Both the position numbers and the translations under genes were made by a program. A stretch of DNA of 39,309 bases from positions 1-39,309 of the forward strand of contig NZ_PVWF01000047.1 in assembly GCF_003003995.1 (NCBI RefSeq). Reading direction: 5' to 3'. This document shows positions 1 to 39,309 of this stretch, piece after piece. The notes below the pieces were generated by a model. It was not told the origin of the DNA and ran no database searches. It saw only the letters and a program-made list of their open reading frames with translations. How positions within the stretch are numbered: the stretch's first letter is position 1; every line of letters begins with the position of its first letter. The DNA is from Pleurocapsa sp. CCALA 161. GTDB lineage: Bacteria; Cyanobacteriota; Cyanobacteriia; Cyanobacteriales; Xenococcaceae.

Positions 1-87
1 TTTTAAAAACTTTGTACTAATCAATCAGTTTTGTAACGCACTTGAAACTTTAATTGATTACTTTCGCCAACAGTATCTTTTATACTT

Positions 88-1266
88 TCAACTCCGTTTG
101 ACTTCTACTAAAAGCAAAAGTGCAGCTAAAATCGACAAAATGCTGCCAAATAAGAAAGGAGCTTGGTAACTAACGTTTTCCCAGAGAAATCCTGCCATGA
201 AATTGGCAGGAAAAAGGACTATTCCCGTAGCAAGAGCGATCGTTCCAAAAGCAGTACCTCTCAATTCAGCAGGTATGCGATCGCCGATGGCAGCCAAAAG
301 TATTCCTTTACTCATACCTTGGTATAAGCCATAGCCTGCGAATAAACTCCAAATTTCCCAGGGAGTTCTGGCATAAGCAAATCCGAGATAAATTAGAGCA
401 TAGAGTAGAAATCCAGCAGTAATCAAACCATACCTACCCATTCGATCTGAGATTACGCCTGCGGGATAGGCACTCAGAAAGTAAGTAAAGTTCATCACCA
501 TAAAAGCCAGAGGAATAAATGTATTGTTAATTCCTACCTGTTGCGATCGCAATAATAAAAAAGCATCGCTAGAATTACCCAGATTAAAGATTAAAATTAC
601 GACTAGTAAGATCCAGTAACCTCGATCTAGATTTTGCCAATTTTGCCACTGTAGCGGATTTTGAGGATTTTTAGAAATCGAGTCTCGTTCTTTGATGCCA
701 AAAATTAAGAGCAACACAGCTATTATCCCTGGTATGGTTGCCAGCCAAAATACGAGACGGAAATTTTGCCCCGAAACAGACATCAATGCTACCGCAATTA
801 AAGGTCCTATAGCTGCACCAATTGTGTCTAGAGATTGACGCAAACCATAGGCAGCACCTCTTTGTTCTGGTAATGTGACATCCGCAACCAAAGCGTTACG
901 GGGGGCGACTCTAATTCCTTTGCCAACGCGGTCGCCAAAACGACCGATTAATACCCATAATGGGCTATTTGCCAGAGCAAAAACAGGAACTACTAGAGCG
1001 GATAACCCGTACCCTGCGATCGCCAATTGTTTGCGTTTTCCCCAGTAGTCGCTCAAAGCTCCCGAAAAAACCTTGAGTACCGAAGCTGTAGATTCGGCGA
1101 TACCTTCGATCGTACCTACCGTAATTAAATTAACTTCTAATACCGATACGAGAAATAAAGGCAGTAGTGATTGAATAATTTTAGAAGCCGTGTCGGTAAA
1201 AAGACTAACAAAACCTAGAATCCAAACATTACGGGGTATATTTTTGAGAGTAAAAGTTTTTGGCAT
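88..1266 (-). CDS. MFS transporter, substrate unknown
   Basis: Inner-membrane major facilitator of about 392 residues with roughly twelve hydrophobic segments. The loop after the fourth segment reads GRFGDRVGKGIRVAPRNALV, followed by RGAAYGLRQSLDTIGAAIGP. This signature belongs to a group of poorly characterised MFS drug or metal efflux-like proteins. The open frame extends upstream to a TTG at 1314, but I prefer the ATG at 1264-1266, because the extra 16 residues are not a typical MFS leader. It lies head-to-tail downstream of the MORN gene (63 bp apart), on the strand leading away from the iron genes. Membership of the iron-uptake system is therefore not shown. Fold is confident; substrate is unknown. 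Confidence 0.8.
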   Translation of the reverse strand: MPKTFTLKNIPRNVWILGFVSLFTDTASKIIQSLLPLFLVSVLEVNLITVGTIEGIAESTASVLKVFSGALSDYWGKRKQLAIAGYGLSALVVPVFALANSPLWVLIGRFGDRVGKGIRVAPRNALVADVTLPEQRGAAYGLRQSLDTIGAAIGPLIAVALMSVSGQNFRLVFWLATIPGIIAVLLLIFGIKERDSISKNPQNPLQWQNWQNLDRGYWILLVVILIFNLGNSSDAFLLLRSQQVGINNTFIPLAFMVMNFTYFLSAYPAGVISDRMGRYGLITAGFLLYALIYLGFAYARTPWEIWSLFAGYGLYQGMSKGILLAAIGDRIPAELRGTAFGTIALATGIVLFPANFMAGFLWENVSYQAPFLFGSILSILAALLLLVEVKRS

Positions 1267-1329
1267 AACTGAAATGTTGAATAAGCTAAACCAACACGGG
1301 GAGAAATCGCCCAACCGTCCAAATATTAA

Positions 1330-2364
1330 CTATTTTTGATATTCATCACTACTCCAAGTACCTTCGACTGCCTCACCATCGGCAAAAGTATAAATACCGC
1401 TACCGTGTTTTTGACCGTTCAAAAATTCTCCTTGATAGGTGTCGCCACTGGAGTAGTCGCAAGTAGCCTGACCGCTCAACTGTCCATCTTGAAACGTCCC
1501 CTCGCAGCGATCGCCGTTAGCAAATGTATAAACACCCGTTCCGCTATACTTACCTGCTGCGAACTCTCCTTGATAAGTATTTCCCGAAGCTTCGGTAAAC
1601 GTTCCCTGTCCTGAAAACTCTCCCTGACTCATCGCGCCTTGATACTTACTACCATCGGCAAACGTGTAAGTACCCGTTCCGTTAGGTTGTCCGCTAGCGA
1701 ATTCTCCTTCATAGACATTCCCATCGGCATATTTCCTCACTCCCTGACCGCTAAATTCTCCTGCTTCAAAAGTTCCCTGATAGCTGCCACCACTAGCAAA
1801 AGTATAGGTTCCCTGTCCTGATGGCTTACCATTAGCAAATTTTCCTTGATAAGTATCACCATTGCTGTAGGTGCATTCGCCCTCACCGTTTAGTTGACCA
1901 TTACTAACTGTTCCCGAACAACTGTCACCATTAGCATAAGTAAAAGTCCCTTGTCCCGATGGTTCGCCATCGGTAAACTGACCCTCGTATTTACCGCCAT
2001 CAGCACCAATATAAACCCCCTGTCCGTTGGGTTGTCCCCCCGTAAATTCTCCCTCGTAGCGATCGCCATTAGCATAAGTCCTTACTCCTTTACCCGCGAT
2101 CGCATCATCTGTAAAAGTCCCCCCATACTTACCACCGTTGGCAAAAGTATAAGTTCCCTGTCCCTGTTTCTTACCGTTTACAAACGGTCCTTCATAGCGA
2201 TCGCCATTGCTATAGGTGCAAACCACTTTGCCATTGAGATTATCGGCGGTTATGTCTCCTTCGCAAGTACCGCCTCCGCTAACTTCTACCTTCTCCGCGA
2301 TCGCTGATGGATTAATAGTTATGCTGGCTAAAATAATTGTGATGCTGAATAAAAATTTAGTCAT
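1330..2364 (-). CDS. Secreted MORN-repeat protein
   Basis: 344 residues. An N-terminal signal peptide (basic start, hydrophobic core, AIA at about 21-23) is followed by about 13 consecutive MORN units with the pattern Y/F-x-x-G-x-x-Y-x-G-x-F (for example YSNGDRYEGPF, YANGDRYEGEF, FADGSKYQGAM). Two units contain Cys in place of the second Tyr (GDSCSG, GDRCEG), and a third Cys pair occurs near the mature N terminus, so disulfides are possible in the periplasm. MORN repeats form beta-hairpin solenoids used for membrane or protein contact; no catalytic domain is attached. It sits 44 bp downstream of tonB on the same strand and could be co-transcribed with it. Role unknown. Confidence 0.85.
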   Translation of the reverse strand: MTKFLFSITIILASITINPSAIAEKVEVSGGGTCEGDITADNLNGKVVCTYSNGDRYEGPFVNGKKQGQGTYTFANGGKYGGTFTDDAIAGKGVRTYANGDRYEGEFTGGQPNGQGVYIGADGGKYEGQFTDGEPSGQGTFTYANGDSCSGTVSNGQLNGEGECTYSNGDTYQGKFANGKPSGQGTYTFASGGSYQGTFEAGEFSGQGVRKYADGNVYEGEFASGQPNGTGTYTFADGSKYQGAMSQGEFSGQGTFTEASGNTYQGEFAAGKYSGTGVYTFANGDRCEGTFQDGQLSGQATCDYSSGDTYQGEFLNGQKHGSGIYTFADGEAVEGTWSSDEYQK

Positions 2365-2408
2365 TAGTTGTTAGTCGTTAGTTATAAATCTCCCAGTCCC
2401 CAAGTTCC

Positions 2409-3563
2409 CTAATTCTGGTAATTATCAATTCTTTCTCTAAACTTCCTCAATCTTTCTTCGTCCAATTCTTCTGGTGACAGGGTAGGTAGAGGCTTCGGTT
2501 CTGGTTTTGCCTCGACAGGGGGTGGCGTAGATTCTTGCTGTTGCTGCAATTGCTGTTCGCGGGCTTGCCTTTCTCGTTCTAGTTGTTCTTGTTGCGCTCT
2601 CTCTTGTTCTAATTGCTGTTGACGGGCTGCTGCTTCTTGTTCCTGTCGTTCTCCAGCTGCTTGCTCTCGTCTTTCCTGTTCTTCACGACGGGCGCGATCG
2701 TATTGCGAGCCTTCTACAGTAAAATCAATTTTTACCTGAACCGATGCTGCATTGTCACCAGGAGAACTAAACTGCATTTGCCTTGCTGCTAACAAAGCTT
2801 GTCGGTTTATCCCAGAGTTACTATCGGGATCTGCCAATTCTGCACCGATAACATTACCATTAGAATCGATAGTTAGTTTTACCCCCGCACTACCTTCTGT
2901 TCCCTCCAATGCAGCAGGATACTCTGGTTCGCAGTTACTAACGCAGCTAATTCCCTCTTCCCCGCCGTCATTTGCTTCTGGGCGAGGTGGTGCGCTACCC
3001 GTTGCTACTACCGAACCCGTGACCCCTGGTTTACCACTACTACTACTGGCACTATTATTGGCAGCAGCAGCAACTGAGCCACTTGATGATGTAAAACTAC
3101 TACTTAGAGAAGAAGACTGACCCGTATTTTCTACAGGTGCAGAAACTATTGGCTGTGATGGCGCGGGAGTGGGATCGGTTACGACTTTTTTAGGTGCTGG
3201 TGCTGGTTCGGGTACTGGTTTAGGCGGGGCGGTTTGTGCCTTGACAGGTTCAGGTGGTTTGACTGGCGGTGGTAGTGTCTGTGCCTTAATTTGCTCAGGC
3301 GGTTTTATAGGTTCTGGTTCTGGTTCAACTACGGGCTTAGATTCAACCTTCGGCTTGGGTTTGGGAGTTGGCTTTGGTTTATCAACCAAAATCATTTCTA
3401 TTGGTTTTTCTGCTGTTTGAGGCGGTTCAAATGACCATCGAGGTAAAGCATAAGCCAAAATGCCGTGAAGTGCTGCCGAACCAACAAAACTAACAGCTAA
3501 TAATTTCTTGAGCCTTTGTTGTTCTTGCTGTCGTTGTCGAATGCAAAATTGAGAGTTAGTCAT
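2409..3563 (-). CDS. tonB: TonB energy transducer with coiled-coil C-terminal extension
   Basis: 384 residues. The single N-terminal transmembrane helix (about 21-40) carries the Ser-x3-His spacing of TonB proteins (S29, H33), the contact with ExbB/ExbD. A Pro/Lys/Glu-rich periplasmic spacer runs from 50 to 140, then a Ser-rich stretch. The TonB C-terminal domain is at about 206-285 (EPEYPAALEG, GSAGVKLTIDSNGNV, ALLAARQMQF), with a Cys pair at 207 and 211. Unusually, it is followed by about 60 residues rich in Gln, Glu and Arg (286-345), predicted coiled coil, and a Pro-rich tail. Canonical TonB ends with the C-terminal domain. Divergent from exbB across 426 bp, and probably the energiser of the four receptors in this window. 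Confidence 0.9.
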   Translation of the reverse strand: MTNSQFCIRQRQQEQQRLKKLLAVSFVGSAALHGILAYALPRWSFEPPQTAEKPIEMILVDKPKPTPKPKPKVESKPVVEPEPEPIKPPEQIKAQTLPPPVKPPEPVKAQTAPPKPVPEPAPAPKKVVTDPTPAPSQPIVSAPVENTGQSSSLSSSFTSSSGSVAAAANNSASSSSGKPGVTGSVVATGSAPPRPEANDGGEEGISCVSNCEPEYPAALEGTEGSAGVKLTIDSNGNVIGAELADPDSNSGINRQALLAARQMQFSSPGDNAASVQVKIDFTVEGSQYDRARREEQERREQAAGERQEQEAAARQQQLEQERAQQEQLERERQAREQQLQQQQESTPPPVEAKPEPKPLPTLSPEELDEERLRKFRERIDNYQN

Positions 3564-3989
3564 TAGAGTTGTTTATTTGAAATAGCTTATGTGATGATGC
3601 GATTGCAAAGTGTTGGCAAAGCCTTATCGCACTACGCCTCAGCTTCGATGAGATTTAATTTTAATAAAGAAGCTTATCAATATTATTTACCAATTAAACA
3701 GAATATCATTCTATGTATTTATTGCTACAAATTACTAATAATATTTATGATTTAACATAATTCAAGGTTGAGATTAACATCTCGGTCAATTTTATTTTAT
3801 GTCTTAAAGATACCTGTATCAAACCTTTATCTCGAATCAGTCTGTCTTGGGATGTAGATCTTTATCCAGAGAATAATACTCTCAATAACGTTACAAAAAT
3901 TTCCAAATTATTGCGTGTAACCACTGACTAAATATGATATTGTTTGGAATCAGATAATGCAAATAGTTTTCAATTAGTAGAGATGATTT
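3564..3989. promoter_or_regulatory. Divergent tonB / exbB control region
   Basis: 426 bp without a gene, AT-rich, between the starts of tonB (minus) and exbB (plus). For exbB a candidate sigma-70 promoter is TTGCGT (3911-3916), 16 bp, TATGAT (3933-3938), followed by the shared 20-bp element at 3957-3976. No clear promoter was picked for tonB. An additional short inverted repeat, GAGAT-taac-ATCTC, lies near 3770-3785. No small ORF with coding character was seen. Confidence 0.4.
3957..3976 (+). promoter_or_regulatory. Candidate iron-response operator upstream of exbB
   Basis: The 20-mer ATGCAAATAGTTTTCAATTA lies 13 bp before the exbB start. It matches 18 of 20 bases of the element at 35931-35950 upstream of the cassette Y receptor, and it directly follows GATAAT (3953-3958). 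Fur or an AraC regulator are the obvious candidate binders; neither is proven. Confidence 0.4.
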
Positions 3990-4637
3990 ATGTCAATCGA
4001 TAACCTGTGGACGGCAGGGGGGATAGTTAGTATTCCCTTATTAGGATTTTCCTTATTGGCGATCGCCCTAATTATCGAACGGATAATTTTTTGGTGGCGG
4101 GTCAAAAATAAACAAAGGCGCATTATTAAAGAAGTTTTGTCTTTATATCGTACAGATCGCTTTGCTGCCATTAATAAACTCAAGCAGAATGCTCATCTGC
4201 CCATTGCCAGGATTTTTTTAGAAGCAATGGAACTGGAAGAACCTACACCTGCGGAGTTTCGCCTGGCTTTAGATAGTGCGGTGCAGGCAGAGATCCCCGT
4301 GTTGAGAAAGTTCGGTACTTGGTTTCAGACTATTGTTACTGCTTCGCCTTTGTTGGGGCTGTTAGGAACAATCTTGGGTTTGATTCAATCTTTTTCGGCG
4401 ATGGACTTGGGTAATGCTGCTGCTGCTAACGCTTCGGGAGTGACAGGAGGACTGAGTGAAGCTTTAATTTCTACCGTAATGGGATTGGTAGTAGCCATTT
4501 TCACCCTACTATTTGCCAATGCTTTTCGCGGTTTATATTTGCGGGAATTAGCGTTTATTCAAGAGCTAGGCGGTCAATTAGAACTGCTCAATCGTCGTTA
4601 TCATCAAGGAGCTAGAGAATATGCGACCTATAAGTGA
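3990..4637 (+). CDS. exbB: ExbB, MotA/TolQ/ExbB proton-channel protein
   Basis: 215 residues, normal for a short cyanobacterial ExbB. Three membrane segments are visible: about 15-34, a second in the TASPLLGLLGTILGLIQSF block (about 113-133), and a third in EALISTVMGLVVAIFTLLFANAF (about 157-180). The Pro/Gly-rich block before the second helix and the TMGLVVAI-type third helix are family hallmarks. ExbB forms the pentameric inner-membrane motor around ExbD and passes proton-motive force to TonB. Its last 17 bases overlap exbD, so the two are one operon, and it is divergent from tonB. Confidence 0.93.
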   Translation: MSIDNLWTAGGIVSIPLLGFSLLAIALIIERIIFWWRVKNKQRRIIKEVLSLYRTDRFAAINKLKQNAHLPIARIFLEAMELEEPTPAEFRLALDSAVQAEIPVLRKFGTWFQTIVTASPLLGLLGTILGLIQSFSAMDLGNAAAANASGVTGGLSEALISTVMGLVVAIFTLLFANAFRGLYLRELAFIQELGGQLELLNRRYHQGAREYATYK

Positions 4638-5022
4638 GGCAGAAGATACCTTTGAGATCAATATTTTGCCGATGATTGACGTGATTTTCTCAATCTTGGC
4701 GTTTTTTATTATCTCTAGTTTATTTCTAACGCGATCGCAGGGATTACCTGTAGATTTACCTTCGGCGCAAACAGCAGAACCCAAACAGTCGGTGCAGCTA
4801 AATATTACTATCGAACCCGACGGGGAAATGTTTTTAGACAAACAGCCGATTGAGTTAGAAGCTCTCAAAGGTGCGTTGACCAAAAAGATCGCGCCAGATT
4901 CCGAGTCGGTAGTAATTATCAATGCCGATGAAAAAGTCGAACATGGCACGGTGGTCAAGGTAATGGATCGCTTGCGCCAAGTGCCAGGGGCAAAAATGGC
5001 GATTGCAGCCGATCGAGAGTAA
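4621..5022 (+). CDS. exbD: ExbD, TonB motor subunit
   Basis: 133 residues. A short cytoplasmic N terminus ends in EINILPMIDVIFSILAFFII, where D20 is the conserved proton-carrying aspartate of ExbD/TolR in the single transmembrane helix. The periplasmic domain (about 45-133) has the usual LNITIEPDGEMFLDKQPI and VVIINADEKVEHGTVVKVMD strands. It overlaps exbB by 17 bp. The 164 bp downstream, before the phosphatase gene, contains no clear terminator, so read-through into the next two genes is possible. Confidence 0.93.
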   Translation: MRPISEAEDTFEINILPMIDVIFSILAFFIISSLFLTRSQGLPVDLPSAQTAEPKQSVQLNITIEPDGEMFLDKQPIELEALKGALTKKIAPDSESVVIINADEKVEHGTVVKVMDRLRQVPGAKMAIAADRE

Positions 5023-5186
5023 AACCGTTTATTTCTAACAACGAAATTTGGAGAATATTAAAAATGCCAATTTTACTAATTTCGGGACTTTTACTTTCAT
5101 TATTAGCTTGGCGAATATTTTGGATAACCGAGTAGTCGTCAACCACTCAAACAGTAAATCACAATTATTGATTATTCATAACGAAG

Positions 5187-5942
5187 ATGAACAACAGACC
5201 AAAATCCGTAGAACTATTTTTAGCTTTAGGTGTAGCCACTACTATTAGTGTATCTAGCACATCTCTTATCAGTGCAGAAGAAATTACCGAATCACCTGCA
5301 ACTATTCAATTGGCACAAGATGCTGAAGGCGGAGAAGGCGGAGAAGGTGGCGAAGGTGGAGGTAAGTTAAGTCCTGGGGAACAAGCTAATGCTGACTTTC
5401 AAGATAAACTTGGGAGTGCAGAGTTGTTGAGTGCGCTGCAAGAAGGTGGTCACGTTATCTACTTCCGACACGCCCAAACTGAAAAAGACTATGCAGATCA
5501 GGTGAGTGCGGATGTTGATGATTGTTCGACGCAACGGGCATTGAGTGAAGCGGGATGGCAACAAGCCGAAGCTATAAGAGAAGGTTTTGAGAGTAATTCA
5601 ATTCCCGTCGGTCAAGTAATTTCTAGTGAATATTGTCGTGCTTGGCAGACTGCGGATCTGGCTTTTGACGAGTATGAGAAAAACCCCGCACTTAATTTCT
5701 TACCCTTTGAAGACTATACCGACGCACAGGTTGAAGAGATGAAAAGTAACGTGATGCCGTTGTTAACTGCCGAACCAAAAAGCGGAACTAATACGGTAAT
5801 TGTCGGACACGACGATATTTTTGAATCGGCGACAGGAATCTATCCCGCACCCCAAGGCATAGCTTATGTGGTTAAACCCGACGGTAATGGCGGTATGGAA
5901 CTTGTCGCCAATATGCTGCCTGAAGAATGGTCGCGATTATAA
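5187..5942 (+). CDS. Secreted histidine phosphatase family protein
   Basis: 251 residues. A signal peptide ends near residue 30 (LISAEE), then an acidic linker with four GGE-type repeats (about 47-59) encoded by a near-perfect DNA repeat. The catalytic core follows: YFRHAQT with R94 and H95 (the usual RHG is RHA here), [11 protein letters not shown] with R151, and VIVGHDD with H208. These are the phosphate-pocket Arg and His residues of the branch-2-like histidine phosphatases, so activity is plausible, probably periplasmic. Its stop and the next permease start share TAATG (5940-5944), which suggests translational coupling. A phosphatase between exbD and a siderophore permease is unusual; substrate unknown. 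Confidence 0.8.
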
Positions 5943-6970
5943 TGACAGCCTCCCAACGATACAATACAAATAAAACTGGAACGGGATTATTACTCGCAGC
6001 AGGTTTATTGCTAGGAATATTGGTTCTTGGGTTGAGTCTAATTGCCAGTATTACCTGGGGTGCAGCCGATATTGCTTTTAGCGATATTTATCAAGCATTT
6101 ACAGCATTTGATGGTTCGACCAATCATTTGATTATTCGTACCGTTCGTTTACCGCGATCGCTAATTGCTATGTTAGTTGGTGCATCTTTAGCTGTGGCAG
6201 GGGCAATTATGCAGGGTTTGACGCGAAATCCGTTAGCATCTCCAGGTATTTTAGGAATCAATGCGGGCGCAGCTTTTGCAGTAGTAGTGGGAACTTTTAT
6301 CTCTGGCAGCAGTTCTTTAACTACGTATGCCTGGTATGCTTTTGCAGGGGCAGCCATTAGCGCGATCGCCGTCTACTTTTTAGGTTCTCTCGGACGTGGG
6401 GGATTGACACCGTTTAACCTGACCATAGCTGGTGCAGCACTGACCGCGTTTATCTCTTCCATTACTAGCGGAATTCTAATTCTCAGTCAGCGTACCTTGG
6501 AAGAAATCAGGTTTTGGCTAGCAGGTTCGGTAGCGGGTAGAGATATAAATCTCTTGCTACAGGTATTACCTTATATCTGTGTTGGGTTAGTATTAGCGAT
6601 CGCTTTAAGCAGACAAATTACCATTCTCAGTCTGGGAGAAGATACTGCTAGGAGTTTAGGACAGTCTACGGCATTAATTAAAATCTTGGCTGCTATCAGT
6701 ATTATTTTACTAGCAGGGGCGAGTGTGGCGATCGCAGGACCAATTGGCTTTGTTGGTCTAATCGTTCCCCACATAGTTCGCTTGATAGTAGGAGTCGATT
6801 ATCGTTGGATTTTGCCCTATTCAGCAATTTTGGGAGCAATTATGATGTTGATTGCCGATCTTGCAGGTCGTTTAGTAATTCAGCCGAGTGAATTGCCAGT
6901 AGGATTAGTGATGCCTTTGATTGGTGCGCCATTTTTTATCTATTTGATTCGCTGGAAGATGAAGCGGTAA
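5942..6970 (+). CDS. fecC: FecC-type iron-siderophore ABC permease, copy A
   Basis: About 342 residues from the ATG at 5942, which overlaps the upstream stop as TAATG; an in-frame ATG at 5927 is also possible. This is a FecCD/BtuC family permease (PF01032) with about ten membrane helices and the family blocks [51 protein letters not shown] (coupling to the ATPase) and [15 protein letters not shown]. It is nearly identical to copy B at 14534 outside the first 20 residues. It would need a second permease and an ATPase, the nearest candidates being 37546 and 38631. No binding-protein gene is adjacent, unlike copy B. Confidence 0.9.
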
Positions 6971-7029
6971 TTTTAAGTAGGAAGTAGTAAGTAGCAATTT
7001 TATGCGAATAACTGTTCTATTGAAATAGC

Positions 7030-7035
7030 TATAAT
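7030..7035 (+). promoter_or_regulatory. Candidate -10 box of the broken hypothetical gene
   Basis: TATAAT at 7030-7035, 40 bp before the ATG at 7075, in a stretch kept almost base for base in copy B (15620-15625). A matching -35 is not clear. A short simple repeat (GTAGTAA units) lies just upstream at about 6978-6994 and is one unit longer in copy B. Confidence 0.35.
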
Positions 7036-7074
7036 AGACTATAGAGTCAAGTAACTTTAGCAGCTCTACAAACT

Positions 7075-7756
7075 ATGGTGAAGAGCATAAAAAAAGGTAA
7101 GTTAAAGAAAAATAATTTCGATCGCTGGCGACTCAAACAGGGATTAGTTTTCTTTGGTACTGTCATAACGATTACTTTATCGGCTACTTCGGCTTTGAGC
7201 GAAGAAAACAACGAGATAACTATATCGACAGCAGACTATCCCATAGTTGAATCAGCAGGTTTAGATACTAATTTAGATGTGCCTTGGTCTGAACCAGTTT
7301 TAGTTAAAGATCCTTTTGAAGGAGAATTTGTCGGCATTTTCGATCGCCATTTTTTCCATAGCCGAGTTCTCGATACTAGTGCCAGACTGGAAGTAGTTAG
7401 CTTGTGGAGTGCTGATAAGGTTCGTTTTTTATTGGCATTGCGCGATAAGCTCTTCGAGCATGGCTTCGCTACGCGACTGCGATTTTGGTTCGAGTTTTCA
7501 TCATCAAACAATAAGTAGAGATTGTCTGGTATCTAATGCTGCACTTAAGATTACCGATGTTTATCTCAAACTAGGAGAAGAAGTCTTTCGTCTAGAAGAT
7601 GGTCACAGTAGATTTGCCGTAGATGAAAAGCTGGCGATCGCTCTTAAAAATTCGCCTAGCGGGAATGTAGATATTCGTCTGATTGTGGAAAACGGTGAAA
7701 CGATAGATAGTGAGATTGGGAAAGAAACCGTCAAAGCTTGGCAAGAAATATATTAG
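7075..7756 (+). pseudogene. Hypothetical secreted protein gene broken by a 26-bp insert, copy A
   Basis: The frame starts MVKSIKKGK, has a hydrophobic leader (LVFFGTVITITLSATSALS) and continues to LLALRDK. It is then shifted by a 31-bp unit: CGCGA at 7441-7445, 26 bp, and CGCGA again at 7472-7476. As it stands, the first frame ends at 7518 (147 aa), and the second half lies in the next frame up to 7756. Removing one 31-bp unit joins LLAL directly to RDCDFGSS and gives one protein of about 216 residues ending in KAWQEIY. The restored C-terminal half (KITDVYLKLGEE, SGNVDIRLIVENGE) looks like a compact alpha/beta domain that I do not recognise. Copy B carries the same lesion. Confidence 0.75.
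7441..7476 (+). repeat. 26-bp insert flanked by CGCGA direct repeats, copy A
   Basis: CGCGA direct repeats at 7441-7445 and 7472-7476 flank a 26-bp sequence. The insert begins TAAGCTC-TTC-GAGC (a small hairpin) and ends GGCTTCGCTA, a motif typical of dispersed short repeats in cyanobacteria. The 5-bp direct repeat looks like a target-site duplication. Confidence 0.65.
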
Positions 7757-7841
7757 ACCTTGCTCGAAATATTGCTTACTCGACTATATCGTTCTACTTT
7801 TTAGTTAGGAATAGCCTACAGCTAAAAGCTAAGAACTAAAA

Positions 7842-8396
7842 TTATATTAAATTATTAATCAAAATTTTGCTGCCGAGAAAGATTAGAATAATCCCACCAA
7901 CAATTTCTAATTTAAACTCGCACAAACTTCCCCATTTATGACCGAGATAAACACTAATCAAACATAGCCAAAAAGTAATGATAGCGATTCCTGCTGCTGC
8001 GGAGAGGATAGAGCTTTTTAATACAGAGAGACTTAAACCAACTGCTAGAGCATCAATACTAGTTGCGATCGCCAATCCGATTAGAGTGTAATTATCTAGG
8101 GGATTAAATTTGGTTTCTGTTTCTGATTGGCAAGTTTCATAAATCATTTTGCCACCAATAATAGCGAGCAAAATAAAGGCTATCCAATGATTTACCTGAA
8201 GAAGTAATTCGCGAAAACCCAAGCCAGTAAACCAACCAATGAGGGGCATTATTCCCTGAAAGATGCCAAATGCTAAAGCAATTTTTAAGGCTTTATTTAA
8301 TTTTATATGTTTAATAACTAAACCACTACTCAAAGAAACAGCGCAGGCATCGGCAGCCAAACCTATACCCATTAAAGAAACATTTAACAAGTCCAT
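7842..8396 (-). CDS. mntP: MntP-type manganese efflux pump, copy A
   Basis: 184 residues, the usual MntP (YebN, formerly DUF204) length, with six hydrophobic segments. The two symmetry-related motifs of the family are present: GLAADACAVS (D16) and ATSIDALAVG (D115), whose aspartates are known to be needed for Mn(II) export in the Escherichia coli protein. It converges with the broken hypothetical gene. It is about 93 percent identical to copy B by eye. Mn export beside iron uptake makes sense because Mn/Fe balance is critical for photosystem-bearing cells, but the pairing here may only reflect the duplication. Confidence 0.9.
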   Translation of the reverse strand: MDLLNVSLMGIGLAADACAVSLSSGLVIKHIKLNKALKIALAFGIFQGIMPLIGWFTGLGFRELLLQVNHWIAFILLAIIGGKMIYETCQSETETKFNPLDNYTLIGLAIATSIDALAVGLSLSVLKSSILSAAAGIAIITFWLCLISVYLGHKWGSLCEFKLEIVGGIILIFLGSKILINNLI

Positions 8397-8676
8397 TAGC
8401 TAGCTTTAGTTGTTTTTACAAATCTTAATCTTAATTACTATAGCTTACTTTCTGAGTTTGTAATTATCATATTCAAATCATATTTCATTCATTATTTACT
8501 CATATTATCTGAAGTTTATTAGTTAACCTAAATAATTCCAGCTTAGAGCGTTATCTTCTCATTACTGTAGAAAAGTAAGAGCATAACTAATAATTACTAA
8601 GCAACTATGAGTAAAGAGTATATCTTGCCAGTAACGATGGCGTTGATACAATAGAGCGATTTTAAAATTCTTATTC
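8397..8676. other. mntP upstream region containing the 170-nt near-identical segment (A)
   Basis: AT-rich, no gene of normal size. From 8487 to 8656 it matches 17080-17249 at 169 of 170 positions. A 15-codon frame starts at the ATG at 8607 (MSKEYILPVTMALIQ) and is identical in both copies. On plus there is TTGCCA (8625-8630), 16 bp, TACAAT (8647-8652), a good sigma-70 match that would fire toward the AraC gene at 8938. On minus the region is the mntP 5' region. Confidence 0.5.
8625..8652 (+). promoter_or_regulatory. Candidate sigma-70 promoter pointing to the cassette Z AraC gene
   Basis: TTGCCA and TACAAT with a 16-bp spacer, each one base off consensus. In block A the orientation would let transcripts reach the AraC gene at 8938. 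The same sequence in block B (17218-17245) would point antisense into the MFS gene. Confidence 0.35.
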
Positions 8677-8844
8677 TTAGGGTACTCTATTTTCTACGCG
8701 CTCTAACTGAGGTAACTTGAAGCCAACTGCGCCGATCGAGAACATAGCGATCGCACACCCAACATAAAGTAATGCCATTCCCGCACCAGCACCGTTACCA
8801 AAAATAGGCGCAAACAAAGAATTCAAAATAGTTTCTGACTGCAT
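8677..8844 (-). pseudogene. 3' remnant of an EntS/SchE-like MFS exporter gene
   Basis: The frame from MQSETILNSLF to FKLPQLERV matches the last 50 or so residues of the intact exporter at 17285-18553 (MQSDTILSSLF to FKLPQLDRL). The rest of the gene is absent: similarity ends at 8844. The original stop is lost, so the frame runs on into the former terminator hairpin and ends at 8677, and the left hairpin arm is degraded compared with 17243-17261. This is the right edge of block A. Confidence 0.85.
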
Positions 8845-8891
8845 CTCTGGGTTGTGAGTAGAGAGAACCCTCCTAGAAATAAATATCATGA

Positions 8892-8924
8892 TAAAATTAT
8901 TGCGACTATATTGCAATAATTTTA
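8892..8924. promoter_or_regulatory. Perfect 12-bp inverted repeat upstream of the cassette Z AraC gene
   Basis: TAAAATTATTGC (8892-8903), 9-bp spacer, GCAATAATTTTA (8913-8924), ending 13 bp before the AraC start. No T-run follows in either direction, so it is an operator rather than a terminator. The right half shares the 13-mer ATTGCAATAATTT with 14471-14483, upstream of fecC-B. Confidence 0.55.
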
Positions 8925-8937
8925 TTAAGATGACATC

Positions 8938-9921
8938 ATGAGTCTCATCCTCAACCAAGCAGACTGGGAGAAACTGCTTCAGCAGTCATCTAAACCCCAA
9001 ACAAATAATCTGGTGTTGGATGATTTTGAAATTGTAGAAGAAATACCAGGATTTTGGGGTCAGGGCTACGCTCGCTACGCTGAGCTATCGCCTGGAGTGA
9101 AGCTTGAATTCACAGACTGTAAGTACAACCAAGATTTTTGGCTAAAAACACCTGCCCACGAACATCCGTTTCAGATTATGATTCTTTTGTCAGGATATTC
9201 AAACTGTACTATCCACCCAACTTTCAGTGAAGTACGCAGTTATTTTTCTGGAAGTGGCATTTCTCCCCCATATATGAATGAGTGTCAAACTGGTCAGCAT
9301 GTAGTAGAAGTGAATGTGGAGATCGAGCCAGAGGTGTTAGAGTCACATTTTTTAGATCTGCAGTTTTCTTCGACTCTCCAAAAACAACTGTACAAAGGCT
9401 CAGATTGTAAAGTTTCCTTTTACCCTACGGTAACTCCTGCAATGCGATCTCTGGCTCATCAATTGTGGAATGCTCCCTATCGAGGTGCAGTAAAGCAAAT
9501 GTATCTACAGGCAAAAGTCTTTGAACTATTCGCGTTATATCTCGATTTAATTTCTAATGATTCACAGCCAACAAAATCTTTACCTAGGCTGAAGCCCAAG
9601 ACAATTACTGCTCTGCATCAAGCTAAAGACATCTTAACAACCCAATTAGAGCATCCTCCCTCCTTAACAGAACTAGCACGGCAGGTAGAGGTAAGCGATC
9701 GCACTCTTAATCGTGGTTTTCCCATCCTCTTTAACACAACTGTTGTCGGCTATTTGACCCAGCAGCGACTAGAACAAGCAAAAATGCTGCTACGGGAAGA
9801 AAAACATTCAGTAGCAGAAGTGGCAACTAAAGTTGGCTACAGCAATATGGGACATTTTTCCGTGGCGTTTAAGCGTAGGTTTGGCATTACGCCTCGTCAG
9901 TGTGTAGCTGGTAAAGTGTAA
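8938..9921 (+). CDS. PchR-like AraC family regulator, cassette Z
   Basis: 327 residues. The N-terminal half is the PchR-type ligand-binding region (GFWGQGYARYAELSPGVKLEF, PFQIMILLSGY). The C-terminal AraC domain (about 225-325) has both helix-turn-helix motifs, LTELARQVEVSDRTLNRGF and VAEVATKVGYSNMGHFSVAF-KRRFGITPRQ. Known members such as Pseudomonas PchR activate siderophore receptor genes when the ferric siderophore is bound. It is 132 bp upstream of the receptor gene on the same strand, with direct repeats between them, so local activation of that receptor is the likely job. Confidence 0.9.
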   Translation: MSLILNQADWEKLLQQSSKPQTNNLVLDDFEIVEEIPGFWGQGYARYAELSPGVKLEFTDCKYNQDFWLKTPAHEHPFQIMILLSGYSNCTIHPTFSEVRSYFSGSGISPPYMNECQTGQHVVEVNVEIEPEVLESHFLDLQFSSTLQKQLYKGSDCKVSFYPTVTPAMRSLAHQLWNAPYRGAVKQMYLQAKVFELFALYLDLISNDSQPTKSLPRLKPKTITALHQAKDILTTQLEHPPSLTELARQVEVSDRTLNRGFPILFNTTVVGYLTQQRLEQAKMLLREEKHSVAEVATKVGYSNMGHFSVAFKRRFGITPRQCVAGKV

Positions 9922-9955
9922 GGCGAAATTTGAGTGAATCAAGGCGAGATTTGAG
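9920..9955 (+). promoter_or_regulatory. 21-bp-period direct repeat, candidate AraC operator (cassette Z)
   Basis: AAGGCGAAATTTGAG (9920-9934) and AAGGCGAGATTTGAG (9941-9955): 14 of 15 bases identical, exactly 21 bp apart, so on the same helix face. It starts at the AraC stop codon and lies 99-134 bp before the receptor ATG. AraC proteins commonly bind such paired direct half-sites. Similar arrangements occur at 22260-22293 and 27776-27810. Confidence 0.55.
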
Positions 9956-10053
9956 CAGACAACCGATCCAGGACTTCTATACACTACTCTTCATCTACTT
10001 ATTAAGAATATTTCTAAATAAGGTGGTTAGTCCGTCGAGTCTGAGGAGCAAGA

Positions 10054-12531
10054 ATGAAATTATTATCGGTATTGCTATCCGTTGCAGGTGTATCGAGTTT
10101 GGCTTGGGTTTGTCCTGTTTTTGCGGAGACGGGGAGACAAGAAGACAGGAAGATAGGAAGATTTGCTGCTGCGGACTTGATAGCCCAGGGGGTGACAAGG
10201 GTTACGGGCGTTGAGGTTATCCAGACTGAATCGGGTTTAGAGTTAGTTTTAGAAACCGTGGCGGGAAGTGAAAGGTTAGTACCGTTAATTGTGCCTGAAG
10301 GGAACGATTTGGTAATCGATGTTCTTGATGCAACTTTAGCTTTTTCGATTAGAAATGGCGTAACCGAACTTAATCCCGCACCAGGAATAAGTAGGGTTTC
10401 GGTAAATGAAGCCGATGAAAATAGTATTCAAGTCAGAATTACAGGAGAAAATCAGACACCAAGGGCAGAGATAGTGACTGGTAGAGAGAATCTGGTTTTA
10501 AGTATCACTCCCGATGGGACGACGGCAGAAGAAGCACCAGATGAAGAGATTGAAGTTATTGCCACAGGGGAAGCAGAAGATGATGATTATGATGTCGATC
10601 GTGCCACTACTGCAACTAGAACTGTTACACCACTGCGGGATATTCCCCAATCAATTCAGGTAGTACCGCAGCAGGTCATTAAAGATCGCAATACAGAAAC
10701 GATAATAGAATCTACTGAAACAGTTAGTGGCGTTGTTTACAATGGTGGTTTTGCCGATGCGCCGACAGGTAGCGTTATTATTAGAGGTTTTTCGCAAGCG
10801 CAACAGTTTCGCAATGGTTTTCGGGATACGGATCGCGCTGGTTTGTCTGCTATTGGGACGACAGATCGCGTGGAAATATTAAAAGGACCTGGTTCGGTAT
10901 TGTTTGGTAATTTAGAACCTGGAGGTATTATTAATGTCGTGACCAAGCAACCTTTACGCGAACCTTTTTACGAGCTTTCATTTGAAGCAGGAAATCGTAG
11001 TTTCTTTCAGCCTGGGGTAGATTTATCTGGTCCATTAACTGAAGATAAAAGCGTGCTTTACCGCTTGATTGCCAATTATCAAACCTCTGATAGTTTTCAA
11101 GAGTTTGCTGAGTCAGACATCACCACCGTTGCACCTTCGTTAGCTTTTAATATCGGTGAGGAAACTAAACTCAGTCTAAATTACGAATATATCAACTACG
11201 ATGGCGATCCGCCCGAAGATTATTCTTTTCTTCTCAGCGATGGTAGTAAACCGTCGAGAGATTTCTATTTAGGCTATCCTGATTTTTCGTTTCGAGATTT
11301 TACCACTCAAAAATTTGGCTATACCTTCAGTCATGAATTTAGCGATCGCTGGCAACTTCGCAACAATTTTTCGGCTGCGATTACTGATACAGAAGAAGCC
11401 TTTATCGAGCCTTTAGCCTTGACAGACGATAGCGTACTCGAACTAGGAGCTGCCGAGGGCGAATTTACCAATGACAATTATTATGGCAACATCGACGTAC
11501 TGGGAGAGTTTAATACGGGGGCGGTTTCTCATCAAGTTCTCTTCGGTTTTGATGTTAATCGTTTGGAAAATGGTTTTGCTCGTGATACTGCTGCTGTTCC
11601 CAATCTAAATATCCAGAATCCTAACTATGATGTGCCAAGACCAGATAATTTTGCTCTTGCCTTTGACAACGACGATTTTGTTACCAGCTACGGGATATAT
11701 CTTCAAGACCAAGTAGACTTATTGGATAATGTCAAGCTATTAGTTGGCGGACGTTTTGACTGGATTTCTCTCAGAACCGAAGAGGAAGGAGTAGAGATCG
11801 ACGACCAAGATGATAGTGCTTTTAGTCCCCGCGTTGGATTAGTCTATCAACCTAGCGAACAAGTAGCTTTATACACTAGCTTTAGTCGTTCTTTTGTTCA
11901 AGAAGCTGGATTTAGTTTAGACGGTGAAACATTTGAACCCACTAGGGGTACTCAATATGAAATCGGTGTCAAAACCGACTTTCTAGAAGATAAACTCTCA
12001 ACTACTTTAGCTGCTTACTATATTGAGAAAACCAACGTTACGACTCCCGATCCGATCGATCCTGATTTCTCGATCCAGACTGGAGAACAGCGCAGTCAGG
12101 GAATCGAACTAGATATTAATGGAGAAATTTTACCTGGTTGGAAGGTGACTGCTGCTTATTCCTTGACGGATGCCGAAGTTACTGAAGATAATTCTATTCC
12201 TGAAGGAAACCGACTGACAAATGTACCAGAAAATCAGGCTAGCATCTGGACAACCTACGAACTACAAAAAGGAAGTTTAAAAGGTTTGGGTTTTGGTTTG
12301 GGACTATTTTATATTGGCGAAAGAGAAGGAGATTTAGACAACTCTTTTCAATTAGACGATTATCTCCGCACCGATGCTGCACTTTACTACCGTCGCGATC
12401 GCTTAAATGCAGCGATCAATTTTCGCAATTTATTTGATGCAGACTATTTTCGCGCTTCTGATGGAGGAGAGCTATTTCTGTTTAGGGGCGAACCCTTTAC
12501 TGTAGTTGGTTCTGTCTCTTGGGAGTTTTAA
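10054..12531 (+). CDS. AMIN-domain TonB-dependent siderophore receptor, cassette Z
   Basis: 825 residues. Signal peptide 1-24 (VFAET), AMIN domain about 46-152, TonB box EIEVIAT 165-171, plug domain about 190-300 (DIPQSIQVVPQQVI, SVIIRGF, DRVEILKGPGSVLFGNLEPGGIINVVTK), then a 22-strand-type barrel to a terminal aromatic (SWEF). The ATG follows GAGGAG with good spacing. The plug is of the FhuA/hydroxamate class found in cyanobacterial SchT-like receptors; the exact ligand cannot be read. Residues 25-37 (ETGRQEDRKIGRF) are encoded by a GGGGAGAC-type low-complexity repeat inserted between signal peptide and AMIN. Downstream binding protein and permease probably complete the pathway. Confidence 0.92.
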   Translation: MKLLSVLLSVAGVSSLAWVCPVFAETGRQEDRKIGRFAAADLIAQGVTRVTGVEVIQTESGLELVLETVAGSERLVPLIVPEGNDLVIDVLDATLAFSIRNGVTELNPAPGISRVSVNEADENSIQVRITGENQTPRAEIVTGRENLVLSITPDGTTAEEAPDEEIEVIATGEAEDDDYDVDRATTATRTVTPLRDIPQSIQVVPQQVIKDRNTETIIESTETVSGVVYNGGFADAPTGSVIIRGFSQAQQFRNGFRDTDRAGLSAIGTTDRVEILKGPGSVLFGNLEPGGIINVVTKQPLREPFYELSFEAGNRSFFQPGVDLSGPLTEDKSVLYRLIANYQTSDSFQEFAESDITTVAPSLAFNIGEETKLSLNYEYINYDGDPPEDYSFLLSDGSKPSRDFYLGYPDFSFRDFTTQKFGYTFSHEFSDRWQLRNNFSAAITDTEEAFIEPLALTDDSVLELGAAEGEFTNDNYYGNIDVLGEFNTGAVSHQVLFGFDVNRLENGFARDTAAVPNLNIQNPNYDVPRPDNFALAFDNDDFVTSYGIYLQDQVDLLDNVKLLVGGRFDWISLRTEEEGVEIDDQDDSAFSPRVGLVYQPSEQVALYTSFSRSFVQEAGFSLDGETFEPTRGTQYEIGVKTDFLEDKLSTTLAAYYIEKTNVTTPDPIDPDFSIQTGEQRSQGIELDINGEILPGWKVTAAYSLTDAEVTEDNSIPEGNRLTNVPENQASIWTTYELQKGSLKGLGFGLGLFYIGEREGDLDNSFQLDDYLRTDAALYYRRDRLNAAINFRNLFDADYFRASDGGELFLFRGEPFTVVGSVSWEF
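10124..10160 (+). repeat. GGGGAGACA-type low-complexity repeat within the receptor N terminus
   Basis: Imperfect purine repeats of the form GGAGACGGGGAGACAAG and GAAGACAGGAAGATAGG encode residues just after the signal peptide. Related repeats (complementary strand) lie at 35731-35797 and 38668-38712, again in N-terminal regions. Confidence 0.5.
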
Positions 12532-12664
12532 TTAGTCGTTGACGATCTAATGTATGAGGTTGAAAGTGATACTGCTCGTAGCTATTAGCTTTTTGGTTTA
12601 TCTACAGATATCGAAAACTATAAAATCATATCCCGATCCAGCAGTACCCAACTTTTTAAAATGA

Positions 12665-12880
12665 TTAATTTTCTGTTTCTTGCTGAAGAGAAGCAAACAA
12701 ACGCTTTCCTCGTTCTTGTCTGTAAGTGTTAACAGAACTCTGACTGTTTTGAGACTCTACTCTAGCAATCAATTCATCTAATACCAAAATCTGAGCATCA
12801 AACATTATGGATATTTCGCGCATTTTAGCACTAGAACGTTCTCTTACATCTAAATTGGGAATTTGAGAATGTTGATTCAT
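12665..12880 (-). CDS. Small hypothetical helical protein
   Basis: 71 residues from the ATG at 12878-12880, which overlaps the stop of the preceding gene as ATGA (12877-12880). A longer start at 12892 is possible but less likely. The sequence is polar and mostly helical (MREISIMFDAQILVLDELIARVESQ) with no signal peptide. I do not recognise the family. It is transcribed against the surrounding iron cassette, in an operon with the 114-residue gene, and separates the receptor gene from the binding-protein gene. Confidence 0.6.
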   Translation of the reverse strand: MNQHSQIPNLDVRERSSAKMREISIMFDAQILVLDELIARVESQNSQSSVNTYRQERGKRLFASLQQETEN

Positions 12881-13221
12881 TGTAAGTTCCAATTTCTTTT
12901 TATTTCTAACAAACTTGCTTGTCCTGCATTAGCGATCGCCTGAGTTTGAGTTAACGAGCGTGTCAATAAATCTAGGGTAGCAGAATCAGCTATAGGTTGC
13001 GATTGAAAAAGTTGTAACAATAGTCGATAGAGACGAGTGTAATAAGAAATTGCTCGTTCTTTAACATTTTGTATTTCATCTAATTCGGCAATTGTGGCTT
13101 CTGTTTCACCAAACTGTTGGAGGATAGTAAACTCTAATTCTGCTGCTTGGTTGATTATTTGCAATAATAGCCGTTGCAATTCAAAAACCGCAGTTATTGT
13201 TTTGTTTGGTAAGTTTGCCAT
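12877..13221 (-). CDS. Small hypothetical helical protein
   Basis: 114 residues, strongly helical and Gln/Leu-rich (FELQRLLLQIINQAAELEFTILQQFGE, LYRLLLQLFQSQP), consistent with a helical bundle or coiled-coil partner. No signal peptide or membrane segment. Not recognised. Coupled to the following gene by an ATGA overlap, so the pair probably makes interacting proteins. It is divergent from the binding-protein gene (77 bp to 13299), a space that should hold both promoters. Confidence 0.65.
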   Translation of the reverse strand: MANLPNKTITAVFELQRLLLQIINQAAELEFTILQQFGETEATIAELDEIQNVKERAISYYTRLYRLLLQLFQSQPIADSATLDLLTRSLTQTQAIANAGQASLLEIKRNWNLQ

Positions 13222-13298
13222 CTATTTCGTTCGATAAGCTAGCGAAATCTTTAACAGTATCTCACAGATAATAACTACCTAAATATTTTTTATATTTT

Positions 13299-14345
13299 AT
13301 GATTGAGATATTAATAAGCGCGATCGCGATAATCTTACTATTATATTCTGCCAGGTTAAAGCAGTTAAATCCCTATCGGTTTTTAGCAATCTTCTCGGTA
13401 ACGATTACCTTGTTAACTATTTCTAGCTGCTATCAAAATACTTCACAACCAGATCCTACAGCAGTAGGTTCTGCTGGATCTTGTCGAGCGATCGCGCATT
13501 TTATGGGTGAAACTTGCGTTCCCGAAAATCCCCAAAGAATTATTTCCCTGTATACCACACCTTTGGCTAATTTACTTGCTCTCGATCTTAAACCGCTCGC
13601 CATTACTCCAGTTACAGGGGTACAAGATGAATTTCCACCGTATTTAGCCGAGAAAGTTGAAGGAATGGAAATTGTCGGTATAAATTATGAGCCTAATTTA
13701 GAAAGAATTGCCCAGTTGAAGCCCGATTTAATTGTAGGTTGGGATTTCCACGAAAAAACTTATCCTCTCTTATCTCAGATTAGTCCTACTCTATTAGTTC
13801 CCAAAGATATAACCCAATCGCCTAACGCCGACTGGCAGAAATATACTAACTATTTAGCCACCGCATTAGGCAAACAAGACAAAGCACAGCAACTCATAGC
13901 AGAATACGATCGCCGAATTGCAGAACTGAAGATAGCTTTGGGAAATCGCTACTCAAACAAAACCATATCTGTAGCTCATATTAGTGATGAATACGGCACG
14001 GAAGCCTATACGGTTAATTCCTTCCCTGGCTCTATTTTATCTGCTTTGGGGTTACAGCGTCCTCAATCGCAAGCTGTAAGCAAACCTGGTGGTACAATCG
14101 ACGCTATTTCAGAGGAAAGATTAGAATTAATTGATGGCGATCTTTTGTTTGTGCTTATTTATAACGATAGCGATCGCCAAATGCTAAATAGCTTATTAAA
14201 TAAACCACTATGGAAAAAGCTTAAAGCAGTTCAAAATCAGCAAGTATATCCCGTAGATGGTTGGACTTGGGGTGTCGCCAATCCTCTGGCAGCAAACGCC
14301 GTGATTAATGATATGGAAAGATATCTTATCGGTACTTCTCAATAG
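13299..14345 (+). CDS. Iron-siderophore ABC substrate-binding lipoprotein, cassette Z
   Basis: 348 residues. The N terminus has two hydrophobic stretches; the second (about 28-43) ends in ISSC, giving a lipobox with C44. The first stretch would be an unusual extra segment, and no later Met start exists, so the true start is uncertain. The FecB/FhuD-type Peripla_BP_2 fold (PF01497) follows: NPQRIISLYTTPLANLLALDLKPLAI, NLERIAQLKPDLIVGWDFHEKTYPLLSQISPTLLV, and PVDGWTWGVANPLAANAVINDMERYL at the C terminus. It binds the ferric siderophore delivered by the outer-membrane receptor and passes it to the permease. fecC-B follows after 188 bp and may have its own operator. Confidence 0.88.
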   Translation: MIEILISAIAIILLLYSARLKQLNPYRFLAIFSVTITLLTISSCYQNTSQPDPTAVGSAGSCRAIAHFMGETCVPENPQRIISLYTTPLANLLALDLKPLAITPVTGVQDEFPPYLAEKVEGMEIVGINYEPNLERIAQLKPDLIVGWDFHEKTYPLLSQISPTLLVPKDITQSPNADWQKYTNYLATALGKQDKAQQLIAEYDRRIAELKIALGNRYSNKTISVAHISDEYGTEAYTVNSFPGSILSALGLQRPQSQAVSKPGGTIDAISEERLELIDGDLLFVLIYNDSDRQMLNSLLNKPLWKKLKAVQNQQVYPVDGWTWGVANPLAANAVINDMERYLIGTSQ

Positions 14346-14458
14346 TCTGTTCATAAAATTTAGTCTGGTATTAAAGCGGTCGCATCACCCTAAAAATCTG
14401 GTTGGGTCGAGCGATCGCCACAAAAGTTTAAAATAGCTTAAAACTAAAATTTATAATC

Positions 14459-14490
14459 TAATGATAATTAATTGCAATAATTTATGGTAA
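14459..14490 (+). promoter_or_regulatory. Candidate Fur / TTGCAA-type operator upstream of fecC-B
   Basis: TAATGATAATTAATT (14459-14473) resembles a half-degenerate Fur box and runs into ATTGCAATAATTT (14471-14483), a 13-mer also found at 8910-8922. It lies about 50-75 bp before the fecC-B start. The binder is not established. Confidence 0.4.
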
Positions 14491-14533
14491 TTTATAAAGC
14501 AATAAACTTCAAAATTTAAGGATCGAATGCCCG

Positions 14534-15553
14534 TTGATAGCCACTAAACAATACGATTCAGGTAAAAGTCTTCTACTAATAGCAGGTTTGATACTCGGAA
14601 TCTCGATTCTGGGGCTGAGTTTGATTGCCAGTATTACTTGGGGTGCAGCCGATATTGTCTTTAACGATATCTATCAAGCATTTACGGCATTTGATGGTTC
14701 GACCAATCACTTAATTATTCGTACCGTGCGCTTACCGCGATCGCTGATTGCTATGTTGGTTGGTGCGTCTCTAGCAGTAGCGGGGGCAATTATGCAGGGA
14801 CTTACTCGTAATCCTTTAGCTTCTCCAGGTATTCTAGGAGTTAATGCAGGGGCAGCTTTTGCGGTGGTTGTAGGAACATTTATTTCTGGCAGTAGTTCTT
14901 TAACTGTCTATGCCTGGTATGCTTTTGCAGGGGCAGCTATTAGCGCGATCACCGTATACTTCCTTGGTTCTCTCGGACGTGGGGGACTAACGCCTTTTAA
15001 CCTAACCATAGCTGGTGCTGCACTGACCGCATTTATCTCTTCTATTACTAGCGGGATTTTAATTCTCAGTCAGCGTACCTTGGAAGAAATTCGGTTTTGG
15101 CTAGCTGGTTCGGTAGCTGGTAGGGATCTTAATTTACTGCTGCAAGTATTACCTTATATTTGCCTGGGTTTAGTATTAGCGATCGCCCTTAGTAGGCAGA
15201 TTACCATTCTTAGCTTAGGTGAAGATACTGCCAAAAGTTTAGGACAGTCTACTGCACTGATTAAGATACTCGCTGCCATTAGCATCATTTTACTAGCGGG
15301 GGCGAGTGTAGCGATCGCGGGACCGATCGGTTTTGTCGGTTTGATCGTTCCTCACATAGTTCGCTTGTTAGTCGGAGTTGATTATCGCTGGATTCTGCCC
15401 TACTCGGCAATTTTAGGGGCGATTATGATGCTAATTGCCGATCTTTGCGGTCGATTAGTGATTCAGCCTAGCGAATTACCAGTAGGATTAGTGATGCCTT
15501 TGATCGGCGCACCGTTTTTTATCTATTTGATTCGCTGGAAGATGAAGCGGTAA
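14534..15553 (+). CDS. fecC: FecC-type iron-siderophore ABC permease, copy B
   Basis: 339 residues from a TTG start at 14534, with AAGGA 11 bp upstream. The nearby ATG at 14527 is out of frame and closes quickly. Same FecCD/BtuC blocks as copy A ([47 protein letters not shown]), with a few conservative changes such as V for I, and C for A in the IADLCGRL segment. It follows a binding-protein gene on the same strand, the normal context for this family, so copy B is the better candidate for the working partner of that binding protein. Confidence 0.9.
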
Positions 15554-15664
15554 TTTTAAGTAGGAAGTAGTAAGTAGTAAGTAGCAATTTTATGCGAATA
15601 ACTGTTCTATTGAAATAGCTATAATAGACTATAGAGTCAAGTAACTTTAGCAGCTCTACAAACT

Positions 15665-16367
15665 ATGGTGAAGAGCATTAAAAAGGGTAAGTTAGAGAAA
15701 AATAATCTCGATCGCTGGCGACTCAAACACAGATTAGTCTTCTTCGGCATTGTCACAGCGATGCCTCTGGCTAGCTTCGCAATCGCTTTATCGACTACTT
15801 TGGCTTTGAGCAACGAAAACAACGAGATAACTAGATCTACAGCAGACTATCCCATAGTTGAATCAGCAGGTTTGGATACTAATTTAGATGTGCCTTGGTC
15901 TGAACCAGTTTTAGTTAAAGACCCTTTTGAAGGAGAATTTGTCGGCATTTTCGATCGCCATTTTTTCCACAGTCGAATACTCGATACTAGTGCCAGACTG
16001 GAAGTAGTTAGCTTGTGGAGTCCTGATACGGTTCGTTTTTTATTGTCATTACGCGATAAGCTCTTCGAGCATGGCTTCGCTACGCGACTGCAATCTTGGT
16101 TCGAGTTTTCAGCATCAAACAATAAGTAGAGATTGTCTGGTATCTAATGCTGCACTTAAGATTACCGATGTTTATCTCAAACTAGGAGAAGAAGTCTTTC
16201 GTCTAGAAGATGGTCACAGTAGATTTGCCGTAGATGAAAAGCTGGCGATCGCACTCAAAAATTCGCCTAGTGGGAATGTAGATATTCGTCTGATTGTGGA
16301 AAACGGCGAAACGATAGATAGTGAGATTGGTGAAGAAACTGTCAAAGCCTGGCAAGAAATATATTGA
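15665..16367 (+). pseudogene. Hypothetical secreted protein gene broken by a 26-bp insert, copy B
   Basis: Same gene as at 7075. The first frame (from MVKSIKKGKLEKN) ends at 16129; the C-terminal half lies in the next frame to 16367. The 31-bp unit ACGCGA to ACGCGA (16051-16056 and 16082-16087) sits at the identical place as in copy A. Removing it restores LLSL-RDCNLGSS and one frame. The leader of copy B is seven residues longer (PLASFAIA). Apart from the insert, the reading frame is free of stops in both copies, so either the break is young or the two halves are still translated. Function unknown. Confidence 0.75.
16051..16087 (+). repeat. 26-bp insert flanked by ACGCGA direct repeats, copy B
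   Basis: Same insert as 7441-7476. Here six bases (ACGCGA) are repeated on both sides; in copy A the left flank reads GCGCGA, so five bases (CGCGA) are common to both. Confidence 0.65.
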
Positions 16368-16434
16368 AAGTTGCGCGATCGACTATATCGCCCTATTTTT
16401 AAAATCAAGAATAATTTGCAGCTAAAAAGTAAAA

Positions 16435-16989
16435 TCAGATTAAATTAGTAATTAAAATTTTACTGCCCAAGAAGATTAAAATAATCCCGCCAACAACTTC
16501 TAGTTTAAACTTGCACAAACTTCCCCATTTATGACCGAGATAGACACTAATCAAGCATAGCCAAAAAGTAATAATAGCGATTCCTGCTGCTGCGGAGAGG
16601 ATAGAACTTTTTAATACAGAAAGACTTAAACCAACTGCAAGAGCATCAATACTAGTTGCGATCGCCAATCCGATTAGAGTGTAATTATCTAAGGGATTAA
16701 ACTTAGTTTCTGTCTCTGGCTGGAAAGTTTCATAAATCATTTTGCCACCAATAACAGCTAATAAAAAAAAGGCAATCCAATGATTTACCTGAAGAAGTAA
16801 CTCCCGAAAACCCAAGCCAGTAAACCAACCTATAAGGGGCATTATTCCCTGAAAGATACCAAATGCTAAAGCAATTTTTAAAGCTTTGTTTAATTTTATA
16901 TGTTTAATGACTAAACCACTACTCAAAGAAACAGCGCAGGCATCAGCAGCCAAACCTATACCCATTAAAGAAACGTTTACCAAGTCCAT
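16435..16989 (-). CDS. mntP: MntP-type manganese efflux pump, copy B
   Basis: 184 residues with the same two aspartate motifs as copy A (GLAADACAVS and ATSIDALAVG). Differences are few and mostly conservative (CQSE to FQPE, NNLI to TNLI). It converges with the broken hypothetical gene, and its upstream region contains the 170-nt conserved segment. With both copies intact the cell may have doubled Mn export capacity. Confidence 0.9.
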   Translation of the reverse strand: MDLVNVSLMGIGLAADACAVSLSSGLVIKHIKLNKALKIALAFGIFQGIMPLIGWFTGLGFRELLLQVNHWIAFFLLAVIGGKMIYETFQPETETKFNPLDNYTLIGLAIATSIDALAVGLSLSVLKSSILSAAAGIAIITFWLCLISVYLGHKWGSLCKFKLEVVGGIILIFLGSKILITNLI

Positions 16990-17242
16990 TAGCTAGCTTT
17001 AGTTATTTTTATAAATATTAATTTTTATTACTATAGCTTACTTTTAGAGTTTGTAATTGTCATATTCAAATCATATTTTATTCATTATTTACTCATATTA
17101 TCTGAAGTTTATTAGTTAACCTAAATAATTCCAGCTTAGAGTGTTATCTTCTCATTACTGTAGAAAAGTAAGAGCATAACTAATAATTACTAAGCAACTA
17201 TGAGTAAAGAGTATATCTTGCCAGTAACGATGGCGTTGATAC
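16990..17242. other. mntP upstream region containing the 170-nt near-identical segment (B)
   Basis: No gene of normal size. Positions 17080-17249 match 8487-8656 with one substitution, whereas the 90 bp nearest mntP have about ten differences. It holds the same 15-codon frame (ATG at 17200) and TTGCCA/TACAAT pair (17218-17245) as block A. Confidence 0.5.
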
Positions 17243-17284
17243 AATAGAGTACCCTAAAAATTCCTATTTTTAGGGTACTCTATT
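17243..17284 (-). terminator. Perfect 19-bp stem hairpin at the end of cassette X
   Basis: AATAGAGTACCCTAAAAAT (17243-17261), loop TCCT, ATTTTTAGGGTACTCTATT (17266-17284). It begins directly after the stop of the exporter gene (17285, minus). The internal A/T tracts give U-rich sides in both directions, so it may be bidirectional. The equivalent in block A has lost its left arm. Confidence 0.75.
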
Positions 17285-18553
17285 TCATAACCGATCTAGC
17301 TGAGGTAATTTAAAGCCAACTAAACCGACTAAAAACATAGCGATCGCACATCCCACATACAACAATGCCATCCCCGCACCCGCACCGTTACCAAAAATAG
17401 GCACAAACAGAGAACTAAGAATAGTATCTGACTGCATAGCTGGTTCTAAAATGCGATCGCTCAATAATCCTGCTATTAAAGTTGCGATCGCACTGACTAA
17501 TTCTAAAACTAAGGAATTAGCAGCAAAAACCCGTCCTTGAAGTCTGGGGGGAACAGTTTCCATCCATAATGCGGTTTCGGAACTTTCTATTAGAGGAAAA
17601 TTGAGAGAAGAACAAAATTGAGCGGGTAGCCAAATTGTTAAACTTTGACCCAAGCCAAATACTGTTTTGGCAGCACCAGCCCCTATAAATCCTAGTAACA
17701 TACCATTGACACGCCGTTTTGTTCCGCCCCAAGCAGTTAAAGCCACTGCACCTGTAACCCCGCCAATACCTGCAATGGAGAGGATTGCGCTTAAAGTTCG
17801 GGCGTTATTATCCGAACGAGCTAAAATCATTGGCTCGTCGATCGCACCACCAAGATCGTGAGCAAACCAAAACAAAGCTGTGATTACTAATAAAGTACGC
17901 AAACCATTATTTCGCCAAATATAACGGATACCAAATGTTACCTCTTGCCAAAAAATAGCTATATTGGTTATTTCTTCTTGTTCTGTATGCTCGTCAGGTT
18001 GAGGGATTCTTATCCAAAATAAAGTTGCGATCGCCACGACAAAAGTCGCTAGATCGATTGGCAATATACCTCCCAAACCAATAATCGGATAAAGAACACC
18101 AGCGATCGCAGGAGCGATAATATTCGAGCCATAGTGGACAACAGAATTCATGCTGTTGGCGCGAGTATAGTTAAGAGGAGATACGAGCAGGGTAATGGAA
18201 GTGGAATAAGCTAATTGTTGAATTTGACCAAAACCACCAGTAATCGATGCAGCCAGATATAAATGCCAGATAGCTAGATTTCCTGTTAGATGGAGAACTA
18301 AAATCGCCACAGTTGAAACAGCAGCCATTCCATCACTCAAGATCATTAAATATTTACGGTTAAAGCGATCGACTATGATGCCAGCGAAGAGGGAAACGAA
18401 AATGCTAGGTAGCAAAGAGAAAAAGCCGACCAAAGCTAGAGCCGTTGCCGAACCTGTTAGTTCCCAAGCCCAAAGAGTTAAGGCAAATTCGCTCATGTAA
18501 GTGCCGATAGTAGAAACTAATTGACCGAACCAGATGAGGCTGAATTTACGCAC
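17285..18553 (-). CDS. EntS/SchE-like MFS exporter, cassette X
   Basis: 422 residues, about twelve membrane segments, starting MRKFSLIWFGQLVSTIGTYMSEFALTLWAWELTGS, a pattern of the MFS_3/EntS group. Motif A-like LFAGIIVDRFNRKYLMILSDG follows segment two. Members include enterobactin exporter EntS and the Anabaena schizokinen exporter SchE, which lies beside a receptor gene. Its start overlaps the binding-protein stop by 8 bp, so it is the last gene of the AraC-receptor-binding protein-exporter operon. Siderophore export or recycling is the likely role. No biosynthesis genes are nearby. Confidence 0.85.
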   Translation of the reverse strand: MRKFSLIWFGQLVSTIGTYMSEFALTLWAWELTGSATALALVGFFSLLPSIFVSLFAGIIVDRFNRKYLMILSDGMAAVSTVAILVLHLTGNLAIWHLYLAASITGGFGQIQQLAYSTSITLLVSPLNYTRANSMNSVVHYGSNIIAPAIAGVLYPIIGLGGILPIDLATFVVAIATLFWIRIPQPDEHTEQEEITNIAIFWQEVTFGIRYIWRNNGLRTLLVITALFWFAHDLGGAIDEPMILARSDNNARTLSAILSIAGIGGVTGAVALTAWGGTKRRVNGMLLGFIGAGAAKTVFGLGQSLTIWLPAQFCSSLNFPLIESSETALWMETVPPRLQGRVFAANSLVLELVSAIATLIAGLLSDRILEPAMQSDTILSSLFVPIFGNGAGAGMALLYVGCAIAMFLVGLVGFKLPQLDRL

Positions 18554-19577
18554 TGTTTTCGTTTTTAACGCTGTCCAGCAGCAGATCGGGCAAAGCTTCT
18601 AAAATCAGTCGGTCGGCTAACGGTCCGCGAATATTACTTCCCCACAGTTGATAATCGACAAAATAAACTCGACCTTGTTGAAAAACTGGCATTGAGTTTA
18701 ACAGGGGATTTTGCGCCCATTTTTTTCGCAGTCCATCTTCAGGATTAGAAAAATTATCATCACTCCAAGACAAAACCAGAATAATATCGGTTTCAATCTG
18801 GGGTATTATTTCCCAAGAAATTTTCGTATCATCTTCTATTCCTTCTGGTCGAACTATCTCAAAGCCAATTTTTTGTAACAGTCTACCTGTGGTGCTTTTA
18901 GGTGACGAATCAACATAAGTAGTCAGATTTGAAGTCATCAAAAATACACGGGGATATTTTTGCAATACGGGTTGTAATGCTGCTTTTGTTTGAGCAATCT
19001 GCTTACTAAATCCTGCTAACAATTCCCGTACTTGGGCTGTTTTACCTAAAGCCTTGGCAATTCCCTCAATGTCTTCCTGCCAAGATTGCTGTCCGTCCGA
19101 GCCTTTATCGCTAAATAGTAGGGTAGGTGCAATTTGAGTTAGGAACGGATATTCCTCTTTACTAAGCCATTTTTCTCCTAAGATTAAATCTGGTTTAACC
19201 AAAGCTAGACGTTCGAGGGAAGGATTTTTGCGATCGCCTAATCCTCCAGGCTGTGTCGTTACCCATTTACCGATATAGGGAATTTGTTCTTTAGGATTAT
19301 CGTAGGTTTGAATGTTTAAATTCTCTGCTTCGGCATAAGCTACAGGCTGAACTCCTAGTGCCAGCATACTATCTAGAATATGAGGACTGAGGGCAGCAAC
19401 TGTTTGTGGTTTGCCACATAGCTCTGTTTCTCCCATTTCATGCTGTACTATACGACAAGATTCTGAACTAACAAGGGTTTGCTTATCGCTTTTTGAAGAA
19501 TCAGGAGGACGACTGCAAGCTACAGTTAGAACTAAGGTACAGATGCCGATGATTAGTAAATGGCGTAGTTTATACAT
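18546..19577 (-). CDS. Iron-siderophore ABC substrate-binding lipoprotein, cassette X
   Basis: 343 residues. Lipobox LTVAC with C21. Peripla_BP_2 fold: CRIVQHEMGETELCGKPQTVAAL near the N terminus (a Cys pair typical of cyanobacterial members), SLERLALVKPDLILGEKWLSKEEYPFLTQIAPTLLF, and VYFVDYQLWGSNIRGPLADRLILEAL at the C terminus. It captures the ferric siderophore in the periplasm. It is 59 bp after the receptor gene and overlaps the exporter start by 8 bp. Same family and order as the disrupted gene at 32025-33080. No permease gene sits in this operon, so it must use a permease from elsewhere, for example fecC/fecD in this window. Confidence 0.9.
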   Translation of the reverse strand: MYKLRHLLIIGICTLVLTVACSRPPDSSKSDKQTLVSSESCRIVQHEMGETELCGKPQTVAALSPHILDSMLALGVQPVAYAEAENLNIQTYDNPKEQIPYIGKWVTTQPGGLGDRKNPSLERLALVKPDLILGEKWLSKEEYPFLTQIAPTLLFSDKGSDGQQSWQEDIEGIAKALGKTAQVRELLAGFSKQIAQTKAALQPVLQKYPRVFLMTSNLTTYVDSSPKSTTGRLLQKIGFEIVRPEGIEDDTKISWEIIPQIETDIILVLSWSDDNFSNPEDGLRKKWAQNPLLNSMPVFQQGRVYFVDYQLWGSNIRGPLADRLILEALPDLLLDSVKNENSA

Positions 19578-19636
19578 GAGCAGAAGAGGGGGGAGGAAGC
19601 AGAGGAAACTAATGACTAATAATCAATAACTAATAA

Positions 19637-22186
19637 CTAAAATCTATAAGAGGCAGAAAATTGCACGGTAAAGGGATCGGCGATACCGATACTGAGATCG
19701 TCAAAGTCAGCCTGTTCGACGTAGTTCACATCAAAGATATTTTTAAAATTGAGTGCCAGATTTAAGTCATTGCGACGATAGTAAATAGCGGCATCGGTTC
19801 TAAGATAGTCATCAAGTTGAAAAGAATTATCCAAATCTCCCTCTCTTTCGCCGACATAAAATAGACCCAAGCCAAATCCCAAACCAGATAAACTCCCTTC
19901 AGAAATAAAATAGGTACTCCAGAAATTGACGGCATTTTCGGGAACATTAGTGAAAGAGTTGCCCACCTCAAAAACATTATCTTCGGTTATTTCGGTATCG
20001 GTAAAAGCGTAAGAAGCCGTAATGTTCCAACCTGGTAAGATTTCTCCGTTGGTTTGTAATTCAATACCTTGGCTCTTTTGTTCTCCCGTTTGAATTTCAA
20101 ACTCAGAATTTTCAGGGTCTTGTGTCGCTACATTGGTCAGAGTTATATCGTATAAAGCCAAGGTTGTAGAGAGGCGATTGTCCAACCAGTTTGCTTTCGC
20201 TCCTATTTCAAATTGAGTACCGCGAGAAGGCTCGAAGGTTTCCGCTTCGGCAGTTACTCCTGTTTCCTGTTCAAAAGACTGGCTAAAACTACCGTATACA
20301 GATAGGTTATCGGCAATTTTGTAGAGAATTCCTACTTTGGGGCTAAATGCCGAGTCGTTTTGGGTTTCTACTGGTGAGGAATCATCCACTAAGTCTTCTG
20401 ATGAAGTACCCACAAAATCCAGCCGTCCCCCAAGCGATAAAATTAAGCGGTCTTCAAAAATTTTAAGTCGATCTTGTAAATAAAGTCCCAATCCATCATT
20501 GGTATCTAAAATAGTCCCAGAGTCTACTACTTCTCCTACCCCACCTACGTATTCTGGTTCAAAGATATCGATATTTTCTGCTTCGAGTTCTTCAAAATCA
20601 AAAAAATCTTCTTCAAAAACATAATCTATTCCTACTGACAGCTCATGATTGATACTACCTGTCTCAAATTCACCAGTTACATATGCTGTAGCTTGGTAAT
20701 TGTTGATGTCGTCGGTATTTGTAAAGCCAAAACGTTCTAAGGTTCTAAGATCGTCCTGTAAAGCACTGGGAAATGCTCCATTTTGCTCAACTTGAAGATT
20801 GGTATAGCGAAAAACATGGCGTAACGACCAGTTGTCATTAAAATCATGTTCTAAATTATATCCAATTTGAGCAATTATGCGATCGTTATCATCAAAGTTA
20901 GGTTCTCCTAAAAACTGGTCTGGGGGAACATCACCATTAGGATTATCCAAGACTGTTCCCGAAGCAGGTAATTGGGCTATCTGAGGAGTTCGATTGTCAA
21001 AATACAGTCCTTCAAAACTCAGTTTGGTTTGTTCGCTAATCTGCCAGCTAATAACTGGTGCCACCGAAAAGCGATCTAGATCGACATCATCAACATCAAT
21101 AAAAGTTTCCGAGTGATAGATCGAAGCATTTAGACGATAAGCTACTGTCTTACTCTCATTTAATGGACCTGATAGATCTAATGCACCCTCAATACTGTCG
21201 AGAGTATCATAGCTTACTGATAAATCATAAAAAGGTTCCAATGAAGGCTGTTTGGTAACAATATTAATAACGCCTCCTGGAGAAACTTGACCGCCAATGA
21301 TAGAAGCAGATCCCGATAAAATTTCGAGTTGCTCGACATTACTCAATTCTCTCGGTGGCGAGAAGGTGAAAAAAGTTTGTGGAACTCCATTAAGCAATGT
21401 TGAGTTAGAGACATCAAAACCGCGAATCAATACGTTGCTAAAATTAGATCTGGGTAAACCATTTGTAACGACACCCACAGCATTTCTGGATAAGGCATCA
21501 CGGAATTCAGTCGCCCCCCGATCTTCAAATACTTGACGAGGTACTACCTGAACTGTATTTGGAGTGTCAATAATCGGTGTATTATTACGGGTAACGCCTG
21601 CCTCAGGAACAAAGTAATCACTGCCTTCTTGTCCTTGACCCGTAGCAATAACTTCGATCTCCTCATCTGGCTCTTGTTCGGCGGTGGTGCTTTCAGGAGT
21701 AATGCTTAAAACTAAATCGTCTTTTTCTGTTACTATCTCTGCGCTTGGGGTTTGGTTTTCTCCTGTAATCCTGACTCGGATGTTATTTTCATCGCCTTTA
21801 TTAACAGTTACGCTGCTAATTCCTGGTGCGGGGTTGAGTTCTGTCACGCCATTTCTTATTGAAAAAGCCAAGGTTGCATCCAGAATATCAATTACTAGAT
21901 CGTTACCTTCGGGTAGAATCAACGGCACTAACCTTTCGCTTCCCGCTACCGTTTCTAACACCAACTCCAATCCATTTTCGGTTTGGACAATCTCTACCCC
22001 AGTAACCCGCGTTAAATCATCCTGCGCCAGCAAATCCACAGCATTATTTGATAAATATTGAGAATTAGACTCAACTAATTTAGATGATTCTGCCGACACG
22101 GGAAAAGCGAGTGTATTGCTGTAAACAATAACAATACCTGTAAATAATAAATTTTTATGCTTAATAAAATAGTTAGCAATATTCAT
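19637..22186 (-). CDS. AMIN-domain TonB-dependent siderophore receptor, cassette X
   Basis: 849 residues. Signal peptide to about residue 32 (FPVSAES), AMIN domain about 57-165, TonB box EIEVIAT 176-182, plug about 200-320 (DTPNTVQVVPRQVF, NVLIRGF, EQLEILSGSASIIGGQVSPGGVINIVTK), barrel to a terminal Phe (SASYRF). The GSASIIGGQVSPGG loop replaces the usual GPGSVLFGNLEPGG, so the plug apex differs from cassette Z. A GAAGAAG ribosome site precedes the ATG. Long stretches, such as the AMIN domain and the barrel end (YVGEREGDLDNSFQLDDYLRTDAA), are almost identical to cassette Z, pointing to duplication or gene conversion between receptors. Confidence 0.92.
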   Translation of the reverse strand: MNIANYFIKHKNLLFTGIVIVYSNTLAFPVSAESSKLVESNSQYLSNNAVDLLAQDDLTRVTGVEIVQTENGLELVLETVAGSERLVPLILPEGNDLVIDILDATLAFSIRNGVTELNPAPGISSVTVNKGDENNIRVRITGENQTPSAEIVTEKDDLVLSITPESTTAEQEPDEEIEVIATGQGQEGSDYFVPEAGVTRNNTPIIDTPNTVQVVPRQVFEDRGATEFRDALSRNAVGVVTNGLPRSNFSNVLIRGFDVSNSTLLNGVPQTFFTFSPPRELSNVEQLEILSGSASIIGGQVSPGGVINIVTKQPSLEPFYDLSVSYDTLDSIEGALDLSGPLNESKTVAYRLNASIYHSETFIDVDDVDLDRFSVAPVISWQISEQTKLSFEGLYFDNRTPQIAQLPASGTVLDNPNGDVPPDQFLGEPNFDDNDRIIAQIGYNLEHDFNDNWSLRHVFRYTNLQVEQNGAFPSALQDDLRTLERFGFTNTDDINNYQATAYVTGEFETGSINHELSVGIDYVFEEDFFDFEELEAENIDIFEPEYVGGVGEVVDSGTILDTNDGLGLYLQDRLKIFEDRLILSLGGRLDFVGTSSEDLVDDSSPVETQNDSAFSPKVGILYKIADNLSVYGSFSQSFEQETGVTAEAETFEPSRGTQFEIGAKANWLDNRLSTTLALYDITLTNVATQDPENSEFEIQTGEQKSQGIELQTNGEILPGWNITASYAFTDTEITEDNVFEVGNSFTNVPENAVNFWSTYFISEGSLSGLGFGLGLFYVGEREGDLDNSFQLDDYLRTDAAIYYRRNDLNLALNFKNIFDVNYVEQADFDDLSIGIADPFTVQFSASYRF

Positions 22187-22204
22187 ACTTCTTCAAGCTT
22201 ATAG

Positions 22205-22215
22205 AGAATTATTCT
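22205..22215. promoter_or_regulatory. Short AGAAT-T-ATTCT palindrome before the cassette X receptor
   Basis: An 11-bp 5-1-5 palindrome 19 bp upstream of the receptor start. It resembles a weak Fur half-box, but it is short and could be chance in AT-rich DNA. Confidence 0.2.
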
Positions 22216-22259
22216 AAATAACTGTAGAAGTCAGAATACAGAGTTGCTAAATTGTTGTC

Positions 22260-22293
22260 TATCCAAAAAGCGATCGTAATTATCCCAAAAGCG
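22260..22293 (-). promoter_or_regulatory. 21-bp-period direct repeat, candidate AraC operator (cassette X)
   Basis: On plus, TATCCAAAAAGCG (22260-22272) and TATCCCAAAAGCG (22281-22293): 12 of 13 bases identical and 21 bp apart. Read toward the receptor (minus) the half-site is CGCTTTTGGGATA. It lies 74-107 bp before the receptor ATG and just after the AraC stop codon. Downstream of the repeat, AGACAAC is shared with cassette Z at the same relative position. Confidence 0.55.
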
Positions 22294-22312
22294 TCTTGTC
22301 ATTCTTCAATGC

Positions 22313-23323
22313 TCAATAATTTTCCCCCGAACAATCTCTGGGAGTCATACCAAATTTGCGTTTGAAAGCAGCCGAAAAATGACCGAGATGAGTGTAGCCA
22401 ATATTATTCGCAACCGTTGCTACGCTTAAATCCCCTTCTCGTAACATTAACTGTGCCTGTTGGAGGCGATAGTTGTGAAGATAATTAAACACAGTAGTAC
22501 CATATATTTCTTTGAAACCCTGCTGGAGTTTGCGATCGCTCATACCAACAGTTTTAGCTAAAGCTTTAATGTTAGGAGGATTATCTAAGTCATTGAGTAA
22601 TATTTTTCTCGCGTCGTAAATGCAGTCTATTTCTTTAGGCTTTAATCTAGTATGAGTAGTCTGGCGATCGCAATTAGTAGTTAACAAAGAAAGTTGCATT
22701 GCCATTAATTCCAGAGCTTTGCCTTCGAGATACATTCGAGCGATCGCACCTTGATAGGGATGGTGCCAAATTTGCTCGATTATCGTTTGCATTTCTTGGG
22801 TTATATCCCCCAAAGCAGAGTGAAATCGCTGAGGTTTGTCGTTTTCAATTAATGCTTGCAACTGCTTGGGAACTGTATTGAGTTCGGTGACAAACCTTCT
22901 AATAATATCTAGATCTATTTCTATTCTCAGCATTTTCAGGCGATCGCCCGCCCAAGACTGTTCGATTTCTTCAATATCTGGTAAATAAAACAAATAATTC
23001 TGTCCCTTAGTTTCAGTATATTCTGCTGCGATACCTTTGACACCAGGAGAAATGACGCTATGATATCCACTTAGATAAAATTTAGCGACAATCGACTGGT
23101 AATTATTGTGTTCTACTAACTCATTGCGATCGAGGAACATCTGTTCGTCAACAATATCTAACTCGATGCCCGATGACAAATTAGCATAACGATATTGTTC
23201 TGCACTCCATTGGCTTTTAGCTGTTATGATTTCATCAAACCCGCGAGTATTAGATTCTATTTGCTCGTATTCTAGAGTTTTTTTATATAAGCGATCGTAT
23301 TCTGTCTCGGTATAAACTTTCAT
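22313..23323 (-). CDS. PchR-like AraC family regulator, cassette X
   Basis: 336 residues. The N-terminal region is of PchR type (QWSAEQYRYANLSSGIELDI, VAKFYLSGYHSVISPGVKG); the C-terminal AraC domain has IKALAKTVGMSDRKLQQGF and VATVANNIGYTHLGHFSAAF-KRKFGMTPRD. The known family role is ferric-siderophore-dependent activation of a neighbouring receptor gene. It is 126 bp upstream of the receptor, with the 21-bp direct repeat between, and only 39 bp downstream of the DedA-like gene, so it may be co-transcribed from 24231. Confidence 0.9.
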   Translation of the reverse strand: MKVYTETEYDRLYKKTLEYEQIESNTRGFDEIITAKSQWSAEQYRYANLSSGIELDIVDEQMFLDRNELVEHNNYQSIVAKFYLSGYHSVISPGVKGIAAEYTETKGQNYLFYLPDIEEIEQSWAGDRLKMLRIEIDLDIIRRFVTELNTVPKQLQALIENDKPQRFHSALGDITQEMQTIIEQIWHHPYQGAIARMYLEGKALELMAMQLSLLTTNCDRQTTHTRLKPKEIDCIYDARKILLNDLDNPPNIKALAKTVGMSDRKLQQGFKEIYGTTVFNYLHNYRLQQAQLMLREGDLSVATVANNIGYTHLGHFSAAFKRKFGMTPRDCSGENY

Positions 23324-23362
23324 AAAAATATAATTAGCAATTAATCTATAAATTTCTCAGCT

Positions 23363-24022
23363 TTAGATTTTTGGTTGACGCTGTAGAATAGCCGTGAGTA
23401 TACCCAATCCGAAAACGCCTAAGAGGGCAAACCCCAGCAGTAACTTACCCGACTCTAATAATCCTGCACCCAATGCCACGATTGGCGGGTTAGAAATGAC
23501 AACACTAATTACTAATGCAGGAGCAAATTTACGCCAGGGTGTTTTGGTTAAGCCGACTCCATAGCTAACAAAATCAAACAAACCCGTCATTAAAAAACCA
23601 GTTATCAACCAGAAATTATGCTCTAAATTCTTTTGACTAAAGCGATCTATCTTATTTATAAAGCGATCGCCTACCAACCTTGTAACTAAACTTCGACCAT
23701 ATCTTCTAGATAAATAAAAACTGAGGCTACAGGAAATAAGATCGGCAAGACAAATTACAGTTAACCCCGATCCAAAGCCAAATAGTCCACCTGCTAAAAC
23801 AGAGTAAGCCGTCCCTGGAAGAGCGGGTATAATCACGCTGGTTAAACGCAATCCTCCCACCACTAAAAAAGCCCAGACTCCCATCTGTTCGACATTAGAA
23901 CGAAGCTGTTCGATTCCGAAACGATTGAGCAACCAGATTCCTAGTGCAATAAGAATAGCGATCGCCACAAACCGAGCAATTTTAACCAGCTTTCGATTCC
24001 CACTAATACCAGGATTACTCAT
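23363..24022 (-). CDS. TVP38/TMEM64 (VTT/DedA-like) membrane protein
   Basis: 219 residues with about five hydrophobic segments. The VTT-domain core is visible: VIIPALPGTAYSVLAGGLFGFGSGL, the re-entrant LADLISCSLSFYLSRRYGR, and FDFVSYGVGLTKTPWRKF. The family includes lipid scramblase or transporter-like proteins of the inner membrane; most bacterial members have no assigned role. It starts 2 bp after the 68-residue gene and ends 39 bp before the AraC gene on the same strand, which would put it in an iron-regulated operon. Whether it aids siderophore handling is unknown. Confidence 0.85.
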   Translation of the reverse strand: MSNPGISGNRKLVKIARFVAIAILIALGIWLLNRFGIEQLRSNVEQMGVWAFLVVGGLRLTSVIIPALPGTAYSVLAGGLFGFGSGLTVICLADLISCSLSFYLSRRYGRSLVTRLVGDRFINKIDRFSQKNLEHNFWLITGFLMTGLFDFVSYGVGLTKTPWRKFAPALVISVVISNPPIVALGAGLLESGKLLLGFALLGVFGLGILTAILQRQPKI

Positions 24023-24024
24023 GG

Positions 24025-24231
24025 CTAATTATTGAAAGAATGATTAGACTCGACCGCTTCGGAATGATTAAAAGGCGGATAATACACTTCCCGCCTCAAA
24101 ATCCAGCCTGTCTTTTGCTGTACGTATTCATGAGTACTCAATTTTTTGGCTTTGGCTTCTTGGGCGATAGTTCTATAATCCCAGCCAAAATATTCGCATA
24201 GTTGTCTTTGACTTAAACCCATGTTAGTCAT
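24025..24231 (-). CDS. Small HTH-like protein heading cassette X
   Basis: 68 residues (or 65 from the Met at residue 4). The segment LSQRQLCEYFGWDYRTIAQEAKAKKL looks like a helix-turn-helix of the kind found in short cyanobacterial proteins, followed by the block STHEYVQQKTGWILR. No enzyme motif. It is separated from the DedA-like gene by 2 bp, so the two are co-transcribed, and the AT-rich element TTGCAAGTAATTTGTAA (24281-24297) lies 50 bp upstream. It could be an autoregulator, but DNA binding is only inferred from the pattern. Confidence 0.6.
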   Translation of the reverse strand: MTNMGLSQRQLCEYFGWDYRTIAQEAKAKKLSTHEYVQQKTGWILRREVYYPPFNHSEAVESNHSFNN

Positions 24232-24280
24232 AAAAATTTGCGTGCATGATTAGAAAGATAATTACATTATTGAGAATTAA

Positions 24281-24297
24281 TTGCAAGTAATTTGTAA
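24281..24297. promoter_or_regulatory. TTGCAA-type AT-rich element upstream of cassette X
   Basis: TTGCAAGTAATTTGTAA, an imperfect palindrome (TTGCAA / TTGTAA), 50 bp before the start at 24231. It resembles the elements at 37213-37228 and 8910-8924. Confidence 0.35.
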
Positions 24298-24496
24298 AAA
24301 TGATATGTTGATTTTGTTAGCCAAAACCAGGGCGATCTCACTGGAGTCCGACTTGTTTAGAATCAGATCTTGTTTAAGCCAGGAATGAAGCCCATGGTTT
24401 ATAGCGAGTTAACTACTGCTTTGTTGTATCGGAGGCGTGTAATTGTTCTTATGCGCTTCTTTTACCTCTTTTTTTGATAGTGGATAAAAAATAATC

Positions 24497-24735
24497 ATGA
24501 ATAAACTCGATCGCAACTGTAAAAATCGCCTACCTCAATGGCAATCGGAAAAAATGAGAAGCTTAATTGAAGAGCGTTGGTCAGAAGTTTGGGAAATTGT
24601 TGTTGCTAGGGAGAATTCTTTAGAAAGCCCACACTCATATTCAAAAAATTACCGACGGAATTCAAATTTTTGAGAAGTTGCGATCGCACTAAATTATTCT
24701 TCAAAAATTATGTTTACCTATATTTTGAGCTGCTT
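24497..24735 (+). pseudogene. Probable decayed small gene
   Basis: An ATG frame (24497-24673, 58 codons) begins MNKLDRNCKNRLPQWQSEKM and contains a well-formed amphipathic helix (RSLIEERWSEVWEIVVAREN). After residue 44 it turns low quality, while the neighbouring frame continues with THIQKITDGIQIFEKLRSH and a stop. A single frameshift near 24628-24635 would join the two into about 65 residues. Not recognised; coding status uncertain. Confidence 0.3.
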
Positions 24736-24773
24736 TTGTGAGAAATAGGAGATGATGGTATAAATATCTAAAA

Positions 24774-24788
24774 TGATAATCATTATCA
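24774..24788. promoter_or_regulatory. Fur box upstream of the RhtX/FptX-like gene
   Basis: TGATAATCATTATCA is a perfect 7-1-7 palindrome containing the classical GATAAT-C-ATTATC core of Fur sites. It lies 21 bp before the TTG start at 24810, where it would overlap the promoter. It predicts iron repression of the importer-AraC operon by a FurA-type protein. Confidence 0.85.
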
Positions 24789-24809
24789 AACACTTGAGGG
24801 TAAAATAAT

Positions 24810-26003
24810 TTGCAGCACATCGAACGAATCGATTTCCCAAAAATGGGACTGCTTGCTAGTTTATATATCTCGCAATATATTCCTCTGATGTTTTTTTATG
24901 AGGCGTTACCCGTATATCTACGACAACGAGGAAGTTCCTTAGAAGCGATCGCTTTAGTCAATTTACTAATTTTGCCCGTTGTCCTTAAGTTTCTTTGGTC
25001 GCCCCTAATCGATCGCTATGGTTTTACTCGTTGGGGACACTATCGGTTCTGGATTGTTTTATTTCAAGTGATGGTATCTTTGCTGACCCTAGCTTGTGCT
25101 TTTATTGATATCGAACAGAATCTCAATTTGCTGTTGATAATTGGCTTTGTGATGTGTGTCTTTTGTACTAGCCAAGATATCGCAGCCGATGCTTTAGCAG
25201 TTAACTTGCTTACTCCTGAAGAAAGGGGTTTGGGTAATGGTATTCAGGTAAGCGGTCATTATTTGGGGGCGGTAATTGGTAGCGGTGGGATGTTAATTTT
25301 GCTCGATCGCCTTGCTTGGCAAAAAACCCTGTTGCTAATTGCTTTAATTATGGTGATTTCTCTATTGCCAATTCTGCTGCATCAGGAAGTAGTAACCGCA
25401 AAACCCGTAGTAAAAGCCAGTATCAGCAAAGAATTAGCCGAGTTTTTTGGTCGGCGAGAGTTATGGCTATGGCTGTTAATTTTAGCCACCTACACCACGG
25501 GATCTAGTATGGCAATTACCATGTTTCGTCCGCTACTGGTAGATCTGGGTTTATCCACAGCCCAAATCGGACTACTGCTAGGAGTAGTCAGCTATGGCGT
25601 AGGCACGATTGGGGCTTTAATTGGAGGTATGACAGTCAATTTTTTAGACCGCAAAAAATTGTTAATGGTTGGCGGATGTTTACAAGGAATAGTTATTTTA
25701 GGTTTTCTCTTACCAGCCTGGGGAATTAGCAGTCTAGTTATTTTATATCTTTTGGGTATTACCTTTAACGGTATCTATGGTGTTGCCGAAACTGCCACCT
25801 CAACAATCAAAATGGACAAAAGTAGTGCCGATAGTGCGGGGAGAGACTTTACAATTCGAACTTCCATTGCCTTTATTAGTAGCGCGATCGCAGGTAGTTT
25901 TAGTGGCACAATTGCTGAAGCGGTCGGCTATTCTGGCTTGTTCGTACTTTGTGTCGGACTAACCCTGGGCAATTTACTTCTAATTTCCAGACTCAAAGTT
26001 TAG
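24810..26003 (+). CDS. RhtX/FptX-like siderophore importer (MFS/AmpG-type)
   Basis: 397 residues from a TTG start preceded by GAGGG nine bases upstream; an ATG at 24843 is the alternative. About twelve membrane segments. The start LLASLYISQYIPLMFFYEALPVYLRQRG and the following ILPVVLKFLWSPLIDRYG, with CTSQDIAADALAVNLL, are of the AmpG-like branch to which the siderophore permeases RhtX (rhizobactin) and FptX (pyochelin) belong. These import siderophore as single proteins, without an ABC transporter. The Fur box upstream, the AraC gene 17 bp downstream and the receptor at 28285 support this assignment over a muropeptide role. Confidence 0.8.
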   Translation: MQHIERIDFPKMGLLASLYISQYIPLMFFYEALPVYLRQRGSSLEAIALVNLLILPVVLKFLWSPLIDRYGFTRWGHYRFWIVLFQVMVSLLTLACAFIDIEQNLNLLLIIGFVMCVFCTSQDIAADALAVNLLTPEERGLGNGIQVSGHYLGAVIGSGGMLILLDRLAWQKTLLLIALIMVISLLPILLHQEVVTAKPVVKASISKELAEFFGRRELWLWLLILATYTTGSSMAITMFRPLLVDLGLSTAQIGLLLGVVSYGVGTIGALIGGMTVNFLDRKKLLMVGGCLQGIVILGFLLPAWGISSLVILYLLGITFNGIYGVAETATSTIKMDKSSADSAGRDFTIRTSIAFISSAIAGSFSGTIAEAVGYSGLFVLCVGLTLGNLLLISRLKV

Positions 26004-26020
26004 CAGTTATTAGTTATTAA

Positions 26021-27013
26021 GTGAAATTATTTTTATCTTTAAACAACCAGCAAGAATTTTATACCGAACTCCAACAACAAATTGGAGCGAGTATTACTAA
26101 TGATGGTTTTGAAAATTGTTTGTTAATACCTCCCCAAATGGGACAAGGTATGACTCGTACTTTCCACTTTGCTTCGGGACTACAACTATACATTCAGGAA
26201 AACTCAACCCACGAAGCCATTAGCTTAGAAACAGAACTCAATTACTTATCCTTAGTTATGAGTTGGATTGTTAAAGGTACGGCTAACTTTGCTTTAGGCG
26301 AACGCGATTGCTATTTGTCTTCTCCCAATCATCACTTGTGCTATTTCCATGACATTAACGGTAGATTAGAGTTTGCTGCCAATAGTTCCGTCATGATGGT
26401 AGATCTAGCATTAGAATCCTATTCTCCTTTATATGATGCGATCGCTCAATCCCCGTATTTTCCCTCGCAAATCAAAAAATTCCTCTTAAATAGCGAAACA
26501 GGATATCTGCGACAACAACTTACCACTACCCCTGAGATGACAATCGCGCTGCATCAGATCGTCAACTGTCCCTATCAAGGCTTGACTAAGCAACTATATC
26601 TAGAAAGTAAGGCGATCGAGTTATTAACCCTCAACCTAAGTTTGCTAGAAGCAGAATACAGCAGATCTACTGCAACCATAGCAATTAAACCCGATGACAT
26701 TGAACGTCTCCACCGAGTTAAAGAAATCCTAATTGAAAATATCGATCGCCCGCCTACCTTAAATTCCCTGGCAAGACAGGTAGGCTTAAACGAATTCAAA
26801 CTCAAACAGGGATTCCGCCGTCTATTTGATACTACCGTATTCGGTTTTCTCCACGATTATCGGATGGAGCGATCGCGTTTATTACTAAAATCTGGAACTC
26901 GCAACGTTACGGAAGTAGCCCAAGCAGTCGGCTACAGCAACATGAGTCACTTTGCAGCAGCGTTTCGTAAGAAGTATGGCATCAATCCCAATCAGTATAA
27001 AAAATGTAGTTAA
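26021..27013 (+). CDS. PchR-like AraC family regulator, cassette W
   Basis: 330 residues from a GTG start 17 bp after the importer stop. PchR-type N-terminal half (PPQMGQGMTRTFHFASGLQLYIQEN) and AraC C-terminal domain with LNSLARQVGLNEFKLKQGF and VTEVAQAVGYSNMSHFAAAF-RKKYGINPNQ. Co-transcription with the importer puts it under the Fur box. Its probable target is the cupin-receptor unit at 27874, which has a 21-bp-spaced repeat upstream. The intervening Uma2 gene on the other strand separates regulator and target. Confidence 0.9.
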   Translation: MKLFLSLNNQQEFYTELQQQIGASITNDGFENCLLIPPQMGQGMTRTFHFASGLQLYIQENSTHEAISLETELNYLSLVMSWIVKGTANFALGERDCYLSSPNHHLCYFHDINGRLEFAANSSVMMVDLALESYSPLYDAIAQSPYFPSQIKKFLLNSETGYLRQQLTTTPEMTIALHQIVNCPYQGLTKQLYLESKAIELLTLNLSLLEAEYSRSTATIAIKPDDIERLHRVKEILIENIDRPPTLNSLARQVGLNEFKLKQGFRRLFDTTVFGFLHDYRMERSRLLLKSGTRNVTEVAQAVGYSNMSHFAAAFRKKYGINPNQYKKCS

Positions 27014-27040
27014 GTGGGTATTGTTTAACTTGCTAGTTTT

Positions 27041-27613
27041 TTAGTCGAAGATGTCTGTTAAATTTACTGCCAATCCAGGTAAAATATTCTCTCCAGTCAG
27101 AGTTTGAGGATTGTAGATCGCTTCTTTAGTCTGTCCGTTACGATAAATTTCCACCTGCTTATCTTCAGGATTAATCAACCAACCTAACTTTACACCACAG
27201 TCCATATACTCCTGCATTTTGGCTTGTAGTTCGCGCCAATCGTCAGTAAGGGAAACTAACTCGATCGCGAAATCGGGATCGATAGGGGCAAATTTATCCT
27301 GTTGCTGTAGGGTAAGTTCATTCCATCGCTCGATCGCAATCCAAGTCACATCAGGAGATCGCACAGCACCATTAGACAGTTTAAAACCTGTAGAAGAATT
27401 AAATGTAACCCCTAAATTTGCTTTACTATTCCACAGTTCTACTTGAAATAATAATTTAGTGTTTCTCCTGCCGCTATTACTTCCTGTAGGCGACATAATT
27501 ATTAAATGTCCTTCACTGTTAGTTTCAAATCTAGTTTCTGGATTGTCAGTTGATAGCTTCAAAAGTTCGGCATCACTAATTTCAGGAGCGATCGCCTTTA
27601 AATTGATCGACAT
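27041..27613 (-). CDS. Uma2-family (DUF820) endonuclease-like protein
   Basis: 190 residues, the standard size of this very abundant cyanobacterial family. PD-(D/E)XK-type nuclease elements are in order: VRSPDVTWIA (D88), DPDFAIELVS (D114 and E118), and AKMQEYMDCGVKLGWLINPE (K132). Family members are restriction-like nucleases of unclear function that are multiplied in cyanobacterial genomes. It lies opposite the cassette genes and is convergent with the AraC gene (27 bp). It is likely a passenger rather than part of iron uptake. Confidence 0.85.
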   Translation of the reverse strand: MSINLKAIAPEISDAELLKLSTDNPETRFETNSEGHLIIMSPTGSNSGRRNTKLLFQVELWNSKANLGVTFNSSTGFKLSNGAVRSPDVTWIAIERWNELTLQQQDKFAPIDPDFAIELVSLTDDWRELQAKMQEYMDCGVKLGWLINPEDKQVEIYRNGQTKEAIYNPQTLTGENILPGLAVNLTDIFD

Positions 27614-27873
27614 TAGTCGTAATTTGATTACTAGTTTGGTTGCTCATTAATATTCTACCGATAACTTCAAGACAAAAGCTAAAGACAAAAGACAAAAAAC
27701 ATCCAAGACTAATAACTTTCACAACTCAAATAGGATTACTGTTTAAACCTAAAACAAACCGCCTCAATACTTACTCCCTTTTGGGGTGAAAATAATCCGC
27801 CTGGGAGTAGTTTAGTTATCTCAGTCAATTCTACGATTCATTGCAGGTACAAAACTAGCCTGGATTAAGACTA
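27614..27873 (+). promoter_or_regulatory. Upstream region of the cupin-receptor operon
   Basis: 260 bp. Near 27678-27700 there are simple AAAGACAAAA repeats. The candidate AraC operator is at 27776-27810. TACTCCC (27772-27778) and GGGAGTA (27803-27809) also form an inverted pair that spans the same element. No clear Fur box. Confidence 0.35.
27776..27810 (+). promoter_or_regulatory. Candidate AraC operator (cassette W)
   Basis: CCCTTTTGGGGTGA (27776-27789) and CCGCCTGGGAGTAG (27797-27810) are 21 bp apart and about half identical. The element aligns without gaps to the cassette X repeat read on minus at 20 of 35 positions (CTTTTGGG and the final TAG are shared). It lies 64-98 bp before the cupin start, like the other two. 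Confidence 0.4.
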
Positions 27874-28269
27874 ATGGAAATATTCAAGATTCCGACGCTA
27901 CTCGATCGCCTGCCACTAATCGACCTCAATCGTATAGAGTCTGAAGCTGCTGCGGAGGTGCGATCGTCTTTTATCAATTTGGGAGAATTCGATCGCGGTA
28001 CTGCAACTCTAATTAAGTATGCGGGGGAAACTCCCTGGGAAAGGCACGTCGATGGTGACGAGTTCTTTTACTTATTGGAAGGAGAACTGCGAGTGACTTT
28101 ACTAACAGAAGATATGCAGGAATTTGTCTTAACTTCAGGAGATACTTGCATTGTGCCTCGTAATGTCTGGCATCGCAGTAAGGCTGATTCTCAGGTGACT
28201 TTACTGGCGTTGATTGCCTCAGAACACGGTGCAGTTTCCTATGCCGAAGATCCCAGAATTGCTATTTAA
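27874..28269 (+). CDS. Small cupin protein
   Basis: 131 residues, single cupin domain. Motif 1 is WERHVDGDEFFYLLEGELRV (H58, E63, G70) and motif 2 is PRNVWHRSKA (P95, H100). One of the usual two motif-1 histidines is replaced (HVDGDE), which still leaves a possible metal site of two His and one Glu. No signal peptide. It precedes the receptor gene by 15 bp, so it is co-transcribed. A cytoplasmic cupin could sense or modify the imported siderophore, but the function is not evident. Confidence 0.8.
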   Translation: MEIFKIPTLLDRLPLIDLNRIESEAAAEVRSSFINLGEFDRGTATLIKYAGETPWERHVDGDEFFYLLEGELRVTLLTEDMQEFVLTSGDTCIVPRNVWHRSKADSQVTLLALIASEHGAVSYAEDPRIAI

Positions 28270-28284
28270 CCTATCCGACTCAAG

Positions 28285-30771
28285 ATGAAGCTATACAAAT
28301 TACTATTTCAGGCGGGGATTGCTACCGCTGTGGTTTTGACTTCTTTGCTAATACCAACAGAAGCTAAAGCCAACTTAAATACATCAGCCAAGCAATTACT
28401 GGTACAAAACGAATTAACTAAAGTTATGGGAGTAAAGTTAGAACAAACGACATCGGGTTTAAGGGTTGTTTTAGAAACAGAAGCTGGTAAACAATTAGTC
28501 CCCTTAATTTTTTCTGAAGGTAAACAACTGACAGTTGATATTTTAGATGCGACTTTAGCCTTACCCCAAGGCAATAGACTCCAGCAAGCTAATCCTGCCA
28601 CGGGCATTGAGACGATAAGCTTAACTCAAATCGACTCTACCAGTATCCGTCTTACCATTACGGGAGAAGAACAAACTCCCTCTGCCAATGTTGTTCCTTC
28701 TCCTAGAGATTTAATTATTAGCGTTTCTCCCGAAAGCACAGAAGAGGCAGATACATCTCAAGTAATCGACGTGGTGGTTACTGCCCAAAAAACCGAAGAA
28801 AGCCTGCAAAAAGTTCCCTTAAGCATTACCGCTTTGACCGAAGAACAATTAGAGGATGGTAATATTGATTCCCTCAGAGGCATATCCGATAGTACCCCTA
28901 ACTTCAGTATTTTGGATGCTTCTGGGAGTCGTGCCTTTCTCTACTACAGTTTGCGGGGATTTTCCAATTCTAACCTAACCAATCGAGATGCAGTCGGATT
29001 CTATATCGATGATGTCCCTTACGACTACGGCGGTTTTCTAGATCAGAATCTAGTCGATCTCGAACGGGTAGAAGTATTGCGGGGGGCGCAGAATATTCTC
29101 TACGGACGGAGCGCGATCGCAGGTGTAGTTAATACCATTACCCGTAAGCCCAGCGATAAGCTAGAGTTTCTGGGAGATCTTAGCTATGGTAATTTTGCTA
29201 ACTTCGAGGGTAAAGGCAGCGTTAGCGCACCAATAGTTAAAGATAAATTAGGTCTACGTTTATCGGGAAGTTACGGCAGGCGAGACGGTTTTATTGAAAA
29301 CACCGCCCAAGACAATACTGTAGACGACCAATCGGGGGGTAACGGACGGGCAAAATTACTCTGGACTCCCCATAAAGATTGGGAAGTTACTCTCAATAGT
29401 TCATTGGAAAGCTATCGAGATGGGGGATATCCGTTTGTCCCCTTAGAACGGGACGATCCCTTTACTACCGACCAAGATGTTAACGGGTTTAATGATTTTG
29501 ATGCTAATACCCAAGCACTCAAAGTAGCCTATAGCAGTGATAAGGTTAGAATTACTTCTATTTCCTCAAGACGTTCTTCTGAAGTAGATCAGGAGGCAGA
29601 TCTTGACTATACTGCCCTAGAAGCTGGTTCGGTTATTAATAAATTTGATTCCACCATATTTAGTCAGGAAATACGCCTCCAGTCTCCTGCTGATGCCGAA
29701 AGATTGCGCTGGATTGTTGGGGGATATTTTGAATCGCGAGGTTTTGATACTGTCGATAATGGTTTTGTGGTGGGTAATGATGCAGCAGAACTATTTCAGT
29801 TACCTGGGGATAGCACGATTCTTAGCGATAGCGAGACAGATGAAACTACTCTGGCAACCTTTGGACAGCTAGATTATAAACTGATTGAATCTTTAACTCT
29901 TTCTGCTGCTTTACGCTACGAAACTAACGATTCGGAACTAGAGTTTTTAGAAAGTAATATAACTACTCCCCAAGGAGTGATACCCAATTTCCGCGTCGAA
30001 AATATTGAAGCAGAAAGCGATGCCCTCTTACCCAGAGTTGCCCTGGAATACGAACTTACTCCCGACATACTTACTTATGGCAGTATCACCGCAGGATATC
30101 GTCCCGCAGGGGTTAACTTTGGCGCGGATAATGATAGTAAAGAGGTTCTCAGTTTCGATCGCGAACGTTCTTTGAATTACGAACTTGGGGTTAAGTCATC
30201 TTGGTACGATAATCGTCTGGTGTTAAATGCTGCGGTGTTCCACAATGATATTAATGATTTTCAAGTAGTGTTGTTCAACCAATTTTTACAGGCAGAAAGA
30301 ATTGATAATGCGGATGCGGAGATTACGGGGGCAGAAGTAGAGTTAAAAGCTACCCCCGCCCAAGGTTTAGACATCATCGCAGGATTGGGCATTGTCGATA
30401 CTGATTTTACTGAATATACTAATTCCATTACGGGAGAAGATTTTAGTGGCAATAACCTAGTATTTACTCCTGGCTATACCTTTAACATTGCCATGCAGTA
30501 TCGTACTCAATCGGGAGTAGTGAGTAGACTCGAACTTGTGGGAAGTGGCGCAACCTTTTTTAATGAAGACAATACCCTTAAATCCGAACCCTACAGTATT
30601 GTTAATGGGCTACTGGGCTATGAGTTTGGCGACAATGGGGTTTATTTCTTTGCCAACAACATCTTCGATCGCGAGTATGTAACTACTGCTTTTGAAGACT
30701 TTGGCTTTGGCGAGTTTGGTTCTTTGGGTTCTCCTGTTACTTATGGCTTGCAGGTGAAAGCTAAGTTTTAG
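28285..30771 (+). CDS. AMIN-domain TonB-dependent receptor, FyuA/CirA-like plug, cassette W
   Basis: 828 residues. Signal peptide 1-29, AMIN domain about 42-150, TonB box IDVVVTA 161-167, plug about 172-285 starting EESLQKVPLSITALTEEQLEDG and containing RVEVLRGAQNILYGRSAIAGVVNTITRKP, then a barrel to LQVKAKF. The plug is unlike the FhuA-type plugs of the other three receptors and resembles the FyuA/CirA type. The AMIN domain is also the most divergent of the four. Together with the RhtX/FptX-like importer this suggests a separate pathway for a different siderophore. Its stop overlaps the convergent exporter gene by 11 bp. Confidence 0.9.
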   Translation: MKLYKLLFQAGIATAVVLTSLLIPTEAKANLNTSAKQLLVQNELTKVMGVKLEQTTSGLRVVLETEAGKQLVPLIFSEGKQLTVDILDATLALPQGNRLQQANPATGIETISLTQIDSTSIRLTITGEEQTPSANVVPSPRDLIISVSPESTEEADTSQVIDVVVTAQKTEESLQKVPLSITALTEEQLEDGNIDSLRGISDSTPNFSILDASGSRAFLYYSLRGFSNSNLTNRDAVGFYIDDVPYDYGGFLDQNLVDLERVEVLRGAQNILYGRSAIAGVVNTITRKPSDKLEFLGDLSYGNFANFEGKGSVSAPIVKDKLGLRLSGSYGRRDGFIENTAQDNTVDDQSGGNGRAKLLWTPHKDWEVTLNSSLESYRDGGYPFVPLERDDPFTTDQDVNGFNDFDANTQALKVAYSSDKVRITSISSRRSSEVDQEADLDYTALEAGSVINKFDSTIFSQEIRLQSPADAERLRWIVGGYFESRGFDTVDNGFVVGNDAAELFQLPGDSTILSDSETDETTLATFGQLDYKLIESLTLSAALRYETNDSELEFLESNITTPQGVIPNFRVENIEAESDALLPRVALEYELTPDILTYGSITAGYRPAGVNFGADNDSKEVLSFDRERSLNYELGVKSSWYDNRLVLNAAVFHNDINDFQVVLFNQFLQAERIDNADAEITGAEVELKATPAQGLDIIAGLGIVDTDFTEYTNSITGEDFSGNNLVFTPGYTFNIAMQYRTQSGVVSRLELVGSGATFFNEDNTLKSEPYSIVNGLLGYEFGDNGVYFFANNIFDREYVTTAFEDFGFGEFGSLGSPVTYGLQVKAKF

Positions 30772-32032
30772 ATGCTTTGAATGGATCGATAAAAGCATAC
30801 CCGACCAAAGATATAATTACGCCAACAGCAGAAAATAAAGCGATCGCGCAAGCCATTCCCGCACCAGTTTCACTACCAAAGATACCGCCAAACAATTGAG
30901 CTAAAAGACTGTTAGTTTGCATAGCTGGTTCAAAATAATTATCCACTAATACACCCGCGATCGCAGCACCTAAAGGCGTTGCTATACCTGCAATTAAATC
31001 TCTGGCTGCAAACACTCTTCCCTGAATTTCTGGCTTTACCTGTGACATCCAAATTCCTTGATTGGAACTATTAGGAAAAGGGGAACAAAAGCCACTAACA
31101 ACCGCAGCAATTAACTTACCCACCATACTTTGAGTCACCGAGAGTAAAACTAAGCCCCCCTTCCAAACAGCATTACCCAGTAACAAACCATTAATACGTC
31201 GTTTGGGTAAATTCCAGATGCTCATAGTAGCAGCACCCAATACACCGCCAATACCAAAAGTAGTTAACAACCTGCCCCAAACTGTAGGATCGTTATTGCT
31301 ACGGGCTAAAACCATTGCGGGTAGAATGGCGAAATTGAAACTATCGATGAAGTTGGTTATTAGCAAAAATCCGAGGATAGCGAGTAAACGACGATGCTTG
31401 AGAAGATAACGCCAGCCAAAGCTTAATTCCTGTTTGATGTTGGTAATATTTTGTCTATTTGAGTTATCGCGATCGGGTTGGGGAATAGCGACTATGGAGA
31501 GAGTTGCGATCGCCATGAAAAACGTCACCAGATCGATTATTAGAATTCCTTTCAAGCCAATTACAGGATACAAACCGCCAGCCAAAGCAGGGGCTAAAAT
31601 AAAAGCCCCTGACATTTGAACCGAATTAAGCGCAGTTGCCCGATTGTATTGTTGTGGGGGGACGAGTAAAGACAGAGACGCAGAGTAAGCTAATCCTTGA
31701 ACAAAGCCAAACAGACTATTTACGGCTGCGGTACAGTATAAGTGCCAAATTTGCAGATTATTACTTAAAAAGAGTAAAAGCAGAGCAATTGTAGAAATTC
31801 CTGCTACCAGATCGCCGATAATCATCAACAGTTTGCGACTATAGCGATCGACCAACACTCCAGCAAATAGAGAAGCGATAACTCTGGGAGTCTGTACGAA
31901 AAACAAGATTAAAGACAAAGGTGTCGCTTGTCCCGTAACCTGCCATGCCCAGATGGTGATAGCAAAGTTGGTCATTTCTGAACCCAACAGGGAAGCTAGT
32001 TGACCGATCCAGATAAGGAGGAATTTACGCAC
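30761..32032 (-). CDS. EntS/SchE-like MFS exporter, cassette Y
   Basis: 423 residues, same family as the exporter at 17285: MRKFLLIWIGQLASLLGSEMTNFAITIWAWQVTGQ, motif A-like LFAGVLVDRYSRKLLMIIGD, and the C-terminal FGSETGAGMACAIALFSAVGV. About twelve membrane segments. Its start overlaps the binding-protein frame by 8 bp, the same arrangement as cassette X. The 3' end overlaps the receptor gene at 28285-30771 tail to tail by 11 bp, and no terminator lies between them. Probably siderophore export or recycling. Confidence 0.85.
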   Translation of the reverse strand: MRKFLLIWIGQLASLLGSEMTNFAITIWAWQVTGQATPLSLILFFVQTPRVIASLFAGVLVDRYSRKLLMIIGDLVAGISTIALLLLFLSNNLQIWHLYCTAAVNSLFGFVQGLAYSASLSLLVPPQQYNRATALNSVQMSGAFILAPALAGGLYPVIGLKGILIIDLVTFFMAIATLSIVAIPQPDRDNSNRQNITNIKQELSFGWRYLLKHRRLLAILGFLLITNFIDSFNFAILPAMVLARSNNDPTVWGRLLTTFGIGGVLGAATMSIWNLPKRRINGLLLGNAVWKGGLVLLSVTQSMVGKLIAAVVSGFCSPFPNSSNQGIWMSQVKPEIQGRVFAARDLIAGIATPLGAAIAGVLVDNYFEPAMQTNSLLAQLFGGIFGSETGAGMACAIALFSAVGVIISLVGYAFIDPFKASKT

Positions 32033-33080
32033 GATTTTTTTGAAGTAGCTGTTGCTTTAATTCTTCCAAATAAAGTTCAGTTCCAATTGTCCCAGGTAAA
32101 CCCGCACACAAATAGGTCGGAATAAAATAAACTCGTCCTGCTTTACTAGCATCCATAGATTGAGCGATCGCATTTTTTTGCCATGCTTGTTTTATCTTTG
32201 ATAGTTGATTGCGACGGAAGTTATTGAGTTTTTCTCCTTCGCCAAAATCATGACCAAAAACAATAATCGAATCGGCATCGTTGAGTTCGGGTAGAGTTTC
32301 AATCGAAATAGGTCTTGATGGTGAATTGGGTTTAGGAGGTTCGAGTCCAGGAATTGGAACGGGTTGAAAACCTAATTGTTCGGGTAATGAGGTACACTTC
32401 GTATGGGAATCAAGGGAATTAATTTCTTTGAGTTGTGACGACTCGAGCGATAAAAGATCGGGATTTTCAGCTACTACGGGGGCAAAGGCTTCGCGGGCTG
32501 CTGCAATCTTCTGTTGGGTTTCTTCAAGTAATTGTTCGGCTTGTTGAGGGCGATTTACGGCTTGAGCGATCGCTTTTAAATTCTCCTCTGGTTCAGCATA
32601 TTCCAGCAATATAGTGGGGGCAATCTGGGATAAAGTATCGTACTGTTGGGCGTTAGCTTCAGTACCAATAATTAGATCGGGCTGCGCTTTGGCAATGGCT
32701 TCAATAGACGGTTCGTAGGCTATACCCACATTGGCTATTGGTTGAGCTATCATCTCTCCCAGATAGGGAATTTGTTCGTTAGGCTTATCATAATCTCCTT
32801 GATGAAATGCCACATGATCGCCATAGGCTACTGGCTGCACCTCTAAAGCAAGTAAAGGTTCTAAAACATAAGGACCGAGTACCGCTACTCGTTAAGGGCG
32901 ATCGCAAACTTCAGTTTCTCCCGCTTCATGTTCGATAGTACGACAATCAGTTTTATCTGATGTAGATGTTTCTAAATTATTAGTTTGACTTTGACAAGAG
33001 GCGATCGCTAATCCTACAAATACAGACAGTACCAAAAACCGAATCGACAAAAACATTCTTTTATACTTACAAATTTTCAT
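32025..33080 (-). pseudogene. Siderophore-binding lipoprotein gene with one in-frame stop, cassette Y
   Basis: Full frame of 351 codons: signal sequence with lipobox AIASC (C29), CRTIEHEAGETEVCDRP, then TAA at 32892-32894, then in the same frame RVAVLGPYVLEPLLALEVQPVAYGD and the rest of a normal Peripla_BP_2 protein (SIEAIAKAQPDLIIGTEANAQQYDTLSQIAPTILL, VYFIPTYLCAGLPGTIGTELYLEEL). Homologues have KPQ or NPQ here, so CAA to TAA is the likely single change. Everything else is intact, including the 8-bp overlap with the exporter gene, so the lesion is recent, a sequencing error, or read through. The downstream half could restart at the Met at 32840 but would lack a signal peptide. Confidence 0.85.
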
Positions 33081-33154
33081 TTACCTAGCTGTTAGTGGGT
33101 AAAACAGTTCATTTGATAATTGCGTTTCACGCTAATTAAAATACTTGCTACTGC

Positions 33155-33177
33155 GCCCGAAGGAAGTCCTTTAGGGC
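33155..33177. repeat. Short hairpin repeat downstream of the cassette Y receptor
   Basis: GCCCGAAGGAAGTCCTTTAGGGC is a near-palindrome of the dispersed cyanobacterial kind, 7 bp past the receptor stop, and could slow or end transcription. CCTAAAGGA within it (minus) is also the terminal sequence of the insert at 35659-35725. Confidence 0.5.
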
Positions 33178-33183
33178 TACTTA

Positions 33184-35886
33184 TCAAAACTCCACCGCAA
33201 CCGAACCTCGAACAGTAAATGGGTCGCCAGGATAATTAAATCTAGTTCTAGAAGTATTTACAGATTCGATAAAATCAACATCAAATAAATTATCGAAGTT
33301 CAATCTTACCTGCCAGTTATCCCGACTGTAGAAAAGGGCAGCATTAGTGAGGAAATAGCTATCTGTCGTAAAACTATTGGGTAGTCCTCCTTGTCTTTCT
33401 CCGACAAAGTTAAATCCCGCACCAAAGCCCAATCCTTGTAAACTTCCTTTTTGAAGTTCGTAGGTTGTCCATAAACTGGCACTGTTTTCGGGTATTCCTG
33501 TCAGCTTACTACCCACAAATTCGGGGTCGGTATCTTCTGTCACTTCGGCATCGATAAAGGCATAGGAAGCAATAATGTTCCAACCAGGCATGATTTGTCC
33601 GCTCAGGTCGATATCAAATCCTTCACTTTGCTGTTCTCCCGTGGCAATAAGTGCTGAACCCACAGGATCGCTCGGATCGTTTACGGCGACGTTTTGCTTG
33701 GTAATGTTAAAGTACCCTAGAGTTGCTGACAGACGATTCTCTAGGATCTCGGCTTTAATTCCCACATCAAACCCTTCTCCTGTTTCTGGTTCTAAAGGTT
33801 CTCCATCAGCGTCGGTATTTTCTGTATTTGGCACAAAAGACTGAGAATAGTTGGCATATAGAGAAATCGGCTCAATCGGCTGATAGACTATACCAATGTT
33901 GGGAGTCACAGCATCGTCGTTTTGATTGGTTTCTTCGCCAGTTAAATTATCAGTCAGGTCTAGGTCAACGATATCGTAACGTACTCCTGCTGCTAGAATT
34001 AAGTTATCTAAAAGATCGATTTGGTCTTGTAGATATATTCCCAGTCGATCTGTCGTGCGATCTAAATCCTCAACGGGAGAAAGCTCCTCTCGATCGGGTA
34101 GAGGAACGGCAAAATAGTCTGGATCTGAATCAAAAATATCGATCGGACTAGCAGGTTCAAACAATACTCCAGATGATTCTTTCCCATCTGCACGAGATAG
34201 ATCGACACCAAACAAAAGATTATGCTTTAGTGAACCCGTATCGAATTTACCTCGAACATTAGTGAAGAGCGAAAACTCTTCGTTTTCTATTGCTTCAGTA
34301 GCATATAAACGAGTTAACTCTCCCGTTGATTCATCTACGTTGAATGGTAATGCTAAAATACCAGACGGACCATCATCCGAAGCATAGCGAAACCGATTGC
34401 GTAATTGCCAGTTTTCGCTGAAATTATGCTCTAAGGTGTAACCCACATTCAGGTTGGTAAATTCTTGGCTATCGTCGGGATTATTAGTTACTCGTTCTAA
34501 AGGAATATCGGCAATGCCCTCACCAAAGGCGACAGTGCCAAAGTTCACTGGATCGTTATCTTCCGCGTATTCCAGGTTGAAAGTTAAGTTAGTGCGATCG
34601 CCAATTTGCCAGGCGATAGTAGGGGCGATGAAAAAGCGATCTAGGCTGTCTTCAAAATTGCGAAAACTATCCTGCGTTCGATACAGTGCATTAAAACGAT
34701 AGAGCAAGTTACCATCGCCCGTTAACGGTCCCGATAGATCGATACTGGGACTATAAAAATTGCGGTTTCCTAGCTGAAATTGCAGATTATAATAGGGTTC
34801 GGCAAGAGGTTTTTTCCTCACCAGATTAATTATTCCTCCTGGTTCTGCCTGACCGAACAAGGTCGATGGTCCTTTTAAAATTTCGACTCGCTCTAGATTA
34901 GCTGTTTCTGGGGCTGCCGAATCTGCACTAAAACCAGGAAAACCGCCAAAACCATCTCGTGCAATTCTCGCATCCCTAAATCCGCGAATGGCAGCCTCAA
35001 ACGCCCGACCATCATTATTGCCCAAAAACGTTACTCCCGCAGCGTTTTCTAACACCTCTTCTAGCCCAGTTGCCTGCTGGTCTTCAATCACTTGTTGGGG
35101 AATCACCTGAATCGACTGAGGAACATCGCGCAGCGGTGCATCAATTCTGCCACCGATATCTACATCGGGAACCAAATATTCTTCTTCTGCACCCTGACCT
35201 GTGGCAATCACCTCTATTTCTTCATCAGGCTCTTCTGCTGTCGCTCTTTTAGGGGCAATGCTTAATACCAAACCGTCTCTACCTGGTAAGATTTCCGCGC
35301 TTGGTGTTTGGTTTTCCCCCGTAATCCTGACTTGGATACTATTATCATCGGCTTCATTAACTGTAATCCTACTAATTCCTGGCGCGGGGTTAAGTTCGGT
35401 AACGCCATTTCTAATTGAAAATGCTAAAGTGGCATCCAGGATATCAATTACTAAATCGTTACCTTCTGGCAAAATCAACGGGACTAATCTTTCACTTTCT
35501 GCGGTCGTTTTTAAAATTAACTCCAACCCTTCCGCAGTTTGATTAATTTCTACTCCCGTAACCCGCGTAACTCCTTGGACGATTAGATCTTGTTTCAAGT
35601 CAACTACAGATGGGGGACTAGGGAATTTCTCTACTAGAGCTTTCTCCTTGTTATGTGCCCTAAAGGATATATGCGAAGCGGTATCCCCTTGCGGGACACC
35701 TTCGGATAAAGCGATATCCTTTAGGACTCCTTTTCTCCCCGTCTTCCTGTCTGTATAAGTCTCCTCGCCTTCCCTGCTTTCTTGCCCTCCTGCTTTCTGC
35801 GCTAACGATATTTCTGCCACAGCAATTTGACCTATAGCAATTGCCAAAAACACAAAAAGATTCCAACCTAGTAAATACTTTCTCAC
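33184..35886 (-). CDS. AMIN-domain TonB-dependent siderophore receptor, cassette Y
   Basis: About 900 residues from the GTG at 35884-35886, which is preceded by AGGAG and begins a good signal peptide (RKYLLGWNLFVFLAIAIGQIAVA). The frame is open to a TTG at 35910. The AMIN domain (VTRVTGVEINQT to LVLSIAPKR), TonB box EIEVIAT, FhuA-type plug (DVPQSIQVIPQQVI, ERVEILKGPSTLFGQAEPGGIINLV) and barrel to VAVEF are complete. Between the signal peptide and AMIN lies an extra segment of about 60 residues, built from a low-complexity purine repeat and a 67-bp inverted-repeat insert. That makes this the longest of the four receptors. The barrel is closest to those of cassettes Z and X. Confidence 0.9.
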   Translation of the reverse strand: MRKYLLGWNLFVFLAIAIGQIAVAEISLAQKAGGQESREGEETYTDRKTGRKGVLKDIALSEGVPQGDTASHISFRAHNKEKALVEKFPSPPSVVDLKQDLIVQGVTRVTGVEINQTAEGLELILKTTAESERLVPLILPEGNDLVIDILDATLAFSIRNGVTELNPAPGISRITVNEADDNSIQVRITGENQTPSAEILPGRDGLVLSIAPKRATAEEPDEEIEVIATGQGAEEEYLVPDVDIGGRIDAPLRDVPQSIQVIPQQVIEDQQATGLEEVLENAAGVTFLGNNDGRAFEAAIRGFRDARIARDGFGGFPGFSADSAAPETANLERVEILKGPSTLFGQAEPGGIINLVRKKPLAEPYYNLQFQLGNRNFYSPSIDLSGPLTGDGNLLYRFNALYRTQDSFRNFEDSLDRFFIAPTIAWQIGDRTNLTFNLEYAEDNDPVNFGTVAFGEGIADIPLERVTNNPDDSQEFTNLNVGYTLEHNFSENWQLRNRFRYASDDGPSGILALPFNVDESTGELTRLYATEAIENEEFSLFTNVRGKFDTGSLKHNLLFGVDLSRADGKESSGVLFEPASPIDIFDSDPDYFAVPLPDREELSPVEDLDRTTDRLGIYLQDQIDLLDNLILAAGVRYDIVDLDLTDNLTGEETNQNDDAVTPNIGIVYQPIEPISLYANYSQSFVPNTENTDADGEPLEPETGEGFDVGIKAEILENRLSATLGYFNITKQNVAVNDPSDPVGSALIATGEQQSEGFDIDLSGQIMPGWNIIASYAFIDAEVTEDTDPEFVGSKLTGIPENSASLWTTYELQKGSLQGLGFGAGFNFVGERQGGLPNSFTTDSYFLTNAALFYSRDNWQVRLNFDNLFDVDFIESVNTSRTRFNYPGDPFTVRGSVAVEF
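35659..35725. repeat. 67-bp insert with 12-bp terminal inverted repeats inside the receptor gene
   Basis: CCTAAAGGATAT (35659-35670) and ATATCCTTTAGG (35714-35725) are perfect inverted repeats around a GC-richer centre with a smaller TCCCC-ttg-CGGGA hairpin. It is translated in frame as about 23 residues (LKDIALSEGVPQGDTASHIS). Similar translated repeats occur in many cyanobacterial proteins. Confidence 0.65.
35731..35797. repeat. Low-complexity CTCCCCGTC-type repeat in the receptor N terminus
   Basis: TCTCCCCGTCTTCCTGTCTG and related units; read on minus they are GACGGGGAGA-type repeats like those at 10124-10160. They encode the hydrophilic GGQESREGEETYTDRKTGRK stretch. Confidence 0.5.
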
Positions 35887-35930
35887 TATGCTCCTCACAT
35901 CATTACTCAAGCCCGCCTAAAAAGAGCTTG

Positions 35931-35950
35931 ATGCAAATTATTTTCAATTA
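35931..35950. promoter_or_regulatory. Candidate iron-response operator upstream of the cassette Y receptor
   Basis: ATGCAAATTATTTTCAATTA, 18 of 20 bases the same as 3957-3976. It lies 45-64 bp before the GTG start, in opposite orientation relative to its gene compared with exbB, as expected for a near-palindromic site. Confidence 0.45.
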
Positions 35951-36067
35951 ATTTAATTTACTGGAGAACTAAAGTTATTTCTAGAAATTTTGAACCGTAG
36001 CTGCATTTTTTTCCAAGACATTTTGCTAAATCTAGTTAAGGTAAGTAAATTTATCAATCGGTTTAAC

Positions 36068-37171
36068 TCAACTAACTTCTTGCCTTACTTGCATCTGAAG
36101 CACTTTAGGATTAACTCCGAACTGTTGGCGAAATGCTATGGCAAAATTACTGCGACTTTTGTAACCCACTGCTGCTGCAACCTCTTCAACGGACAGTTCT
36201 GAAGTCATTAATAGTCTTTTTGCTTTTCGCAAACGGTAATTTCGCAAGTAGCCAAAGGGAGTTGTATTATGTACCTGATGGAAGCCTTGATTAAGCTTGA
36301 AGCGATTTGTACCTACCTGTTTGGCTAACATCTCTGTGGTTGGGGGATTGATGCTCTGACTCTTTAAGATTTTTTCTGCTTGGTAGATATAGTTGAGATC
36401 GGATTTGTTTAAACGCGATCGCAGCATTCCTTCTTCAAAATATAGAGTAACTAAGTTCAAAGCCTTTTGTTTTAAATAAGCACGACGAGTTGTACCTTGA
36501 TATGGACAACTGAGAATTTGTCCGATAACTCGTTCCATTGTCGCGGAAATTAAATTATGACGTGCATATTCGATATCTTGTATCTCAGGATAAACAGTAC
36601 CGCTTAAAACTTGCTCTAAGGTTGCCTGAGAACTGTGAGAATCGACAGAAATCGTATCCTGTAGAACTCTTTCGAGCATTTCCTTGGTATTAGAACTGGA
36701 GTATCCTTTTCGGTACCGATATATGGAGCGAATAACTTGCTCGGCAATGTCGAGTGTTTGAGGGAACAATCTTGCCATAAATTCTTGAAGATAAATCGCG
36801 GTCGTGGATTGTTTAAAAACAATCTCTACGTTAAAAATTTGTTGTTGCGATTGCTTGATATGTATCTCTCTTAATCCAAAGCAAACGTCAAATAAGCTAT
36901 GTCTCGCATCAGCACCTGTAAGTGGAAAGCCAAAAGCTACAAAACTATTGTGACTCGGTATGTCAATTACCAAATTGCGATCTAGCCTATAGTTTTCAAT
37001 GACAAGGCTTAAATCATCCCGCAGCGGAATTTCTTGCCTGTATCCTTGACCTAAATGCGATGGACAGACCTGAATGCGATCGCTTTTATCCGAATGTAAC
37101 AACCTCGAATCCTTATAACTTCCCCGTTCGAGCCAGTCTTCATATCGCTCTAACATTAATCTCGTTACCAT
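36068..37171 (-). CDS. AraC family regulator, cassette Y
   Basis: 367 residues, the longest and most divergent of the four regulators. The C-terminal AraC domain is clear: TEMLAKQVGTNRFKLNQGF and VEEVAAAVGYKSRSNFAIAF-RQQFGVNPKVL. The N-terminal half has a PchR-like start (CPSHLGQGYRQEIPLRDDLSLVIENYRLD) but a longer middle with an added helical segment. It is upstream of the receptor gene by about 180 bp on the same strand. No convincing 21-bp direct repeat was found between them, so its binding site may differ. A Met at 37156 is an alternative start. Confidence 0.85.
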   Translation of the reverse strand: MVTRLMLERYEDWLERGSYKDSRLLHSDKSDRIQVCPSHLGQGYRQEIPLRDDLSLVIENYRLDRNLVIDIPSHNSFVAFGFPLTGADARHSLFDVCFGLREIHIKQSQQQIFNVEIVFKQSTTAIYLQEFMARLFPQTLDIAEQVIRSIYRYRKGYSSSNTKEMLERVLQDTISVDSHSSQATLEQVLSGTVYPEIQDIEYARHNLISATMERVIGQILSCPYQGTTRRAYLKQKALNLVTLYFEEGMLRSRLNKSDLNYIYQAEKILKSQSINPPTTEMLAKQVGTNRFKLNQGFHQVHNTTPFGYLRNYRLRKAKRLLMTSELSVEEVAAAVGYKSRSNFAIAFRQQFGVNPKVLQMQVRQEVS

Positions 37172-37212
37172 AATGCTAATAAAAATATATTGACGATTTT
37201 AAAAATAAACTG

Positions 37213-37228
37213 TTGCAAATATTTTGCA
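37213..37228. promoter_or_regulatory. TTGCAAATATTTTGCA palindrome upstream of the cassette Y regulator
   Basis: TGCAAA-TAT-TTTGCA is a perfect 6-3-6 palindrome 42 bp before the regulator start. Read on minus, ATGCAAAATATTTGCAA matches the 35931 element at 15 of 17 positions. Confidence 0.45.
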
Positions 37229-37259
37229 TTGTTATATGATATTGAGAAAATTATAAAAA

Positions 37260-37310
37260 CTAATTTAATAACTGTTCTTGCAGTTGCTTGAGAAAGATCT
37301 CCGTACCAAA
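37260..37310 (-). pseudogene. C-terminal remnant of a siderophore-binding protein gene
   Basis: On minus, FGTEIFLKQLQEQLLN followed by TAG resembles the C terminus of the cassette Y binding protein (IGTELYLEELKQQLLQ). The frame is closed by a stop just upstream, so only the tail survives. It suggests that another binding-protein gene once stood beside this regulator. Confidence 0.5.
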
Positions 37311-37512
37311 ACATTATGAGTGAATTCTCTTGTCCCTCCTGTATTCAAAGTTTGTTCTAATAGTTGCGCGACCGTGAGTGCTTTCATATCTCGATTTGAT
37401 TTAGGCAATCGCTTTATAGGTCATACATCAGTACGAATGATAAAAAGCCTGCCGTAGATAAGACTAAATCTAAGGATTTAATAAAAATATATAGTAATAA
37501 GTAAATTAACCA

Positions 37513-37527
37513 TAATGATTCTCATTA
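37513..37527. promoter_or_regulatory. Fur box upstream of fecD
   Basis: TAATGATTCTCATTA: 6-3-6 palindrome; read on minus TAATGAGAATCATTA, a common natural form of the Fur site. It lies 19 bp before the fecD start and predicts iron repression of fecD-fecE. Confidence 0.75.
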
Positions 37528-37545
37528 AGTAAGTATAATACTTGA

Positions 37546-38589
37546 ATGAGCAAGCAGTGGTTAGTTATTCGCCCGAAGGTATTACCAATATCGTTTCACC
37601 TCGATCGCCGAGTGCCAGTAATTTTGTCAATTCTGACTGCAATTACCTTGGTAGCAATGGTGTTTAGTGTGGGCTATGGAGAATATCCAATTTCGCCTAT
37701 AGATGTGGTCAAAACGTTGTTGGGTATACCTACAGCCAATGGGGACTATGCTTTCATTATCAATACCTTACGTTTACCCAGGACTATTGTAGCTTTCCTA
37801 GTTGGAGTAGGACTGGCGATCGCTGGTACGATTACGCAAGGCATTACTCGCAATCCTCTAGCTGCTCCCAGTATTATCGGCGTGAATGCAGGAGCGATTT
37901 TGGCTGCGGTAACATTACTAATTCTACTGCCCAATACTCCCGTATCTCTACTTCCCTTTGCTGCTTTTGGGGGCGCGTTGACAGTCTCATTGTTAATCTA
38001 TCTCTTAGCTTGGCAAGGAGGTAGTTCCCCCGTGCGGTTAATTTTGGTAGGTATTGGGTTTAGTTTAATTGCTGGTGCTTTAACCGATATTATGATTACC
38101 TTTGGCGAGATTAATACCGTATCTCAGGCTTTAGTTTGGTTAGCAGGGAGCGTTTATGGGCGTAGTTGGTCACAAGTATTTTCCTTAATTCCCTGGATTG
38201 TTATCTTTGGCTTAATAGCATTACTGTTAACGAGAGAATTAAATACCTTAAATTTAGGCGATGAAGTAGCTCGCGGTTTGGGAAGTCGGGTGGAATGGCA
38301 GCGAGGTTTATTGCTGTTAACCAGTGTAGCTTTGGCTGGTGCGAGTGTAGCTACAGCAGGTGCAGTTGGGTTTGTAGGCTTGATGTCGCCTCACCTGGGA
38401 AGACAGTTAGTAGGAGCTTCTCACGAAGGACTATTGCCAGTAGCAGCCATGCTTGGAGGAATGTTGGTAGTAGTTGCCGATTTATTGGGCAGAGTTTTGT
38501 TTGCACCTTTAGAACTCCCCTGTGGCATCATCACCGCTGCGATCGGTGCGCCCTATTTTGTTTATTTATTGATTAGTCAGAGGAAATAG
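37546..38589 (+). CDS. fecD: FecD-type iron-siderophore ABC permease
   Basis: 347 residues, FecCD/BtuC family with about ten helices: RLPRTIVAFLVGVGLAIAG, GITRNPLAAPSIIGVNAGA, LNLGDEVARGLGSRVEW, GAVGFVGLMSPHLGRQLVG, and the ending LELPCGIITAAIGAPYFVYLL. It is clearly a different subgroup from copies A and B, as expected for the second half of a permease heterodimer. It is followed after 41 bp by the ATPase gene. The fecC partner is not adjacent but 22 and 31 kb away, so the transporter is genetically split or pairs with a gene elsewhere. Confidence 0.88.
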   Translation: MSKQWLVIRPKVLPISFHLDRRVPVILSILTAITLVAMVFSVGYGEYPISPIDVVKTLLGIPTANGDYAFIINTLRLPRTIVAFLVGVGLAIAGTITQGITRNPLAAPSIIGVNAGAILAAVTLLILLPNTPVSLLPFAAFGGALTVSLLIYLLAWQGGSSPVRLILVGIGFSLIAGALTDIMITFGEINTVSQALVWLAGSVYGRSWSQVFSLIPWIVIFGLIALLLTRELNTLNLGDEVARGLGSRVEWQRGLLLLTSVALAGASVATAGAVGFVGLMSPHLGRQLVGASHEGLLPVAAMLGGMLVVVADLLGRVLFAPLELPCGIITAAIGAPYFVYLLISQRK

Positions 38590-38630
38590 CTTTTAGCTCT
38601 TAGCTTTTTTAAATCTTATTTTGAATAATT

Positions 38631-39309
38631 ATGGATCGCAGTACAAATAATATATCGCCTAGTCATCCCGTCTCCTCGTCCCTAAGTCTCCCCGTCTCCT
38701 CGTCTCCCCGTCATAATCTAGAAGCCAAACAAATAACTCTGGGATACGATGGTGCTGCAATTATCAGAAACTTGAGTTTGGCAATACCTGCTGGTAAAAC
38801 AACAGTGCTTGTTGGTGCTAATGGTTGTGGTAAGTCTACTCTACTGCGGGGATTAACTAGATTACTAAAACCTAAATCGGGTCAGGTTTATCTCGATGGT
38901 AAGGCGATCGCCAAACTCAAAGCGAAAACGGTAGCGAAAAAAATGGGAATGTTGCCTCAAAGTCCCGTTGCGCCTGAAGGTTTGACGGTAAGAGATTTGG
39001 TAGCTATGGGTCGTTATCCCTATCAAAGCTGGACGCAGCAGTGGTCAAAAGAAGATGAACTTCAGGTCGCCGAAGCTTTGTCAATTACTACCATGACGGA
39101 ATTAGCAGATCGTCCGTTAGACAGTCTTTCTGGCGGACAGAGACAACGAGCTTGGATTGCGATGGTATTAGCTCAAGATACGGATATTTTATTGCTAGAC
39201 GAACCGACAACCTTTTTAGATTTATCCCATCAGGTAGAGTTGCTAGATTTACTGGACGAACTTCAAAAAAGTAAGGGTAAAACCATTGTCATGATTCTGC
39301 ATGACCTAA
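38631..39309 (+). CDS. fecE: FecE-type siderophore ABC transporter ATPase (cut by window end)
   Basis: 226 codons are present and the gene continues beyond the window. Walker [10 protein letters not shown] (62-70), Q-loop Q110, signature LSGGQ (166-170), Walker B ILLLDE (186-191) and switch His 224 are all visible; GRYPYQSW and [10 protein letters not shown] are typical of FecE/FhuC. It energises iron-siderophore import with fecD. The first 28 residues ([16 protein letters not shown]) come from a CTCCCCGTC-type DNA repeat and are an extra, probably disordered, leader; the conserved domain starts near residue 30. No good ribosome site precedes the ATG. Confidence 0.9.
38668..38712. repeat. CGTCTCCTCGTCTCCCCGTC-type low-complexity repeat in fecE
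   Basis: Tandem CTCC(C/T)CGTC units translated as Ser/Pro/Val/Leu at residues 13-28 of FecE. Third instance of this repeat class in the window, again at the N-terminal end of an iron gene. Confidence 0.55.

Follow-up and report, generated by a model that had tools for sequence, protein, structure and literature searches.

A near-identical tract between two mntP blocks most likely reflects gene conversion and ends inside a candidate manganese operator

Why are 170 nucleotides of non-coding DNA almost the same in two copies of a gene block that have otherwise diverged? In the window, the 39,309-nt stretch of Pleurocapsa sp. CCALA 161 DNA analysed here, blocks A and B each carry an mntP gene preceded by such a segment. 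As the preliminary description reported, positions 8487-8656 (A) and 17080-17249 (B) are identical at 169 of 170 positions with no indel. The 90 nt that separate the segment from mntP differ at 9 of 90 positions. A functional element, namely a small RNA, an mntP leader or a constrained promoter, was proposed on these grounds, with a local gene-conversion tract as the alternative. The tracts considered here are:

8487-8656, no strand: 170-nt near-identical tract, copy A, probable conversion tract (A/B alignment, relative-rate test)
17080-17249, no strand: 170-nt near-identical tract, copy B, probable conversion tract (A/B alignment, relative-rate test)
7485-7641, no strand: second near-identical A/B tract, 157 nt with one mismatch, in copy A coordinates (A/B alignment)

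Between the two mntP copies there are 43 differences in 555 positions, 29 of them at the 184 third positions; the aligned part of fecC differs at 103 of 309 third positions, and 8657-8700, beyond the 170-nt segment, at 12 of 44. Under a uniform shuffle of the A/B mismatches, a 170-nt run with at most one mismatch has p 5e-5 over the 2801 aligned A/B columns and p 3.5e-4 within 6970-8860. The second tract contains a perfect run of 140 (7502-7641); with the 170 nt removed, it reaches p 4.5e-4 as 157 nt with one mismatch and p 1e-4 as a perfect 140. The presence of another A/B tract of comparable identity is what the preliminary description had itself named as speaking against a functional element. 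A genome search for further copies of the 170 nt returned none at E ≤ 0.001.

Several features of the blocks were recorded alongside these tracts. The second tract falls in a region (7075-7756 and 15665-16367) where an apparent single gene is split into two overlapping frames, alike in both copies. An MFS transporter gene is whole in copy B (17285-18553) and retains its 3' end only in copy A (8677-8958), which suggests how the duplication is bounded. Next to it in copy B, 17243-17284 forms a nearly perfect 19-pair hairpin (-25.8 kcal/mol, z -7.4) that the terminator scan did not call; its copy A counterpart is much weaker (-7.7).

Constraint and conversion were compared against G004, the closest relative with this mntP (MntP 93% identical), in which fecC and mntP also adjoin. 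The match of 17000-17290 in G004 stops at 17100, and the segment is not kept upstream of mntP in this relative. In a three-way alignment, identity to G004 is 66-67% for the segment (121 ungapped columns, with 53 gap columns), 76-80% for the 90 nt next to mntP and 87% for mntP itself. Relative rates show the same pattern: the segment has 1 A/B difference against 40 columns where the agreeing copies differ from G004, compared with 42 against 43 for mntP (Fisher p 1.7e-8, single outgroup) and 9 against 15 for the adjacent 90 nt (p 3e-4). Judged by this one outgroup, the local identity of the duplicates exceeds what the outgroup distance predicts. The segment is young between A and B and not slow between species, which is the pattern left by gene conversion. 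The near-identity is thus most likely a recent gene-conversion tract and not an RNA gene or leader; the relative-rate test and the second tract make the alternative raised at the outset the best fit. A constraint on the segment that was lost in G004 is a possible competing explanation, the conversion reading resting on one outgroup. More generally, near-identity between duplicates is by itself no evidence of a functional element.

The same alignment bears on the proposal of a small RNA, a small protein or an mntP leader that is encoded in the 170 nt and held by purifying selection in both copies. Its appeal lies in the contrast between 1 difference in 170 nt and 29 in 184 mntP third positions, together with an intact 15-codon frame at 8607-8654 (+) and a promoter-like TTGCCA-16-TACAAT match at 8625-8652 (+), both of which are present as described. 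However, G004 keeps the 90 nt next to mntP better than the segment, and there the frame, which would encode MSKEYILPVTMALIQ, ends after 7 codons (alignment by eye), so that the small protein was rejected. The plus-strand promoter was likewise set aside, with 2 promoter-like sites in 16950-17350 against a shuffle mean of 2.0. Rfam gave no match at the gathering threshold in the whole window, the yybP-ykoY riboswitch included, and its only hit in 16950-17350 was a sub-threshold match to another family (16.7 bits against 42). The predicted fold of the untranslated stretch 16990-17058 is no more stable than that of shuffled sequences (z -0.48). Taken together, we regard an RNA, protein or leader under purifying selection as very improbable.

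One part of the functional proposal does hold, that of a constrained mntP promoter element. At its mntP-proximal end the segment runs into an array of ATGA units:

8467-8503, minus strand: putative operator array of copy A, with four ATGA units repeated exactly every 11 nt (pattern search, pair statistics)
17060-17096, minus strand: putative operator array of copy B, with four ATGA units repeated exactly every 11 nt (pattern search, pair statistics)
8437-8442, minus strand: TATAGT, -10-like hexamer in front of mntP copy A, 24 nt past the array (spacing class of 20 of 25 loci)
17030-17035, minus strand: TATAGT, -10-like hexamer in front of mntP copy B, 24 nt past the array (spacing class of 20 of 25 loci)
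7842-8396, minus strand: mntP copy A, for a predicted MntP-like Mn efflux pump of 184 aa (ORF and NCBIfam)
16435-16989, minus strand: mntP copy B, for a predicted MntP-like Mn efflux pump of 184 aa (ORF and NCBIfam)

The array overlaps the 170-nt segment by only 17 nt (17080-17096 in copy B), and the rest of it lies outside (17060-17079). Conservation in G004 is poor for the remaining 153 nt of the segment, which also lack an Rfam match at threshold and a conserved frame. The segment is therefore most likely an ordinary conversion tract that ends inside a candidate mntP operator. The genes downstream of the arrays match the MntP NCBIfam equivalog at full length as their best match (E ~3e-31, 109 bits, below the cut-off of 214), and we refer to their products as MntP-like, predicted Mn pumps.

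ATGA units at an 11-nt period recur upstream of mntP among relatives. We found mntP in 28 of 60 relatives, with 34 match rows reduced to 30 loci; the four rows without a locus are the third copy in the window's genome (G000; added later), a second fragment in G003 and second copies in G038 and G054. Pair statistics were computed on 29 upstream regions of 200 nt each, leaving out L046, the window's own duplicate. These contain 45 ATGA pairs at 11 nt, 26 at 22 nt and 12 at 33 nt, compared with shuffle means of 0.36, 0.24 and 0.30 and a maximum of 3. At any other distance from 4 to 40 nt, the 29 regions never gave more than 3 pairs. Such direct repeats at one helical turn (11 nt) are the arrangement of OmpR/PhoB-type tandem operators.

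At least two RTGA units lie within 150 nt of mntP in 25 of the 30 loci, the third G000 copy included. A TANNNT hexamer begins 22-25 nt past the last unit in 20 of these 25 (3.75 expected from shuffles), at exactly 24 nt in 15 of the 20. Five loci (L032, L036, L041, L042 and L043) have mntP without an array in this place, though their genomes have the regulator ManR considered below. Judged by its conservation, the putative operator upstream of mntP is real and widely shared. Two loci of the set have peculiarities of their own. In L041 (G039), a three-unit array lies on the other strand, in the interval that separates mntP from a divergent gene for a MacB-like permease. In L044 (G003), the mntP match is split over two frames, which may point to a broken or misassembled gene.

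Searched for in the 5.37-Mb genome, the exact four-unit pattern matches twice, once at each mntP gene of the window. Allowing one mismatch adds a single match, 22 nt before the start codon of mntC, which encodes the binding protein of a Mn importer and is followed by the start of an mntA-like gene; the best matches of this MntC are solved MntC chains titled 'Mn transporter', one of which it resembles at 74% identity. With three units, the search gives two further matches, outside ORFs of at least 100 aa. The third, diverged mntP of the genome (L232; G000:C108:28133-28681) has a two-unit site 24 nt before TATACT.

We then compared the sites at mntC genes, using the 20 loci with cyanobacterial titles among 80 named loci found with MntC. 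A two-unit site lies within 250 nt of the chosen start codon in 18 of the 20, including that of Synechocystis salina (L086), and is absent from this interval in L100 and L127. As a control, 30 manR upstream regions of the same genomes gave no such site. The type of site is therefore shared with mntC, which in G000 carries a four-unit array with one mismatch. The nearest site ends a median of 20 nt before the mntC start (n=18) compared with 70 nt for the mntP array (n=25; Mann-Whitney p 8e-4), the mntC start codons being our own choice and several of them doubtful. Exceptions within the mntC set lie 69-113 nt from the start codon (L091, L092, L117, L118), and exact class-wide arrays by the ZnuA-family genes of L081, L085, L238 and L246 lie 121-232 nt from the start taken; in L061, L062, L240 and L249 the start codon falls inside the last unit. 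A start-codon-proximal position of importer arrays is thus a tendency and not a rule.

The four-unit score reaches p ≤ 0.05 in 9 of the 20 cyanobacterial mntC loci, with L143 at 0.055 and S. salina at 0.29, and none of 13 loci of other phyla has p < 0.07, like 10 of the 20 cyanobacterial ones. Eight mntC loci (L086 and L089 to L095) have two pairs in an 11-7-11 spacing, a pairing that was recognised after the four-unit scoring.

Of the 388 genomes of the class, 67 contain the exact array pattern. Once overlapping registers had been merged by hand, there were 85 arrays, and many of these were simple 11-nt tandem repeats. A non-tandem rule, set after part of the contexts were known, requires non-repeating spacers with no more than 7 G or C in 21 positions; it leaves 33 arrays, and 24 of these adjoin Mn or metal-transport genes. 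Seven stand upstream of mntP, the window's two included; 12 lie beside genes for ZnuA/MntC-family metal-binding proteins, one of them divergent, an assignment at family level that does not distinguish Mn from Zn; 2 lie beside divergent ABC ATPase genes (L236, L237), whose membership of a Mn transporter is a guess; and 2 precede UPF0016 (GDT1) genes and 1 a hemi-UPF0016 gene. The 24 are not all independent, as G315 and G320 belong to one genus with two nearly identical arrays each and G296 has two. One further array stands upstream of a divergent psbA gene, five have no metal-transport or psbA neighbour (L069, L073, L243, L252, L254), and three lie at contig ends or lack context (L070, L255 and the G394 array). 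Among the 52 arrays dropped by the rule, contexts are known for some and include ZnuA-type genes (L064, L065), a hemi-UPF0016 gene (L242) and psbA (L244).

Some of these neighbourhoods have further features. In L059 (1501-2520), the array is followed by a Mn-riboswitch match and then by the UPF0016 gene; the match is below the family threshold (31.3 bits against 45, E 5.9e-7), and the locus possibly has two layers of Mn control. In L061, an IsrR antisense RNA (2491-2677, plus strand, 193 bits) lies about 1 kb from the array-bearing metal-binding protein gene. The psbA cases are L244 (G410) and L245 (G239), in which the ATGA array is just upstream of the divergent gene. Aligned to solved D1 chains, the L245 D1 carries E170, D189, S333 and L342, and by eye L244 has the same residues. 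We take these positions to be Mn-cluster ligands that are normally D, E, E and D. No other Mn-ligand-deficient D1 was found in 63 genomes of the family (E ≤ 1e-172).

Which protein would read the array? The best candidate is ManR, the OmpR-family response regulator of the Mn-sensing ManS/ManR system. Table 2 of PMC4361706 gives ManR 234 residues with cysteines at 64, 154 and 230. Ten OmpR-type matches were obtained in S. salina and the regulator was recovered for nine (L191 left out); one of them, L195, is 232 residues long when read from its second ATG, with cysteines at 64, 152 and 228. By length and cysteine positions we identified L195 as the predicted ManR of S. salina. L195 and the C91 regulator of G000 are reciprocal best matches (61% identical, with next best at 43% and 47%).

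A ManR orthologue occurs once each in 56 of the 60 relatives, including all 28 with mntP; this co-occurrence is weak evidence because ManR is nearly universal in the order. In G029, manR adjoins mntP in convergent orientation. An orthologue was also found in 21 of 21 array-bearing genomes chosen for arrays by metal or psbA genes, among which the putative orthologues in G140, G151 and G349 match at 51-55%, no better than second copies in G239 and G296. The contrast set, 10 small genomes of family f34, has none. Autoregulation of manR was considered and dropped, as a two-unit site was absent from all 30 manR upstream regions; the manR starts taken for these control regions were right or at most 27 nt early.

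That another OmpR-family regulator, or Fur, reads the array is suggested by the 20 proteins with an OmpR-type DNA-binding domain in G000 and by a window neighbourhood full of iron-uptake genes. However, the class-wide arrays lie mainly by Mn or metal transporters, and consensus strings for the Fur and PHO boxes match the array no better than shuffles. For Fur, the array matches 12-13 positions of the 19-nt consensus (shuffle mean 11.1, maximum 15), and for the PHO box of SphR, the consensus CTTAACCT repeats match within the shuffle range. In addition, according to the available text of PMC11649195, ManS/ManR is the only regulator of Mn homeostasis identified in cyanobacteria. We therefore consider a different reader unlikely, and ManR the most likely one.

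The layout of the promoter bears on the sign of the control. ManS/ManR is described as a Mn sensor that represses mntCAB in the portions of PMC7020235, PMC11649195 and PMC13421787 covered, and mntCAB is the one target with proven ManR binding in this literature.

An array just ahead of a -10 hexamer is the usual activation layout of PhoB-like regulators. ManR could nevertheless bind the array and repress mntP, as it does mntCAB and in keeping with its published description as a repressor. The nearly fixed distance from array to hexamer, 22-25 nt in 20 of 25 loci, argues against this, and for a cell to shut down an efflux pump at high levels of its substrate would be hard to explain physiologically. 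We hold repression of mntP by ManR to be slightly less likely still than reading by another regulator.

The reading that we favour, and judge probable, combines a recent conversion tract with a tandem mntP operator that would be read by ManR and activate export at ample Mn. The array, its period, its spacing to the -10 hexamer and its neighbouring genes are directly visible in the genomes. Standing 24 nt before this hexamer, the array would take the -35 place of the mntP promoter. At ample Mn, phosphorylated ManR would bind it head to tail and help RNA polymerase, leading to more Mn export. At most mntC genes, where the site is near the start, bound ManR would instead block transcription, assuming that the site is used. 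One Mn signal could in this way turn export on and import off. Such opposite control of export and import was not found stated in the portions of the open-licence literature covered, although the motif itself may be known.

An extension of this mechanism to the whole class is more tentative, and we think it rather less likely than its opposite. It posits a class-wide Mn regulon with one type of ManR operator whose position sets the sign: in the -35 place it would activate MntP exporters, and start-codon arrays would shut importers and, in some genomes, the Mn-ligand-deficient D1. If so, Mn shortage would call up a photosystem II variant unable to hold the normal Mn cluster, and this D1 would be tied to Mn supply. 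The control of Mn export in cyanobacteria is little known, though the cells need much Mn for water oxidation. If the favoured mechanism is correct, the array suggests how one sensor could set import and export oppositely, and would provide a sequence signature for reading the Mn regulon in many cyanobacterial genomes.

Among known systems, the closest is ManS/ManR-mntCAB of Synechocystis sp. PCC 6803. It shares with our proposal the Mn-dependent control by an OmpR-family regulator, and a related site is found upstream of mntC in both G000 and S. salina (L086). It differs in that the published target is a repressed importer (PMC7020235, PMC11649195); in the parts of the literature covered we found no mntP target, 11-nt array or activator-like layout. 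A second parallel comes from Anabaena sp. PCC 7120, in which ManR is reported to control a UPF0016 gene (Huang and Wu 2004, cited in PMC7380456). This target is a Mn transporter gene of the UPF0016 (GDT1) family; among the arrays found here, those of L059 and L239 stand upstream of UPF0016 genes and those of L241 and L242 upstream of hemi-UPF0016 genes. The window's gene is instead mntP, and the comparison was made through the description in that review.

The PHO box of PhoB consists of direct repeats with an 11-nt period in the -35 place. The mntP arrays resemble this and other OmpR-family tandem operators in having 11-nt direct repeats that would replace the -35 hexamer. In contrast to the PHO box, their unit is ATGA in an A-rich context, with no PHO-box match above shuffles.

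Finally, the yybP-ykoY riboswitch (RF00080) provides Mn-dependent control of a Mn exporter gene, mntP of E. coli, and thus of the kind of gene considered here. The same riboswitch controls UPF0016 genes, as described in the covered part of PMC7380456. The window's mntP genes differ in having no match to it at threshold, and L059 has both kinds of element; control of the window's mntP genes appears to act at the DNA level.
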